In this document: piece after piece, positions 1 through 64,000 of the stretch
How the letters are laid out: each line of letters opens with the position of its first letter
Numbering within the stretch: position 1 is the stretch's first letter
Position numbers and translations under genes: made by a program
Notes under the pieces: model-generated
What the model was told of the DNA's origin: nothing
Databases searched by the model: none
Seen by the model: only the letters and a program-made list of their open reading frames with translations
Assembly (NCBI RefSeq): GCF_018449605.1
Contig: NZ_JAAVUW010000002.1
Span: forward strand, 1-64,000
Origin: Luteibacter sp. dw_328
Lineage (GTDB): Bacteria > Pseudomonadota > Gammaproteobacteria > Xanthomonadales > Rhodanobacteraceae
Reading direction: 5' to 3'
Length of the DNA stretch: 64,000 nt

Positions 1-4
1 GTGA

Positions 5-145
5 GAGACCTTGGTGTCCACCCTCGAGGCGAGTTCCGCACAAGTGGAGCGGCCGTAGGCCAGATAGATACATGGGCCGCGTCAGCGGCCTTCCTTTTCG
101 AACGCGGAGGACTGTCTGAGCAGCGAGGGTGGGCACCAAGGTCTC
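5..145. repeat. Long inverted-repeat element, copy 1
   Basis: Two 22-base arms (5-26 and 124-145) are reverse complements with a single mismatch and enclose about 97 bases. The interior carries GGCCGTAGGC. A second element at 49527-49655 has the same plan: 28-base arms, a short interior and the same GGCCGTAGGC decamer. No ORF with coding character is convincing inside it. It may fold as a long hairpin in RNA or act as a dispersed repeat; the class is not one I can name. Confidence 0.6.
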
Positions 146-214
146 CCCGCGAGACGCCCAAGTGTAGAGAGCGATGGCAAAGCCGAGCCCCGCGAAGCCG
201 AAGGCGAGCCATGC

Positions 215-242
215 GCGAGGTGCGAGGTGCGAGGTGCGAGGT
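215..242. repeat. Tandem heptamer repeat (GCGAGGT)x4
   Basis: Four exact head-to-tail copies of GCGAGGT occupy this stretch, followed by a decayed fifth copy (GCGAAAG). It lies in the gene-free segment 146-301 to the left of the M13 peptidase terminator. Nothing else was recognised in that segment. Confidence 0.7.
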
Positions 243-301
243 GCGAAAGAATGCCCCGACCGAAACCCGCGCGCCCGGGCCCGGGTAATCTACGATGAAC
301 C

Positions 302-332
302 AAGAAAAAGGCGCCGCATGGCATGCGGCGCC
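302..332 (-). terminator. Rho-independent terminator of the M13 peptidase gene
   Basis: A perfect 10-bp stem (310-319 with 323-332) has a 3-base loop. Read on the minus strand it is followed by CTTTTTCTT. It sits 28 bases beyond the stop codon of the leftward peptidase gene. Confidence 0.85.
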
Positions 333-359
333 TTGGTGATCAGCCTCTACGTAGAGCGG

Positions 360-2501
360 TTACCAGATCTTCACCAGCTTGTCGCCCGAGCGAACCATCT
401 TCGCGTCCGGCTTGCACTGGAATGCCGTGGCAAAGGCCGCCATGTTCGACGGTGCGCCGATCGCGCGCAGCGAGGCCGGCGCGTGCGGGTCGGTGTTGAG
501 GTACAACATGGCCTGCTTCTCACGGACGCTGCCGCGCCAGACGCGGGCCCAGTTGAGGAAGAAACGCTGGTCCTGCGTGTAGCCGTCGATCTTGGAGTCG
601 GCTTCCTGCGGGTTCTTCTTCAAGGCTTCCTGCAGGGCGTCATACGCCACCGCCGTGCCGCCCAGGTCGGCGATATTCTCGCCCAGGGTCAGCTGGCCAT
701 TGACGTGCAGGTCCGGCTTGTCCTTGAGCGGTGCGTAGTCGTTGAACTGGTCGACCAGCCTCTTCGTGCGCTCCTCGAACTTCTTCTTGTCGGCGGCCGT
801 CCACCAGTTCTTATTGTTGCCTTCGCCATCGAACTGGCTGCCTTCGTCGTCGAAGCCATGGCTGGCTTCGTGACCGATCACCGCGCCGATGCCGCCGTAG
901 TTGATTGCGTCGTCGCCCTTGGCATCGAAGAACGGCGGCTGCAGGATCGCGGCCGGGAAGTTGATCGTGTTGTCGGTCGGGTTGTAGTACGCGTTCACTG
1001 TCTGCGGCGTCATGCCCCAGTCGAGGCGATCGGTCGGCTTGCCGATCTTGGCGATGTCGTAGTGATAGTTGAACTTGCTGGCAGCCTGCACGTTCGTGTA
1101 GTAGTCGTCGCCGCTCACTTCCAGGCCCGACCAGTCACGCCACTTGTCCGGGTAGCCGATCTTGGGCAGGAAGGTATTCCACTTCTGGATCGCCTTTTCC
1201 TTCGTCTCGGCGCTCATCCAGTCGAGGTTTTCGATACGTGCCTTGAGGGCGTTGCGCACGTTATCGACCAGTTCGGTGGCGCGTTGCTTCGCTTCGGGCT
1301 TGAACACCTTGGCGACGTACAGCTGGCCGAGGGCTTCGCCCATCGACGCGTTGACGGTACCGAGCACGCGCTTCCAGCGATCTTTCTGCTTCGGCTGGCC
1401 GGCGAGGGTCTTGCCGTAGAAACCGAACTTGTTGTCCTGGAAGGTCTTGGACAGGTACGGCGAAGCGCTGTCGATCGCGTGGAAGCGCAGGTAAGCCTGC
1501 CACGTGCTGACCGGCGTCGCTGCCAGCATCTTGTCGAACGCCTTGAAGAACTTCGGCTGGGACAGCGAGAAGCCCTTGTCGATGGTCACGCTCTGGGCGG
1601 CGAAGAACTTCTCCCAGTTGAAGTGCGGCGTGATCTTGTCGGCTTCGGCCACGGTGACGAAGTGGTACTGGTTTTCCGGGGCGCGCAGTTCGACCGGGGC
1701 CAGCGAGGCGGCAGCCAGCTGCGTCTCGAATGCCATGACGGCATCGGCCTGGGTCTTCGCGTCAGCATCGGAGACGCCGGCGAGGGTCAGGGTCTTGGTG
1801 ATGTAGTCGACATAGGCCTTGCGGTTGTCGGCCTGCTTCGGATCGGTGTAGTAGTCCTTGGTCGGCAGACCGAGGCCGTCCTGCTGCGCATAGCCAATCT
1901 GCATCTTCGCGTTCTTGAAGTCCGCGCCTGAGCCGAAGCCGAACACGTAGCTGTTGCCATCGGCGAAGCTCTGGTCGAGGAAGTTGGCCACGTCGTCGCT
2001 GTTCTTCAGGCCGTCGATCTTGGCCAGTTCCGGCTTGAGCGGCTCGATGCCGGCCTTCTCGATCACGGATTCGTTCATGCCCGAGCGATAGAGCAGGCCG
2101 ATCTTCTGCTCGATCGAGCCGGCCTTGGCATTCGCCGCACCCTTGTCCATGGCATCGACGATGTCGTGCTGCGTGGACAGGCTGTTTTCGGCGAGCTGGT
2201 CGAAGGCGCCCCAGCGGGTGCGGTCTTCGGGAATCGGGTTGACCGCCACCCACTTGGCGTTGACGAAGCCGTTGAAGTCGTCGCAGGCGTCGATCGTCGT
2301 GTCGATGTCGGCCACATTGAACGTGGGCGCGGCAGGTGCGGCAGCGGTCGTGGCCGCCGGCGCCGGGGCGGCGCTGCCGGTGGCGGCAGGCGGGTTGCCG
2401 GCCGGAACGGCCGTATCGGCATCGTTGTGCTTGCTGCATGCCGTGCCGGCGAGCGCGACGCTGAGCGCGAGTGCGAGCGGCTTCAGGTACTGCTTGGTCA
2501 T
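360..2501 (-). CDS. M13 family (neprilysin/PepO-like) metallopeptidase lipoprotein
   Basis: Predicted zinc endopeptidase that cleaves peptides at the cell envelope. The 713-residue product begins MTKQYLKPLALALSVAL and has a lipobox LAGTAC, so it is probably a lipoprotein; an Ala/Pro/Thr-rich linker follows to about residue 60. The HExxH zinc site is H544-E545...H548 (in IGHEASHGFDDEG) and the third ligand is E608 in GENIADLGG. That spacing of 64 residues is normal for M13 enzymes. The motif NAYYNPTDNTINFPAAILQ is also typical of the family. The start at 2501 was chosen over an upstream ATG because the signal sequence begins there. The gene is divergent from the phosphoesterase gene and ends in its own terminator. 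Confidence 0.93.
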   Translation of the reverse strand: MTKQYLKPLALALSVALAGTACSKHNDADTAVPAGNPPAATGSAAPAPAATTAAAPAAPTFNVADIDTTIDACDDFNGFVNAKWVAVNPIPEDRTRWGAFDQLAENSLSTQHDIVDAMDKGAANAKAGSIEQKIGLLYRSGMNESVIEKAGIEPLKPELAKIDGLKNSDDVANFLDQSFADGNSYVFGFGSGADFKNAKMQIGYAQQDGLGLPTKDYYTDPKQADNRKAYVDYITKTLTLAGVSDADAKTQADAVMAFETQLAAASLAPVELRAPENQYHFVTVAEADKITPHFNWEKFFAAQSVTIDKGFSLSQPKFFKAFDKMLAATPVSTWQAYLRFHAIDSASPYLSKTFQDNKFGFYGKTLAGQPKQKDRWKRVLGTVNASMGEALGQLYVAKVFKPEAKQRATELVDNVRNALKARIENLDWMSAETKEKAIQKWNTFLPKIGYPDKWRDWSGLEVSGDDYYTNVQAASKFNYHYDIAKIGKPTDRLDWGMTPQTVNAYYNPTDNTINFPAAILQPPFFDAKGDDAINYGGIGAVIGHEASHGFDDEGSQFDGEGNNKNWWTAADKKKFEERTKRLVDQFNDYAPLKDKPDLHVNGQLTLGENIADLGGTAVAYDALQEALKKNPQEADSKIDGYTQDQRFFLNWARVWRGSVREKQAMLYLNTDPHAPASLRAIGAPSNMAAFATAFQCKPDAKMVRSGDKLVKIW

Positions 2502-2586
2502 GAGTGTCCCTCTGTCCAGTGAAAGCGGTGCCCCCGGGCACCGGTGGGTTCCGAGCATAGCCGTTGGGAACGGGCTGGAGGGCCGA

Positions 2587-2602
2587 CCGTGACGAAGGTC
2601 AT
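2587..2602 (-). promoter_or_regulatory. Candidate regulator site ATGACCTTCGTCACGG
   Basis: Read on the minus strand this is ATGACCTTCGTCACGG, with inverted TGAC/GTCA halves. It differs at one base from 38196-38211, upstream of the GH2/GH64 gene. On the minus strand a -10-like TATGCT lies about 27 bases downstream, before the M13 peptidase gene. Binding by a response regulator is my inference. Confidence 0.4.
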
Positions 2603-2645
2603 GGATTGAGAAAATTCGTAAGACCTTGCGGACTTTGTCCCCGGG

Positions 2646-2686
2646 CTGTCATGCGCCCTTCTTACGCTGGTCAGACCGCATGACAG
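2646..2686. promoter_or_regulatory. Inverted repeat upstream of phosphoesterase gene
   Basis: CTGTCATGCG (2646-2655) and CGCATGACAG (2677-2686) are perfect inverted copies separated by 21 bases, about 50 bases upstream of the phosphoesterase start. CTGTCAT resembles a PhoB half-site, but the halves face each other rather than forming the direct repeat of a Pho box. It could be an operator pair or an mRNA hairpin. Confidence 0.4.
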
Positions 2687-2737
2687 GGGATGCGGATCCG
2701 TGCAGTCCGGCCGCCACACCTTTCGAGGAGCTTAGTC

Positions 2738-4429
2738 ATGCGCAAGTTACTGGCCGCAGGCATCGCCTGCGTGCTCACCCTCTCCGCCGCGTCGATCGTC
2801 GCCGCCCAGCAGGTGGCCTCCGCCCCTGCCGATGCCGCCACGACCGCGTTGGGCTTCGGCCACGGCGGTCACGGTAGCGATCCGCGCACCGCCACGCCGA
2901 TCAAGCATCTGGTCGTGATTTTCCAGGAGAACGTTTCCTTCGATCACTACTTCGGCACCTATCCGCTTGCCGAAAACGGCAAGGGCGAGCCATCGTTCTA
3001 TGCACGGCCCTTTACGCCGCCGGTGAATGGCCTGTCGCATCGCCTGCTGACGAAGAATCCCAACGCGGCCAACACCGGCAATGCCGACGCGGCGATCAAT
3101 CCGTTCCGCCTCGCGCGTGCGCAGGCGGCGACGGCCGATCAGGACCACGGCTATACCTCGGAACAGCGCGCCTTCGATGGCGGCAAGATGGATCTGTTCC
3201 CGCTGTATACCGGTCACGGTGAAACCCTGCCGGGTGGCGATGCCGCCGAGGAAGGCAAGGGCCAGGTCATGGGGTATTACGACGGCAACACGGTCACCGC
3301 TTACTGGAACTACGCGCAGAACTTCGCCATGAGCGACAACCACTACGGCACCGGCTTCGGTCCGTCGTCGCCGGGTGCGGTGAACCTGATCGCGGGCCAG
3401 ACCGCCGGTGTGATCGACACGCTCAACGGCACGGGTGCCGAGACCGACGATGGCCACGGCGGCCTGACCATGATCGGCGACCCCGATCCGATCGGCGACG
3501 TCTGCTCTTCGCCCACGGCTAGCCAGGCGACCATGGGCGGCCGCAATATCGGCAACCTGCTCAACGATCACAATGTCACCTGGGGCTGGTTCCAGGGCGG
3601 CTTCGACCTCACGCTCACCAACCCCGACGGCAGCACCGGCTGCACGCGCCGCACGTTGTCGAAGGTGACCAACACCACTTCGAACGATTACAGCCCGCAT
3701 CATTCGCCTTTCCAGTACTACCCGTCCACGGCCAACCCGACGCACGCACGGCCGTCGTCGATCGCCGCCATCGGTAAGACGGATGCGGCTAACCATCAGT
3801 ACGACATCCAGGACTTCTATGACGCCGTCGATACCGACAACCTGCCTGCGGTGAGCTTCCTCAAGGCGCCGGCCTACCAGGACGGTCACGCCGGCTATTC
3901 CGATCCGCTCGACGAACAGGCCTTCGTCGTCCACGTGATCAACACGCTGCAGCAGAGCAGCGAGTGGAAGGACACGGCCGTCGTCATCGCCTATGACGAT
4001 TCCGATGGCTGGTACGACCATCAGGAACCGCCGCACACCAACGCCTCGACAGGCACCACCGACGCGCTCGACGGCGCCGGCGTGTGCAAGGGACGCGTCA
4101 CGTTGCCGGGCCTGGATGGCAAGACACCGGTGCAGGGCCGCTGCGGCTTCGGTCCGCGCCTGCCGCTGCTGGTGGTGTCGCCGTGGGCACGCGAGAACAT
4201 GGTCGACCACAGCGTGACCGACCAGAGCTCGATTACCCGCTTCATCGAAGACAACTGGCTCGACAGCAAGCGCCTGGGTGGCGGTTCCACCGATGCCACG
4301 GCGGGCCGTATCGATAGCATGTTCGACTTTTTCTTCCCGCGCCTGTTCGACCGCAAGCTGATCCTCGACGAGTCGACCGGTCAGCCGAAGCGTGCGCAGT
4401 GGCCGTTCGGGAACGGTGGGCATGGTTGA
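2738..4429 (+). CDS. Secreted phosphoesterase (acid phosphatase/phospholipase C family)
   Basis: Predicted exported hydrolase of phosphate esters from the phosphoesterase family that contains AcpA-type acid phosphatases and non-specific phospholipases C. The 563-residue product has a Sec signal peptide (MRKLLAAGIACVLTLSAAS, cleavage near AAQQ). The family N-terminal motif follows (HLVVIFQENVSFDHYFGTYP, near residues 65-84), with a metal-site segment IAYDDSDGWYDHQ and RLPLLVVSPWARENMVDH near the C-terminus. The start is set by CGAGGAG 7 bases upstream of the ATG at 2738; an in-frame ATG at 2690 lacks this. The gene overlaps the multicopper oxidase by 8 bases, so the two are probably co-translated. 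The substrate (phosphomonoester or phospholipid) cannot be read from sequence. Confidence 0.88.
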   Translation: MRKLLAAGIACVLTLSAASIVAAQQVASAPADAATTALGFGHGGHGSDPRTATPIKHLVVIFQENVSFDHYFGTYPLAENGKGEPSFYARPFTPPVNGLSHRLLTKNPNAANTGNADAAINPFRLARAQAATADQDHGYTSEQRAFDGGKMDLFPLYTGHGETLPGGDAAEEGKGQVMGYYDGNTVTAYWNYAQNFAMSDNHYGTGFGPSSPGAVNLIAGQTAGVIDTLNGTGAETDDGHGGLTMIGDPDPIGDVCSSPTASQATMGGRNIGNLLNDHNVTWGWFQGGFDLTLTNPDGSTGCTRRTLSKVTNTTSNDYSPHHSPFQYYPSTANPTHARPSSIAAIGKTDAANHQYDIQDFYDAVDTDNLPAVSFLKAPAYQDGHAGYSDPLDEQAFVVHVINTLQQSSEWKDTAVVIAYDDSDGWYDHQEPPHTNASTGTTDALDGAGVCKGRVTLPGLDGKTPVQGRCGFGPRLPLLVVSPWARENMVDHSVTDQSSITRFIEDNWLDSKRLGGGSTDATAGRIDSMFDFFFPRLFDRKLILDESTGQPKRAQWPFGNGGHG

Positions 4430-6044
4430 TCGCCGTCGCTTTCTGAAGACGGCGGGGTGGATGGCTGCGGCGGGTTGGATCCCGTCGCGGCTCCTCGCGC
4501 ATGACATGCACGGCATGCAGGCCACTCAGGCGGGCAAGGTCGGCAACGACCTGTGCATGCACCCCATGGGTGATACGACGCATATGCCGGGCCTGGTCGA
4601 TCCGGGCAAGCTGGCAGCGTTCGTCGATCCGCTGCCGATTCCGCCGACACTGCGCCCCGTCGCGGGCAAGACGCTCGACGTGCGCATGGCGCAGACCGCG
4701 CAGAAGCTGCATCGCGATCTGCCACCCACCGAATTGTGGACGTATGGCGGGCACTATCCCGGCCCGACGATCGAGGCGCGTACCGGCGAGGCCTTCGACG
4801 TGCGCTGGGCGAATGCGCTGCCGACGAAGCACTTCCTTCCCGTCGACCACGCCATCTGCGGTGCCGAAGCCGACCAGCCCGAGGTGCGCGCCATCGTCCA
4901 TCTGCACGGCGCCAAGGTGCCGCATAAGGACGACGGCTATCCCGAAGACTGGTACGTACCCGGCAAATCGCGCCAACACCATTACCCGAACGCCCAGGAC
5001 GCGGCGACGCTGTGGTACCACGACCATGCGATGGGCATTAACCGGCTGAACATGTATGCCGGGCTGATGGGACTCTACCTTCTGCGCGACGAACACGAGT
5101 TGTCGCTTGGTCTTCCTTCCGGCGACCAGGAACTGCCGCTGGTGCTGGCCGACAGACTGCTGCGCACGGACGGCCGTCTCTACTATCCGGACTCGGGTGA
5201 CGCCCATGCGCCGTGGGTACCCGAAGTATTCGGCAACCTGACCCTGGTCAATGGGGCCATCCTGCCTCGTGCCGATGTGCAGCCAAGACGCTACCGACTG
5301 CGCGTGCTCAATGCGGCGAACGGCCGCTTCTACCATCTGCGATTCAAGGATGGCCGGCCATTCCACGCTATCGGTTCCGACCAGGGCCTGCTGGCCGCCC
5401 CAGCAAAGGTGACCTCCCTTTTCCTTGCGCCGGGTGAACGTGCCGACCTCGTCGTCGACTTCGCCGCGTTGCGCGGTGGCACGGTGGAATTGATGAACGA
5501 TGCGCTGCCGCTGATGCGTTTCGCGGTGGGGCAGGGTGCCGTTCGCGACGACAGCCGGCTGCCGGATGTCTTGCGCGATCTGCCCCGGGTCACGGAAGCC
5601 AGTGCGTCGAAATCACGCGAGCTCACGCTCGACGAATACAGCGACTGCGTCGCCACGCCCATGCTCATGTTGCTCAACGGCAAGCGCTGGCACGATCCTG
5701 TCACGGAGACGGTGAAGCTCGGCAGTACCGAGATGTGGAACCTGGTAAACCTCACCGAGGATACGCATCCGATCCATCTGCATCTGGTGCGCTTTCAGAT
5801 CCTCGACCGGCGCCCGTACGACGTGGACGAGTACATGGAGAAAAAGACCATTCGCTACGTTGGCCCGGCACAGGAACCGCCGCCGCACGAACGCGGCTGG
5901 AAGGATGTGGTGCAGGCGTACCCGGGCATGGTGACCCGCATCGTCGCAACGTTCGACGGATATGCCGGCCGCTATGCATGGCATTGCCATCTCGCCGAGC
6001 ACGAGGCGAACGAGATGATGCGACCGTTCGAGGTGGTCGCGTAA
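4422..6044 (+). CDS. Tat-exported multicopper oxidase (CotA/bilirubin oxidase type)
   Basis: Predicted copper oxidase that oxidises phenolic or metal substrates and reduces oxygen to water. The 540-residue product has a twin-arginine signal (VDRRRFLKTAGW). The copper-binding histidine clusters are all present: VHLHGAKVPHKDDGYPEDW, LWYHDHAMGINRL, HPIHLHLVRFQ and the C-terminal AWHCHLAEHEANEMM, which supplies the type 1 His-Cys-His and the axial Met. The layout is closest to CotA-like laccases. A His/Met-rich stretch follows the signal (HDMHGMQ). The ATG overlaps the end of the phosphoesterase gene. A dispersed hairpin repeat begins just after the stop. Confidence 0.9.
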   Translation: MVDRRRFLKTAGWMAAAGWIPSRLLAHDMHGMQATQAGKVGNDLCMHPMGDTTHMPGLVDPGKLAAFVDPLPIPPTLRPVAGKTLDVRMAQTAQKLHRDLPPTELWTYGGHYPGPTIEARTGEAFDVRWANALPTKHFLPVDHAICGAEADQPEVRAIVHLHGAKVPHKDDGYPEDWYVPGKSRQHHYPNAQDAATLWYHDHAMGINRLNMYAGLMGLYLLRDEHELSLGLPSGDQELPLVLADRLLRTDGRLYYPDSGDAHAPWVPEVFGNLTLVNGAILPRADVQPRRYRLRVLNAANGRFYHLRFKDGRPFHAIGSDQGLLAAPAKVTSLFLAPGERADLVVDFAALRGGTVELMNDALPLMRFAVGQGAVRDDSRLPDVLRDLPRVTEASASKSRELTLDEYSDCVATPMLMLLNGKRWHDPVTETVKLGSTEMWNLVNLTEDTHPIHLHLVRFQILDRRPYDVDEYMEKKTIRYVGPAQEPPPHERGWKDVVQAYPGMVTRIVATFDGYAGRYAWHCHLAEHEANEMMRPFEVVA

Positions 6045-6053
6045 TCCCGCTCT

Positions 6054-6137
6054 TGTAGGAGCCGATTCATCGGCGATCCCGCGGCAGCGGGCAAGGCTGC
6101 TGCGAGCACCCAATCGCCGCTGAAACGGCTCCTACAA
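6054..6137. repeat. Dispersed hairpin repeat pair, locus 1
   Basis: TGTAGGAGCCGATTCATCGGCGAT (6056-6079) faces an inverted degenerate copy (about 6113-6137). The second copy supplies the last codons and the TAG stop of the M14 peptidase gene. The repeat resembles bacterial REP elements; the same core recurs at eight other places in this window. Confidence 0.85.
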
Positions 6138-7922
6138 CTGCCTTAGAGCGTCGGCATCCAGGCGAACCACGGGATAAACGCCCACCTTCTGCACCGTGTA
6201 CCACGGGCTGCGTTCGTAGAAGAACGTGAGGCGCGCACGCGGGCTGGCAGCGAAGGCGGCGTCGTTCTTCAGCTTCGCCTCGAACTCCGTCTTCAGCGCC
6301 GGGTTCGCCGCCATCATCTTCCGTGCCAGTGCCTCGAGCACGCGCGGTTCGCCGTATTCCTTCTGCTCGAACACGGCATTGAAGTAGCCCCAGCGGAGCA
6401 GGGAATCCGGTGCGCGGGCATCGAGCAGGTTCAGGGCGAGCACGGCATCGGCATTGTCCGCGCGCACGATGACGGTACCGGCCGGGAGATCGACATCGAC
6501 CCGCGACGAAGCGATGTGTGCATCCTTCAGCATGTGATGGCTTTCGAAAGGTTTGTCCGCCCACTTCGGGTCGGTCAGCTCGTCGCGCTCCGCGTGCACG
6601 CGCACGGCGGTGGTCGTCCGCGTGTACGGAATGCCATGCGCGTCGAGGCGATCGATCACGTCCGTCCATTGCGGCGGAATCGCCCACGCGGCGGGGATCG
6701 ACGCCGAGACGTCCGGAAGCAGATCGTTCCAGTTCGAAATGCTGTAGTCCTTCTTCGTTTTCGGGTCGTATTGCACCCAGAGATCGCCGGAGACATCGCT
6801 CTTGGTCTGCGTGAATGCGTAGCCCTTGAGTGTGAACGGTGTCGATGCCGGATCCTGCTTGAACGTCACCGGCTGCGAGGCGTCCGGCTTTGCGGAAAGC
6901 GCTTCAGCCCAGCGATCGGCCTCCTTCGACGCTGTGATGAGGGCGGCAGGCTCCTTGTTCACGTGTGCGAGCACGCTGCGAACCACATCGTAGGTCGCAC
7001 GCACGCGCACCTCGTAGGACTTGAGCATGTGCGTTTCGATCAGCAGGCCGGCGCGATTGCGAATGGCGGCGTAGCCCGTGGAAAAGCGCGGGCCGGAACC
7101 GAAGTTCTCGATGCCCTTGGTGATATCGCGTCCGTCGCGGAATTCCAGGTAGGGCGCGGCGAGGTGACCGAGCTTCTCGTAGGCCGGGATGGCGTCGCCT
7201 TCGTAGGCCGCCTTCTGCCATGCAGCGATCGACGGCGGCAGCTTGTGCGCGTCCTCCGCGTACCAGGTGAGGTCGTACTGGTAGTCGGCACCGTCCGTGG
7301 TGTGGATGTCGATCAGCAGGTCGGGTTTCCAGGTGTTCCAGAGTGTCAGCCACGCGCGCGTTTCGGGCGCATCGGCCTTGACGTAATCGCGGTTGAGATT
7401 GAGGTATTGCGACTGGCCACGAAAACCCATCTCGGCCGGCCCGTTCTGGTTGATGCGGTTGTACGGGTTTGAGTTCTCATGGCCATCCACGCTGTACACG
7501 GGGATGTAGACCAGCACGGCGTGGTCGAGCAGATGGGGCAGGCGATGGGTGGCGGCAAAGTCGCGCAGCAGCATCAGGCCCGCGTCCTTGCCTTCGATCT
7601 CGCCGGGATGGATGCCGGCCTGGAGCAGTACGATGGGTTTGCCGGCGGCGCGGGCCTTTTCGGGCGTCAGGTCGCCGTCCTTCGCTGCGATCACGACCGT
7701 CATCGGCCGGCCCTCGGGCGTCGTGCCGAAGGTCGCGAGGCGGATCGTGTCCGGTGCCGCCTGGGCGAGCCGCTGCAGGAAGGCCTGCGTTTCGGCATAC
7801 GACGGTGTCGTGCGGAAGGAAGACGCCTCGGCGGGCGTGATCCACGTGTCTTTCGCCTGGATCGTGACCGGGGCCACGGCGATCAGGGCGAGGAGGAGGC
7901 GTGCGGGGAGCGTGGCAGACAT
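6132..7922 (-). CDS. M14 family zinc carboxypeptidase, secreted
   Basis: Predicted metallocarboxypeptidase that removes C-terminal residues from peptides, exported by a Sec signal (MSATLPARLLLALIAVAPVTIQA). The 596-residue product carries the M14 zinc site HPGE (H105, E108), the third ligand H207 (LLIDIHTTDG) and the catalytic Glu E296 (LLIETHMLKSYEVR). The C-terminal half (about residues 380-596) is not a recognised catalytic domain and may be a beta-sandwich. The gene is divergent from the sigma factor gene. Oddly, its stop codon lies inside a dispersed repeat, so the last residues (about LRQL) may have been set by repeat insertion. Confidence 0.9.
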   Translation of the reverse strand: MSATLPARLLLALIAVAPVTIQAKDTWITPAEASSFRTTPSYAETQAFLQRLAQAAPDTIRLATFGTTPEGRPMTVVIAAKDGDLTPEKARAAGKPIVLLQAGIHPGEIEGKDAGLMLLRDFAATHRLPHLLDHAVLVYIPVYSVDGHENSNPYNRINQNGPAEMGFRGQSQYLNLNRDYVKADAPETRAWLTLWNTWKPDLLIDIHTTDGADYQYDLTWYAEDAHKLPPSIAAWQKAAYEGDAIPAYEKLGHLAAPYLEFRDGRDITKGIENFGSGPRFSTGYAAIRNRAGLLIETHMLKSYEVRVRATYDVVRSVLAHVNKEPAALITASKEADRWAEALSAKPDASQPVTFKQDPASTPFTLKGYAFTQTKSDVSGDLWVQYDPKTKKDYSISNWNDLLPDVSASIPAAWAIPPQWTDVIDRLDAHGIPYTRTTTAVRVHAERDELTDPKWADKPFESHHMLKDAHIASSRVDVDLPAGTVIVRADNADAVLALNLLDARAPDSLLRWGYFNAVFEQKEYGEPRVLEALARKMMAANPALKTEFEAKLKNDAAFAASPRARLTFFYERSPWYTVQKVGVYPVVRLDADALRQL

Positions 7923-8003
7923 GAACCCATCCGGCAGGAGAATCGGACCATTGTGTGATTTTTTCTCCGCGCTCGCGAATCATGGTGGAAAGAGGAGGGG
8001 TCC

Positions 8004-8534
8004 ATGGCCGAGGCTGAGCGACGGCGCGCTTTCGAAGCGCTGCTGCAGACACACCGGAAGATCGTCTTCAAGGTCGCGGCCATCTATGCCCATGGCGAGG
8101 AGGATCGGCGGGATCTTGCGCAGGAAATCCTGCTCCAGGTCTGGCGATCGTTCGGTGCGTACGACACAAGCCGTTCGTTCTCTACCTGGATGTACCGCGT
8201 GGCGCTCAACGTGGGTCTGTCGCATGCCCGACGCCAACGCGAACGACTGCAGCCACTGGATGCGACGCTGATCGACACGCTCGGTGGCGGCACGCCGATC
8301 GATGAGCCGGACGAGCGGCTTGCCCAACTGGCACATGCCATCGAGACCCTGGAACCCCTCGACCGCGCCCTGATCCTGCTCTATCTCGACGAGCAGCCCT
8401 ATGCCGAGATCGCGGCGGTGCTGGGTATCGGCGAATCCAACGTAGGTACCCGCCTTGCGCGGCTCAAGCAACGTCTTCGCCGGGACATGACCGGCGCGAC
8501 TTCACCCAACGGAGAGAACCATGGAACTCGATGA
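8004..8534 (+). CDS. ECF-type RNA polymerase sigma factor
   Basis: Predicted alternative sigma factor that redirects RNA polymerase to a stress or envelope regulon. The 176-residue product has sigma region 2 (EEDRRDLAQEILLQVWRSF, then SFSTWMYRVALNVGLSHAR) and region 4 (LEPLDRALILLYLDEQPYAEIAAVLGIGESNVGTRLARLKQRLR). A purine-rich ribosome site (AAAGAGGAGGGG) precedes the ATG. The gene overlaps the next by 14 bases, the usual pairing of a sigma factor with its membrane partner. The target promoters are unknown. Confidence 0.93.
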   Translation: MAEAERRRAFEALLQTHRKIVFKVAAIYAHGEEDRRDLAQEILLQVWRSFGAYDTSRSFSTWMYRVALNVGLSHARRQRERLQPLDATLIDTLGGGTPIDEPDERLAQLAHAIETLEPLDRALILLYLDEQPYAEIAAVLGIGESNVGTRLARLKQRLRRDMTGATSPNGENHGTR

Positions 8535-9126
8535 ACTGAAGGCAGGCTGGCAGGTACTGGACCAGCGTGTGGCGCGCCTGGAAACCGTTATCGCCGACCG
8601 GGGCCATGGCGGCGTCCGCGCGGAACTGCGCCCGCTGGTCATCGGCCAGGCCATCCAGATCGTGGTGGGTGTGGCGTCTGCCATGGCGGCGGGCTCGTTC
8701 TGGGTCGACCACCGGGACGTTCCCAACCTGCTGGTGACGGGGGTGCTCTTGCACCTGTACGCCATCGCCATGATCGTTGCCGCCGCCCGCAATCTGTTCC
8801 TGGTCGGCCGCGTGAACGAAGCGGCGCCCGTGCTGGAGCTTCAGCGTCGCGTAGTGACCCTGCGTGCCTGGCGCATCCGCGAAGGGCGATGGTTCGGCAT
8901 CGTCGGATGCTTCATGTGGGTAGCCATGATCGTCTGGGCGTTCGGGCTGCTTGGTGTGGATATCGTGGCAGCCCATCCGGCCTTCATCGGGTTCCAGCTG
9001 TTGACCGCACTGGTCTGCCTCGGCGTGTATGCCGTGGTGGCGCGGCTGGCTCGTGCGCCGGAGGGAAGGGCGGTGCGCCGGGCCCACGAGCGGCTGGACG
9101 AGATCGCCCGCTTCGAGGCCGGTTGA
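8521..9126 (+). CDS. Membrane protein, probable partner of the ECF sigma factor
   Basis: The 201-residue product begins with a short soluble helix (MELDELKAGWQVLDQRVARLE), followed by about four hydrophobic segments (near residues 40-62, 64-90, 121-143 and 148-172). It ends with a basic cytoplasmic tail. It has no zinc anti-sigma motif that I can see. Its 14-base overlap with the sigma gene implies translational coupling. By position it may anchor or sense for the sigma factor, but anti-sigma activity is an inference only. Confidence 0.75.
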   Translation: MELDELKAGWQVLDQRVARLETVIADRGHGGVRAELRPLVIGQAIQIVVGVASAMAAGSFWVDHRDVPNLLVTGVLLHLYAIAMIVAAARNLFLVGRVNEAAPVLELQRRVVTLRAWRIREGRWFGIVGCFMWVAMIVWAFGLLGVDIVAAHPAFIGFQLLTALVCLGVYAVVARLARAPEGRAVRRAHERLDEIARFEAG

Positions 9127-9197
9127 CGGGGTGCTCTAAGGCAGCGCTAAGCTCGGTGCACGGATACTATCGGCGTCTCAGCCACCGGGCCGCCGTC

Positions 9198-9863
9198 TTG
9201 CACATCATCCTCGTCGAAGACGACGCCCAGCTTGGCGATGCCATTCGCAGGGCGCTGGAACGGCTGGCCTATACGATCAGCTGGTTCCGCGACGGCAACG
9301 AGGCGCTGGCGGCCATGCGCGACCACGAGGCCGACCTGGTACTGCTCGATCTCGGTCTGCCGGGGAAGGATGGTATGGATGTACTGGTCGAGGCGCGGCA
9401 GTCTCGCGTGACCACGCCGGTCATCGTCATGTCCGCCCGCGAAGCCCTGGATTCACGCATCCGCGTGCTGGACGCCGGGGCCGACGATTACCTGATCAAG
9501 CCTTTCCACCTGGACGAACTGGCCGCGCGCATTCGCTCCCTGGCCCGACGCGTACGCGGCGATTCGGTCAACCGTCTGGACGCCGGGGCGCTGAGCCTGG
9601 ACCTGGGTACCTGGGAAGTCATCTGGCACGGCGACAAGGTCGACCTGACCCGGCGTGAGTTCGCGTTGCTGCAGGCGCTGATGGAACGCGCCGGTCGTAT
9701 CGTCCGGCGCGAGGCCCTGGAGGCATCGCTGTATGGGCCCGAGGCGGCGATGAGCTCCAGTGCGCTCGAGGTGCTCGTGCACGCCCTGCGCCGCAAGCTC
9801 AGCCACGATGCCATCCAGACCGTGCGCGGATTCGGCTACATGGTGCCCCGGGAACCCACGTGA
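9198..9863 (+). CDS. OmpR/PhoB-family response regulator (QseB/BasR-like)
   Basis: Predicted DNA-binding response regulator of a two-component system. The receiver domain (residues 1-115) has the acidic pair in LVEDD, the phosphoacceptor D51 (LVLLDLGLPGKDG) and the conserved K101 (YLIKPF). A winged-helix domain (about 125-221) includes LTRREFALLQAL and the C-terminal VRGFGYMV. No ATG fits; the TTG at 9198 gives 221 residues with the usual N-terminus (LHIILVEDD). Its stop overlaps the kinase GTG start by 3 bases, so the two form one operon. Confidence 0.92.
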   Translation: MHIILVEDDAQLGDAIRRALERLAYTISWFRDGNEALAAMRDHEADLVLLDLGLPGKDGMDVLVEARQSRVTTPVIVMSAREALDSRIRVLDAGADDYLIKPFHLDELAARIRSLARRVRGDSVNRLDAGALSLDLGTWEVIWHGDKVDLTRREFALLQALMERAGRIVRREALEASLYGPEAAMSSSALEVLVHALRRKLSHDAIQTVRGFGYMVPREPT

Positions 9864-11251
9864 AGCCAGGCAGCCTGCGCTCGCACCTCCTGGTCCTGAT
9901 CATCATCGTGCTCGCGGCGGTGCTCCTGCCCTTGGGCGTGCTCAGCGCCCAACGTACCCTGGAAGAAGTGGACGAACTCTCGGACGGCCGTCTTGCCCAG
10001 TCCGCACGTACGCTCGAGGTCCTTGTCCGTCGCATTGGCGTGGACCAACTACGCAACCAGCGCGCCGCCCGTCTGCTGGTGTCGAGCGTGTCCGATCATC
10101 CGCAGGAGCTCATCGTGCAGGGCCGCACCTATGAATCGGAGGTCGGTTTCGAGGTGTTCGATCACGATGGGATGCTGTTGCTCGCCACCGAGAATCTCGC
10201 CCGGCTACCGAATACGCCTGCCGCCGACGGCGCCTTCGAGGACGTCAAGAGTGGCAGGTACACCTGGCGTGTCTTCACCCTGATCATGGAAGACGAGGGC
10301 ATCACCATTCGCTCGGGCGAGCGCTACGACAGTCGCCACGAAATCACTCGTGCACTCTGGATCGAGCACGGACTGCCGACCCTCCTGGGCTTGCCTCTTC
10401 TCGCGCTCCTCGTCGGCTGGGCGATTCGGCGGGGTCTCCAGCCGCTGGAGACGCTGGCTCGCGCGCTGTCGCGTCGCGAGCCGGGTAGCCGGGAGCCGAT
10501 CCGTCTGGATCACGCGCCGAACGAGCTGAAACCCGTGCTGGACGCGCTAAACGGCCAGATCAGCCGTCTGGAAAGTGCGCTCGAGCGGGAACGCCGTTTC
10601 AGCGCCGATGTGGCCCACGAGCTGCGTACGCCCCTGGCCTCGACCATGATCAATCTCGAGAACGCCATGAACTCCGCCCAGCCACACGAGGCCGAGGCCG
10701 CCCTGGTGGCGGCGCGCGAGTGCCTGATGTCGCTGGCGCGTCGCACCGAGCAGTTGCTTGCGCTGGCGCGCCTGGAGGTCGGCGCGGCATCGGGCCCACG
10801 CAGCCGCGTCTATCTCGGCGAACTGGCGCTGGAAGTCATCGAGGAACTTACGCCACTCATCGGCCGGGGCGGGGTCGAGCTGAGTATCCGCGAACTGCCC
10901 GCGGAGCTTGTCGTCGAGGGCTACGGTGTCGCCCTCGGCGCCCTGCTGCGTAACCTGCTGGAGAACGCATTCCGGCACGTGCCGGCGGGCGGCCATGTCG
11001 AGCTTTCCATCAGTCATAACGATGACGAGGCCGTCATCGAGGTCGTCGACGATGGCCCGGGCATTCCGCCGGAGCGCCGCGCCTCCATGTTCACCCGTTT
11101 CCAACGCGGACTGGATACCCAGGGCGAAGGCTTCGGCCTGGGCCTCTCCATTGTCCAGCGTGCCGCCGAACTGCACGGCGCGAGCATCCAGTTGCTGGAT
11201 GCGGAGTCCGGGCCGGGGTTGCGTGTGGTGGTGACACTGCCCTTGGCCTGA
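9860..11251 (+). CDS. Sensor histidine kinase (QseC-like)
   Basis: Predicted membrane sensor kinase for the adjacent regulator. The 463-residue protein starts at GTG, overlapping the regulator stop. It has TM1 (about residues 10-30), a periplasmic sensor region to about 165, TM2 (about 172-194) and a HAMP-like linker. The HisKA box carries the phosphorylated H253 (SADVAHELRTPLAS). The HATPase domain follows, with N box LLRNLLENAFRH, G1 VDDGPGIP and G2 GFGLGLSIV. The sensor domain contains no motif that names a ligand. Confidence 0.92.
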   Translation: MKPGSLRSHLLVLIIIVLAAVLLPLGVLSAQRTLEEVDELSDGRLAQSARTLEVLVRRIGVDQLRNQRAARLLVSSVSDHPQELIVQGRTYESEVGFEVFDHDGMLLLATENLARLPNTPAADGAFEDVKSGRYTWRVFTLIMEDEGITIRSGERYDSRHEITRALWIEHGLPTLLGLPLLALLVGWAIRRGLQPLETLARALSRREPGSREPIRLDHAPNELKPVLDALNGQISRLESALERERRFSADVAHELRTPLASTMINLENAMNSAQPHEAEAALVAARECLMSLARRTEQLLALARLEVGAASGPRSRVYLGELALEVIEELTPLIGRGGVELSIRELPAELVVEGYGVALGALLRNLLENAFRHVPAGGHVELSISHNDDEAVIEVVDDGPGIPPERRASMFTRFQRGLDTQGEGFGLGLSIVQRAAELHGASIQLLDAESGPGLRVVVTLPLA

Positions 11252-11325
11252 GCGCCGGGTACAAAATCTTCAATCCGCGTAACAAAGGCCGGCGCATACT
11301 CAGGGGCCCACCGTGGAGCGCAGCA

Positions 11326-11847
11326 ATGAAGAACCCTGAAGCGACCAAAGCCAAGCGCAAAGCCGATCTGCACACGCCCACCGGCCTCGGTGCAGACGCC
11401 ACCCGCGACATCTCGGCCGAACTCAACGCCCTGCTCGCGGACACGTTCGCGCTTTACCTGAAGACCAAGAATTTCCATTGGCACATGTCGGGCCCGCGTT
11501 TCCGCGACCTGCATCTGCTGCTCGATGAGCAGGGTGAGCAGATTTTCAGCATGACCGACGATCTCGCCGAGCGCGTGCGCAAGATCGGTGGGACCACGCT
11601 GCGTTCGATCGGGCACATCGCGCGGCTGCAGCGCCTGTCCGACAACGACGCTGACTTCGTGACGCCACAGGACATGCTCGCCGAGTTGCGCGAAGACAAC
11701 CAGCGCCTGGTCGGATTCCTGCGCGAAACGCATGCGTTGTGCGACGAGTATTCCGATGTCGCCACGGCCAGCCTCATCGAAAACTGGATCGACCAGGGCG
11801 AACGCCGCGTGTGGTTCCTGTTCGAAACCAATCGCGAGAACACCTGA
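11326..11847 (+). CDS. Dps-family DNA-protecting ferritin
   Basis: Predicted dodecameric mini-ferritin that oxidises ferrous iron with peroxide and protects DNA in stationary phase or oxidative stress. The 173-residue product has the family N-terminal ferroxidase segment (YLKTKNFHWHMSGPRFRDLH) with its histidines, followed by LLDEQ. The extended N-terminus is Lys/Arg-rich (MKNPEATKAKRKAD) and could bind DNA. The gene stands alone between the kinase gene and a terminator. Confidence 0.92.
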   Translation: MKNPEATKAKRKADLHTPTGLGADATRDISAELNALLADTFALYLKTKNFHWHMSGPRFRDLHLLLDEQGEQIFSMTDDLAERVRKIGGTTLRSIGHIARLQRLSDNDADFVTPQDMLAELREDNQRLVGFLRETHALCDEYSDVATASLIENWIDQGERRVWFLFETNRENT

Positions 11848-11854
11848 CCGGCGA

Positions 11855-11884
11855 GGTGGCGCGGCTCTTGCCGCGCCACCTTTC
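11855..11884 (+). terminator. Terminator of the dps gene
   Basis: A perfect 10-bp GC-rich stem (11855-11864 with 11871-11880) with a 6-base loop is followed by TTTCGT. It lies 8 bases after the dps stop, between convergent genes. The T-run is short, so termination may be partial. Confidence 0.6.
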
Positions 11885-11892
11885 GTGCCGCC

Positions 11893-13806
11893 TTACTTGC
11901 GCGGCGTGGCGATCACGCCGATCAGATCCTTGCCATCGCCGCGGACCAGGTGCGGATACTTCAGGCCGCCGTGGTAATCGACCTTCACCGTGCTGTACTC
12001 GTCGATGTTCTTGACCAGGAACTCGATCGGCGTGGTGGTCGACTTCGCATCGGTGACCGCATCCTTGAGTGTCTGGCCGGAGAAGTCCTTGCCGTTGACG
12101 GCGACGATGGTCAGGCCCGGCACGAGTCCGGCTTTTGCCGCGGTCCCGTCCCATTGCACGTCCTGGATCACGCCCTTGTCGGATACCTGCACGCCGAGCG
12201 AATAGGCGAAGTTGGTCGACTTGCGCAGCGTCTCCGCCGTCTTGTCGAAGCCGCTCGGCTTGTCGTCGTAGACGACCTTCCAACCACCGTTTTCGATGCC
12301 ATGCTCGGGCAGCGTATTGCCGGTGGCATCGAGTCGCTGGCGAAGGAAGCTCGCCCAGTCATAGGCCTGCACGCCGTTGAGCGTGCTGACAACGTCGTCG
12401 AAGGTATAGGTCTTCGTCGCGTAGTTACCGTTGTCCATGCCGTAGAACGCGCGCGCGAAGTCATCGAGCGAATGCTTGCCGCCCGATAGATCACGGATCT
12501 TCGTGTCCACATCGAGCCAGAGTAGCTGGCCTTCGGGATAGAAGTCCGTTCCGCGACGATAGTTGGACCAGCCGCCGGCTCCCGCATAGGTCAGGGGTGC
12601 CGCGTCGGCGGTGTCCTGCAGCGAACGCCACGAGCGGCCCGTGCGATTGGACATGCCGGCTGAGATGCTGGCGAGCGAATCGCGCCACTGCTCGGTGGTC
12701 CAGATGCCGGAGCGCGCCGCGAGCACGCCGCACCAGTAGTCGGTCAGGCCTTCGTAAACCCAGAGCAGGTCGTCCTGCATCGTTTCAGTGAAGGTCGGCG
12801 TCCAGAGGTCGGCGGGCCGGCGGAACTTGCCGTTCCACGAATGCACGTACTCGTGGGGAAGCAGCGTACCGGCGGCGAGATTGACATCGTTGTCGGTGAG
12901 GAAATTGGCGAACAGGCGATCGTCGCTCGACTGGTGGTGCTCGAGGCCGAAGTGCTGTGTGTGATCGGAGTTGATCAGCAGGAAGTCATAGTGACTGTAG
13001 TGATGCGCGCCGAAGAGCTTGTTAGCCTGGACGATCAGCGCACGCTGGCCGGCAATCTGCTTGTCGGTGGCTTTGACGCTCGCGGCACTGTCACCGACGA
13101 TGTTCAGGTGCACGGCGGGCTGGGCGCCTGGCGAAAGGTCCACACGATTGAAATGACGGCCGGCAATCAGCGGGGAGTCGACGAGATTCTCGAAGCTGAC
13201 GGCCTTGAAACTCGGCGTCGCGCTGTCGGGTGTGTCCGTCTCCAGTGAGCTGGCGAACTTCCAGCCCGCCGGCAGCTTCACCGTCGGCTGGATCATGATG
13301 CGACTGGTGTAGTACCCCGCCGGATAGAACGCCACCTGATTGAATTCGAGCGCGACGAAGTTCGGCGTGGAGGAAGGGCTGGACGAAAAGCCGCCCGCTT
13401 CACGCGGCGCGAGGAACTCGAAGGCAATGTCGAGTTTGTCTACGCCGGCCGGAACATCCACGTGCAGCGCGTACATTTCCTTCAGGTCGCGACGCCAGGC
13501 CAGCGGCTTGCCGTTCGCGGTGATCGCCACGCCGGCCACGTTCTGGATCGGGCCGGTGGGTGAGTGCTCGCCGGGGATCCACTTCGGGTAGAACAGCGTG
13601 AGGGGACCGGACGCCACCGGGATGGTCTCGTGCACGTGATAGATGTTTTTCGGCGCGTCGGTCAGGTCCACCGTCAGGCCGAGGGTGCCCTGGTAGGGCT
13701 GGTCGACGGGAGCAGGAAGATCCTGGGCGACGGCGGAGGAGCCTGAGAAGGCCATCGCCACGGCGAGGGCGGCGGGCAGGGTGGCACGGCGGAGCGTAAG
13801 GCGCAT
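11893..13806 (-). CDS. M61 family metallopeptidase with PDZ domain, secreted
   Basis: Predicted exported glycyl-aminopeptidase-like zinc protease. The 637-residue product has a signal peptide ending near SSAVAQD and an N-terminal beta-domain (about residues 30-220). The zinc motif is H318-E319...H322 (LLPHEYVHSWNGKFRRP), and YEGLTDYW supplies the third ligand. A C-terminal PDZ domain (about 530-600) contains DVQWDGTAAKAGLVPG and IVAVNGKDF. The start at 13806 (MRLTLRRATLPAALAVAM) is preferred because the hydrophobic signal begins there. It converges on dps. Confidence 0.92.
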   Translation of the reverse strand: MRLTLRRATLPAALAVAMAFSGSSAVAQDLPAPVDQPYQGTLGLTVDLTDAPKNIYHVHETIPVASGPLTLFYPKWIPGEHSPTGPIQNVAGVAITANGKPLAWRRDLKEMYALHVDVPAGVDKLDIAFEFLAPREAGGFSSSPSSTPNFVALEFNQVAFYPAGYYTSRIMIQPTVKLPAGWKFASSLETDTPDSATPSFKAVSFENLVDSPLIAGRHFNRVDLSPGAQPAVHLNIVGDSAASVKATDKQIAGQRALIVQANKLFGAHHYSHYDFLLINSDHTQHFGLEHHQSSDDRLFANFLTDNDVNLAAGTLLPHEYVHSWNGKFRRPADLWTPTFTETMQDDLLWVYEGLTDYWCGVLAARSGIWTTEQWRDSLASISAGMSNRTGRSWRSLQDTADAAPLTYAGAGGWSNYRRGTDFYPEGQLLWLDVDTKIRDLSGGKHSLDDFARAFYGMDNGNYATKTYTFDDVVSTLNGVQAYDWASFLRQRLDATGNTLPEHGIENGGWKVVYDDKPSGFDKTAETLRKSTNFAYSLGVQVSDKGVIQDVQWDGTAAKAGLVPGLTIVAVNGKDFSGQTLKDAVTDAKSTTTPIEFLVKNIDEYSTVKVDYHGGLKYPHLVRGDGKDLIGVIATPRK

Positions 13807-13962
13807 GGCTCGGATTCCGGCGGCGAGTGAGTGCGATCGATGGTAGGCGCGTGGAACGGGGCGGCCCCCTGCCATTGGTCACCCCTCGTTTAAAACGGGG
13901 GTCTACGTTCGCCGGCGCGGCGCGACTAGGATGGCTGGCTCCCCGATCCCGAAACCTCCGAC

Positions 13963-14412
13963 ATGAAAGCAAGCACCCTGCGGCGCGTCCTCAACTGGTG
14001 GCCCCCGTTCCTGTTCGCGGGCGTCCGCGTGCTGCGGCTGGATGACGATTACCGGCAGGCGCGCGTCAGGCTGAAGCTGGCCTGGTACAACCGCAATTAC
14101 GTGCGCACGCATTTTGGCGGCAGCCTGTTCTCGATGACCGATCCGTTCTGGATGATCATGACGCTGAAGAGCCTGGGCGACGACTACATCGTCTGGGACC
14201 AGGCGGGCGAGATCCGCTTCGTTGCGCCGGGGCGTGAGGACGTGTTCGCGGAATTCCGTATCGAGGACGGTGTGCTCGATGAGCTTCGCGCGGCTACCGC
14301 AAACGGCGAGAAGTGCCTGCGCTGGTTCGATACGGATGTGCGGACGGCATCCGGGGAACTGGTGGCTTCGGTGCGGAAGCAGCTTTACGTGCGGCGCAAG
14401 AAGGGGCGGTGA
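13963..14412 (+). CDS. DUF4442-like hotdog-fold protein
   Basis: The 149-residue product resembles the DUF4442 group of hotdog-fold, thioesterase-related proteins. The segment NYVRTHFGGSLFSMTDPFWMIM is typical, and the overall length matches. It is cytoplasmic with no signal peptide. Related folds act on acyl-CoA or acyl carrier protein thioesters, but no substrate is implied here. A hairpin repeat that could terminate transcription follows 17 bases after the stop. Confidence 0.72.
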   Translation: MKASTLRRVLNWWPPFLFAGVRVLRLDDDYRQARVRLKLAWYNRNYVRTHFGGSLFSMTDPFWMIMTLKSLGDDYIVWDQAGEIRFVAPGREDVFAEFRIEDGVLDELRAATANGEKCLRWFDTDVRTASGELVASVRKQLYVRRKKGR

Positions 14413-14428
14413 GGCAAGGCGCTAAGGC

Positions 14429-14477
14429 ATCGCCGATAAATCGGCGATGCTCTTGTGGGAGCCGCTTCAGCGGCGAT
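14429..14477. repeat. Dispersed hairpin repeats, locus 2
   Basis: GCATCGCCGATAAATCGGCGATGC forms a 10-bp stem with a 4-base loop, followed by TCTTG. It is immediately followed by a second-type copy, TGTGGGAGCCGCTTCAGCGGCGAT (14454-14477). The first hairpin may double as a terminator for the upstream gene. Confidence 0.8.
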
Positions 14478-14480
14478 TCC

Positions 14481-15353
14481 TCAAAAGACCAGCGAAGCCA
14501 TCTTCCTACGGTACTGGCTCACCAGCGCCGCATCGTCCAGCGTGGTGAAAGCCGCCAGCAGGCGCTTCTTCGCCTGGCCTTCGTTCCAGTCGCGCTGGCG
14601 CTTGAGGATGTCCAGGAACTGGTCGAGACCTGCCGCGGCCTCACCTTCGATCAGTAGGCGCACACCGAGCAGGTCGCGTGCTTCCCAGTCGGTATCGCTC
14701 GATTGCACCCGGGCCTGCAGCTCCTGGAGCGAGGGCGCACCGGCCAGGGCTCGGGCGAGCTCGAGCTGACTGCGCAGGCGCACGGCGCGCGCGTCGGTGG
14801 CGAGGTTGGCGGGCAGGGCATCCAGCTCGGACTGGGCCGAGGCCACGTTGCCAGCACGCATCAGGGCGAGCGCGAGGTCGAGCTTGAGCTCGGCACGCTC
14901 CGGCTCGGCGGCGATGGCCTGCTGGAGACGGTTGATGGCTTCCTCGGCCGTTTCCGGTGTTGCGGCTTCGGCGTCCTCGTCATTGGCCGCCTCGCCCGGC
15001 TGCACGCCATGCTTGGTCAGGAATTCGCGGATCTGGCCTTCGGGCAGGGCGCCGGCAAACCCATCCACCACCTGGCCGCCGCTGATCAGGATCACGGTGG
15101 GGATGCTGCGCACGCCAAACATCGCGGCGAGCTCCTGCTCGGCGTCCACGTCGATCTTTGCGAGGCGGAAGGCGCCGTTGAACTCCCCGGCGAGCTTCTC
15201 CAGGATCGGGCCGAGCGACTTGCAGGGGCCGCACCACTCGGCCCACAGGTCGACGAGGACCGGGGTCGTCAGCGAGGCCTTGATGACATCTTCCTCAAAG
15301 CCGGCCGTGGTCGCGTCGAAGATATGCTCGCTACGGGTCTGGGCGCTGGTCAC
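14481..15353 (-). CDS. cnoX: CnoX/YbbN-type thioredoxin-TPR co-chaperone
   Basis: Predicted chaperone-redox protein that protects clients from oxidative damage and hands them to GroEL/DnaK. The 290-residue product has an N-terminal thioredoxin domain with C41-G-P-C44 (WAEWCGPCKSLG). An acidic linker and a C-terminal TPR-like region (about 145-290) rich in Ala/Leu helices follow. The GTG at 15353 is preferred because AGGAG lies 7 bases upstream on the minus strand; the upstream ATG has none. The canonical CGPC site suggests real oxidoreductase activity, unlike E. coli CnoX, which lacks it. Confidence 0.88.
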   Translation of the reverse strand: MTSAQTRSEHIFDATTAGFEEDVIKASLTTPVLVDLWAEWCGPCKSLGPILEKLAGEFNGAFRLAKIDVDAEQELAAMFGVRSIPTVILISGGQVVDGFAGALPEGQIREFLTKHGVQPGEAANDEDAEAATPETAEEAINRLQQAIAAEPERAELKLDLALALMRAGNVASAQSELDALPANLATDARAVRLRSQLELARALAGAPSLQELQARVQSSDTDWEARDLLGVRLLIEGEAAAGLDQFLDILKRQRDWNEGQAKKRLLAAFTTLDDAALVSQYRRKMASLVF

Positions 15354-15524
15354 GTGGGGCTCCTGGGACGCTGATTCGATGCCCCATAAATCGGGGAAGA
15401 GGCGGAGCATATCAAGCCCGCACACAGATTTAGGACGGATCCTACGTCGCCCGTCATGCGCCGTTTACGCGGATTTGCGATCATAGGCGGGCAGGCCACC
15501 GTGGCCTTGAAGCGCCGGGACGGC

Positions 15525-16136
15525 ATGCACCACGCCCAGAACCTGATCATTTGCGAGCACTGCGACTCCGTCTACCAGAAGCGGAAGCTATCGCGTGGGC
15601 AGGTGGCCGACTGCACCGTCTGCGGCGCCGTGCTGGAGCGCCATCAGTGGATCGGTGTGGATGGGCAGTTCGCCCTGATCATTGCCGCCCTGATCGTTTT
15701 CGTGATCGCCAACGTGTCGCCGATCGTCACCTTGAAGCTTTCCGGCATGGCCGAGACCACCACCCTCTGGGGTGCGGTGATCGCCATGTGGAACGACGGC
15801 GCGCAGCTGGTCGCGGCGCTCACGGCGCTGACCCTGTTCTTTTTCCCCCTCAGCCAGCTCGTCATCTTCTGCTGGGTGCTCTGGTTCGCCCGCGAGGGTC
15901 GCCGCGCCCCCGGCTTCGCCCAGGCCATGACGGCCCTGGTCAGGGTCAAGCCCTGGAGCATGATCGAGGTCTTCATGCTTGGCACCCTGGTCGCCGTGGT
16001 CAAGGCGCATACCTATTTCGACGTGGTGCCGGGTCCGGGCATCTGGGCCTTCGGCTTCCTGACCGTGCTGATCACCGTGTTCTCGAGCCACGACACCCGC
16101 CACCTATGGGACGTCACCAAGGACGCGAAAGCATGA
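15525..16136 (+). CDS. pqiA: PqiA-like membrane protein, first half
   Basis: Inner-membrane component of a Pqi (MCE) lipid transport system. The 203-residue product starts with a zinc-ribbon-like CEHC...CTVC pair, followed by about four membrane segments (NVSPIVTLKL marks the first loop). E. coli PqiA carries two such domains in one chain of about 420 residues; here each is a separate gene. The ATG at 15525 begins the CxxC-containing N-terminus. The stop overlaps the next start by 4 bases (ATGA). Confidence 0.85.
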   Translation: MHHAQNLIICEHCDSVYQKRKLSRGQVADCTVCGAVLERHQWIGVDGQFALIIAALIVFVIANVSPIVTLKLSGMAETTTLWGAVIAMWNDGAQLVAALTALTLFFFPLSQLVIFCWVLWFAREGRRAPGFAQAMTALVRVKPWSMIEVFMLGTLVAVVKAHTYFDVVPGPGIWAFGFLTVLITVFSSHDTRHLWDVTKDAKA

Positions 16137-16753
16137 GCGCACCTCCGCGCGCCCGGGAACTGGGCATGATGTCGTGCCACATATGTCGCCTGGTTACCGC
16201 CTACAGCGACGATCCGCACGCGCATTGTCCGCGTTGCCATAGTGCCTTGCACGTGCGCAAGCAGGGCAGCATCGCGCGGTCCTGGGCACTGCTACTGGCT
16301 GCGGCGATGTTCTACATACCGGCCAATGTGTTTCCGATCATGCGCACGCAGAGCCTTTCCTCGAAAGACGACAACACCATCCTGAGCGGCATTTTCGAGC
16401 TGTGGCGCGCCGGCTCGCCTGGCCTGGCGGTCATCGTCTTCACGGCGAGCATTGTCGTACCCATGCTCAAGTTCATCATCATGACCATCCTGCTGGTGTC
16501 CGTGCAGCGTTCGAGCGGCCTCGTGTCGAAACAGCGTGCGAGGCTGTACCGCTTCGTCGAGCTGATCGGCTACTGGTCGATGCTCGATGTGTTCGTCGTG
16601 GCGATCCTTTCCGCCCTCGTGCACTTTCAGATTCTCAGCCGCGTCGAGCCCTTGCCCGGCGTGGTCTATTTCGGCGTAGTCGTCGTACTGACGATGCTTT
16701 CGGCCATGAGCTTCGATCCCCGTTTGATCTGGGACAACAGGAAATCGCAATGA
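16133..16753 (+). CDS. pqiA: PqiA-like membrane protein, second half
   Basis: The second PqiA-domain protein, 206 residues. It has an N-terminal zinc-ribbon pair (CHIC...CPRC) followed by four hydrophobic segments, including FYIPANVFPIM and YWSMLDVFVVAILSALVHF. The start overlaps the first half (ATGA), and its stop overlaps pqiB by 4 bases. The four genes are therefore tightly coupled. Together with its neighbour it presumably forms the membrane base onto which PqiB docks. Confidence 0.87.
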   Translation: MSAPPRARELGMMSCHICRLVTAYSDDPHAHCPRCHSALHVRKQGSIARSWALLLAAAMFYIPANVFPIMRTQSLSSKDDNTILSGIFELWRAGSPGLAVIVFTASIVVPMLKFIIMTILLVSVQRSSGLVSKQRARLYRFVELIGYWSMLDVFVVAILSALVHFQILSRVEPLPGVVYFGVVVVLTMLSAMSFDPRLIWDNRKSQ

Positions 16754-18432
16754 GCGACACCAACCAAGGAAATACGCCGGCACAGGACGACGACCTGCCG
16801 CAGCCCGAGGTGCGCAAATCGAAGCTCGGCTTCTCGCTGATCTGGCTGGTGCCGATCATTGCCGCCCTGGTCGGTATCTCGCTGCTGGTCACCCACTTCA
16901 CGTCGGCCGGCCCGAAGATCACGGTGACCTTCCTCACCGCCGAAGGCATCGAAGCCAACAAGACGCAGGTCAAGTACAAGAACGTGGTGATCGGCAAGGT
17001 CACCACCATGCGCCTGTCGAAAGATCGCACGCACATTACCGTGGTCATCGACCTGGAAAAAGACGCGGCCGCGTTCGCTACGAAGAACACGCGCTACTGG
17101 GTCGTTCGTCCGCGCATCGGCGCGAGCGGTGTGTCGGGTATCGATACGCTGTTGTCCGGTGCGTTCATTGGTGCAGACGCCGGCGATTCGGAAGAAGAAC
17201 AGACCGACTTTACCGGACTGGAAACGCCGCCTGCGGTGACCCATGGTGCGCCCGGGCGTCGCTTCGTGCTGCACGCGGCCGACCTGGGCTCGCTCGATAT
17301 CGGTTCGCCGGTCTATTACCGGCGCATCCAGGTCGGCCGCATCGTTTCGTACGAGCTGGACAAGGACGGCAAGGGCGTGTCCCTGCAGCTGTTCGTCGAC
17401 GGCCCGAACGATCGCTTCGTCCACCAGGATGCACGCTTCTGGAATGCCAGTGGCGTGGATGTGTCGCTCGGTGCCGATGGCCTCAAGCTCAACACGCAGT
17501 CGCTCGCCACGGTGATCGCCGGCGGCGTCGCATTCCAGGATGCGCCGGGGCCGCACGACGAAACGGCGGCGCCGGAGATGAAAGAGTTCAGCCTGTTCAA
17601 TGACCAGGCCACGGCCATCGCGCCGCCGGACGGCAAGCCGCGTTATATCCGCATGCGCTTCGAGCACTCGTTGCGTGGACTCAACGTGGACGCCCCGGTC
17701 GAGTTCCTCGGCGTGAAATTCGGTCGCGTCGTGTCGGTCAACCTCGATTACGATGCGAAAACGCAGACCTTCCCGGTCATCGTCGGTGCGGTGGTCTATC
17801 CGGACCGCCTGGGCCAGGCCCACGACAAGCTGGCGAAGCTCTCCGGCGGCACCGACGATTCGGAGATGCCGAAGATCATGAGTGGTCTGGTGGCCCACGG
17901 CCTGCGTGCGCAGGCACGTAACGGCAACCTGCTCACGGGCCAACTCTATATCGCCCTGGACTTCGATCCGAAGGCGAAGAAGGTGGCATTCAACGAGAAC
18001 GCCCGGCCGTTCGAGATCCCGACGACGCCGGGTGATTTCGACCACCTGCAGGAGCAGATCGCCAGCATCGTCGACAAGATCGAGAAGATTCCGTTCGATT
18101 CCATCGGCAAGAACCTCGACGGCAGCCTGCACGAACTCAACGGCACGTTGAAGCAGGTCAATACCGAGCTGCTGCCCGAGGCCAAGCGCACGCTGCAAGG
18201 CGTGAACAAGACGGTCGGCACGGCCAACGATGCGCTGTCGGAGGATTCCCCGCTCCAGCAGAACATCGGCAACACCCTCGAGGAGCTGCAGCGCACGGTG
18301 CGCTCGGTTCGCGCTTTCACCGATTACCTCGGTCGTCATCCCGAGGCGTTGCTGCGCGGCCGGGGCGCCGACGCTCCGCCGCCGGTCTCCACGCCGTCGA
18401 CCCCGAAGCAGGGCAAGGACGTACAGCCATGA
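16750..18432 (+). CDS. pqiB: PqiB, MCE-domain intermembrane lipid transport protein
   Basis: Predicted periplasm-spanning protein that forms a tunnel for lipids between the inner and outer membranes. The 560-residue product has one N-terminal membrane helix (FSLIWLVPIIAALVGISLLV). Three MCE repeats follow, beginning near residues 55 (KITVTFLTAEGIEANKTQVK), 170 (GRRFVLHAADLGSLDIGSPV) and 300 (IRMRFEHSLRGLNVDAPVEF). A long helical C-terminal segment (about 425-545) fits the needle seen in E. coli PqiB. It overlaps pqiC by 4 bases. Confidence 0.92.
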   Translation: MSDTNQGNTPAQDDDLPQPEVRKSKLGFSLIWLVPIIAALVGISLLVTHFTSAGPKITVTFLTAEGIEANKTQVKYKNVVIGKVTTMRLSKDRTHITVVIDLEKDAAAFATKNTRYWVVRPRIGASGVSGIDTLLSGAFIGADAGDSEEEQTDFTGLETPPAVTHGAPGRRFVLHAADLGSLDIGSPVYYRRIQVGRIVSYELDKDGKGVSLQLFVDGPNDRFVHQDARFWNASGVDVSLGADGLKLNTQSLATVIAGGVAFQDAPGPHDETAAPEMKEFSLFNDQATAIAPPDGKPRYIRMRFEHSLRGLNVDAPVEFLGVKFGRVVSVNLDYDAKTQTFPVIVGAVVYPDRLGQAHDKLAKLSGGTDDSEMPKIMSGLVAHGLRAQARNGNLLTGQLYIALDFDPKAKKVAFNENARPFEIPTTPGDFDHLQEQIASIVDKIEKIPFDSIGKNLDGSLHELNGTLKQVNTELLPEAKRTLQGVNKTVGTANDALSEDSPLQQNIGNTLEELQRTVRSVRAFTDYLGRHPEALLRGRGADAPPPVSTPSTPKQGKDVQP

Positions 18433-19019
18433 TCCAGACACTTCGCCTTTCCGGCGCCGCTCTCCTGGTCACCGCCCTGTGCGCGTGCTCCTCGGCGCCC
18501 ACGCACTTCCATACCCTGGTGCCGTCGTCGGCCCCGATGGCGTCCGTGGCCGCGCCCTTCGTGATCGACGTGCAGGCCGTCGGCGTGCCGCCACAGGTGG
18601 ACCAACCTTCCCTGGTACTGCGCCACGGCGCCACCGGTGTCTCCGTGCTGGATGGGGAGCGCTGGGCCTCGCCGCTCGGCGACGAGATTCGCGGCGCCCT
18701 GGTGGCCGACCTCTCCGCTCGCCTGGGAACGCACGACGTGCACGGACTGCCCCATGCCAAGGGCGACAAGGTCGTTCGCGTGCAGCTGGATGTACGCCGC
18801 TTCGACTCCGAAGTGGGCGGTAGCGCCACCCTGGAGGCAAGCTGGTCGGTTCGCTCGGGGGAGACGGCAGGCGCAGCCTGCGCCTCGCGGGCCAGCGAGC
18901 CGGCGGGCTCGAGCTACGACAGCCTCGTCGAAGCCCATCAACGGGCCATCGGCCAGGTCGCCGACCAGGTGGCTGCCGCCGTCCGCGCCGTCGCCGCCGG
19001 CCAGTCCACCTGCCAGTAA
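18429..19019 (+). CDS. pqiC: PqiC-like outer-membrane lipoprotein
   Basis: Predicted lipoprotein partner of PqiB at the outer membrane (ABC-type transport auxiliary lipoprotein family). The 196-residue product has a signal ending in a lipobox-like LCAC, followed by SSAPTHFHTLVPSS, the family N-terminus. Its C-terminal helix (about 160-190) is typical. It is the last gene of the pqi operon. A repeat pair follows 8 bases after the stop. Confidence 0.85.
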   Translation: MIQTLRLSGAALLVTALCACSSAPTHFHTLVPSSAPMASVAAPFVIDVQAVGVPPQVDQPSLVLRHGATGVSVLDGERWASPLGDEIRGALVADLSARLGTHDVHGLPHAKGDKVVRVQLDVRRFDSEVGGSATLEASWSVRSGETAGAACASRASEPAGSSYDSLVEAHQRAIGQVADQVAAAVRAVAAGQSTCQ

Positions 19020-19027
19020 CGGCTCCC

Positions 19028-19116
19028 CTGTAGGAGCCGATTCATCGGCGATGGGTGCTCGCGCCCACGCCCGAAGCCCCGCTCCGCAGGGATCGCCGAT
19101 GAATCGGCTCCTACAG
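19028..19116. repeat. Dispersed hairpin repeat pair, locus 3
   Basis: Two copies of the repeat (19028-19052 and 19092-19116) are perfect 25-base inverted complements around a 39-base spacer. They lie between pqiC and leuS, so transcripts could form one long hairpin here. Confidence 0.88.
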
Positions 19117-19168
19117 AAAGCGTCCCTGCGCCGCCTTTCGCTTTGCCTGAACCGTCCCCGTGGGATAG

Positions 19169-21955
<2,787 letters not shown>

Positions 21956-21957
21956 TC

Positions 21958-22509
21958 ATGAGCCCGAACCTCTCCCGTTCGCTGCGTACCGCCCTGGTCC
22001 TCGCCTTCGTCGCGCTGGTCAGTGGCTGCGGCTTCCATCTGCGACAGACGGCCGCTCTTCCGCCGGGTATGAAGAAAATCCATCTCACGGTGGCATCGGG
22101 CGGCATGCTGCAGCGCGAGCTCGGTCGTGCGCTGACGAACTCGAACGCGGAGATCGTCGACCACGCCTCGGTCGACGCGGCTGACCTGACCATCACCTCG
22201 AACACCTTCCGTACCGATTCGCTCACCGTGAGCGGCACGGCACGCGTGACTGAGTACGCGGTGCGCTACCACGTGGACTTCAACGTGAGGGCGGGCGACG
22301 GCACGGTCATCGTTCCGCCGCAGTCGGTCGACATGTCCCGCGAGTTCAGCTACGACGCCACCAACACCATCGGTACGGCCAGCCAGACCGAAGAGCTGCA
22401 GCGCAGCCTGATCGGCGACATGGTCCAGTCGATCCTGTTCCGCCTCGAGGCCGCTGGGGCACATCCGGCCGCCGCGGCGACGCCGGCGACGAAGCCCAGC
22501 GGTACCTGA
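21958..22509 (+). CDS. lptE: LPS assembly lipoprotein LptE
   Basis: Outer-membrane lipoprotein that plugs the LptD barrel for lipopolysaccharide insertion. The 183-residue product has a signal with lipobox LVSGC, then GFHLRQTAALPPGMKKIHL, the family signature. The C-terminal tail is Ala/Pro-rich. It starts 2 bases after leuS and lies upstream of holA, the usual arrangement. Confidence 0.93.
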   Translation: MSPNLSRSLRTALVLAFVALVSGCGFHLRQTAALPPGMKKIHLTVASGGMLQRELGRALTNSNAEIVDHASVDAADLTITSNTFRTDSLTVSGTARVTEYAVRYHVDFNVRAGDGTVIVPPQSVDMSREFSYDATNTIGTASQTEELQRSLIGDMVQSILFRLEAAGAHPAAAATPATKPSGT

Positions 22510-22521
22510 GGAAGCCTGACC

Positions 22522-23532
22522 GTGCCGATGAGTCCCGGCCAATGGCAGAAGCACCTCGCCGGCGACCGGATGGCACCGGTGTACCTGCTGGCAGGCGAGG
22601 AATTGCTCGTGCTCGAAGCGGCGGATGCCGTGCGGGCCATGGCACGGCGGCTGGGCTACAACGAGCGCGAAGTCCTCGAAGCGGACAGCCGCTTCGACTG
22701 GGATGATCTCGCCCGTTCCTCCGCTGGCCTTTCCCTGTTCGCCACCCAGCGGCTGCTGGACCTGCGACTCGCGGGCGGGCGAGCGGGCAAGGACGGTAGT
22801 TCGGCGATCAGCGAATTCGTTGCCAATCCACCGCCGGATACGACCCTGCTGATCACGGCGACCGAGTGGAGCGCCAAGCACGAGGCGGTGTGGACGAAGA
22901 ACGTGGACGCCGGTGGCATCCAGGTGGTGTTCAACGCACCTCGCCCGAATGAATGGACACAGTGGGTCGGCGCGCGCCTGACCTCGCGGGGTGTCAAGGC
23001 AAGTCCCGACGCCGTCGCCATGCTGGCCGAGCGGGTCGAAGGCAACCTGCTGGCCGCCGCCCAGGAAATCGACAAACTGGTGGTGCTTGCGGGCGACCAG
23101 CGCCTGGACGCGGCGACGCTGGAAGGCCTTGTGGCCGACAGTGCCCGCTTTGACGCCTTCAAGCTTACCGACGCGGCGTTTGCCGGGGAGGGTGGCCGCG
23201 CGCTGCGCATCCTGGCCGGCCTGCACTCCGAGGGCGACGAACTCATCGCCCTGATGGGTTGGCTGGTCAACCAACTTCAGTTGGCGCTGCGCCTGGCCAA
23301 TGCACGAGATTTCGCCGCGCAGGCCAAGGTGGAACGACTCTGGCCCGCGCGCGAGCAATTGTTTCGCAAGGCCTTGCGTCGTGCGCCTCGTGAGCACTGG
23401 CTGTCGTGCCTGGCACGCGCCGCACGGATCGACCGCATGGCCAAGGGCCGCGAGCAGGGCAATCCCTGGCTCGAGGCCGAGCGCCTGATCGCCGCCATCG
23501 CCGAACCCCGCGCCGCGGCCGCCTTCGGATGA
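22522..23532 (+). CDS. holA: DNA polymerase III subunit delta
   Basis: Clamp-loader subunit that opens the beta clamp. The 336-residue product has the N-terminal motif MAPVYLLAGEELLVLEAADAVR and the AAA+-like fold length of the family. The GTG start at 22522 has AGGAAG about 7 bases upstream. An in-frame ATG two codons later (MSPGQWQKHL) is an alternative. The stop overlaps nadD by 4 bases. Confidence 0.94.
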   Translation: MPMSPGQWQKHLAGDRMAPVYLLAGEELLVLEAADAVRAMARRLGYNEREVLEADSRFDWDDLARSSAGLSLFATQRLLDLRLAGGRAGKDGSSAISEFVANPPPDTTLLITATEWSAKHEAVWTKNVDAGGIQVVFNAPRPNEWTQWVGARLTSRGVKASPDAVAMLAERVEGNLLAAAQEIDKLVVLAGDQRLDAATLEGLVADSARFDAFKLTDAAFAGEGGRALRILAGLHSEGDELIALMGWLVNQLQLALRLANARDFAAQAKVERLWPAREQLFRKALRRAPREHWLSCLARAARIDRMAKGREQGNPWLEAERLIAAIAEPRAAAAFG

Positions 23533-24170
23533 ATCAGGCGCGTCCGCTCGCCATCCTCGGCGGCACCTTCGATCCGATCCATCACGGCCACCTGCGGGCC
23601 GCGTGGGAAGCCGCCGAGGCGCTCGACGCCGAAGTCAGGATGGTTCCGGCACGCACGCCGCCGCATCGGCCGGCCCCGGTTGCCGATGCCTCAGGTCGTG
23701 TTGCCCTGTTGCGCGCGGCGCTCGCGGGCCAGGACCGGTTAACCATCGATACGCGTGAGCTGGACCGCGATGGCCCTTCGTACACCGTCGATACGCTGGC
23801 CTCGCTGCGCGCGGATATCGGGCCGGACCGGCCGCTGGTGCTTCTTGTCGGGGCGGATGCGTTCGTCGGGCTGGCGTCCTGGCACCGCTGGCGACAGCTG
23901 TTCGAATTCGCCCACGTGGGGGTGCTGACGCGTCCTGGTGTCAGCCATGCGCCGTCGGGCGAGCTGGCTGATTTCACCGCGGGACGCCGTGCGGAGCGGG
24001 TCCACGGACCCGCCGGATCGGTGGTCGACATCGCCATTACCCCACTGGATATCGCCGCCACGGCCATTCGTGAGGCTTTTGCGGCGGGCCACGAGCCGCG
24101 GTTTCTGCTGCCGTCGGCCTGTTTCGAGGATGAGGCCCTCCTGGCGCCTTATCGGGCCCTGAGGGGCTGA
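23529..24170 (+). CDS. nadD: Nicotinate-nucleotide adenylyltransferase
   Basis: Transfers AMP from ATP to nicotinate mononucleotide in NAD synthesis. The 213-residue product has the nucleotidyltransferase signature GGTFDPIHHGH near the N-terminus. Near the C-terminus DIAATAIR takes the place of the usual ISSTxIR. It overlaps holA by 4 bases. The final A of its TGA stop is also the first base of a dispersed repeat. Confidence 0.95.
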   Translation: MNQARPLAILGGTFDPIHHGHLRAAWEAAEALDAEVRMVPARTPPHRPAPVADASGRVALLRAALAGQDRLTIDTRELDRDGPSYTVDTLASLRADIGPDRPLVLLVGADAFVGLASWHRWRQLFEFAHVGVLTRPGVSHAPSGELADFTAGRRAERVHGPAGSVVDIAITPLDIAATAIREAFAAGHEPRFLLPSACFEDEALLAPYRALRG

Positions 24171-24249
24171 TCGCCGCTGAAGCGGCTCCCACAGGTCTGC
24201 GGCAGGCTCCTTGTGGGAGCCGCTTCAGCGGCGATGCTCCAGCGGCGAT
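24170..24249. repeat. Dispersed hairpin repeats, locus 4
   Basis: ATCGCCGCTGAAGCGGCTCCCACA (24170-24193) faces TTGTGGGAGCCGCTTCAGCGGCGAT (24211-24235). The last piece (AGCGGCGATGCTCC) is then duplicated in tandem, ending near 24254. The repeats sit exactly at the nadD stop and separate nadD from rsfS. Confidence 0.85.
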
Positions 24250-24293
24250 GCTCCAGCCCAAGGCCGTCCGGCCCTGAATACCTGTCCAGGCAT

Positions 24294-24325
24294 TTGACGC
24301 GCCCGCCGCCAGCGGGGGTTATACT
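24294..24325 (+). promoter_or_regulatory. Possible promoter of rsfS
   Basis: TTGACG (24294-24299) and TATACT (24320-24325) are good matches to -35 and -10 elements, but the spacer is 20 bases, longer than usual. It lies 42 bases upstream of the rsfS start, just after the repeat locus that separates it from nadD. Confidence 0.35.
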
Positions 24326-24366
24326 GCCCTCGAAGCCGGCATTCCGCCGCATGAGGTTTTCGCATC

Positions 24367-24759
24367 TTGAGTTCGACCGCATCCCGCAAGGCCAAGGGCA
24401 AGTCCGCCGTCAGTAACGAGCTCCTGCGCCAGCGCGTCGTCGCCGCGCTCGAAGACCTCAAGGCCAAGGACGTCCGCGAAATCGACGTTCGTGGCAAGAC
24501 CTCCATCGCCGATATCCTTTTCATCGCGTCGGGCACCTCAGCCCGTCACGTCAAGTCGATTGCCGACGAAGTCATCAAGTTCGCCAAGCAGGCGGGTGTG
24601 ATGCCGCTCGGCGTCGAAGGCCAGACCGAAGCCGAGTGGGTGCTGGTCGACCTGGGCGACATCATCGTCCACGTGATGATGCCTCGCATCCGCGAGTTCT
24701 ACGGCCTCGAGCGCCTGTGGACCGTGGGCGACGACGGCTTCGAAGCCGCCAACGACTGA
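24367..24759 (+). CDS. rsfS: Ribosomal silencing factor RsfS
   Basis: Binds ribosomal protein L14 and blocks subunit joining when nutrients are scarce. The 130-residue product matches the family: DIDVRGK-like EIDVRGKTSIADILFIASGT, then GVEGQTEAEWVLVDLGDIIV and FYGLERLW. Translation appears to start at TTG 24367, with GAGG 10 bases upstream. The N-terminal extension is Lys/Ser-rich. Confidence 0.94.
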   Translation: MSSTASRKAKGKSAVSNELLRQRVVAALEDLKAKDVREIDVRGKTSIADILFIASGTSARHVKSIADEVIKFAKQAGVMPLGVEGQTEAEWVLVDLGDIIVHVMMPRIREFYGLERLWTVGDDGFEAAND

Positions 24760-24766
24760 GCCCGCT

Positions 24767-25237
24767 ATGCGGGCTCGACTCATTGCGGTCGGCGAGCGCA
24801 TGCCGGCCTGGGTGGCGGAAGGCTTTGCCGAGTACCGCAAGCGGCTGTCGCATGAGTTCCCACTCGAACTGATCGAGATCAAGCCCGGACTTCGTGGCAA
24901 GGGTCGCGATGACGTGCGGGCCACGCTCGACGAGGGCGCGGCCATTCTCACGGCCTTGCCTCGCGACATCCATGTCGTCGCACTCGACGGTCGCGGCAAG
25001 ACATGGTCCAGCGAAGACCTGGGCCAGCAGCTCGAACAGTGGCGGATGGGCGGTCGCGATGTCGCGTTCCTCATCGGTGGACCGGATGGTCACGCGCCCG
25101 ATGTCCTCGCCCGCGCCGACCAGCGCTGGTCGCTGGGACCGCTGACCCTGCCACACATGCTCGTGCGTCTCGTGCTCGCCGAGCAGTTGTACCGCGCTAC
25201 CACCCTGGTGGCCGGTCATCCCTACCATCGCGCCTGA
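24767..25237 (+). CDS. rlmH: 23S rRNA pseudouridine-1915 N3-methyltransferase
   Basis: SPOUT-class methyltransferase that modifies helix 69 of 23S rRNA. The 156-residue length matches the family. The SAM-binding knot is visible in FLIGGPDGH and [23 protein letters not shown], and the C-terminus ends in the conserved HPYHR. It follows rsfS by 7 bases, as in most proteobacteria. Confidence 0.96.
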
Positions 25238-25247
25238 AGGACACGCC

Positions 25248-25805
25248 GTGCTCTACCTGGCTTCGCAATCGCCGCGCCGGCGGGAACTCCTTGGCCAGAT
25301 CGGTGAAGCGCCGCGCGTGCTCGACGTCGATGTGGAAGAGATCCGGCGGCCCGGCGAAGCGCCCGAGGCGTACGTTGCCCGGGTAGCCCTGGACAAGGCC
25401 CGCGCGGGCTACGCCCTGGTCTCGGCCGAAGCGGGAGTCCGCGTGATCGGTGCGGACACCGAGGTGATACTGGGCGATGAGGTTTTCGGCAAACCGCGCG
25501 ACGCGGCCGACGCGGCATCGATGCTGCACCGCCTGTCCGGCCGCGAGCACCAGGTGGTCTCGGCGGTCTGGCTGATCGACGAAAAAGGCGAGCGCGATGC
25601 ACTTTCGGTGTCCATCGTGCGATTCGCCCCACTCGACGCGGCCCAGATCGACGACTATGTAGCCAGCGGCGAATGCTTCGGTAAAGCTGGGGCCTACGCC
25701 ATTCAGGGTCGCGCCGCGGCCTTCATCGAACACCTTTCCGGCAGCTATTCGGGCGTCATGGGCCTGCCGCTCCACGAAACTTCCCGACTCCTCAGGAGTC
25801 AGTGA
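25248..25805 (+). CDS. maf: Maf/YhdE nucleotide pyrophosphatase
   Basis: Hydrolyses non-canonical or excess nucleoside triphosphates (dTTP/UTP in the YhdE branch) to monophosphates. The 185-residue product carries [11 protein letters not shown] at the N-terminus, then GADTEV, and the C-terminal [21 protein letters not shown]. It begins with GTG 25248 with AAGG upstream. It is placed between rlmH and rng as is common. Confidence 0.92.
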
Positions 25806-25831
25806 CATGTTGTCGGCGCGCGGGCTATAAA
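25802..25831 (+). promoter_or_regulatory. Candidate sigma-70 promoter for rng
   Basis: GTGACA (25802-25807, 5 of 6 to TTGACA) and TATAAA (25826-25831, 5 of 6) are separated by 18 bases, starting within the maf stop and ending 29 bases before the rng start. The -10 match and spacing are good. Confidence 0.5.
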
Positions 25832-25859
25832 GCGCGATGACTTAAGGATAGGGGCTGGT

Positions 25860-27347
25860 GTGAGCGAGGAAATCCTGATCAATGTCACACCGCGTGAGAC
25901 GCGGGTGGCCGTTGTCGAAAATGGCATGCTGCAGGAGGTCCACGTCGAGCGCGCATCGAAGCGCGGCTACGTCGGCAATGTGTACAAGGGTCGCGTGCAG
26001 CGCGTTATGCCCGGCATGCAGGCGGTGTTCGTCGAGATCGGTCTCGATCGCGCCGCATTCCTGCATGCCTCCGATATCGTCCGGGCGCCACTTCCGCCGA
26101 CCGATGCCCCTGTCGATGGCAAGTCGAACGGTCACGGTCCCGTGCCGCCGATCAGTGAGCTCGTCCACGAAGGCCAGGAAATCGTGGTCCAGGTCGTCAA
26201 GGATCCGATCGGCAGCAAGGGTGCGCGGCTGTCCACGCACCTCTCCATTCCCTCCCGTTATCTGGTGCTGCTGCCGCATTCGCGCACGCTGGGCGTTTCC
26301 GTGCGGATCGAGGAAGAGTCCGAGCGGCAGCGACTGAAAGACATCATTACGCCGCTGATCGGCGAGAACCCGCTGGGTTACATCGTTCGTACCAACGCGG
26401 AAGGGCAGTCCGAGGAATCGCTCGCATTCGACGTGACCTACCTGAGCAAGGTCTGGCGCGTGGTCCAGGAGAACATCCAGAAGGCGAAGATGGGCGAGCG
26501 CGTTTACGAGGAACTCTCGTTGCCGCTGCGTTCGCTACGCGATTCGCTGAACGACGGCATCGAGAAGGTGCGTGTCGATTCACGCGAAACCTACGAGAGA
26601 ACCGTCAAATTCGTGCAGAAGTTCATGCCGGTGCTATCCGACCGTATCGAACATTATGCGGGCGAGCGTCCGATCTTCGATCTCTACGGCGTGGAGGACG
26701 AAATCCAGCGCGCCCTGCGCAAGGAGGTGCCGCTGAAGTCCGGCGGTTACCTCATCGTTGACCAGACCGAAGCGATGACGACCGTCGATGTGAACACGGG
26801 TGGCTACCTCGGCAGCCGCAATCTCGAAGAAACCGTTTACCGCACGAATCTCGAGGCGGCGCAGGCCGCGGCGCGCCAGTTACGGCTGCGCAACCTGGGT
26901 GGCATCATCATCATCGATTTCATCGACATGGTGGACGACGAGCACAAGCGGCAGGTGTTGCGCATGCTCGAGAAGGGCCTGCAGAAGGACCACGCCAAGA
27001 CCACGGTGTATCCGATGTCGGCGCTGGGTCTGGTCGAGATGACCCGCAAGCGCACCACCGAAAGCCTCGAACGCCAGCTCTGCGAGCCGTGCCCGGCGTG
27101 CAGCGGTCGCGGTGCACTGAAAACCGCGGAAACGGTGATCTACGAGATATTCCGCGAAATCACCCGCGCCGTGCGCCAGTTCAATGCGCAGAAATTGCTG
27201 GTCATGGCGAGCCCGAAAGTCGTCGGTCGCATTCTCGAGGAAGAGTCCGCTGCCGTGGCCGAACTCGAGGAGTTCATCGCCAAGAGCATCCGCTTCCAGG
27301 CGGAAGAGCACTACTCGCAGGAACAGTTCGATGTCGTGCTTCTCTGA
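25860..27347 (+). CDS. rng: Ribonuclease G
   Basis: Endoribonuclease of the RNase E/G family that trims the 5' end of 16S rRNA and degrades mRNA. The 495-residue product has an S1 domain (GYVGNVYKGRVQRVMPGMQAV), the catalytic metal site within DQTEAMTTVDVNTGG, and the zinc link CEPCPAC. There is no long C-terminal scaffold, so it is RNase G and not E. Translation starts at GTG 25860. Confidence 0.96.
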   Translation: MSEEILINVTPRETRVAVVENGMLQEVHVERASKRGYVGNVYKGRVQRVMPGMQAVFVEIGLDRAAFLHASDIVRAPLPPTDAPVDGKSNGHGPVPPISELVHEGQEIVVQVVKDPIGSKGARLSTHLSIPSRYLVLLPHSRTLGVSVRIEEESERQRLKDIITPLIGENPLGYIVRTNAEGQSEESLAFDVTYLSKVWRVVQENIQKAKMGERVYEELSLPLRSLRDSLNDGIEKVRVDSRETYERTVKFVQKFMPVLSDRIEHYAGERPIFDLYGVEDEIQRALRKEVPLKSGGYLIVDQTEAMTTVDVNTGGYLGSRNLEETVYRTNLEAAQAAARQLRLRNLGGIIIIDFIDMVDDEHKRQVLRMLEKGLQKDHAKTTVYPMSALGLVEMTRKRTTESLERQLCEPCPACSGRGALKTAETVIYEIFREITRAVRQFNAQKLLVMASPKVVGRILEEESAAVAELEEFIAKSIRFQAEEHYSQEQFDVVLL

Positions 27348-27374
27348 CGCCGGCGCCTGCCGGAACGTGGGCCG

Positions 27375-30300
27375 GTGAGTCCCGGCTGGCGCCATCGCGC
27401 ACGACGCCTGCGGTTCTTCCTTCTGGGTCTGGTCGCAAGTGTGCTGGTGGCGCTTGCCCTGGTGATGGCGGTCGGCCAGCTGTTGTTGCCGCTGGCCGCG
27501 CACTATCCCGACCGTGTCGCCGCACTGCTCAGCAAGAAGCTGGGCAAGCCGGTGCGCTTCGGCTCGCTCGAAGGTTTCTGGCGGCCGTCGGGTCCGCTGT
27601 TCGTGATGCGCGATGTGACCATTGCCCCGACCGAAGGCGGTGACGCGCTGCGTCTGCCGCAGGCGGCGGTAAAGCTCGACTTCGGTGCCTTCGTGCTGCC
27701 GTCGCGGCACCTGCTCAACCTGCGCCTGCGCGACATGCGCATGGGCCTGCATCGTGCCGTCGATGGCCGCTGGAGTGTCGATGGCTTTGGCGCCGGTGGC
27801 GGTACGCAGAAAGTTTCCTTCGGCAACCTCTCCGCGGACCTCTGGCTCAGCAACCTCCGCCTTGAAATCGCCGACGACACCACTCACCGCAGCTACGGAC
27901 TCATTGCCGACCAGCTGCGCATCAGCCTTCAGGGGCAGGCGGTTCGTGTCGGTGGCAGCTTGCGCCGCGAAAACGTCAGTGGCCTGTTGACCGCGGCGGG
28001 GCGCTTCGCTGCCGACGGCTCCAATGGTCGCGTCTACGTCAAGGGCGCCGACCTGGACCTGGCCGCACTGACGGCGGATTTCAATGCCGGAGGCTATGCG
28101 TTGGCCGGTGGCAAGGGTGGTTTCGAATCATGGCTCGACTGGCGCGACGGACACGTCGTGCGCGCCACGTCGCGCGTCGATTTCGATGAGCTCGCGGTAC
28201 GTGGTCCGGCGCGCACGGTAAGTACGCCGGGCCTGCATGGCATTGTCGACATGCATCGCACTGCCGATGGCCAACGCGTCGATTGGGCAGGCGCCGACGG
28301 TGGCGATCTCGCCCTCGTGACGCATACGCAGGGCGATCGCAGTAACGGCACGGTCGTCGCGCGAAAGATCGAGCTCGGGCCGCTGCTGCCCTGGGCCGGG
28401 CTCGCGCCGCAGGTGTCTCCGGCACTCGCTCGCTGGCTCTCGGACGGACGACCACGCGGCCGCCTCGGCGATGTCCATGCCGATTGGGATTCCGTCGACG
28501 GTCTCCGCTTCGTCCATGCCACCTTCGCCGGCCTGGGTATCGACGCGATCGGCAAGCTGCCGGGCGTGTCCAGGCTCGATGGCGAGGTATACGGCGACGA
28601 CCAGGCGCTGGCGCTCAGCCTGCCCAGGCAGGCTACGACGCTCGATTTCACCGGCGTGTTCCGCAAGCCCTTCGTGATGTCCATGCTCGGCGGCGACATG
28701 GCTGCCTACAAGGACGGCGACGACTGGCACATCGGCGTCGATCCGCTGGATTTCCAGGGCGAAGGTTTCGGCGGCCAGGCACGCGGCGAGTTCGTCGTTC
28801 CCGGCGCCGACACCGGTCCCTTCATGGATATGTACGTCGCCCTCGGACCGGGCGACGTGCCGGCGGCCAAGCTGTTCTGGCCTCATACCATGTCAGAAGG
28901 TTCGCAGAACTGGCTCAACCGTGGCCTTGTCTCCGGGCACATCGAAAGCGGTTCGGCGGTGGTGCGTGGCAACCTCCGCGACTGGCCGTTCCGCAACCAG
29001 GAAGGCCGCTTCGAAGGTCGTGCCGTCATCGACGACACCGTGCTCGACTACGGCACGGGCTGGCCGCGCGCCGAAGGCCTCTCGGCCGTGGCCACCTTCA
29101 TCGACAATGGCATGTACGTCGAAGCGACCGAAGGCCACGCGCTCGGCAATGCGGTCAGCTCGGCGACCGCCGCCATTCCCGACTTCGCCAACGGCATCCT
29201 CGACCTGAAAGTCAGTGGCGCGGGTACCGGAGGCAGCTATCTGGACTTCATCAAGAACAGCCCCATCGCCAGCAACAGTCGCGAGTCCATCGACAAGCTG
29301 AAACTGGGTGGCACGGGTGAGTTCGGCTTCAACATGCTGCTGCCACTGGGCAACGCGCACGACGTGACGCTGGACGGCAAGGCCACGCTGAAGGACGCCG
29401 ACCTCGTCGCTAACGAGTGGAAGCTGCGCCTGGACAAAATCACCGGGCCGATGAGCTTCGACGCGAAGGGCTTCAAGGCCACCGACCTGAAGACCTCCTT
29501 CCATGGCCAGCCGGCCGATCTCGATCTGGCCATCGGCGGCGCGACCGGCGACCCGGCGAAGATCATCGATGCGTCCGTTACCGGCGCGTTCGCCGTGAGC
29601 GAGTTGGTCGCCGACTACGAGAATCTGAAGTGGATCGGCGATACCGCGAAAGGTCGCGGTAATTTCCGCCTCGGCTATGTACTGTCCCGAACGGGGCAGG
29701 GTGACGCGACGGCACAAGCGTTGACGGTCGATTCGGATCTGCGTGGCGTGGAGCTTCTGCTGCCCACGCCGGTCAAGAAGCCGGCGCCTCTCGCCGAACC
29801 GTTGTCGCTGCGCGTTGGCTTGCCTGTCGATGGTGCGCGACTCGACCTCGCCCTGGGTGATGTCGTACGCGGACGCCTCCGCCTGCCTACCGACAAAGTG
29901 CCGATCGCCGCCGCCTTCAATCTGGGTGCGGCCGTTCCCACGGCTATGCCGGCGCAGGGCTACCTCATCGGCGGACACGCGTCGAAACTCGACGTTTCCG
30001 GATGGGTGCAATACGTGGTCGGCATGTCTGCCAGCGGCGGCAGTGGTCCGGGCCTTAGCGGACTGGATCTCGTCACCGACGATGGCGAAGTCTTCGGCCA
30101 GCATTTTTCGAACATGCACATCGTTGCGCGTCCGGGTCCGCAGGACCTTTCGCTACGTGTCGACAGCGACGCCATGGCCGGGCAGCTCAACGTGCCCAAT
30201 GACGAGCTGCGTCGTCGCGGTATCACGGCGCGCATGGATCGCCTGTGGTGGCCTGCGGCGGACGATGCCGCCGACGCGACAAAGAAGGGCAAGGCTGCCG

Positions 30301-31244
30301 CCGGTGCCGCCGCGACCGTAGCGTCGACGACCTTGAAGGCCGAAGACAAGGCTGCTGCCACGACCGCTGCAACCCATGCGCCCGACGCCAACGATGCCGG
30401 CGTCGCGCCGTCCAGCTTGCCGCCCCTGCACCTGCAAGTGACGGATATGCGCCTGGGCAAGGCGAAGCTCGGCGAAGCCCGTCTGGAAACCTGGCCCACG
30501 GATGAGGGCATGCATATCGACCAGTTGCGCGCACAGTCGAAGAACGTGCAGATCACCGCTGCCGGCGACTGGATCGGCGACGAGAAGCGTAGCCGCACCC
30601 ATCTGGCGATGGACTTCGCTTCCGAAGATGTCGCTCGCATGCTCGATGCACTCGGCTTCGTCGGGATCTTCCAGGGCGGACGTACGTCGGCGAAGCTCGA
30701 CGCGGTGTGGCCGGGCGGTCCGTCGGCGCTTGCCTTGGCAAACATGGACGGCACGCTCAAGGTGGACATCGCGAAGGGTCGCATCCTCGAAGTGCAGCCC
30801 GGCGTCGGTCGACTCTTCAGCCTCGTCTCCGTTACCGAACTGCCGCGTCGCCTCGCGCTCGACTTCGGCGACGTGGTGGGGAAAGGTTTCGGTTTCGACT
30901 CCATCACCGGCGATTTCCGCTTCGCCAATGGCGATGCGAGCACGCAGAACCTCAAGATCCGCGGTCCCGCCGCTGAGATAACCATTACCGGTCGTACCGG
31001 ACTCAAGACACACGACTACGACCAGGAAGTGCTGGTGGTGCCTCACCTTGGCAGCAGCCTGCCGATCGTCGGCGCCATCGCCGGTGGCCCCGTTGGCGCC
31101 GCCGCCGGACTTGCCGTGCAGGGCATCCTCGGGCATGGCCTCAACCAAGCGGCCCGCAAGCGCTACCACGTCACCGGCACCTGGGAAAAACCCGTCTTTA
31201 CGCCGATGGACAAGGGCAGCACCTCCACCGCCCCCCTGCTCTAG
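27375..31244 (+). CDS. yhdP: YhdP, AsmA-like phospholipid transport protein
   Basis: Large envelope protein that helps carry phospholipids to the outer membrane, together with TamB and YdbH in E. coli. The 1289-residue product has one N-terminal membrane helix (FFLLGLVASVLVALALVMAV). A very long beta-rich periplasmic region follows, with an AsmA-like C-terminus (about 1050-1289). A low-complexity Ala/Thr/Lys stretch (about 965-1015) interrupts it. The start is GTG 27375. It follows rng directly, as in enterobacteria. Confidence 0.93.
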   Translation: MSPGWRHRARRLRFFLLGLVASVLVALALVMAVGQLLLPLAAHYPDRVAALLSKKLGKPVRFGSLEGFWRPSGPLFVMRDVTIAPTEGGDALRLPQAAVKLDFGAFVLPSRHLLNLRLRDMRMGLHRAVDGRWSVDGFGAGGGTQKVSFGNLSADLWLSNLRLEIADDTTHRSYGLIADQLRISLQGQAVRVGGSLRRENVSGLLTAAGRFAADGSNGRVYVKGADLDLAALTADFNAGGYALAGGKGGFESWLDWRDGHVVRATSRVDFDELAVRGPARTVSTPGLHGIVDMHRTADGQRVDWAGADGGDLALVTHTQGDRSNGTVVARKIELGPLLPWAGLAPQVSPALARWLSDGRPRGRLGDVHADWDSVDGLRFVHATFAGLGIDAIGKLPGVSRLDGEVYGDDQALALSLPRQATTLDFTGVFRKPFVMSMLGGDMAAYKDGDDWHIGVDPLDFQGEGFGGQARGEFVVPGADTGPFMDMYVALGPGDVPAAKLFWPHTMSEGSQNWLNRGLVSGHIESGSAVVRGNLRDWPFRNQEGRFEGRAVIDDTVLDYGTGWPRAEGLSAVATFIDNGMYVEATEGHALGNAVSSATAAIPDFANGILDLKVSGAGTGGSYLDFIKNSPIASNSRESIDKLKLGGTGEFGFNMLLPLGNAHDVTLDGKATLKDADLVANEWKLRLDKITGPMSFDAKGFKATDLKTSFHGQPADLDLAIGGATGDPAKIIDASVTGAFAVSELVADYENLKWIGDTAKGRGNFRLGYVLSRTGQGDATAQALTVDSDLRGVELLLPTPVKKPAPLAEPLSLRVGLPVDGARLDLALGDVVRGRLRLPTDKVPIAAAFNLGAAVPTAMPAQGYLIGGHASKLDVSGWVQYVVGMSASGGSGPGLSGLDLVTDDGEVFGQHFSNMHIVARPGPQDLSLRVDSDAMAGQLNVPNDELRRRGITARMDRLWWPAADDAADATKKGKAAAGAAATVASTTLKAEDKAAATTAATHAPDANDAGVAPSSLPPLHLQVTDMRLGKAKLGEARLETWPTDEGMHIDQLRAQSKNVQITAAGDWIGDEKRSRTHLAMDFASEDVARMLDALGFVGIFQGGRTSAKLDAVWPGGPSALALANMDGTLKVDIAKGRILEVQPGVGRLFSLVSVTELPRRLALDFGDVVGKGFGFDSITGDFRFANGDASTQNLKIRGPAAEITITGRTGLKTHDYDQEVLVVPHLGSSLPIVGAIAGGPVGAAAGLAVQGILGHGLNQAARKRYHVTGTWEKPVFTPMDKGSTSTAPLL

Positions 31245-31471
31245 AACCGGCAACGCGCCGATCGGCGCAGCCAGCCAAACGGAATCGCGGCGTTTGAGTC
31301 CCATGCGGCGGCTCGTATTCGAGGCGCCGATCACATAGGATCTCCGCCCGGAGAGCAGCCGTGCTCGCCAGGCGCTCTGCCACCGTCGCGCCATAATTGA
31401 GGCCGGCCGAAGGCACGAAGACCACGGAAGATTGCAGGCGCTCCAGCCTTCCAACCAAACAGGGATGAACC

Positions 31472-32650
31472 ATGAAACTCGCACGTCGTCGGCAGCTGTC
31501 CGTCCTGGGCATGCTGTCCTTTGTCATGGCTGCTCATGCAGGGAACGTCCAGATCCTCAGTGCCACCGTCAAGGATCAGGCTGTCGCGGGCGCGATGGTG
31601 ATCCTGCAGAAAAACGGTGAGCCTTCGGTCGGTGTGTCGAGCGACTCCCAGGGTCACGCGGCCCTGCCGGGTGGTTACCAGGACGCCGCGGAGACGTTGA
31701 TCATCGTCAAGAAGGAAGGCTATTCGACGCTGGTGGCAAAGTGCCCGTGCGAAGGCATGACGTATGCTCTTAGCCCTGTGATGCACAACCTCGATGGCAT
31801 GCGCATCGTGCTGACATGGGGCGAGAAGCCAACGGATCTCGATTCGCACATCACCTACCCGGGCAACCACATTTACTTCGGCTCGAAGAAAGGCACGGAC
31901 GCCAACCTCGATGTCGACGACACGACGAGCTTCGGTCCGGAGACCATCACGCTGGAGCGCAAGCACGACGGCGAGACGTACGTGTATTCGGTGCACGACT
32001 ACACCGACAACATGTCGCCTGATACGAGAAACCTCTCGGAAAGCGGCGCCAAGGTCTTCGTCTATATCGGCCAGTCGCTCGTGCGCACCTACTACGTACC
32101 CACCGGGAAGGTCGGCAATCTGTGGGCGGTCTTCCGGGTGACCGGTGAGGGTGAGTTCCAGGACATCAACGCGATGGAAGGCATGCGCGGCAGCTTCCTT
32201 CAGGCTACGGGCGCGATCGAACGCTACGGCAATGAAGGTACTCACGTAGCGGCTACGAACGAGGCTGCCGCCGATCCGACACGAGCCAAGGCGCGCAACC
32301 AGGCAGGTGAGACGGCCTACCATGCGGGTCGTCTCGACGATGCCATCTCCCTCTTCCAGGAAGCGACCCAGCTCGATGCCGCTAACGGTCAGGCATACGC
32401 CAATCTTGGACTCGCCTATCAGAAGGCCGGCCGTTCGGCGGAAGCCATCTGGGCGGACAGAAAGGCCATCGCCCTTGCGTCAGGTCCGAATGCGGCCACC
32501 ACCCGTGCCGGTGCCTACTACAACATTGCCCGACTCTACGAAGACGCGGGTCAGTGGGCCGATGCGCTGACCAACTACCGCGCCGCCAGGCAGGAAAAGG
32601 CAAACCCGGTCTACGACAAAGCCATCGAGCGCGTCAGCGCCCACCAATAA
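31472..32650 (+). CDS. Secreted DUF2135 (YfaP-like) protein with TPR repeats
   Basis: The 392-residue product has a signal peptide (cleavage near AAHA-GN) and a carboxypeptidase-regulatory-like beta domain (about 24-100). A DUF2135/YfaP-like region follows, containing LTWGEKPTDLDSHITYPGNHIYFG (shown in part: LTWGEKPTDLDSHI). At least two TPR units (about 275-385; AYHAGRLDDAISLFQEAT, then AYANLGLAYQKAGRSAEAI) end the protein. It probably acts in the periplasm as a protein-binding scaffold; the partner is unknown. A strong terminator follows 7 bases after the stop. Confidence 0.75.
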   Translation: MKLARRRQLSVLGMLSFVMAAHAGNVQILSATVKDQAVAGAMVILQKNGEPSVGVSSDSQGHAALPGGYQDAAETLIIVKKEGYSTLVAKCPCEGMTYALSPVMHNLDGMRIVLTWGEKPTDLDSHITYPGNHIYFGSKKGTDANLDVDDTTSFGPETITLERKHDGETYVYSVHDYTDNMSPDTRNLSESGAKVFVYIGQSLVRTYYVPTGKVGNLWAVFRVTGEGEFQDINAMEGMRGSFLQATGAIERYGNEGTHVAATNEAAADPTRAKARNQAGETAYHAGRLDDAISLFQEATQLDAANGQAYANLGLAYQKAGRSAEAIWADRKAIALASGPNAATTRAGAYYNIARLYEDAGQWADALTNYRAARQEKANPVYDKAIERVSAHQ

Positions 32651-32657
32651 TCGGAAC

Positions 32658-32680
32658 GGGGCCCGTCAGGGCCCCTTTTC
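32658..32680 (+). terminator. Rho-independent terminator
   Basis: GGGGCCC-GTCA-GGGCCCC forms a perfect 7-bp stem with a tetraloop and is followed by TTTTC. It ends the DUF2135/TPR gene and sits just before the ribosome site of the deacetylase gene. Confidence 0.8.
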
Positions 32681-32695
32681 TTGCAGGAGCTCATC

Positions 32696-33829
32696 GTGCG
32701 CAAAGCTGTTCTGGTTTTCCTTCTTATGTGCCTTGCCGGCGCCGCACACGCGGTCGGGCCGAGCGCCGTTGCCGCTCCCGATCGCAGCCTCTGGCCAGAC
32801 CCGGTCGATAGCACCGCCGGCTTCGACCGCGCATCGCGTGCGGAAATGCTGGTGTTTGCGCACGAGCTCGCGGCAAGTGAGAAGCTCACCGACGCCGATC
32901 TCATCGACGCCCTGAAGATCAAGCAGGTCGATCACGCTTCGGTCGAAGCGATCCGGGACATGTACTGGAAGCGACTCGCATCCGGTTACGCCATTGCATC
33001 GGCGCATTGCGGCGCGCAAGAGGTGTTCTGCCCCGCTGGCGCGGATGAAGCAGCCTTCCGCAAGGCCGCGACTGCCTTCGTGGGCATCTCCGATGCTCGG
33101 TACCAGGCGTGGTACCAGAATGACGTCACGTTTCACCGTGTCTACCTCAACGAATTGCTGCGACTCGCTGCGCTTTTTCCACGGGTGAGCAGTGAGGTAT
33201 CCACTTTCTCCGACCATGAGTTGAGCGGGAACGAGCCCCCCGATCGGCACTTCCTGCTCACCTTCGATGACGGCCCGACCCGCGCTGCCGGAAACACCGA
33301 CAAGACCCTGGCGATGCTGCGCGAGGCTCACCTCAACGCGACGTTCTTTACGTTGGGCGGCAACCTGCAGAATCGGCTGCAGCAGGCATCGCCGGCGTCG
33401 CTGGGTGCGACCTATGCGGGCATGTGCGTCGGTGCGCACGGTTGGGAACACAAGTCACACAGCTCGATGCCTGACTGGCAGGACTCCGTCACCCGGAGCA
33501 TCGCGCTCGTGCACGATAATCTGCCGGCGAGTTTCGTGCCGTTGTTTCGTCCGCCGTATGGACAACGCAAGTCCGACAGCGACGCGTTCTTTACCGATGC
33601 CCGCCTGCGAGTGACGCTGTGGAACATCGACTCACAGGACTGGAACAACAAGGTGGACGCCGAGCAGGTGAAGCAGCGCGTGCTGGCGTTGATGCTGCTC
33701 TGGCGTCACGGCGTCATCCTGTTTCACGACATTCATCCCAAAGCGCAGGTCGCGGTTCCGTGGCTGCTGCAGCAGACGACAGGGAGCGGCGTGACCTGGC
33801 TCGACTGCCACGCTTACCCGCCGGCGTGA
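32696..33829 (+). CDS. Secreted polysaccharide deacetylase (NodB/CE4 domain)
   Basis: Predicted exported enzyme that removes N- or O-acetyl groups from a polysaccharide such as chitin, peptidoglycan or an exopolysaccharide. The 377-residue product has a signal peptide (VLVFLLMCLAGAAHA) and an uncharacterised N-terminal region to about 180. The CE4 motifs follow: TFDDGPT, the His motif in GAHGWEHKSH, RPPYGQ, LWNIDSQDW and ILFHDIHP. The GTG at 32696 is chosen because AGGAG lies 6 bases upstream; an upstream TTG would overlap the previous terminator. Confidence 0.87.
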   Translation: MRKAVLVFLLMCLAGAAHAVGPSAVAAPDRSLWPDPVDSTAGFDRASRAEMLVFAHELAASEKLTDADLIDALKIKQVDHASVEAIRDMYWKRLASGYAIASAHCGAQEVFCPAGADEAAFRKAATAFVGISDARYQAWYQNDVTFHRVYLNELLRLAALFPRVSSEVSTFSDHELSGNEPPDRHFLLTFDDGPTRAAGNTDKTLAMLREAHLNATFFTLGGNLQNRLQQASPASLGATYAGMCVGAHGWEHKSHSSMPDWQDSVTRSIALVHDNLPASFVPLFRPPYGQRKSDSDAFFTDARLRVTLWNIDSQDWNNKVDAEQVKQRVLALMLLWRHGVILFHDIHPKAQVAVPWLLQQTTGSGVTWLDCHAYPPA

Positions 33830-33843
33830 GCCGGCGGGCTTTG
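33817..33843 (+). terminator. Terminator overlapping the deacetylase stop codon
   Basis: An 8-bp GC-rich stem (33817-33824 with 33831-33838) has the TGA stop in its loop and is followed by CTTTG. It lies between convergent genes only 20 bases apart. Confidence 0.6.
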
Positions 33844-33848
33844 TCACG

Positions 33849-35048
33849 TCACGGCTTCTGCCGACGAAACGGGAACAGTTGCTGCCGGACGAATCCCTCC
33901 GGCATGTAATCGCCGACGACGCCGTATTTCGCGGGAAACTTCGTCTTCGTGGCCTTCACAGCCGTGCCGAAGAGGTAATCCAGGAACGCCCAATGCGCCG
34001 CATAGTTCTTGTCGATCGCTTCGTCGTCCGAGGCGTGGTGCCAGTGGTGGAAGTCCGGCGTGACCACGACGTACTTCAGCGGACCCCAGGGCAGGTGCAC
34101 GTTGGCGTGGTTGAACACCGCCTGGAAGCCGACGACGATGATGTATGCGTTCATCACCGCCTCGCTGAAGCCGAGCACATAGAGTGGCGCCAGCACGCAG
34201 ACGCGGGTGAATATCAGTTCGAGCATGTGCTGGCGCGATCCGGCCAGCCAGTCCATGGTCTTCACGCTGTGGTGGACGGCATGGAAGCGCCAGAGGAAGG
34301 GGACTTCGTGGTACGCGCGATGCGTCCAGTATTGCGCCATGTCGGCGACGAGGACGCACAGCAGTAGCTGTGGCACGAACTGGATGCCGGCAATCATCTG
34401 CTGGAACTTGCTGCTCACCAGCCAGCCGAAGGCATGATGGATGAGGAAATTCACGATCAGCAGTGCCAGACCCACGATGAAGTGGTTCACGGCGAAATGT
34501 TTCATGTCGGTCTGCCACTCGAAGCGGAAGACGCTCTGTCCGCGGTAGAGCGGAAAGAGCTTTTCGATCACCACGAACAGGACGGTCGAGCCGAGCAGGT
34601 CGAGAATGAACCAGTCCAGGCCGATATACGGTGTGTGATCGGGGAAGGCTCCCACCGGCACGCGTGAGCCGCCCAGCGCGACCGCGGCGATCACCATGAT
34701 GAAGGCCGCGATGTTGAGATTGCGCTTGCGGCCGAGGATGACGTTCGCAAGGGCTAGGCCACCGGCGACAAGCAGGCCACCGAGCAGGGCCTGGCGGAGC
34801 ACGTCGACCGAATACTTGTGTCGCAGGTCCGGCGTGGTCAGGTACTGGGGGTAGTGGAAGGCGATGACCGCAAGCAGGCAGAGAAAGCCGAGCGACAGGG
34901 CGATGGCCGTACTCACCATGGCCTTGGCCGGAGACAGCCCGCCGCTCTTGTGCAGCAGGTCGCGGGTTTCGTCCACGACCGCCTCGGCCCGCCTGACAGG
35001 CGCCGTGGCGACGCGGCGGGCAAAGTTGCGCTTGATTCCCTTGCTCAT
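33849..35048 (-). CDS. Sterol desaturase/fatty acid hydroxylase family membrane protein
   Basis: Predicted di-iron membrane enzyme that hydroxylates or desaturates a lipid. The 399-residue product has several membrane helices (near 48-65, 88-105, 115-130, 150-165, 190-210 and 275-290). The histidine clusters that bind iron are HRAYH, FHAVHHSVK and FHHWHH. The N-terminal 45 residues are basic and cytoplasmic. It lies in an insertion between yhdP and tldD. The lipid substrate cannot be told. Confidence 0.87.
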   Translation of the reverse strand: MSKGIKRNFARRVATAPVRRAEAVVDETRDLLHKSGGLSPAKAMVSTAIALSLGFLCLLAVIAFHYPQYLTTPDLRHKYSVDVLRQALLGGLLVAGGLALANVILGRKRNLNIAAFIMVIAAVALGGSRVPVGAFPDHTPYIGLDWFILDLLGSTVLFVVIEKLFPLYRGQSVFRFEWQTDMKHFAVNHFIVGLALLIVNFLIHHAFGWLVSSKFQQMIAGIQFVPQLLLCVLVADMAQYWTHRAYHEVPFLWRFHAVHHSVKTMDWLAGSRQHMLELIFTRVCVLAPLYVLGFSEAVMNAYIIVVGFQAVFNHANVHLPWGPLKYVVVTPDFHHWHHASDDEAIDKNYAAHWAFLDYLFGTAVKATKTKFPAKYGVVGDYMPEGFVRQQLFPFRRQKP

Positions 35049-35185
35049 GGTGTCCGTCCCGATGGATTGAACGGCATCGTAGCAACTTGTGTCCCGACCG
35101 GTCTGTCGGCCGGCCCCGGAGGGTTTAAGCTGGCCGCATCCGACCCCAAATCCGGGGTTACCCCGAATTCCTACCGGCAGACCTG

Positions 35186-36625
35186 ATGGACTCCCTGATT
35201 TCCCTCGCCGAACGTCGCCTGCTCACCCCCGGCGGCCTTGCTTCCACGGACCTGGATCGTGTGTTTTCCCAGATCATGGGGCCCTCGATCGACGCGGCCG
35301 ATCTCTATTTCCAGCATTCGCGCAGCGAGTCCTGGGTGCTGGAGGAGGGCATCGTGAAGGACGGCAGCCATTCCATCGAACAGGGTGTCGGCGTCCGCGC
35401 CATCTCGGGCGAAAAGACCGGCTTCTCCTATTCCGACGAAATCGTCCTGCCGCAGCTGCTCGAAGCCTCGCGTGCGGCCCGGGCCATCGCCCAGGGCGGC
35501 GCCGGCGCGGGCAAGCCGCTGGCGATTACCACCGGTCGCGGTCTCTATCCGGCCATCGACCCGGTGGAGAGCCTGCCCAACGAAGACAAGATCAAGCTGC
35601 TGCGCGAAATCGACGCGTACGCGCGCTCTCGCGACCCGCGGGTCAAGCAGGTCGTGGTCAGCCTGGCCGCCACGCTGGACACCATCCTCGTCGCCGGCTC
35701 AGATGGCACGCTGGCGGCTGACGTGCGTCCGCTCGTTCGCCTCAACATCCAGGTCATCGTCGAGCAGAACGGCCGGCGAGAGCAGGGCCATTCGGGTGGT
35801 GGCGGCCGTTACGGTTATGGCGAGTTGATCGCCAACGGTCGGGCTCACGGCTTTGCCGACGAAGCCGTGCGTCAGGCGCTGGTCAATCTCGAGGCGGTAG
35901 ACGCCCCGGCCGGCACGATGACCGTCGTCCTCGGTCCCGGCTGGCCCGGCGTGCTGTTGCATGAGGCGATCGGACACGGCCTCGAGGGCGACTTCAACCG
36001 CAAGGGCAGTTCGGCCTTCACCGGCCGCATTGGACAGCGCGTCGCCGCCGAAGGCGTCACGATCGTCGACGACGGCACGCTGCCGGGCCGCCGCGGTTCG
36101 CTCAGCATCGACGACGAGGGCACGCCGACGGAGTGCACCACCCTGATCGAGAACGGCATCCTCAAGGGCTACATGCAGGACAAGCTCAACGCACGGCTGA
36201 TGGGCGTTAAGTCCACCGGTAACGGTCGCCGCGAGTCGTTCGCCCAGCTACCGATGCCGCGGATGACCAATACCTACATGCTCGCGGGTCATCGTGAGCC
36301 GGAAGAAATCATCCGCTCGGTGAAGCGCGGCCTGTATGCCGTGAACTTCGGTGGCGGGCAGGTCGACATCACCAACGGCAAGTTCGTCTTCTCGGCGAGC
36401 GAGGCCTACCTCATCGAAGACGGCAAGGTGACGCGTCCGGTCAAGGGCGCGACCCTGGTCGGCTCCGGCCCGGAAGTGCTCACCCGGGTCTCGATGATCG
36501 GCAACGACCTCAAGCTCGACGAAGGCGTTGGCGTATGCGGCAAGGACGGGCAGAGCGTCCCGGTCGGTGTCGGCCAGCCGACGCTGCGGGTGGACGCCAT
36601 GACGGTCGGCGGCACCGCGTCCTGA
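35186..36625 (+). CDS. tldD: Metalloprotease TldD
   Basis: Subunit of the TldD-TldE (PmbA) heterodimeric protease that trims modified or unfolded peptides; in E. coli it matures microcin B17 and degrades CcdA. The 479-residue product carries the metal motif H259-EAIG-H264 ([11 protein letters not shown]). The partner pmbA lies at 47549-48901, 11 kb away. In E. coli tldD directly follows yhdP; here about 3.9 kb intervene. Confidence 0.96.
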
Positions 36626-36647
36626 GGGCCTGATCAAAAAATTACGA

Positions 36648-36663
36648 TGGCATCGTAATTGCT
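36648..36663 (+). promoter_or_regulatory. Sigma-54 (RpoN) promoter of fliD
   Basis: TGGCATC-GTAA-TTGCT matches the -24/-12 consensus TGGCACG-N4-TTGCW at nearly every position, with the exact GG-GC spacing. The -24 part lies within a 21-base palindrome (36640-36660, AATTACGATG-G-CATCGTAATT). It points towards fliD, whose start is 84 bases downstream, in keeping with RpoN control of flagellar genes. Confidence 0.72.
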
Positions 36664-36683
36664 TGCGAGTAGGGATATCAGCG

Positions 36684-36703
36684 TGACGGCGCCCGCGCCG
36701 TCA
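36684..36703. promoter_or_regulatory. Palindrome in the fliD leader
   Basis: TGACGGCGC-CC-GCGCCGTCA is a perfect 9-bp inverted repeat just downstream of the predicted transcription start of fliD. It may be a regulator site or an mRNA hairpin in the leader. Confidence 0.5.
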
Positions 36704-36746
36704 AGATCCCGACGCCCTGGGCAGGCGTTCTCAAGGAGAGAACCTC

Positions 36747-38099
36747 GTGGCAACCAACACCATCAATCTCGGCTCGAGCTCGATCGACGTCGCCGGCATC
36801 GTCAAGAATCTATCGGACAACAAGCGCAAGGCGACGGATAAGGCGCTGGCGAAGCTGGAAGATACGAACAAGACGAAGATATCCTCGGTAGGCAACTTCA
36901 CTGCGTCGCTGACGAACCTGCAGAAGGCGATCAAGTCCCTGTCGGATGGCTCGGCCTTCAAGGCGCACAAGACCTCGATCAGTGAGCCCACCGTGCTCTC
37001 AGCCGTGGCCGACCCCGATGCACGTGCCAACAACTACACCATCGAGGTGACCAGGCTGGCCGCCGCCCAGAAGACCACCTCCGTGGCGTTGGCCGGGGGC
37101 AAGGCAGCGGTGGGCACGGGCACGCTGACGATCGCTATCGGCGCCAGGTCGATGACCCTCGACGTCAAACCGCCGGCGAACTCGTTGGAGAACATCCGCG
37201 ACGCGATCAACAAGGCGCAGGGCAATCCCGGTGTCACGGCCAGCATCGTCACGGGCACGGACGGTGCGCACCTGACGTTGACCTCGGCATCGACCGGCAA
37301 GCAGAACGCATTCACGGTTTCCGCCAACGGCGACGCGGATCTCTCGCAACTCGCCTTCGACCCGGCGAAGGATACCGCGATCACCGCGGCGCAGGATGCC
37401 GAGTTCACCATCGACGGTAATACCAAGGCGACGAGTCCGACGAACACCGTCGCGTCGGCGATCGACGGCGTGACGCTCACGCTGACCAAGATCGGCACCA
37501 GCACGGTCGACATCCAGACCGATTCGAGTGCCGTCGCCACCAGCCTGAACTCGCTGGTCACCGCATACAACCAGTTCATCTCGACCTACCAGGCGCTGAC
37601 CAAGTACGACCAGACGAACCAGCAGGTCGGCGCGTTGATCGGCGACGCCACGGTGACGTCCATCAAGAGCCAGATCTCCACGCTGGTCGGTTCGAAGACA
37701 TCGGGGAACGCGGCAGGCCCGCACTCGTTGAGCGATCTCGGCGTGGCGTTCCAGCTCAACGGAACGTTGAAGTTCGATGGAACCAAGCTGACGAAGGTGC
37801 TCGCCACCTCTCCCGCGGAGACCCAGGAACTCCTCAGTGGCTCGCAGAGTGCCACCGTGAAGCTGGACAAGTTGATCACCGACTGGACCTCAACGAACGG
37901 CATCCTCAGTCAGCGCACGGCCAACCTCAACGCGCGCACCAAGGATATCGACAAGAAGCAGGCGAACTTCGAAATCACGATGCAGGCGTTCGTCGACCGC
38001 ACCACGAAGCAGTTCACTGCGCTGGATACCATGATGACCAAGCTCGGTAGTACCAGCAGCTACCTTCAGCAGCAGTTCGACGCCTTGTCGAAGAAGTGA
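36747..38099 (+). CDS. fliD: FliD-type flagellar cap protein (isolated gene)
   Basis: Predicted filament-capping protein that helps flagellin subunits assemble at the tip. The 450-residue product has the FliD N-terminal coiled-coil region (SSIDVAGIVKNLSDNKRKA, then a Lys-rich helix to about 70). The domain start YTIEVTRLAAAQ comes near residue 96, a Thr/Ala-rich variable middle follows, and a helical C-terminus ends in FDALSKK. GTG 36747 has AAGGAG at a good distance. No flagellar genes flank it, so it may be an extra or relocated copy. It lies in an insertion between tldD and yjgA. Confidence 0.87.
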   Translation: MATNTINLGSSSIDVAGIVKNLSDNKRKATDKALAKLEDTNKTKISSVGNFTASLTNLQKAIKSLSDGSAFKAHKTSISEPTVLSAVADPDARANNYTIEVTRLAAAQKTTSVALAGGKAAVGTGTLTIAIGARSMTLDVKPPANSLENIRDAINKAQGNPGVTASIVTGTDGAHLTLTSASTGKQNAFTVSANGDADLSQLAFDPAKDTAITAAQDAEFTIDGNTKATSPTNTVASAIDGVTLTLTKIGTSTVDIQTDSSAVATSLNSLVTAYNQFISTYQALTKYDQTNQQVGALIGDATVTSIKSQISTLVGSKTSGNAAGPHSLSDLGVAFQLNGTLKFDGTKLTKVLATSPAETQELLSGSQSATVKLDKLITDWTSTNGILSQRTANLNARTKDIDKKQANFEITMQAFVDRTTKQFTALDTMMTKLGSTSSYLQQQFDALSKK

Positions 38100-38107
38100 T
38101 GAGCACC

Positions 38108-38135
38108 GCGGCATACCTCCATAGAGGGATGTCGC
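38108..38135 (+). terminator. Possible weak terminator after fliD
   Basis: A 12-bp imperfect stem (one mismatch and one wobble pair) with a 4-base loop lies 9 bases after the fliD stop. It has no clear T-run, so this is a tentative call. Confidence 0.35.
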
Positions 38136-38195
38136 CATAGCTCAGCACGATGAGGGAGAATCCTCTTGGCCGATTCTATCCAGTGTCGTACAAAT

Positions 38196-38211
38196 ATGAC
38201 CTGCGTCACGG
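38196..38211 (+). promoter_or_regulatory. Candidate regulator site ATGACCTGCGTCACGG
   Basis: This site is nearly identical to 2587-2602 (15 of 16 bases on the opposite strand). It lies about 230 bases upstream of the GH2/GH64 gene, with a -10-like TATGGT 10 bases after it. A further palindrome, TGACTG-TCAT-CAGTCA, occurs at 38263-38278. No gene was found between 38136 and 38439; the stretch looks like a regulatory leader. Confidence 0.4.
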
Positions 38212-38439
38212 AACGCGAGCGTATGGTGGCGAAAGTCCTTGATAGGTGACCGCAAGGTATTGTGACTGTCATCAGTCAAGCGGATGATCCGCCGGCAGAC
38301 AGCGTATGGACGGCTAAATCCCTCCACTCACCTCGTATCGACAGCAGTACAGCCGGCAGCTCCTCCCGCCGGCTCGTGCCGTCGTGCGTGTTGCGAACGC
38401 GCTGTCCCTCAGCGGCTCTCACAGGGGGACCCCTACCCA

Positions 38440-41400
38440 ATGAAGACACACCCGATACTGCAACGCGGGGCGAACGGACGAGGGCGGCTGGCAAGCCTGC
38501 TCGCGGCCGTACTCCTTGGCGCGACGATGACCGCGCAGGCGGTCACCCTCGCGCCATCGGATCGCCAGGACATCAATCTCGGTGCACGACCCTGGAAATA
38601 CACCAAGCAGGCCGTGCAGAACCCGAATGACCCGGTCGTCTACGCACCGCTGCCCAATGGCGACGACGGTGCGATCCCGACCTTCAACGACAGCGCATGG
38701 CTGACCGTTGGTATTCCGCACGCTGCCAACGATTTCACCACTTTCATCAATCAGGAGTCTGGCGGCGGCCAGGGCAGCCTGGATGGTGAGACCAGTTGGT
38801 ATCGCGTCAAGCTCGACGACTCGGCGAAGTTCGCCGGCAAGAAAGTCATGGTCGAGTTCGAAGGCGCCCACACGGGTGACCGCGTCTACATCAACGGTCA
38901 TTTCGTTCCCGGTACGGGCGTGCTCAACCAGCCGGGCCAGCCGGATGCGAATGCCACCCACGTGATCGGCTTCCTGCCGCACATCGTGGACCTGACGCCC
39001 TTCCTCAAGTTCGACGGCAGCGACGTGCTGGCCGTGAAGGTCAGCCGCGGTGGTGGTGGCTTCTTCGAGGATCCCGGCTTTTCCGGTTCGTTCCGCTTCG
39101 GCCAGGCCGAAGCCGGCCTGTTCCGTCCGGTAAAGCTGCACGTGACCAACTTCGTGCACATCCCGGAGAACGTCTACGCGGGCCAGAACACCTGGGGCAC
39201 GTACGTCGGCACGCAGACCCTCAGCGCGGACCACACCACCGCGACGGTCAAAGTGCAGACCAACGTGGTGAACGAAACCAACGTCGCGAAGTCGGTGACC
39301 TTGACCACGCAGATCGTCGACGCCGACGGCAATGTGGTCAAGTCCGACCAGCAGCAGAAGACGTTGCCGCCGAACTTCGTGCCGAACAACGAAACGCCGG
39401 TGTTCGACGAAACCATCCAGGTGAGCAACCCGCACCTGTGGTATCCGAACAACAGCGTCAACGGCAAACCTTACCTGTACAAGGTGCTGCATACGGTAAG
39501 CATCGACGGCGTGGTGGTGGATGCAAAGCAGAGCACGCTCGGCATCCGTGTCATCACCTGGGATAAGGACTTCCCGTACGTCAACGGCGCGAAGCAATAC
39601 ATGTGGGGCGGCTCGGGCCGCTACGACTATCCCGCGCTCGGTTCGTCCGTGCCTGAGGAGCAGCAGTGGCGCGATCTGCAGCAGCTCGCTGCCGGTGGTG
39701 GCAATCTCTGGCGTCCGGGTCACTCCCCGTCCAGCCCCGAGTTCGTCGAGGCTGCGGATGCGCTGGGCGTGTTCATCGTGCAGCCCAGTGGCGATGGCGA
39801 GAACGGATTTGCCACGCCATGCAAGGCGGGCGACCAGCAGTGCAACGACATGTGGACGATCAAGCGCGAGGTCCATCGTGACATCGTGATCCGCGATCGC
39901 AGCCATCCGTCGATCCTGGCGTGGGAGCACGACAATGGCGTGATGTCGACGCCGTTTGCCGTCGAGCTTCGCGCGCTGGCCCGGACCTGGGACAGCATCA
40001 ATCCCCGCGCCGCCGCCGACCGCACGCCGGACGCCGCCAACGGCGATATCCTCAGCTGCTCGAAGGCCGGTTGCGAAACCTACCTGCACTCGAACGAATT
40101 TCCGAACAAGCCCGCCTGGGGCGCGGAATACTGGGGTCCGGGCACGCTGCGTCACTCGTACGATTACGAGCTGGCCTTTGCGCTGAACTACCTCGTGCCT
40201 TACTCGCAGGCCCGCAAGGTCGGCACGTTCGGCATGGCCCAGTGGTACATGTCCGACACGCCGGGTGAAGTCATCGAGATGGTCGAAGGCCTCGAGGACG
40301 CGACGCACTGGGCTTACCAGAAGAACCCGGACGGCAGCATCGCGACGCATCCGGACGGCAAGCCGATCAAGGGTTTCCGCCACAACGTCCGCGGCAACAA
40401 CGCGTCGATGACCGATGCGAACCGTTTCCCGCGCATGCTGTACTACGTGTACGAGTCTGTCTGGGTGCCCTACGACCTGCGTCCGGTCGTCAAGCTGGCC
40501 AACACCTGGAATCGCACGGGCGACATCCAGGTCAACGCCTTCAGCAACTGCCCGGCCGTTCGCCTGCTAGTCAATGGCGTACCGCAGGGCAGCGACCAGG
40601 TGCCGAACCGCTGGGACACGATCGACGACGCCTCGTACGCCGTCGAGAACGGTCCCACGGACGAAGACACCGGCAAGATCGTCGGTTCCGACAAGGCGCA
40701 GGCCACCACGAAGCTGCCGGGCCAGGTGCACTGGAACGTCACGTGGAAGGCGGGCACCGCGACCGCGCAGTGCATCGACGCACTGGGTAGCGTGCGTACC
40801 GGTGCCGACGGGCAGCCCGTGGCGGATACACTGACCACGGCCGGCAAGGCCGATCACATCGAACTCGATGTCGTGCCGAACGTCGTCAAGCCGGACGGCA
40901 CCACCTTCCAGGTGACAGCCAACGGTTCGGATGCCGCTTTCATCGTTGCCAAGGTCGTCGATGCGAACAACGTCGTCGTGCCGGATGCCGCGCAGAAGGT
41001 GACCTTCGAAGTGACTAGTGGCGCGTCGATCGTGACGTACCAGGGTGGCACGCAGCAGTACGTCGATTACAGCGCCGGCGAAATGCCGGACAACAATGGC
41101 GGTATTGCCGAGCCGATCCACAGCTATCACTCGCCGGGTTCGCCGGAACTGCAGTTCGAGGGCGGTCTGCAGAAGATCGCTCTGCGCTCGAAGTTCACGC
41201 CGGGCCAGGTGACGGTGACCGCTACGGCACCGGGCCTCACGGCTGGCTCCGCCACGTTCGCTATCGTCAATGTGCCGGCGCCGCCGACCGCGTCGGGTCC
41301 GCCCTCGATCATTGCCCAGCCGATCGAGCAGGACATTACCGAAGGTGACGTTGGCCACTTCTCCGTGACCGCTTCCGGCACGCCGCCGCTGAGCTTCACC

Positions 41401-44400
41401 TGGAAGAAGAATGGCGTGGAAATTCCGGGTGCGACGAGTGCGAGCTACGTCACCCCGGCCTCGACGCGTGGCGACGACGGCGCGAGCTATACCGTGGTCG
41501 TGCACGGCCAGGGTCCCGATCAGGAATCCAGTGCCGCCGCGCTCAAGGTCTTCGCCTTCAGCCAGGTGGTTGTCCGCACACAGCCCGTTGCTCAGAACGT
41601 GGATGCAGGCCAGCAGGCCCACTTCCAGGTCGTGGCCGACGGTTCGCCGACGCTCACCTACCAGTGGATGAAGGGCGCGTCGGCCATTCCGGGTGCAAAC
41701 GGTACGAGCTACGACACGCCGACGCTGAGTGTCGCCGACGGCAATGTCGACTACTCGGTTGTCATCAGCAACTTCGGCAGCTCGGTACCATCGCAGGCGG
41801 CTCATCTGACGGTTAATCAGCCTCGCCCGCCGGTGTTCACCGGTACGCTGGCCGACGTTCGTGCGAACCCGGGCCAGCCGGCGACGTTCGATGTGTCGAC
41901 GCTGGTGGCCGGGACCTCTCCGTTCCACTACAAGTGGTCGGTCGGTGGCGTGGCAGTCGGCGATGACCTGCCGACGCTTACTATTCCGTCCGTGCAGCAG
42001 AGCGATATCGGCACGTACACCGTCACGGTGACCAACATCACCGGCGTGGTGGCAACGACGACAGCCAAGCTCACGCTGGCTCCGCCGGGTGCGAACCTCG
42101 CCCGTGAAAAAGTGACGCTCGCCTCGCAGGTGCAGGACGTGAACGGTACCGCCGCCTGGCAGGCCGTCGACGGCGACGGAACCACGCGCTGGGGTTCGCA
42201 GATCGGTGACGACAACGCATACATCACCGTCGATCTCGGCTCGTCGCGCACGTTCAACCGTGTCGTGCTGAAGTGGGAAAACGCCCACGCCACCGAGTAC
42301 AAGATCCAGTATTCGGACGATCCGAACACGGGTTTCCAGGATGCGTACCACACCGATACCAGCACCGGCGGCACGGAGGATTTCACCTTCGACCACCCGG
42401 TGAAGGGTCGCTACGTGCGCATGCAGGGCATCCACCGTGCCACGGATTACGGCTACTCGTTGTATGAGTTCGAGGTCTACAACTCGGCGGGTTGCTGTGC
42501 CGTCACGGACCGCTACACCTCCGCGACCGGTTCGAACCTGGTAACGGATAACCTGAGCGGCCTGCAGTGGGATCGCGTGCAGCGTGGCTTCCTCGACCAG
42601 GGTGCGCAGTTCACGCAGTCGGTTGCCATCCAGGAATGCGCGAAGGACGGCATGCGCCTGCCAACCGTCGACGAAGCACTGGCCATCAGCGGCCAGAGCT
42701 ACTCGAGCGAAGCGTTCCCGGGTGCTTGGAATACGTGGACGGACGGTCAGGATCCGACGGATTCGACCTTTGCCTTCCAGGTGAGCTCGCTGGGTGATGT
42801 CCGCCGCGAAGTGGCGGAAAACAACCCGGGCCACGTGCTCTGCGTGAAGGGCACCAAGGTGGTAGCTCCGACCATTACCGCCCAGCCCACCAACCAGACC
42901 GCTGGTGTGGGTCGTTCCGCACCCTTCACCGTGACGGCGACGGGTGTCGGTCCGCTCAGCTACGACTGGTACACCGTGACCAAGGACGCGAACGACCAGG
43001 ACGTGCTCACGTTCGTGTCGAGCACGGCCGACGGCAAGTACGCCACGCGCGCCCTCACGGCCGCCCAGAATGGGACCGTCTACCGCGTCAATGTCGTCAG
43101 TGCGCAAGGCCTCACCACCGCGAGCAACAACGTGTTGTTGACGGTCGACAACTCCAACGCCGGTAACGATCCGCCGACGTGGGCCGGTCCGGTCACGCAG
43201 CCGAACAACGGCGGTGGCAACGACAACGGTGGCGGCAATCCGCCCAGCCCGGGTACGCCGGGTGACGGCAAGGGTGGCGTGAACATCGCCATCGGTGCCA
43301 CGGCATCGTCGTCCTACACGACGGAGCGTCCGGATCTCAATCCCGGTGCGGCCATCGATGGCGACTTCACCACCCGTTGGGGTTCCGTGCAGAAGCAGGA
43401 TCCGGTCGACCTGATCGTGGACTTCGGTACGCCGAAGAGCTTCGACCACGTGATCATGCGCTGGGAAAATGCGTCTTCGGCCCAGTACACCATCGACATC
43501 TCCGACGATGGCAAGGCATGGAACACGATCGTGGGTCCGGTCGTCGGCAAGGGCGGCGTGGACACGCAGACGTTCGCGGTGCAGACCTCGCGCTTCGTCC
43601 GCATGAACAGCCTGAAGCGCAACACCGACTACGGCGTCTCGATGTTCGAGTTCGAGGTTTACGCTGCCTCGGCCCCGACCATCGTCGGCCAGCCACAGTC
43701 GCAGAGCGTGACGGCAGGGCAGGCGGTGAACTTCACCGTCGGCGTCAAGGCCAATGGAACGGTCGGTTACCAGTGGCGCCGCAACAGTGCCTCGATCGCC
43801 GGTGCCACCCAGGCCAGCCTCGGCTTCACGGCCGCGGTCGCCGACGCGGGTAACTACGACGTGGTCGTCACCGACACGGCGGGTCGTACCGCTACGAGTC
43901 AGGCCGCGACGCTCACCGTGCAGCAGCCGGCCGCTCCGCAGCAGCCGGTGTCGGGCACGAGCAACCTCGCCCTGAACCGTCCGGTGGTCGCTTCGGATTC
44001 GGAGAATCCGGTGGCGTTCAAGCCGGGCAACGTCAACGATGGCGATGCAGGCACGCGTTGGTCGTCCGGCTTCACCGATGACCAGTGGATCGAGGTGGAT
44101 CTCGGTTCGGTCAAGCTGGTGAACAAGGTCGTGCTCAACTGGGAGAACGCGCACGCCACGTCGTACGCGATCGAAGTGTCGACCGACCACAAAACCTGGC
44201 AGACGGCGGATGCGAATCCGGCAAGCACGGGTGGCGTGGAAACGCGCACGTTCACGCCGGTTTCGGCGCAGTACGTGCGCATGCATGGCATCAAGCGCAG
44301 CACGCAGTACGGTTACTCGCTGTGGGAGCTCGAGGTCTACGGTACCGACGGCGGTGGCACGACCCCGACGCAGCCGACCAACCCCGGTTCCAACGATCCG

Positions 44401-45564
44401 TCGCAGGGCTTCGATTACTCGGTGTATCCGGGCTTCATCGGCACCCAGCTGCGCAACACGACCAATGGCAAGTGGGCCGACGACAAGGTGTACGTCGCGG
44501 TGATCGGTCGCGATCCGAAGACGAACGTGTTCTCGTGGGTCAAGCCGGATGGCACGATCGCGCCGCTCGCGGTTGAGGACAACGACGGCAACGGCCACCT
44601 GACCAAGAACGGCCAGAACTATCCGAACTACTTCTTCACGCTGGCGCAGTCCAAGCTGCTCCTGCTGCCGAAGCTGGATTCGGGTCGCATCTTCGTCTCG
44701 GTCGGTGAACCGATGTACATCAAGGTGCTCAAGGCCGCCGACAACTCGATCGGCTTCGCGGGCCCCAATCCGCTCAACGGCACCGATCCGAACATCGGCG
44801 TCTACTACGACTGGTACGAGTTCACCTGGAACGACAACGCTATCTTCATCAACACGACGCAGGTGGATCAGTTCTCCATCCCGCTCGCGCTCGATGTGTT
44901 CGGCGGCAACAAGACCCGTCACGTGTCGTCCGGCATCACGCAGACGCGCGCGCAGATCTTCGCGCAGTACAATCAGGAAGTGCCGGCCGAGTTCGCGCTG
45001 ACCCAGGCGGATCCGGTCCGGATCCTCGCTCCCGGCAAGGATCAGTTCGACGTCGGCAAGCCGCAGGAGCATTACTTCGACAGCTACATCGACGATTCCT
45101 GGACGTACTACCAGAACCACGTGCTTGAGATGACCATCGGTGCCAAGCAGTTCGAAGGAACCGTGGTCAACGGTGTACTGACCTTCACTCACACGAACTG
45201 GGCGGATACGCACGAAGCGGACGAGCCGGAAGGCATGCTCTTCAACGTGCAGAAGCCGACCACGCAGGACGTGCTGGAAGGCAAGGGCAACCTGGCTCGC
45301 TCTAGCGACCCCTGGGGCGTGGAAGGCCAGCTGGAGGCGCAGATCTGCGCAGCGTTCAACCGCCACGTGATGGAAGACACCACGCAGTGGAAGGATGCCT
45401 CTTCGTTCTACCTGCAGTCGCCGGCGAACTACTACTCGCGTTTCTGGCACCTGCACGGCGTGAACGGCAAGGCCTATGGCTTCGCGTACGACGATGTATC
45501 CGACCAGAGCTCGACGTTGATCGAGACGCAGCCGGAACATCTCGAACTCGGGATCGGTTGGTAA
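38440..45564 (+). CDS. Giant secreted GH2-like/Ig/F5-8C/GH64 beta-1,3-glucanase fusion
   Basis: A 2374-residue exported protein. In order: signal peptide (to about 34); GH2-type sugar-binding, Ig-like and TIM-barrel regions (about 38-700) and a beta-rich extension to 945; three Ig-like modules (about 947-1217); discoidin-like F5/8C module 1 (1218-1349); a DUF1566-like module with several Cys (1350-1475); Ig module 4 (1476-1574); a Gly/Asn/Pro linker; F5/8C module 2 (1613-1742); Ig module 5 (1745-1829); F5/8C module 3 (1840-1969); and a GH64 domain (about 1988-2374). The GH64 pair is probably E2127 (YDWYEFTWND) and D2143 (TTQVDQF), with the 16-residue spacing known in that family. The GH2 nucleophile may be E563 (WGAEYWG), but the acid/base Glu seems replaced by G500 (WEHDNG). 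It likely binds and cleaves fungal or plant beta-1,3-glucan. Confidence 0.85.
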   Translation: MKTHPILQRGANGRGRLASLLAAVLLGATMTAQAVTLAPSDRQDINLGARPWKYTKQAVQNPNDPVVYAPLPNGDDGAIPTFNDSAWLTVGIPHAANDFTTFINQESGGGQGSLDGETSWYRVKLDDSAKFAGKKVMVEFEGAHTGDRVYINGHFVPGTGVLNQPGQPDANATHVIGFLPHIVDLTPFLKFDGSDVLAVKVSRGGGGFFEDPGFSGSFRFGQAEAGLFRPVKLHVTNFVHIPENVYAGQNTWGTYVGTQTLSADHTTATVKVQTNVVNETNVAKSVTLTTQIVDADGNVVKSDQQQKTLPPNFVPNNETPVFDETIQVSNPHLWYPNNSVNGKPYLYKVLHTVSIDGVVVDAKQSTLGIRVITWDKDFPYVNGAKQYMWGGSGRYDYPALGSSVPEEQQWRDLQQLAAGGGNLWRPGHSPSSPEFVEAADALGVFIVQPSGDGENGFATPCKAGDQQCNDMWTIKREVHRDIVIRDRSHPSILAWEHDNGVMSTPFAVELRALARTWDSINPRAAADRTPDAANGDILSCSKAGCETYLHSNEFPNKPAWGAEYWGPGTLRHSYDYELAFALNYLVPYSQARKVGTFGMAQWYMSDTPGEVIEMVEGLEDATHWAYQKNPDGSIATHPDGKPIKGFRHNVRGNNASMTDANRFPRMLYYVYESVWVPYDLRPVVKLANTWNRTGDIQVNAFSNCPAVRLLVNGVPQGSDQVPNRWDTIDDASYAVENGPTDEDTGKIVGSDKAQATTKLPGQVHWNVTWKAGTATAQCIDALGSVRTGADGQPVADTLTTAGKADHIELDVVPNVVKPDGTTFQVTANGSDAAFIVAKVVDANNVVVPDAAQKVTFEVTSGASIVTYQGGTQQYVDYSAGEMPDNNGGIAEPIHSYHSPGSPELQFEGGLQKIALRSKFTPGQVTVTATAPGLTAGSATFAIVNVPAPPTASGPPSIIAQPIEQDITEGDVGHFSVTASGTPPLSFTWKKNGVEIPGATSASYVTPASTRGDDGASYTVVVHGQGPDQESSAAALKVFAFSQVVVRTQPVAQNVDAGQQAHFQVVADGSPTLTYQWMKGASAIPGANGTSYDTPTLSVADGNVDYSVVISNFGSSVPSQAAHLTVNQPRPPVFTGTLADVRANPGQPATFDVSTLVAGTSPFHYKWSVGGVAVGDDLPTLTIPSVQQSDIGTYTVTVTNITGVVATTTAKLTLAPPGANLAREKVTLASQVQDVNGTAAWQAVDGDGTTRWGSQIGDDNAYITVDLGSSRTFNRVVLKWENAHATEYKIQYSDDPNTGFQDAYHTDTSTGGTEDFTFDHPVKGRYVRMQGIHRATDYGYSLYEFEVYNSAGCCAVTDRYTSATGSNLVTDNLSGLQWDRVQRGFLDQGAQFTQSVAIQECAKDGMRLPTVDEALAISGQSYSSEAFPGAWNTWTDGQDPTDSTFAFQVSSLGDVRREVAENNPGHVLCVKGTKVVAPTITAQPTNQTAGVGRSAPFTVTATGVGPLSYDWYTVTKDANDQDVLTFVSSTADGKYATRALTAAQNGTVYRVNVVSAQGLTTASNNVLLTVDNSNAGNDPPTWAGPVTQPNNGGGNDNGGGNPPSPGTPGDGKGGVNIAIGATASSSYTTERPDLNPGAAIDGDFTTRWGSVQKQDPVDLIVDFGTPKSFDHVIMRWENASSAQYTIDISDDGKAWNTIVGPVVGKGGVDTQTFAVQTSRFVRMNSLKRNTDYGVSMFEFEVYAASAPTIVGQPQSQSVTAGQAVNFTVGVKANGTVGYQWRRNSASIAGATQASLGFTAAVADAGNYDVVVTDTAGRTATSQAATLTVQQPAAPQQPVSGTSNLALNRPVVASDSENPVAFKPGNVNDGDAGTRWSSGFTDDQWIEVDLGSVKLVNKVVLNWENAHATSYAIEVSTDHKTWQTADANPASTGGVETRTFTPVSAQYVRMHGIKRSTQYGYSLWELEVYGTDGGGTTPTQPTNPGSNDPSQGFDYSVYPGFIGTQLRNTTNGKWADDKVYVAVIGRDPKTNVFSWVKPDGTIAPLAVEDNDGNGHLTKNGQNYPNYFFTLAQSKLLLLPKLDSGRIFVSVGEPMYIKVLKAADNSIGFAGPNPLNGTDPNIGVYYDWYEFTWNDNAIFINTTQVDQFSIPLALDVFGGNKTRHVSSGITQTRAQIFAQYNQEVPAEFALTQADPVRILAPGKDQFDVGKPQEHYFDSYIDDSWTYYQNHVLEMTIGAKQFEGTVVNGVLTFTHTNWADTHEADEPEGMLFNVQKPTTQDVLEGKGNLARSSDPWGVEGQLEAQICAAFNRHVMEDTTQWKDASSFYLQSPANYYSRFWHLHGVNGKAYGFAYDDVSDQSSTLIETQPEHLELGIGW

Positions 45565-45582
45565 TGGGTTGAAGTAAGACAA

Positions 45583-45609
45583 GGGTGGCGGGACGACCCG
45601 CCGCCCTTT
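45583..45609 (+). terminator. Terminator 1 of the glucanase gene
   Basis: A 10-bp GC-rich stem (45583-45592 with 45597-45606, one wobble pair) and tetraloop ACGA is followed by TTT. It lies 19 bases after the stop. Confidence 0.65.
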
Positions 45610-45618
45610 GCAAAGGAG

Positions 45619-45647
45619 AGCCCGGCTTACGCCGGGCTTTTTCTTTA
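45619..45647 (+). terminator. Terminator 2 of the glucanase gene
   Basis: AGCCCGGC-TTAC-GCCGGGCT forms a perfect 8-bp stem followed by TTTTCTTTA, a strong intrinsic terminator directly after the first one. Confidence 0.85.
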
Positions 45648-45673
45648 TGTAGGAGCCGATTCATCGGCGATAA
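45648..45673. repeat. Dispersed hairpin repeat, locus 5
   Basis: A single copy of the GATTCATC type of the repeat (TGTAGGAGCCGATTCATCGGCGAT) directly follows the terminator. No inverted partner is close; the next copy in the same orientation is at 46034. The stretch 45674-45860 holds no gene that I can support. Confidence 0.85.
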
Positions 45674-45860
45674 CCAGATCGCCACAACGCCCGGACACCC
45701 GTCCGGACGCCCCGCGCATCGTCCGCGGACACGACCGCTGCGTTCGTCCGACTGGCGTAAACCGCCCAGGAATGCGCCCTGCAGCCCATTCCAGCGGTTG
45801 GCACGCCCGATGCAACAGTAATCGCGAACCCACTCCAAACATCGCCAAAGGGCAACGACC

Positions 45861-45998
45861 ATGAAATTCGAAACCGCCATGCTGCAGACCTTCTTCGCCG
45901 CCGGTGTGCTGACCTGCCTGCTGATGTTGGGCGCTTTTGTGGCTTCGCCCGCTACGCATGTGGCATCGGCCGCCGCCTTCGTCGTCGCCATTCGTTGA
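45861..45998 (+). CDS. Small hydrophobic protein, 45 residues
   Basis: ATG 45861 opens a 45-codon frame with a ribosome-site-like AAGGG about 9 bases upstream, ending at TGA 45998. The product starts MKFETAMLQTFFAAGVL and has one membrane span (about residues 9-29) and a second weakly hydrophobic Ala-rich segment (34-43). It is flanked by repeats. No family is recognised; it may be a small inner-membrane protein. Confidence 0.5.
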   Translation: MKFETAMLQTFFAAGVLTCLLMLGAFVASPATHVASAAAFVVAIR

Positions 45999-46033
45999 GC
46001 GCGTCACGAGACATTTCTGTACGACGAAGATTT

Positions 46034-46058
46034 CTGTAGGAGCCGATTCATCGGCGAT
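46034..46058. repeat. Dispersed hairpin repeat, locus 6
   Basis: CTGTAGGAGCCGATTCATCGGCGAT in single copy between two small genes. Confidence 0.85.
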
Positions 46059-46126
46059 AGCCAGATTGCCGCGCCACGCCGCCTTCGATAATGTCGTCAC
46101 CAGAACCCGCCCCACAGGCACGACGA

Positions 46127-46486
46127 ATGAATCGCCCTCTCAGCGACGCAGAAAAGCAGCTTCTTTGCGGGATGCTCGAGAATGGGCCGACTTCAGCAGT
46201 TGGCTTTTTGTCTCAAGTTGATTTGCTCGAAGTTTCACCCTGGAAGTGCAAGTGCGGGTGCGCGAGCCTTCAATTCGAAATGAAGGATTGCCCTGCGCCA
46301 ACGGGTGGCATGCGACCTCTAGCTGAATACGTCTTTCGGTCGGGATCGGAGCGCAGCGGCATCTTCGTATACGAACAGGCGGGTCGGCTGGCAGGGATCG
46401 AGGTCTATGGACTGACCGGAGAAGCGGCGAAGACACTTCCGACAATCAACGATCTAGAGTCTTTCTGCGATGGCTCGCTTCCCTAA
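46127..46486 (+). CDS. Hypothetical protein, 119 residues
   Basis: Not recognised with confidence. The product starts MNRPLSDAEKQLLCGMLENG and contains a CKCGC cluster near residue 40. It ends with an acidic helix (INDLESFCDGSLP). It has no signal peptide or membrane span. The layout recalls small unknown-function or immunity-like proteins. An in-frame ATG at 46091 would add 12 residues; neither start has a strong ribosome site. The gene is visibly richer in A and T than its neighbours and lies between repeats, so recent acquisition is possible. Confidence 0.55.
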   Translation: MNRPLSDAEKQLLCGMLENGPTSAVGFLSQVDLLEVSPWKCKCGCASLQFEMKDCPAPTGGMRPLAEYVFRSGSERSGIFVYEQAGRLAGIEVYGLTGEAAKTLPTINDLESFCDGSLP

Positions 46487-46529
46487 GCGCTGATGTGATC
46501 GCGGTAGTGAGGTGAACGGTAGCCTGGTT

Positions 46530-46622
46530 ATCGCCGTTGCAGCGGCTCCCACACAAAAAAAGCCGGCGCGAGAGGCGCCGGCTTTTCATTGAGGAGCTTC
46601 GCCGCTGAAGCGGCTCCTACAG
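46530..46622. repeat. Dispersed hairpin repeats, locus 7
   Basis: ATCGCCGTTGCAGCGGCTCCCACA (46530-46553) and CGCCGCTGAAGCGGCTCCTACAG (46600-46622) lie in the same orientation on either side of a terminator. Confidence 0.8.
46555..46586. terminator. Bidirectional terminator
   Basis: AAAAGCCGGCGC-GAGAG-GCGCCGGCTTTT forms a 12-bp stem with A and T runs at both ends. It serves the 46127-46486 gene on the plus strand and yjgA on the minus strand. Confidence 0.85.
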
Positions 46623-46635
46623 TGGGGCGTGAGGC

Positions 46636-47184
46636 TTAGGCTTCGTCGTCGCCCGAACCGGCTTCGAGCTCCTTGATGATGCGGTACAGCTCGCGGAACG
46701 CGTGGAGCGGCTTGCTTGCTTCGCGTTCGGCCTTCGCCTGGCGGACCAGTGAGCGAAGGTGCTGGCGATCGAGGTTCGGGTATTCGTCGAACAGTTCGCC
46801 GAGCGCGACGTCACCACCTTCCAACAGCTTCTCGCGCCGCGCTTCAAGGCGGTGCATATGAGCGGCTTCCTGACGCTGGCGATCGCGGTCCTCACCCAGC
46901 GCTGCGCGCGCGTCGGTGAAGGCCTCGTCGCCGTGGCGGCGCATCTGCTTGGCGAGAAAGGCCAGCTGGCGCTTGTGGGCGATGTGGGCGGTGACCTTAC
47001 GGGTGCGGCCGATCTCGTCGACGATGTCTTCGGGCAGCTTCAGCTTGGGGATGCGGCTGGGCGGCAGTTCGACCAGCTGCTTGGCCAGCTTGAGCATGTC
47101 GAGGGCATTGCGGCGCAGTTCGCTGCGGCTCGGGCCGAAGTCTTCTTCGTCGTCCTTCTTCGGGCGATCGTCGTAGGGCTTCAT
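46636..47184 (-). CDS. darP: YjgA/DarP ribosome-associated protein
   Basis: DUF615 protein that associates with late 50S assembly intermediates. The 182-residue product is highly charged, opening with MKPYDDRPKKDDEEDFGPSR. Its core includes ALDMLKLAKQLVELPPSRIP and later HAFRELYRIIKEL, both typical. The start at 47184 overlaps the stop of the DUF1653 gene by 4 bases. In E. coli yjgA is divergent from pmbA, as here with one gene between. Confidence 0.92.
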   Translation of the reverse strand: MKPYDDRPKKDDEEDFGPSRSELRRNALDMLKLAKQLVELPPSRIPKLKLPEDIVDEIGRTRKVTAHIAHKRQLAFLAKQMRRHGDEAFTDARAALGEDRDRQRQEAAHMHRLEARREKLLEGGDVALGELFDEYPNLDRQHLRSLVRQAKAEREASKPLHAFRELYRIIKELEAGSGDDEA

Positions 47185-47429
47185 GGCTGGGTCTCCGGCG
47201 TGGCAAAAAGGTCGGTGGCTTCGCCTTCGAAGGCGAAGCGGGCTTGCGTGCGGCCGTCGTGTTCGACGGTCTCGGCGAACATCGCCGCGGGGCGGACCCA
47301 CAGGCCATGCTCGCCGTAAAGGGCCTGGTAAACCACGAGTTCTTCCATGGTTTCGCTATGCCGGGCGGTGCCGAGCACGCGGTAGGGCATGCCCTTGAAG
47401 TGGCGGTAGAAGCCGACACGGATGCTCAT
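47181..47429 (-). CDS. DUF1653 family protein
   Basis: The 82-residue product matches the small DUF1653 family: YRHFKGMPYRVLGTARHSET, then VVYQALYGEHGLWVRPAAMF. It is soluble and of unknown function. Its stop overlaps the yjgA start (ATGA), so the two are translationally coupled. It is divergent from pmbA. Confidence 0.88.
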   Translation of the reverse strand: MSIRVGFYRHFKGMPYRVLGTARHSETMEELVVYQALYGEHGLWVRPAAMFAETVEHDGRTQARFAFEGEATDLFATPETQP

Positions 47430-47548
47430 ATGTGTTCCATGGCACCATGCGCGGTGCGTTGCTTTTTAATCGGGTGACGCGACCCCATCTGGATGGAATC
47501 GGCCGCGTGCGGCCTGCCATTCTAACCGCCAGCCCCCGGGAAGCCCAC

Positions 47549-48901
47549 GTGAGCCTCGTTTCCACCGTTGACAGCAGCCAGCAGGACCTCGATCGCCTCG
47601 CCACCCTTGCCGAGGACACCATCCGCCGAGCCCGCGCCGCCGGTGCGACCCAGGCCGAGGTGTCCGCCAGTGTCGATGTCGGCCTGAGTGTGAATGTCCG
47701 CCTGGGCGAGGTCGAAACCGTCGAACACACGCGGGACCGCGGCTTCGCCCTCACCGTGTACTTCGGCCAGCGCAAGGGCTCGGCGAGCACCGCCGACCTC
47801 AATCCGGACTCGATCCAGGCCACGATCGACCAGGCCTGCGCCATCGCCCGGTTTACCGAGGACGACCCGGCTTCCGGTCTGGCTGAGGCCGATCGTATGG
47901 CCACGACCTTCCCCGATCTGGACCTGTGGCACCCCTGGGACCTCGATGTGGACCGCGCCATCGCCCTGGGACAGGAGATCGAGGACGCTGGCCGCGCCAT
48001 CGGCGGCATCACCAATTCCGACGGTTCGAGCGTGAGCGCCGGCCAGAGCCTGTCGGTCTACGCCAATTCTCATGGTTTCCTCGGGCGTGAACGCGGCACG
48101 CGCCACTCGCTGTCGGTTGCCCTGATCGCCGGCGACGACGATGACGGCATGCAGCGCGACTACTGGTACGACAGCCAGCGCAGCGCGGCCGATTTCATGG
48201 ATCCCGCCGCGATCGGCCGCAAGGCCGCCGAGCGCACCTTGGCGCGCCTCAACGCACGTCGCCTCGGTACCCGGCAGGCCCCGGTGCTGTTTGCCCCCGA
48301 GATCTCGCGCTCGTTGATCGGCCACCTGCTCGGCGCCGTCAGCGGCGGTTCGCTTTATCGCCGTTCAAGCTTCCTGCTCGACCACGTGGGCAAGCAGATT
48401 CTGCCGTCGTGGTTTCGCATCGATGAGAAACCTCTCATTCCGCGAGGCATCGGCTCGTCCGTATTCGACGCCGAGGGCGTGGCCACGATCGACGCGCCCC
48501 TGATCGTCGATGGCGTGCTCGCGCGCTACATCCTGGGCAGCTATTCGGCACGAAAGCTCGGCCTGACCTCCACCGGCAACGCGGGCGGCGTGCACAACCT
48601 GCTGGTGAAGACGGGTGACGACGACTTTGCCGGTATGTTGCGCAAGCTCGGCACCGGCCTCCTGGTCACCGAGGTGATGGGGCAGGGCGTATCGCTCATC
48701 ACAGGCGATTATTCGCGTGGTGCATCGGGTTTCTGGGTGGAAAACGGCGAGATCGCTTATCCGGTCGAAGAGATCACCATCGCGGCCAACCTGCGCGACA
48801 TGTACGCCAACCTTGTCGCCGTGGGCAACGACGTCGACCGTCGCTCGCACATCCTCACCGGCTCGTGGCTGATCGAGAATATGACGATCGCGGGCGAGTG
48901 A
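47549..48901 (+). CDS. pmbA: Metalloprotease PmbA (TldE)
   Basis: Partner of TldD in the TldD-TldE peptide-trimming protease. The 450-residue length equals that of E. coli PmbA. It lacks the HExxxH motif, which TldD supplies. Conserved parts include VEHTRDRGFALTVYFGQRKG and the C-terminal NGEIAYPVEEITIAANL. GTG 47549 with GGGAAG upstream gives the expected N-terminus (VSLVSTVDSSQQ), in preference to an ATG at 47432. Confidence 0.95.
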   Translation: MSLVSTVDSSQQDLDRLATLAEDTIRRARAAGATQAEVSASVDVGLSVNVRLGEVETVEHTRDRGFALTVYFGQRKGSASTADLNPDSIQATIDQACAIARFTEDDPASGLAEADRMATTFPDLDLWHPWDLDVDRAIALGQEIEDAGRAIGGITNSDGSSVSAGQSLSVYANSHGFLGRERGTRHSLSVALIAGDDDDGMQRDYWYDSQRSAADFMDPAAIGRKAAERTLARLNARRLGTRQAPVLFAPEISRSLIGHLLGAVSGGSLYRRSSFLLDHVGKQILPSWFRIDEKPLIPRGIGSSVFDAEGVATIDAPLIVDGVLARYILGSYSARKLGLTSTGNAGGVHNLLVKTGDDDFAGMLRKLGTGLLVTEVMGQGVSLITGDYSRGASGFWVENGEIAYPVEEITIAANLRDMYANLVAVGNDVDRRSHILTGSWLIENMTIAGE

Positions 48902-48910
48902 TCGCACCCT

Positions 48911-48930
48911 GCCGCCCCTGCCGGGGCGGC
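48911..48930 (+). terminator. Hairpin after pmbA, possible terminator
   Basis: GCCGCCCC-TGCC-GGGGCGGC is a perfect 8-bp stem with a tetraloop, 9 bases after the pmbA stop. It has no T-run, so it may only slow or protect the transcript. Confidence 0.4.
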
Positions 48931-48948
48931 ATGTGTCGGAAGGACGGC

Positions 48949-48977
48949 TTGACACATCCCTGGCGCTCTCCGACAGT
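48949..48977 (+). promoter_or_regulatory. Possible promoter of the DUF4870 gene
   Basis: A perfect TTGACA (48949-48954) is followed after 17 bases by GACAGT (48972-48977), a weak -10. It lies 30 bases upstream of the DUF4870 start. Confidence 0.35.
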
Positions 48978-49006
48978 GGGACCGACATCGCCGCCGGAGC
49001 CGCGCC

Positions 49007-49411
49007 ATGAGTACGCCATCCGATCAGATTCCACCGTCACCCCCGCCGAGCCCGCCGCCGTATGAGCCGGCTCCGCCGGCTTACCAGGGGAACGACGACA
49101 AGAACATCGCGGTGTTCACGCATCTTTTGGGCTTCGCCTTCAGCATCCTCGTGCCGTTGATCGTGTGGCTGATCAACAAGGACAAAGCCGATAAGGGCTA
49201 TCTCGTCACCGAGGCCAAGGAAGCGCTGAACTTCCAGATCACGATCCTGTTGGGCTATGTGATCTGCTGGATCCTCCTGATCATCGTTATCGGCGCCTTC
49301 CTGCACTGGGCGTTGTTCATCGTCAACGTGATCTTCTGCATCATCGCCGCGATGAAAGTCAGCCAGACGGGCAGCTACCGCTATCCGTTCGCGTTGCGAT
49401 TGATAAGCTGA
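49007..49411 (+). CDS. DUF4870 family membrane protein
   Basis: The 134-residue product has a Pro-rich cytoplasmic head (SPPPSPPPYEPAPPAYQ), then three hydrophobic segments typical of DUF4870/Tic20-like proteins. These include HLLGFAFSILVPLIVWLI, ITILLGYVICWILLIIVIGA and WALFIVNVIFCIIAAM, with the family motif EAKEALNFQ between. The function is unknown. A strong terminator follows. Confidence 0.87.
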   Translation: MSTPSDQIPPSPPPSPPPYEPAPPAYQGNDDKNIAVFTHLLGFAFSILVPLIVWLINKDKADKGYLVTEAKEALNFQITILLGYVICWILLIIVIGAFLHWALFIVNVIFCIIAAMKVSQTGSYRYPFALRLIS

Positions 49412-49434
49412 GTTTTTGTGTCGTGTATTGAAGA

Positions 49435-49457
49435 AGCCCGCGAAAGCGGGCTTTTTT
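49435..49457 (+). terminator. Rho-independent terminator of the DUF4870 gene
   Basis: AGCCCGC-GAAA-GCGGGCT forms a 7-bp stem with a GAAA tetraloop followed by TTTTT. Confidence 0.9.
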
Positions 49458-49526
49458 ATGCGGAAAGCCGTTGTGCGGCCCGTGTTTTAGCGGCGTTCGC
49501 CGCCTCACGCTCGTGCTGTTGTGGGA

Positions 49527-49655
49527 GTCGCGGTCGGGTTGACCCTTGGGGCCGCGGCGCGGCTCTTCGAGACGGGCCGTAGGCGGCGCGATCGCTTGCC
49601 CGGGAACTGGGCGGCCCTCAGCTTAGGCGGCCCCAAGGGCCAACCCGACCGCGAC
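49527..49655. repeat. Long inverted-repeat element, copy 2
   Basis: Two 28-base arms (49527-49554 and 49628-49655) are reverse complements with one mismatch around a 73-base interior containing GGCCGTAGGC, as in copy 1 at 5-145. The arm sequences of the two copies differ. The surrounding stretch 49458-49973 carries no gene that I can support. Confidence 0.7.
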
Positions 49656-49736
49656 ACCGGACGTCGAGGTTGCGTGGGGCAAAAGCACCACGCCGCGCCG
49701 TCGCCGTGCGCCGCACGACTGCCTCAACGCGCTCCC

Positions 49737-49893
49737 GTAGGAGCCGCTTCAGCGGCGAACCCTCAGCCTCTCGAGGTTACGAACGAGGCCTTGTGCTGAT
49801 TGCGCGAGCGGTTGAATAGCCTCCACGATGAGGTTCAATGCCTCGTTCGCGACGATCACCGTTGAGGGTTCGCCGATGAATCGGCTCCTACAG
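49737..49893. repeat. Nested inverted repeats, dispersed repeat locus 8
   Basis: A dispersed repeat at each end (49737-49759 and 49869-49893) faces inward. Inside them GAACCCTCA (49757-49765) pairs with TGAGGGTTC (49863-49871), and CGAACGAGGC (49780-49789) pairs with GCCTCGTTCG (49840-49849). Together they could form one long interrupted hairpin between the DUF4870 gene and ispA. Confidence 0.75.
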
Positions 49894-49973
49894 GAGCGGG
49901 GCTGCGACTTGCGGGCGGTGTGCTCGACCGCACGCAACCTCGACGTCCGGTGCCTTGCCCCTCGCGGCTCCCT

Positions 49974-50879
49974 TCAGTGAGCGCGTTGCGCCGAATAGCG
50001 TGCCAGGTCGGCGAGGTATTCGCCTCGCGTGCCCAGCGGTTCGATGGCTTCGAGGGCGTCGCGGACGAGGGTATCGAGGCGTTCGCGGGAAGCGGGCAGG
50101 CCGATGATCGAGGGGAACGTTGGCTTGTCGGCGGCAGCGTCCTTGCCGGCGGTCTTGCCGATCACGGCGGATTCGCCTTCCACGTCGAGGATATCGTCGC
50201 GTACCTGGAAGGCCAGGCCCACGGCGTGCCCGTAGCGATCAAGGCGAGCCAGGAGTTCGGGGTCGGTGCAGCCGGCCGCCAGGGCCCCGAGGCGCACCGA
50301 CGCGCGGATCAGGGCGCCCGTCTTGTAGGCATGCATGCGCTCGAGTTCAACGAGTGACAGCTTCTGACCTACCGCCGAAAGATCGAAAGCCTGACCACCG
50401 GCCATGCCCTCGGCGCCGCAGGCGGCGCCCAGGGCGCGCAACATGGCGATGCGTGCCGCCGGGTCGTCGCGCTCACCGTAAGGCGTGGCGAGGATCTCGA
50501 ATGCCAGCGCCTGCAGGGCATCGCCCGCGAGGATGGCCATGGCTTCGCCGTATACGACATGGCAGGTCGGCTGACCACGGCGGAGGGCATCGTCGTCCAT
50601 GGCCGGCAGATCGTCGTGCACCAGCGAATACGCGTGGATGATCTCCACGGCACAGGCCGGCGCGTCGAGCACGCCGTCGTCACGGCCGAGGGCATGCCCC
50701 GCGCCGTAGACCAGCAAGGGGCGCAGGCGCTTGCCACCGCCGAGCACGGCGTAGCGCATGGCGCCATGCAGTTCCACGGGAGGGAGGTCACCGCCGGGCA
50801 GCGCGCGCGCCAGCGCGTCGTCAGCCCGGCCGACCAGCGCCTTCAGCGGCGCTGGCAGGTCAGTCGATATGGGAGTCAA
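49974..50879 (-). CDS. ispA: Farnesyl diphosphate synthase
   Basis: Condenses isopentenyl and dimethylallyl diphosphates into geranyl and farnesyl diphosphate for ubiquinone and undecaprenyl synthesis. The 301-residue product has the two Asp-rich motifs: DDLPAMDDD (89-97) and DDILD (228-232), plus [12 protein letters not shown] (47-58). The start is TTG 50879, which reproduces the expected N-terminal length and overlaps xseB by 20 bases. No ATG precedes residue 41. It is the last gene of the leftward accA run. Confidence 0.93.
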
Positions 50880-51120
50880 AGGGTTCGGCGGTCTCGGGGG
50901 CTTCGGGGTCGAGCAGCAGGCGCACGCGTAGTTCCGCCTGCTCCAGCGCTGTCTGGCAGTGCCGGTAAAGGCCGATGCCGCGCTCGAACGACTTGAGCGA
51001 TTCGTCGAGGCTCATGTCGCCGCCTTCCATGCGCGTGACCAGTTGCTCGAGTTCGTCGAGCGAGTGCTCGAATTCGGCAATGGATGAGGCGGGCGCGGCG
51101 GGGGCAGGGGACTTCGGCAT
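50860..51120 (-). CDS. xseB: Exodeoxyribonuclease VII small subunit
   Basis: Small subunit of exonuclease VII, which degrades single-stranded DNA. The 86-residue product has the family core ([20 protein letters not shown], then [18 protein letters not shown]). An Ala/Pro-rich N-terminus and an acidic C-terminus flank it. It is coupled to ispA by a 20-base overlap, the common xseB-ispA arrangement. Confidence 0.94.
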
Positions 51121-51152
51121 GGCCGCAAAATTAGCTCACATGGCCTTTTTGA

Positions 51153-52448
51153 TCAATCGGAAACGCCATGCTGCCACCTCGGCAGGGACCCCGCGGCGTC
51201 GAACAGCGCCTTGCCACGATCGCTGAGCCAGCGGTCCGCGACGGCCACCAGGCTGCCGTTTTCGCACAGCAGTGGCATGCGTGGCCGCCGCCAGGGTGGC
51301 ACCGCGCCTTCCTGGAAGAGATCGCGCAGTTCCTTGGTGATGTGGTTGCCGGCCGTGCGGATACGATCACCGGCGCGGCGGTAGCGCACCGTGAGTGCTT
51401 CGGGAAGCCGCGTGGCGCCCAGGGTGAGCATGCCACCGCCCGGTAGCGCGAGCGGCTCGCCGTGCCAGGGGGCCGACCACGCCTCGTCGAACGGCTGGCA
51501 GCGCGGCATGGCCCACAAACGACCTTTCCAGACCCGGACTTCCGTGTCCTGCCAACCGACCAGCGGAAGGCGTTCCGCCGAGGCCTCGCGAATCTGCCGC
51601 TCCAGCGCATCCCGCTGTGCCGTGGTGGGCGCGCTCAGGCTGGCTGCATGCAGCCAGTGATCGAGCAGGGGCGCGCGCCATGCAGGATGCAGGTCGAGCC
51701 ATTCACGGGCGTCCAGGGTGTTCTCGTCGCGACGCAGGCGATCGAGGGCTTCGATCCAGCCCTCGCGTAGCCCGTCGGCAGCCTCACGGCACAGGCGTGC
51801 ACTGTGGGTGATGCTGATGGCGGCCTGGGGCCACTGGTCGACCAGGGCGGGAATGACGGTGGCGCGCAGGTAACCACGCGCAATGCGCGGGTCGTCGTTG
51901 GAGGGATCGTGCAGGGTGGATAAGCCGTTTGCGGCGATATGGTCGAGCAGGGCGACACGTGGCAGGTCCAGGAGTGGCCGCCACAACACGCCGGCTGCAA
52001 GCGGACGCATAGGCCGCATGCCGGCCAGGCCATCGGGCCCGGCGCCGCGCATGAGCTTGAGCAGGACGGTCTCCATCTGGTCGTCGCGATGGTGGGCAAG
52101 CACGATGTGTTCGCCGGGTTTCAGCGCCGAGGCAAACGCGTCGTGGCGTGCGCGTCTCGCCGCGGCTTCGATCCCTTCGCCGCGCGTGAGGTCGACCGTT
52201 ACCCGCACCACGTCGATCGGCACGCCGAGCGAATCGCACATGCGGCGGCAGTGCACCGCCCAGGTGGCGCTGTCAGCGTGCAGGCCGTGGTCGACGTGAA
52301 GCGCACGCAGCGGTGGTCGTGGCATCTGGCCGGCCAGCGCATGCAGCAGCGCCGTGGAATCGGGCCCTCCGCTGAAGGCAACGACCAGCGGCACGCCCGG
52401 CACGTCGTCCAGCGCGAGGGCAAGGTGATCGATCAGCGAGATATTCAT
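51153..52448 (-). CDS. tilS: tRNA(Ile)-lysidine synthase
   Basis: Attaches lysine to C34 of the tRNA-Ile that reads AUA, using ATP. The 431-residue product has the N-type PP-loop SGGPDS (26-31). HHRDDQMETVLLKLMRG follows and then the C-terminal TilS substrate domain (about 340-425). The ATG at 52448 overlaps the stop of the upstream NYN gene by 4 bases. A longer frame continues upstream but is only the out-of-phase shadow of that gene. Confidence 0.94.
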   Translation of the reverse strand: MNISLIDHLALALDDVPGVPLVVAFSGGPDSTALLHALAGQMPRPPLRALHVDHGLHADSATWAVHCRRMCDSLGVPIDVVRVTVDLTRGEGIEAAARRARHDAFASALKPGEHIVLAHHRDDQMETVLLKLMRGAGPDGLAGMRPMRPLAAGVLWRPLLDLPRVALLDHIAANGLSTLHDPSNDDPRIARGYLRATVIPALVDQWPQAAISITHSARLCREAADGLREGWIEALDRLRRDENTLDAREWLDLHPAWRAPLLDHWLHAASLSAPTTAQRDALERQIREASAERLPLVGWQDTEVRVWKGRLWAMPRCQPFDEAWSAPWHGEPLALPGGGMLTLGATRLPEALTVRYRRAGDRIRTAGNHITKELRDLFQEGAVPPWRRPRMPLLCENGSLVAVADRWLSDRGKALFDAAGSLPRWQHGVSD

Positions 52449-53188
52449 TTGCCCTTGGCGCGGAGACGAACGAAAAGGTGCCGGGCGTTGCCGAGCTGTC
52501 GTTCCTCGACATCGAACAGGCCGACGCCGTTGATCAGGCCGCTCAGCTTCGAGTAGCCGTAGTTGCGTGAGTCGAACTCGGGCGAACGCTTGTTGATGAT
52601 GCTGCCGATGGCGCCGAGGCTGGCCCACCCATTCTCGTCGGAGCCGGCGTCGATGGCGTTGCGGATCAGGTTGACCAGCTTGGTGTCGCCGCGCAGTTCG
52701 TGCGCCGTACGCTGCACCGGTGGCTCGGAGGCTTCATTTTCCACCGTGCCGACGAGCACTTCGGTGTAGACGAACTTGTCGCAGGCAGAGACGAAGGGCT
52801 TGGGTGTTTTCTGCTCGCCGAAGCCGTAGACCATGAGGCCGGCTTCGCGGATGCGCGACGCCAGTCGCGTGAAATCGCTGTCGCTGGAGACGATGCAGAA
52901 ACCGTCGAAACGGTTGGAGTAGAGCAGGTCCATCGCATCGATGATCATCGCCGAGTCGGTGGCGTTCTTGCCCGAGGTATAGGCGAACTGCTGGATCGGC
53001 TGGATGGAGTGATCCAGCAATGCCGTCTTCCAGCCGGTGAGATGGGGGCCGGTCCAGTCGCCGTAGATGCGCTTTACGTGCGCGGTGCCGTACTTTGCGA
53101 CCTCGGCGAGCAGGCCGTCGACGATCGCCGGGCGCGCGTTGTCCGCGTCGATGAGGACGGCGAGTTTATCGGTGACATCGTTGGCCAT
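52445..53188 (-). CDS. NYN-domain ribonuclease-like protein with OST-HTH/LOTUS domain
   Basis: Predicted RNA-acting protein. The 247-residue product has an N-terminal NYN (PIN-like) domain with the acidic residues of a metal site: LIDADNARP (about 11-19), NATDSAMIIDAMDLL and IVSSDSDFTRLASRIREAG. A C-terminal OST-HTH/LOTUS domain (about 165-245; GWASLGAIGSIINKRSPEF, then YGYSKLSGLI) would bind RNA. It is translationally coupled to tilS (ATGA), hinting at a tRNA or RNA quality role. No target is known. Confidence 0.87.
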   Translation of the reverse strand: MANDVTDKLAVLIDADNARPAIVDGLLAEVAKYGTAHVKRIYGDWTGPHLTGWKTALLDHSIQPIQQFAYTSGKNATDSAMIIDAMDLLYSNRFDGFCIVSSDSDFTRLASRIREAGLMVYGFGEQKTPKPFVSACDKFVYTEVLVGTVENEASEPPVQRTAHELRGDTKLVNLIRNAIDAGSDENGWASLGAIGSIINKRSPEFDSRNYGYSKLSGLINGVGLFDVEERQLGNARHLFVRLRAKGK

Positions 53189-53247
53189 GATTCTATCCGC
53201 GGGCGGGGCATGGAAGGCCGATGTTACCCCGCGCGGTGTGACGGGGC

Positions 53248-54207
53248 TCAGCCTTCGGTGAAGGCGCCGTAGCCGCGCAGGCGCTTGTAGCGCCGTTCGA
53301 GCAGTTGATCGACGCCGAGCTTTTCCAGTTCGTCCAGCTCGTTGAGCAGCACGGCCTTGAGGCGAATGGCCATGGACTGGGCATTGCGATGTGCGCCGCC
53401 CAGCGGCTCACGCACGATCTTGTCGATCAGGCCGTTCTCGAGCAGGCGCGGCGCGGTGAGCCCCATGACGTCGGCGGCATCCTTGGCCTTGTCCGCGCTC
53501 TTCCACAGGATGGACGCGCAGCCTTCCGGCGTGATGACCGAATAGGTCGAATACTGCAGCATGAGCGTACGGTCGCCCACGCCGATGGCCAGCGCGCCGC
53601 CGGAACCGCCCTCACCGGTAACGGTGCAGATGATCGGCACGCGCAGTTCGGCCATCTCGAGCAGATTGCGCGCGATGGCTTCGGACTGGCCGCGCTCTTC
53701 GGCATTGATGCCGGGCCATGCACCTGCAGTGTCGATAAACGTGAATACGGGGATGTCGAAGCGCTCGGCCATCTTGAACAGGCGCAACGCCTTGCGATAG
53801 CCCTCGGGACGCGGCATGCCGAAGTTGCGCTTCACCTTGGCCTTGGTGTCGCGACCCTTCTGGTGGCCGACGATCATCACCGAGCGACCGTTGATGCGGC
53901 CGAGGCCGCCGACGATCGCCTGATCGTCCGCGAACATGCGGTCGCCCTTGAGTTCGTGGAATTCCTCGCACATGGCCTGGATGTAGTCGAGCGTGTACGG
54001 GCGCGCGGGATGGCGCGACACCTGGCTCACCTGCCACGGCGTGAGGTTGCGGAAGATCTCGGCGGTCTTGATCTTCAGCTTCTCGCGCAGCCGGCCGACT
54101 TCTTCATCGATGTTGAACGCCTGGCCGGTGCTAGCATGGCGAAGTTCTTCGATCTTTGCCTCCAGTTCGGCGATGGGTTGTTCGAAATCGAGGAAGTTGG
54201 GATTCAT
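53248..54207 (-). CDS. accA: Acetyl-CoA carboxylase carboxyltransferase subunit alpha
   Basis: Carboxyltransferase alpha subunit that with AccD makes malonyl-CoA for fatty acid synthesis. The 319-residue length equals that of E. coli AccA. Conserved segments include [30 protein letters not shown] and [15 protein letters not shown]. The ATG at 54207 is taken over a codon two triplets upstream. It heads the leftward run to ispA. Confidence 0.97.
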
Positions 54208-54446
54208 GGGCAACGGTGGTTCGGGAAGACCCGACAGTATACCGGGTGGCGCGGGGCGTCAGTGTGCGCCGGGGTACGGTCGGGCGGTGCCTGCCTAAGT
54301 GATTGAATGCAAAGTCGTCGCGACCGGCGGATGGAGCAGGTGAGCCCTTGCGTTGGCCGGGGCATGCACTGAGAAGTTTGTCAGCGAACGGCGCGTCAGT
54401 TGTAGGGCGCGCCCAATTGCGCCGGCAACTTTGCTGGAATGGCGTT

Positions 54447-54454
54447 CCCCCCCC
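54447..54454. repeat. Run of eight C upstream of a secreted-protein gene
   Basis: An eight-base poly-C tract lies 8 bases before the AAGGA ribosome site of the gene at 54473. Such tracts can slip in replication and alter promoter spacing; that is a possibility only. Confidence 0.6.
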
Positions 54455-54472
54455 GACGATCAAGGAATGATC

Positions 54473-55081
54473 ATGAAAGCACTCCATTTGCGCCATCGCC
54501 GGCTGCTCGCCCTTGGCCTTGGCGCGCTCTCGTGCGCGGGCTCGGCTCTCGCCGGCAACGGGCCCGATCCCTCGCGCCTTCCACCCTGCCGGCCGGGCGG
54601 TGACGCGGATGCCTGCAACCTGCCGGTAAAGAGCCATCAGTTCGACAGCCTGCAGGGGTGGACGTCCGCCTCCGGCCTGCCGTCCATCGGGTATGACGAA
54701 CTCGGCAATGCCTACGCTGCGCTCTACACCGGAGCAACCATCAGTCAGGCCGTCTACGCCCATTTCGGAAAGTCGCCGAACGATCTCGCTTACGCATTGC
54801 GATTCCGCGTCCGATCCCACAATGGCGACAACCAGGTGAGGGCGACGCTGTCCATGAGCGATGCCTACGGTAAGCAGACACGGCCCATCGGCTCGACGAC
54901 GGCGGTCGCTCGCCAGGGTGAATGGAGCACGGTCGAGTTGGTCGTGAACGGCGTGCCGTTCGCCGCCCCGGCGCATGTCTTGCTGGAGATTGCCAGCGAA
55001 GGCGGAAACCACGACACGGTACAGATCGACGACGTGTATCTGGTCGAGTCCGACGGTGCAACGGCGCTAAGCACCCGCTAA
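54473..55081 (+). CDS. Secreted protein of unknown function, first of three
   Basis: The 202-residue product has a signal peptide (LLALGLGALSCAGSALA, cleaved near AGN), then a Cys pair (C..DADAC) within the first 25 mature residues. The rest looks like a beta-sandwich. It has a core strand ALRFRVRSHNG and a C-terminal block WSTVELVVNGVPFAAP...VQIDDVYLV, which strongly parallels the next gene's product. The fold is reminiscent of carbohydrate-binding modules, but there is no named family. AAGGA 6 bases upstream sets the ATG at 54473. Confidence 0.72.
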   Translation: MKALHLRHRRLLALGLGALSCAGSALAGNGPDPSRLPPCRPGGDADACNLPVKSHQFDSLQGWTSASGLPSIGYDELGNAYAALYTGATISQAVYAHFGKSPNDLAYALRFRVRSHNGDNQVRATLSMSDAYGKQTRPIGSTTAVARQGEWSTVELVVNGVPFAAPAHVLLEIASEGGNHDTVQIDDVYLVESDGATALSTR

Positions 55082-55158
55082 ATCCTGCCTCCGACGGGAG
55101 GGCATGCGAAGCCGATTCGCAGGGAAAGGAAGTCCGTCATTTCAACCAAGGAGACAAC

Positions 55159-55872
55159 ATGAAGATCAAGAAGTCTGTGATTTGTTGCAGCATGCTCGGG
55201 TTCGCGCTGGTGGCCGCTCCGGCACAGGCGTCCATCGGGGCGATCGGCCTCGTTGCGGTGCACGTGGCGAACCTCGCTATCCAGCTCAAGGCATGGGAGT
55301 TGAGGCAGTCGATACCCCGCGGCATGGTCGTCTGCGCCGACAGCTGGAGCCAGGATGTGTGCCGCGCGGGGCTGCCAAACGGTGACTTCGAAGACCCGAA
55401 CCAACCGGAGCTCCTCGCGGGTTGGCTGCTCGACTCGCCCAAGCGCGCGCCGACCCCGTACCTGGGCCGGACGCCTGATTCGAAGGTGCTGGCTATGCCG
55501 CAAGGCGCGGTCGCCCTCACGGGTGTCATCCTGACGCCCGGATCGACGCTCTCGCCCGCGCCGCAGAAGTCGTATACCGTCAAATTGCGTGCGCGAGGGT
55601 CGGGTGCACTCCCTGCAAAGCTCGCGGTCGGGCTGCTCGTTTCCAATCCCGATCGCCCGTCCGAGGAGTTGCGCGGCCTGGCTGCCACCACGCAAACGGT
55701 TGGCTGGGACTGGGCCGACATCGAATTCAAGGTAGATGGCGTGACCTTCCCGGAGCCTTCGATGTTGATCGTCAGTCTCCAGCGCACGGACAACAACACG
55801 TCGACCCTGCTTCAGGTCGATGACGTGCGCATCGTGCGTACGCGCCTGGGTGTTACGCCGCCCGCTGAGTAA
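55159..55872 (+). CDS. Secreted protein of unknown function, second of three
   Basis: The 237-residue product has a signal peptide (VICCSMLGFALVAAPAQA). A hydrophobic stretch (about 24-50) comes next, then Cys residues in CADSWSQDVCRAGLPNGDFE. NGDFE with a following GW recalls CBM4/9-type and galactose-binding-like domains. The C-terminal block WADIEFKVDGVTFPEP...LLQVDDVRIVRTR matches the first gene's product in pattern. AAGGAG gives a clear ribosome site at 55159. No enzyme motif is visible. Confidence 0.75.
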   Translation: MKIKKSVICCSMLGFALVAAPAQASIGAIGLVAVHVANLAIQLKAWELRQSIPRGMVVCADSWSQDVCRAGLPNGDFEDPNQPELLAGWLLDSPKRAPTPYLGRTPDSKVLAMPQGAVALTGVILTPGSTLSPAPQKSYTVKLRARGSGALPAKLAVGLLVSNPDRPSEELRGLAATTQTVGWDWADIEFKVDGVTFPEPSMLIVSLQRTDNNTSTLLQVDDVRIVRTRLGVTPPAE

Positions 55873-55886
55873 GCAAAGGAAATCCC

Positions 55887-56609
55887 ATGAGACATGGATT
55901 GTTTTGCCGCGCCGCGTTCGTGGCGGTTTCTCTGTCCGCACTGCCGCAGTTGGCCGTTGCCGATATCTTTGACGCGCGATGGTGTGCCAATGGCCGGGAA
56001 CGAAGCGATGCGATCACCACCTGGTGCAGTGTCGCCGTGCCGAACGGCGACTTCCTTGGTGCATCGCCGCCGATCGGTACCGAAACCGGCGGCTTCAGGC
56101 ACCCTTGGGAATCGCCTTTCAGCTGGTGGCGGATCACTCCGCCCAGGGACCATTCCGTTCGCGATCACTTGCTGCCGTGGGAATTCGTAGGCACGGGCGA
56201 GCCTTCCTATGCGGCGGGAGACCGTCCGAAGCCAGGCGTCGTCCTGAACAAGCCCGGCGATTCAGTATTCCAATGGATTCCCGTCCCGGGGTCGGACGGC
56301 ACCTGGGATGGCGCGACGGAGTACAGCGTGCGCGTCACTTACGCTCCGTATGGCGCGGGAGGCAAGGTCGGTTTGGGTATGAAGCTCATCATCGCCGACG
56401 ACGAGGATGAAAAAGTGTCCAGCGAATTCCAGGACGAGAACGCAGGAACGCCTGACCTTCCCGCCACGTTCGTGGCGCGCCTGGAGGCTCCGCCCAATAC
56501 ACGCATCAGTCAGTTGGGTATAGCGATTGGAAAGGGCGGGGACGCATTGCCCCTTCTCATCCAGGGGGTGGAGGTGGTCGAGACGAGGGGCCTCTACACC
56601 GACTTCTGA
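55887..56609 (+). CDS. Secreted protein of unknown function, third of three
   Basis: The 240-residue product has a signal peptide (RAAFVAVSLSALPQLAVA), then a Cys pair and PNGDF (WCANGRERSDAITTWCSVAV, then PNGDF), the same plan as its neighbour. The middle is Trp/Pro-rich (WESPFSWWRITPP). The C-terminal LLIQGVEVVETRG parallels the ends of the other two. AAAGGAA precedes the ATG. It is 14 bases after the second gene, and its stop lies one base from the converging dnaE stop. Confidence 0.75.
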   Translation: MRHGLFCRAAFVAVSLSALPQLAVADIFDARWCANGRERSDAITTWCSVAVPNGDFLGASPPIGTETGGFRHPWESPFSWWRITPPRDHSVRDHLLPWEFVGTGEPSYAAGDRPKPGVVLNKPGDSVFQWIPVPGSDGTWDGATEYSVRVTYAPYGAGGKVGLGMKLIIADDEDEKVSSEFQDENAGTPDLPATFVARLEAPPNTRISQLGIAIGKGGDALPLLIQGVEVVETRGLYTDF

Positions 56610-56610
56610 C

Positions 56611-59600
56611 TTAGTCCGACGGACGAACCAGCCGTAGCTCGGTGCCAAGGACACCGGGCAACGCGCGCAACGTGCGCATGAGGTCGGGCAGGGCGCGCAC
56701 GCGCCATGCCTCGCCCAGCTCGAAGCTCGCCTGTCCGATGTCGTTGCGGTAACCGGAAAGCATCAGCGGCGTGCGTCCACCGCGATAGCTCATCAGTGCC
56801 TGACGCAGATGCTGCGGGAAGTCCGGGCCGATGCCATTGAGCTTCAGCGTCAGCAGCCGGCCGAAATGTTCCATGGCTTCCGACAAGGCGTATGCCTTGC
56901 GGGCACGCAGCTGGTAGCCGCCGGCGAAGTCATCGATACGCAGGCCGCCCTCGACCACGATGAGCGTACCGCGGGTAAGTAGCGGCGCAGCTTCAGTGAA
57001 CACTTCGCGGAAGAAGCTGGTTTCCAGCAGGCCGGTGGCGTCTTCGATCTGCACGAAGGCATCGCTGTCGCCGCGCTTGCGCATGCCGACCACCATGCCG
57101 GCCACGGTCCACGGTGTTTCCGGACCGCGACGGAAACGGCTGGCATTCTCGTCGTCGTCGTTACGGCGTGGCTTGGGTGGCTGGTAACGTTGCGGAATTT
57201 CGCCGATCGGGCAGCTCGACAACTGCGCCAGCTCGCCCTTCCAGGGATCCGTGGGATGACCGGAAAGGTAATGGCCGAGCGTATCGTGCTCGCCCTGCAG
57301 GAGTTGTTCGAGCGGCCATTCGGGAACGGCACCGGACAGTTCGATAATGCTCGGTGTTTCCGCCGCGCCGAAGGCGTTGCCGAAGATGTCGACCTGGCCG
57401 GAAGCGCGGTTCTTCGCCTCCTGGTCGGCGGCACGCATGGCTTCGGGCAGATGCATGATGAGCGTGGCGCGGTTCTCGCCTAGCCCGTCGAGCGCGCCGG
57501 ACTGCACCAGCGCTTCCATCGTGCGCTTGTTGAGCTTGTTCGAGCCGACGCGCTGGCAGAAATCGACGAGCCCACGGTAGAGACCCTTCGCCTTGCGCTC
57601 GGCGACAATCTCCTCGCAGATGCCCTGGCCGACGCCCTTGATCGCGCCCAGGCCGTAACGCACGACCTTCGGTTCCACGGCCTCGAACATCCAGTCCGAC
57701 GCATTGACGTCCGGCGGCAGCACCTTGATGCCGATCGCGCGCGTTTCTTCGAGGAAGGTGACGGCCTTCTCGGTGTTGTCCATGTCCGACGAGATCGTCG
57801 CGGCCATGAACTCGGCGGGGTAATGCGCCTTCAGCCAGGCCGTCTGGTACGACACCAGCGCGTAGGCGGCAGCGTGTGATTTGTTGAAGCCGTAGCCGGC
57901 GAACTTCTCCATCAGGTCGAAGATCGCATCGGCCTTGATCGAATCGATGCCGTCCTTCGCTGCGCCTTCCCGGAAGGTGGCGCGATGCTTGACCATCTCC
58001 TCGGCTTTCTTCTTACCCATCGCACGGCGAAGCAGATCGGCGCCGCCCAGCGTGTAACCGCCGACGATCTGCGCCATCTGCATCACCTGCTCCTGATAGA
58101 CCATGATGCCGTAGGTCTCTTTCAGGATGGGCTCGACACGCGGATCCGGATACTCCACCGCTTCGCGACCATGCTTACGCGCGCAGAAGCTGGGGATCAG
58201 ATCCATCGGGCCGGGGCGATACAGGGCCACCAGCGCGATGATGTCTTCAAATCGGTCGGCCTGGGCATCCTTGAGCATGCCCTGCATACCGCGCGACTCG
58301 AGCTGGAAGACGGCGACGGTCTGCGCCTTCTTCAGCAGGTCGTACACCTTGGGATCGTCCAGCGGCAGCGCTTCGATCACCAAGGGCTCGGTGCCTTCGG
58401 CCGCACGGCGTTTGTTGATCGCCTTGACCGCCCAGTCGATGATCGTGAGCGTGCGCAGGCCAAGGAAGTCGAACTTCACCAGGCCTACCGCTTCGACGTC
58501 GTCCTTGTCGTACTGGGTAACGACACCTTCACCGCTCGCTTCGCAGTAGAGCGGTGCGAAATCGGTCAGTGGCGTGGGCGCGATGACGACGCCACCGGCG
58601 TGCTTGCCGGCGTTGCGGGTGAGACCTTCGAGGCTGAGCGCGAGATCGATCAGCTGACGCGGCTCTTCCTCCTGCTCGTAGACGTCGCAGAATTCCTTGA
58701 CGATGCGGTCCGGTTCTTTCTTCGACTTTTCGGTGCGGCCGAGCGCGTCGCCCAGTGTGAGGTCGAGCGGACGGTTGGGGATCAGCTTGGCGAGCCGATC
58801 CACCTGGCCGTAACCCATGCCGAGCACGCGACCGGAATCGCGGAGCACGGCCTTCGCCGCCATCGAACCGTAGGTGATGATCTGGCTGACGTGGTCGCGG
58901 CCATATTTGCGCGCCACGTAGTCGATCACCTCATCGCGGCGATCCATGCAGAAGTCGATGTCGAAGTCGGGCATCGACACGCGTTCGGGGTTGAGGAATC
59001 GCTCGAACAGCAGCTCGAACTGGAGCGGATCCAGGTCGGTGATCTTGAGTACCCAGGCCACCAGCGAGCCCGCACCGGAACCACGGCCCGGTCCGACCGG
59101 AATGCCGTTGTCCTTACCCCAGCCGATGAAGTCGGCCACGATGAGGAAGTAGCCGGGGAAGCCCATGCCAATGATGACGTCGACTTCGCGATCCAGGCGC
59201 GCCTGATAGTCCTCGCGCGTCTTGCCTGCGGCGAGCGGATGGACGGCAAGGCGTTCTTCGAGACCGGCCTGGGCCTGGGCGCGAATGAACGAGTCGAGCG
59301 TATGGCCTTCGGGCACCGGGAAGTTCGGCAGGAAGTACTCGCCGAAGGTCAGTTCCAGGTTGCAGCGCTTGGCCAGCTCCACGGTGTTCTCGAGCGCTTC
59401 GGGAATATCGGCGAACAACGCCTCCATTTCCTCGGCACTCTTGAAATACTGCTCTTCGCTGTAGTCGTGCGGACGCTTGGGATCGGCGAGCACGCGGCCC
59501 TGGTTGATGCAGGTGCGCGCTTCGTGGGATTCGAAACCTTCGCGTTCGAGGAAGCGAACGTCGTTGCTGGCGATCACCGGCAATTCGTAATCGCCGGCGA

Positions 59601-60156
59601 GCGCCATGGCCGCGCGCACCCAGTCTTCCTCGTGCTGGCGGCCCGTACGGGTCAGCTCGAGGTAGAGGCGGTCGGGGAACAGGCGGCGCAGCGTTTCCAG
59701 TCGCGCGCCGGCAGCCGGAAGACCGGCGCCGAGGGCCACGCGGGCCAGCTCGCTTTCCCGACCGACGACGGCGATGAGGCCACGTACGCTCTCGGGATGC
59801 ATCCAGGTCGCGTCGACCAGCGCGCGCCCGGTGCCCTGGCCTTCGCGCCAGGCGCGGGAGACCAGCCTCGACAGGTTGAGGTAGCCGTCGCGGTCCTGGC
59901 ACATCAGGGTCAGGCGCCAGGGGCGCGGATCGTCCGGGCTGGACACCCAGATGTCGCAGCCGGCGATGGGCTTTATGCCCGCCGCCGTGCATTGCTTGTA
60001 AAACTTGACCAGGCCGAAGAGGTTGTTCTCATCGGTCAGTGCGACGGCAGGCATGCCGGTACGCACGCAGGCGGCGACCAGCTGCTTGATGCGGATGGTC
60101 GAGTCGACCAGCGAGTACTCGCTGTGCAGGTGAAGATGGGCAAAGCGAACAGACAT
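56611..60156 (-). CDS. dnaE: DNA polymerase III subunit alpha
   Basis: Catalytic subunit of the replicative polymerase. The 1181-residue product opens with the PHP domain (FAHLHLHSEYSLVD). The polymerase core contains the catalytic aspartates D397 and D399 (PDFDIDF), equivalent to D401/D403 of E. coli. A helix-hairpin-helix region (about 850-900) and an OB domain (about 1010-1080, WTVAGMVVGMRKRGDSDAF) follow. It starts at ATG 60156. No neighbouring replication genes are present. Confidence 0.97.
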   Translation of the reverse strand: MSVRFAHLHLHSEYSLVDSTIRIKQLVAACVRTGMPAVALTDENNLFGLVKFYKQCTAAGIKPIAGCDIWVSSPDDPRPWRLTLMCQDRDGYLNLSRLVSRAWREGQGTGRALVDATWMHPESVRGLIAVVGRESELARVALGAGLPAAGARLETLRRLFPDRLYLELTRTGRQHEEDWVRAAMALAGDYELPVIASNDVRFLEREGFESHEARTCINQGRVLADPKRPHDYSEEQYFKSAEEMEALFADIPEALENTVELAKRCNLELTFGEYFLPNFPVPEGHTLDSFIRAQAQAGLEERLAVHPLAAGKTREDYQARLDREVDVIIGMGFPGYFLIVADFIGWGKDNGIPVGPGRGSGAGSLVAWVLKITDLDPLQFELLFERFLNPERVSMPDFDIDFCMDRRDEVIDYVARKYGRDHVSQIITYGSMAAKAVLRDSGRVLGMGYGQVDRLAKLIPNRPLDLTLGDALGRTEKSKKEPDRIVKEFCDVYEQEEEPRQLIDLALSLEGLTRNAGKHAGGVVIAPTPLTDFAPLYCEASGEGVVTQYDKDDVEAVGLVKFDFLGLRTLTIIDWAVKAINKRRAAEGTEPLVIEALPLDDPKVYDLLKKAQTVAVFQLESRGMQGMLKDAQADRFEDIIALVALYRPGPMDLIPSFCARKHGREAVEYPDPRVEPILKETYGIMVYQEQVMQMAQIVGGYTLGGADLLRRAMGKKKAEEMVKHRATFREGAAKDGIDSIKADAIFDLMEKFAGYGFNKSHAAAYALVSYQTAWLKAHYPAEFMAATISSDMDNTEKAVTFLEETRAIGIKVLPPDVNASDWMFEAVEPKVVRYGLGAIKGVGQGICEEIVAERKAKGLYRGLVDFCQRVGSNKLNKRTMEALVQSGALDGLGENRATLIMHLPEAMRAADQEAKNRASGQVDIFGNAFGAAETPSIIELSGAVPEWPLEQLLQGEHDTLGHYLSGHPTDPWKGELAQLSSCPIGEIPQRYQPPKPRRNDDDENASRFRRGPETPWTVAGMVVGMRKRGDSDAFVQIEDATGLLETSFFREVFTEAAPLLTRGTLIVVEGGLRIDDFAGGYQLRARKAYALSEAMEHFGRLLTLKLNGIGPDFPQHLRQALMSYRGGRTPLMLSGYRNDIGQASFELGEAWRVRALPDLMRTLRALPGVLGTELRLVRPSD

Positions 60157-60249
60157 GGGCGGCGCCGGGTGAAGCAGAGGGAAGGCTAACCGGGCAGTGA
60201 GCTAGGGACAAGAATTGACTTTGCCACCACCCCGCCCATGGAACCCACC

Positions 60250-60366
60250 GTAGGAGCCGATTCATCGGCGAATAGTGAATACACCCGCGGCGCAGCCGCG
60301 CTCCTTGAGGTTGCTGGCCTCGGTTCCCACCGAAAGAAAGAGCTCGCCGATGAATCGGCTCCTACC
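60250..60366. repeat. Dispersed hairpin repeat pair, locus 9
   Basis: GTAGGAGCCGATTCATCGGCGA (60250-60271) and its inverted partner TCGCCGATGAATCGGCTCCTAC (60344-60365) flank a 72-base spacer between dnaE and the NUDIX gene. Confidence 0.88.
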
Positions 60367-60392
60367 AAGCCAAGCCATGCCAAGCCAGGCCA

Positions 60393-60992
60393 TCAAAGGC
60401 TGCGGTTATCCCGGATGTGGGCTTCGGGGTGCTCGATGAACCACAACCCCGCGAACAATTTCGCATCGATCGAGAAGCCCTCGGTGGCACGGTCGAACAG
60501 CCACTTGCCGGCATCGGCACGCGGTACCTCGTGCACGATGATGTTTTCGGTCTCGTCGCCACCGCCCTTGCCGACCTTCGTGAGGTCCCAGGCTCGGGCG
60601 AAGGCGATCATCTCGGTGCTCATGCCGGCCGAGGACGGGCCTGTGTGGATGAACTCGATCCTGCCGCAGGCGTAGCCGGTTTCTTCCTCGAGCTCGCGTT
60701 TGGCGGCGATCAGCACATCTTCGTCTTCGGCCCCGGCAAGGTCACCGACCAGGCCGGCAGGCATCTCGATGGTGTTGGCCAGGATGGACACGCGGTACTG
60801 CTCGACGAAGACGACCTTGTCGTCCGGCGTCACCGCGAGAATGATGACGGCACCGCCGGGATTGTTCCGTTCGGCGTACTCCCAGCGACCGCGCCGCTTC
60901 AGGGTCAGCCACTTCGCCTTGTGCAGCACCTCTTCCGGCGCGCTGGCGTCGTCGGGGATCGGCGAGGCGTGGGGCAACGGGCTGGTCTGCAT
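60393..60992 (-). CDS. NUDIX hydrolase (ADP-ribose pyrophosphatase-like)
   Basis: Predicted hydrolase of a nucleoside diphosphate linked to another group; ADP-ribose is the usual substrate of close relatives. The 199-residue product has the Nudix box near residues 80-107 (conserved residues in AAKRELEEETGYACGRI) and NNPGGAVIILAV before it. Insert residues after the box (HTGPSSAGMSTE) resemble the ADP-ribose branch. It stands alone, with a leftward transcript. Confidence 0.88.
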   Translation of the reverse strand: MQTSPLPHASPIPDDASAPEEVLHKAKWLTLKRRGRWEYAERNNPGGAVIILAVTPDDKVVFVEQYRVSILANTIEMPAGLVGDLAGAEDEDVLIAAKRELEEETGYACGRIEFIHTGPSSAGMSTEMIAFARAWDLTKVGKGGGDETENIIVHEVPRADAGKWLFDRATEGFSIDAKLFAGLWFIEHPEAHIRDNRSL

Positions 60993-61068
60993 GGGCGGGC
61001 TCCTTGGCGATGGATACGAAGTATCCGGGCAAGGGTAGCGCGGCCGTGTGACGTTGGGTGGAATCGCC

Positions 61069-61959
61069 TCAGATCAGCGCGCGCAGCCGGGACCGGGTGA
61101 GCGGGCCGAAGCGCAGACGCTCGCAGAGCTCATCCAGTGTGGCCGCTTCGCCCTGTCGACGGCGTAGCGCGTCCGCGGTCTCGGCAACGGCAATATCCAG
61201 GGCGATGCGGGTCAGGCGGCGGCACAGCAGGGCCTGGTCGGCATGCTCGCGCAAGCGAACGGCGCAGGCCGCCGCGCCGCGGATACGCAGGTACGGTACT
61301 TCGTCGATGCGGTCGAGCAGCGCGTCGAGGCTGCCAAAGTGGGCAAGCAGGGCCGCCGCGGTCTTTGCGCCGATGCCGGGCACGCCCGGGATGTTGTCGA
61401 CGGCATCGCCGCACAGCGCCAGGTAATCGGCGACCTGGTGAGGATGCACGCCGAGCTTGTCGAAGACGCCGGCCGGGCCCCAGCGGACATTCTTGGCGAA
61501 GTCCCACTGTTCGTCGTGCTCGCCGAGCAGTTGGCCGAAGTCCTTGTCGGCAGAAACGATGACGCCGCGGAAACCGTGCGAACGCAAACCCCACAGCGCG
61601 CTGCCGATGAGGTCGTCGGCTTCGTACTGGTGATCGTTGAGCACGCTCAGGCCAAGCGCCGCGGAGATTTCGCGACAGAGTGAAAACTGGCGCACGAGCT
61701 GCGGCGGCGGCAGATCGCGATTGGCCTTGTAGGCCGGATAAATGGCGTTGCGGAACGATGTCGTGAGCGAGGCGTCGAAGGCCACGGCCACATGTTCGGC
61801 GCGCGTGCGTTCGAGCAGCTCGCAGAGGAACCGCGTGAAACCGTGCACGGCATTGACCGACTCGCCGTCCTGGTCGTGGAACTCGTCCGGCATGGAATGC
61901 CAGGCGCGGAACACATAGAGGCTGCCGTCCACCAGGTGGACGAGGGAGTCCGCGCTCAC
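61069..61959 (-). CDS. 5'-3' exonuclease (flap endonuclease/Xni-like)
   Basis: Predicted metal-dependent 5' nuclease like the N-terminal domain of DNA polymerase I. The 296-residue product has LVHLVDGSLYVFRAWH, the acidic clusters YEADDLIGSALWGL and VSADKDFGQLL, and the helix-hairpin-helix IPGVPGIGAKTAAALL. GTG 61959 overlaps the nitroreductase stop by 3 bases; a GTG at 61968 is an alternative. As a free-standing enzyme it may resemble ExoIX. Confidence 0.88.
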   Translation of the reverse strand: MSADSLVHLVDGSLYVFRAWHSMPDEFHDQDGESVNAVHGFTRFLCELLERTRAEHVAVAFDASLTTSFRNAIYPAYKANRDLPPPQLVRQFSLCREISAALGLSVLNDHQYEADDLIGSALWGLRSHGFRGVIVSADKDFGQLLGEHDEQWDFAKNVRWGPAGVFDKLGVHPHQVADYLALCGDAVDNIPGVPGIGAKTAAALLAHFGSLDALLDRIDEVPYLRIRGAAACAVRLREHADQALLCRRLTRIALDIAVAETADALRRRQGEAATLDELCERLRFGPLTRSRLRALI

Positions 61960-62528
61960 GGGGTCCACACGCTCACGATATCGTCGTAGGCGGGCCGCTC
62001 GCGCTCCGGCGCGTCCATCGAAGGTGTGCCGATGTGGATGAACCCGATGACATGCTCGCTCTTCTTCATGCCGAGCAGCTTTGCCACGTTACGATCGTAC
62101 GCGGCCCAGCCGGTAAGCCATTGCGCGCCATAGCCGAGCGCCTGGGCGCCAAGCAGCACGTTGTACGCCACGCAGCCCGCGGTGAGGTTCTGTTCGAGCT
62201 CGGGCACCTTGCTCTCGTCGTCGATCTTCGCCGACACGACGAGAACCAGTGGCGCATGGTCGTAGCGTCGAAGCTCCTTCTCACGCTTGGATTCGGAGAG
62301 GTCGGGGTTGGCTTCCACGGCGAGCTTTGCCAGCTGTGCACCGAAGTGCCGTTTGGCTTCGCCGCGCAGCACGCGAATGCGGAACGGCTCCAGCTTGCCG
62401 TGATCCGGCACGCGGATCGCCGCTTCGAGCAGGCGCTTGAGGGTGGTTTCGTCGGGTGCCGGTTCGCCGAGCTGGCGCGAAGGCACGGAGCGACGGCGGT
62501 CGAGGAGTTCCAGCGTGGTCTGCGTCAT
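61956..62528 (-). CDS. Nitroreductase family protein (YdjA-like)
   Basis: Predicted FMN-dependent oxidoreductase. The 190-residue product has LLDRRRSVPSRQLGEPAPD at the N-terminus. VPDHGKLEPFRIRVL follows, where other members have S-NxQPW-type flavin contacts. GYGAQWLTGW and GFIHIGT come near the C-terminus. The size and motifs fit the small YdjA branch. It overlaps genes on both sides by 3 to 4 bases, so it belongs to one leftward operon with the sigma factor genes. Confidence 0.88.
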   Translation of the reverse strand: MTQTTLELLDRRRSVPSRQLGEPAPDETTLKRLLEAAIRVPDHGKLEPFRIRVLRGEAKRHFGAQLAKLAVEANPDLSESKREKELRRYDHAPLVLVVSAKIDDESKVPELEQNLTAGCVAYNVLLGAQALGYGAQWLTGWAAYDRNVAKLLGMKKSEHVIGFIHIGTPSMDAPERERPAYDDIVSVWTP

Positions 62529-63109
62529 CCGCCCAGTTTAGCGGAACCGTCCGGCGGCGGCCCATGGTCGCCCGGCGGCGGGGGCGGCAGGGCGTCGTTC
62601 GGTCCCATGTTGTCGATGGCCTGACGGCGCTGCTCGGGGCTCTGGTTGCGCCACTTTTCCATCAGCGCCTGCTTTTGCGCGGGCGACAAGTTGCGGAAAC
62701 GCTCGAAGGCGTCGTGCAGCTTTGCACGCTGCTCGGGACTGAGGTCCTTGAATTTCTGCTGGTTCTTGCGCGCTTCGGCGCGCTCTTCCGGCGTCATGTG
62801 CTGCCAGCGGTCGATGCGGTCGCGGATCTGGGCGCGGCGTTCCGGCGGCAGGCCCTTCCAGCGCTGCACCATCTCCAGCATGTGCGACTGCTTCCTCGGG
62901 GTGAAACCGTCCCAGTCGTGAGCCACGGGGGAAAGGATGTCCTTTTCGTCGGGCGTGAGCTGGCTCCACGGACGCGGCGGCACGGTTGGATGCTGGCTGT
63001 CGGGCCAATCGGACCCTCCGGCCGGCAACGGCGGACGGTCCTGCGCCGGGGCGGCGAAAGGCGCCGCCAGAGCGAGCAGAATGGCGATGACGAAAGGAAG
63101 GCGGCGCAT
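62525..63109 (-). CDS. DUF3106 periplasmic protein
   Basis: The 194-residue product has a signal peptide (LPFVIAILLALAAPFAAPAQ). Repeated units of the pattern W..LTP.E follow (PWSQLTPDEKDIL, GLPPERRAQI, HMTPEERAEA, DLSPEQRAKL, NLSPAQKQAL), typical of DUF3106. These helical hairpin repeats resemble the LTXXQ repeats of CpxP/Spy-type stress chaperones. It follows an anti-sigma-like gene by 5 bases and may report envelope stress. Its function is not proven. Confidence 0.85.
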   Translation of the reverse strand: MRRLPFVIAILLALAAPFAAPAQDRPPLPAGGSDWPDSQHPTVPPRPWSQLTPDEKDILSPVAHDWDGFTPRKQSHMLEMVQRWKGLPPERRAQIRDRIDRWQHMTPEERAEARKNQQKFKDLSPEQRAKLHDAFERFRNLSPAQKQALMEKWRNQSPEQRRQAIDNMGPNDALPPPPPGDHGPPPDGSAKLGG

Positions 63110-63114
63110 GGGAA

Positions 63115-63492
63115 TCACTTGTGGGCAGCGGACGGCTGCGTGTCGTTGTAGGCCAGCCAGCTGTAGAACTGCAGGTTCTGGTAAAGAGCGGGATCGGTGC
63201 TGTCCGGATCCGGCGGCAGGTCGGTCGCCTCGGTGTCCGCCGACTGCATGACCGCCGGTGGTGCCGAAGGCGGTGCGCCGCCCGGTTGCCAGAGCATGAG
63301 CGAGGCGAGCGCGACGACGGCGAACGCGCCGGCGGGGAGCATCAGTCGACGCGCGGCGGATTCGTGCGGTGCGGCCAGCGCCGTACGCCGCGCCGCACGC
63401 AGGCGGCCGGCCGTTACCGGATCCACATCGCGGCTGGCGCGCAGGTAGAGTTCCCGGGCGCGACGTTCGAGGTCTCGATCGTGCTGGCTCAT
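63115..63492 (-). CDS. Anti-sigma-like membrane protein
   Basis: The 125-residue product has a basic cytoplasmic head with many Arg (RDLERRARELYLRASRDVDP), one membrane span (LMLPAGAFAVVALASLMLW, about 50-68) and an acidic periplasmic tail. The ATG at 63492 overlaps the sigma factor stop (ATGA) and has GGAGG 7 bases upstream, so it beats an ATG two codons earlier. Its position and topology suit a regulator of the adjacent sigma factor; there is no zinc motif. Confidence 0.72.
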   Translation of the reverse strand: MSQHDRDLERRARELYLRASRDVDPVTAGRLRAARRTALAAPHESAARRLMLPAGAFAVVALASLMLWQPGGAPPSAPPAVMQSADTEATDLPPDPDSTDPALYQNLQFYSWLAYNDTQPSAAHK

Positions 63493-64000
63493 CGCCATGC
63501 CTCCAGTTGATCGCGCAGCGCATGCATCGCGCGCGAAAGGTGAGTCTTCACGCTGCCATCGGAGCAGCCCATCACGGCCGCCGTTTCGGCGACATCCAGC
63601 CCTTCCATGATGCGCAAGGTAAACGCCTCACGCTGGCGCTGGGGCAACTTGCGTACCGCGACGACAATGTCGCCGTACGCCTGCGAATCCTGCAGCCGGG
63701 CCGACGGATCCGGACTGTCGTCGGCGGGTTCCCAGGCCGGTAACTCGTCGCCATCCTCGTCGCGTCCGCCGCCGATCCAGCCAACGATGATCGAGCGAAC
63801 CTTGCGGCGGCGCTGGAGATCCACGATGCGGCGGCGGAGGATGCCCCAGAACAGCGGCGTCCATTCGCCGGGCGGCTTGTCGGCATAGTGGCGGACCAGG
63901 CGCAGCATCGCGTCCTGCACCGCATCCATGCCGTCCTCGCGGTTGCCCAGATGAATCTCGGCCATGCGCCAGGCCCTGCGTTCGATGGCCGCCAGGAAGG
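63489..64000 (-). CDS. RNA polymerase sigma factor (partial, runs off the right edge)
   Basis: Sigma-70 family member with region 2 (MDAVQDAMLRLVRHYADKPP, then WGILRRRIVDLQRRRKVRS) and region 4 (LPQRQREAFTLRIMEGLDVAETAAVMGCSDGSVKTHLSRAM, cited in part: VKTHLSRAM). An internal ATG at 63965 would give 158 residues. However, the frame stays open to the window edge and reads FLAAIERRAWRM before it, the expected start of region 2, so the true start lies outside. It heads a leftward run with the anti-sigma-like, DUF3106 and nitroreductase genes. Confidence 0.9.
   Translation of the reverse strand, partial: FLAAIERRAWRMAEIHLGNREDGMDAVQDAMLRLVRHYADKPPGEWTPLFWGILRRRIVDLQRRRKVRSIIVGWIGGGRDEDGDELPAWEPADDSPDPSARLQDSQAYGDIVVAVRKLPQRQREAFTLRIMEGLDVAETAAVMGCSDGSVKTHLSRAMHALRDQLEAWR

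Follow-up and report, generated by a model that had tools for sequence, protein, structure and literature searches.

Glycoside hydrolases of family GH64 act on beta-1,3-glucan whatever its origin. The solved GH64 beta-1,3-glucanases (5h4e, 9vp9, 5h9x, and LPHase 3gd0) match the C-terminal domain of a giant Luteibacter protein over its length, with a Glu/Asp pair located in the same columns. The Luteibacter domain differs from them in following a GH2-type half in the same chain; in the sister clade of this protein, moreover, 15 copies have Asn in place of the Asp. For LPHase, a passage of PMC4758615 describes E154 and D170 as the catalytic acid-base pair.

The GH2-type half has as its best match, both by sequence in the PDB and by structure in Foldseek, the GH2 protein 6hpd, titled beta-glucuronidase. 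GH2 enzymes carry an Asn-Glu (NE) motif, the Glu of which is the acid/base. The acid/base and nucleophile glutamates of one GH2 enzyme are named in an excerpt of PMC5145203. Like the Luteibacter GH2 half, 6hpd is devoid of the NE motif and has WEGGNW; the two are 29% identical, and the solved chains that the GH64 domain matched do not include 6hpd. A literature search on the activity of 6hpd returned no recognised publication, beta-glucuronidase being the title of the entry only. A second likeness, to GH2 beta-galactosidases of the GalA/GalB type (NF041462, NF041463), consists of a match over residues 76-519 and of the overall fold; however, the score of 212 bits falls well short of the family cut-off of 900, and the acid/base is absent in the Luteibacter half.

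Between the two halves lie discoidin modules, the third of which matches DD1/DD2, two CBM32 domains that belong to a chitosanase/glucanase from Paenibacillus (4zxe, 4zy9, 4zz5), and shares the WExA and VRMxG..R..YGYSLWE stretches with them. In contrast to DD1/DD2, the Luteibacter protein has three copies spread among Ig modules, in which chitosan binding is suggested by similarity only. A passage of PMC9146327 is in agreement with a chitosan-type specificity of DD1/DD2-type domains.

Architecture and distribution of the GH2-GH64 chain

The window, i.e., the whole stretch of 64,000 nucleotides that was analysed, belongs to a genome of 5.05 Mb. Positions 38440-45564 (+) form one uninterrupted frame, translated into 2374 residues from an ATG at 38440. 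The same frame is open further upstream, with an alternative ATG at 38284, so the start at 38440 is a choice. The following features were identified:

38440..38544, +, Sec-type signal-peptide-like start, residues 1-35 (sequence inspection only)
38551..41274, +, GH2-type half, residues 38-945: two beta-sandwiches, TIM barrel, DUF4982, GH2_C5 (Pfam, PDB matches, model)
39043..39045, +, S202, in a column that is D in 13/13 stand-alone GH2s (chain rows: S in 12, A in 2, E in 2 of 16)
39619..39621, +, R394, in a column that is H in 13/13 stand-alone GH2s (R in 16/16 chain rows and 34/34 in a wider comparison)
39922..39939, +, WEHDNG, residues 495-500, with G500 rather than E in the acid/base position (36/36 copies)
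40126..40128, +, E563, the GH2 nucleophile position, kept (36/36; nearly invariant in chain plus stand-alone rows; predicted strand)
41296..42087, +, three Ig-like modules, residues about 953-1216 (Pfam Ig_3/I-set, motif starts; boundaries approximate)
42088..42480, +, F5/8C module 1, residues 1217-1347, WENA motif (Pfam, motif and module-profile scans)
42538..42846, +, Lcl_C (DUF1566)-like module, residues 1367-1469 (weak Pfam match, below cut-off)
42859..43149, +, fourth Ig-like module, residues about 1474-1570 (Pfam, motif; boundaries approximate)
43276..43665, +, F5/8C module 2, residues 1613-1742, WENA motif (Pfam, motif and module-profile scans)
43666..43929, +, fifth Ig-like module, residues about 1743-1830 (Pfam, PDB, motif; boundaries approximate)
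43957..44343, +, F5/8C module 3, residues 1840-1968, nearest solved relative a chitosan-binding CBM32 (PDB 4zy9 5e-32, 4zxe 2.2e-31)
44407..45561, +, GH64 domain, residues 1990-2374 (Pfam 2.3e-81; PDB 5h4e 6.1e-89 for the domain alone)
44818..44820, +, E2127, equivalent of LPHase E154 (E in 36/36 copies)
44866..44868, +, D2143, equivalent of LPHase D170 (D in 21/21, N in 15/15 sister-clade copies)

The Pfam matches bear out the domain list and coordinates of the original prediction, that is, a GH2-like start, five Ig modules, three F5/8C modules, and a C-terminal GH64, the last being the match on which that prediction hinged. GH64 was matched at residues 2002-2370 with 2.3e-81 (274 bits against a cut-off of 27), F5/8C in three stretches with 1.4e-63 (213 bits), giving the CBM32/F5_F8 type C assignment, and Ig_3 in five stretches with 1.3e-31. 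The GH2 half was over the cut-offs for Glyco_hydro_2 (9.1e-15), the GH2 barrel (2.2e-6), DUF4982 (3.9e-6), and GH2_C5 (8e-13), and under it for GH2_N (6e-5). Searched with the full protein, the PDB gave 5h4e for the GH64 domain (2.3e-87) and 6hpd for the GH2 half (9.4e-51). Other parts of the prediction stood to a lesser degree. The proposed signal peptide corresponds to a signal-peptide-like start, from which secretion would follow, and the DUF1566-like module to a weak Lcl_C match (2e-4) that in the window protein lies below the curated cut-off (22.1 against 34.9 bits), as does the Lcl_C match of a relative, L069 (2.8e-7).

The original prediction knew of no other GH2-GH64 chain, and the idea that it is unique to the window is rejected by the 36 copies found in 34 genomes of four genera, all in one family. 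An artefact of frame or assembly is likewise rejected, because the open frames are long and free of stops in 34 genomes. At the genus level, 18/23 genomes carry the chain in one open frame, with two copies each in G004 and G015, and it is absent from G011, G012 (80% complete), G017, G018, and G022. At the family level (233 genomes), genus g8 added 13 genomes with the chain, g22 two, and g15 one. A contig scan with exact short peptides of the window GH2 half, a method that detects close relatives, retrieved eight named loci, all Luteibacter. Beyond the family, no match of chain length was obtained among 398 order, 398 phylum, and 276 class genomes, where the few matches lay in frames of 788-1460 residues; these samples overlap and come from a single phylum, with order and phylum searched at E 1e-40 and class at 1e-10. 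GH64 itself occurred in 3/398 phylum genomes, in a giant frame only for that of the window.

All 36 copies have at least one discoidin module with the WExA motif. The repeated WENA and VRM motifs described earlier were indeed seen in the F5/8C modules and have counterparts in DD1/DD2. When modules were counted with a profile of the three window modules, the 21 Luteibacter-type copies had three (18 copies) or two (G013 and the second copies G004b and G015b), and each of the 15 copies of the sister clade, formed by g8 and g22, had exactly one, with WENA. In one sister copy, L069, Pfam detected one F5/8C, fn3 in three stretches, and malectin in two. Taken together, these results indicate that the sister clade has another set of modules in which the discoidin type has been kept. 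Loss of WExA-type modules in that clade, as a narrow motif pattern had indicated, was wrong, the module profile finding one WENA module in each copy.

The GH2 half and its altered active site

A structure model of residues 37-847, made with 16 copies of the chain plus 13 stand-alone GH2s as input, reached a pLDDT of 84.3 and a pTM of 0.90 and showed the GH2 fold; with the Pfam matches, it displays the GH2 domain order and TIM barrel. The best Foldseek match, 6hpd (1.1e-53), aligned over 660 residues at 2.3 A with 29% identity, and the 50 matches listed in each of two structure comparisons were all titled beta-galactosidase, beta-glucuronidase, beta-galacturonidase, beta-glycosidase, GH2, or glycoside hydrolase.

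The active site departs from this family picture. All 36 copies were read in the comparison, with that of G021 incomplete at its end. The nucleophile Glu is present in every one (E563), and the acid/base Glu after Asn is absent from every one, its position being taken by G500 within W-E-x-[DN]-N-G, where W495, E496, N499, and G500 are invariant. By comparison, NE occurs in 13/13 stand-alone GH2s (eight from the family and five from wider searches, a subset of all stand-alone matches), in the same column in ten and one residue later in three (L104, L055, and L057; WE..LNE), this shift being the reason why column 500 is left unflagged in the comparison of lost columns. Of the columns identical in at least 12 of the 13 stand-alone GH2s, all 16 chain rows share 36, with R425, H428, and W602 among them, and all 16 differ at six (178, 202, 379, 394, 403, and 656). 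Four of the lost columns are fixed in 13/13 stand-alone GH2s (202 D, 394 H, 403 A, and 656 G), and columns 202 and 394 would correspond to galactose-contacting residues of E. coli LacZ. By fold and sequence, the GH2 half is a member of GH2, though not one to be classed as a canonical enzyme of that family. The working GH2 enzyme implied by the original prediction is unsupported, given the Gly in the acid/base position and the further columns changed from those fixed in stand-alone GH2s.

An active GH2 with altered chemistry is the best surviving alternative, although we consider it somewhat unlikely. The proton would come from another carboxylate, such as the invariant E496, or from the substrate, and the enzyme would trim off side groups, uronic acids for instance, leaving the backbone to be cut by GH64. 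The constancy of E496 and E563 (36/36) and of R394 (34/34) speaks for it, as do R425, H428, and W602, common to all 16 chain and 13 stand-alone rows. It is also favoured by 6hpd, which has no NE and is yet titled beta-glucuronidase, so that, if 6hpd is active, the missing Glu need not mean a dead site. Nevertheless, the Glu after W is also present in the three stand-alone GH2s that keep NE in the shifted position, so E496 is no new substitute, and columns 202, 394, 403, and 656, fixed in the 13 stand-alone proteins, are changed in all 16 chain rows.

The GH64 site, the sister clade, and the history of the gene

In the window, E2127 and D2143 align in the same column pair as the LPHase 3gd0 residues, so the catalytic spacing claimed for them is confirmed, and an intact beta-1,3-glucanase site, also claimed, is present as far as the pair is concerned, the activity being a prediction. 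Among the solved chains, 5h9y has Ala in the Glu column and is otherwise near-identical to 5h9x; it looks like a deliberate mutant. Both residues are kept in 21/21 copies of Luteibacter and G123, as well as in 16/16 stand-alone GH64s found in the family. In the g8 and g22 copies, the Glu is retained and the Asp has become Asn in 15/15, and the catalytic pair is accordingly incomplete there. The other 37 sequences have 45 invariant GH64 columns (33 in an earlier comparison containing one incomplete row), of which only D2143 and V2242 are changed in all 15. These 15 copies form one clade in the tree with 100/100 support, so a single D-to-N change on its stem would be the simplest account. Three g8 genomes (G090, G095, and G100; L143, L148, and L144, respectively) encode, in addition to the Asn-form chain, a GH64 that stands alone and has both E and D.

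Median pairwise dN/dS (NG86) in 17 Luteibacter copies (136 pairs) was 0.18 for the GH2 barrel, 0.17 for GH64, and 0.185 for the GH2 sandwich region, and the corresponding values in the 15 g8/g22 copies were 0.043, 0.087, and 0.071 (105 pairs, 96-99 of them usable; dS about 0.85); pairs are not independent. These low values show that both halves are maintained by purifying selection and that neither is decaying. Such selection would also be expected of a working enzyme with changed chemistry.

There is no support for separate halves having been the original arrangement in the genus, nor did close relatives show the halves as separate genes with a known unrelated role, which would have spoken against the original reading. 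The separate discoidin-GH64 genes found in G004 and G015 branch from within the Luteibacter chain copies in the tree and so appear to stem from the chain. For G008, the stand-alone GH64 (L063) falls outside the chains with weak support (85/41). The second copies of G015 and G004 (L061, L062) are diverged full chains, 58-59% identical over residues 1-1827, in genomes that also carry the separate discoidin-GH64 gene, altogether pointing to amplification.

Genomic context and proposed function

Neighbouring genes were compared for the main copy at 13 Luteibacter loci, which come from 12 genomes, G007 supplying two. The arrangement of the window, with tldD on one side of the gene and darP-pmbA on the other, is shared by 12 of these loci, from 11 genomes. 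None of these three neighbours was seen at the G013 locus (L077) or at the second copies L061 and L062. In the window, a gene with FliD_N and FliD_C domains is located between tldD and the giant gene (36747-38096, +); among the 13 loci from 12 genomes it was matched only in L085 at the threshold used, and it is apparently a patchy, orphan flagellar-cap-like gene. A polysaccharide-utilisation cluster was considered and rejected for Luteibacter, the neighbours being tldD, darP, and pmbA, and no sugar-uptake genes adjoined the gene in the loci compared, a point against the reading preferred below. The neighbours differ in four loci of other genera (L069, L072, L074, and L053). At L072, a GDSL-type acylhydrolase adjoins the chain, and an MFS sugar transporter is about 4 kb away. 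At L069, the gene next to the sister-clade chain of G097 (4451-6565, -) encodes a 705-residue protein with an eCIS_core match (3.6e-30). Regarding export, the type II secretion pseudopilin T2SSG is over the cut-off in the genome of the window and T2SSL is below it, which makes type II secretion of the giant protein plausible only.

Starting from the domains, residue patterns, phylogeny, and purifying selection described above, secretion, targets, activities, and binding can be predicted. In the preferred reading, the Luteibacter protein would be a wall-directed beta-1,3-glucanase with a non-canonical, glycan-recognising GH2 half, and its sister-clade counterpart a non-hydrolytic wall binder (probability about 0.5). 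The protein would be secreted and aimed, with its many modules, at fungal or similar walls, where the C-terminal GH64 of Luteibacter most likely cuts beta-1,3-glucan. The CBM32-like discoidin modules would carry GH64 to the wall and may bind chitosan or related sugars, with the Ig modules as putative spacers. The GH2 fold, its canonical acid/base lost, most likely performs no hydrolysis by the usual GH2 mechanism, and the pocket on its nucleophile side most likely binds sugar, turning this half into a large recognition module. In the g8 and g22 lineage, where the GH64 Asp is lost too, the whole chain is most likely a non-hydrolytic binder of glucan or wall. A stepwise exit of a glycosidase pair from catalysis, in fungus-associated bacteria, can also be envisaged, although we consider it quite unlikely: the GH2 half would have left first, in the common ancestor, its site reduced to the nucleophile and used to recognise a wall sugar or to remodel it slowly, and the later loss of the GH64 Asp in one lineage would have made a giant hyphal-attachment lectin from two former enzymes.

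The attack on fungal or oomycete walls proposed at the outset survives in part, a fungal wall being a plausible target and the GH2 contribution not a canonical one. Module 3 is close to chitosan binders, and excerpts from PMC11165876 and PMC9040847 describe Luteibacter strains living inside the hyphae of Ascomycota as endohyphal symbionts. A non-fungal target, such as plant callose, algal laminarin, or bacterial exopolysaccharide, with GH64 serving nutrition, is improbable. It would agree with the substrate of GH64, which may be of any origin, and with the five of 23 genus genomes (one 80% complete) from which the chain is missing; however, the resemblance of the third discoidin module to chitosan binders fits fungal walls better than callose. 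An ordinary bifunctional enzyme, with a classical GH2 glycosidase and a GH64 glucanase, is very improbable, since the strong match of both halves to their families is outweighed by the absence of the acid/base Glu in all 36 copies.

Bacterial recognition of, and entry into, fungal walls are poorly known beyond a few symbioses. A large, probably wall-directed protein encoded in 18 of the 23 sampled genomes of a genus with endohyphal members is a direct candidate for knock-out. The D-to-N clade, standing beside an intact clade, would offer a natural experiment in how a glucanase may be converted to a binder. The GH2 half, for its part, provides a well-sampled case for the role of GH2 domains without the acid/base residue.
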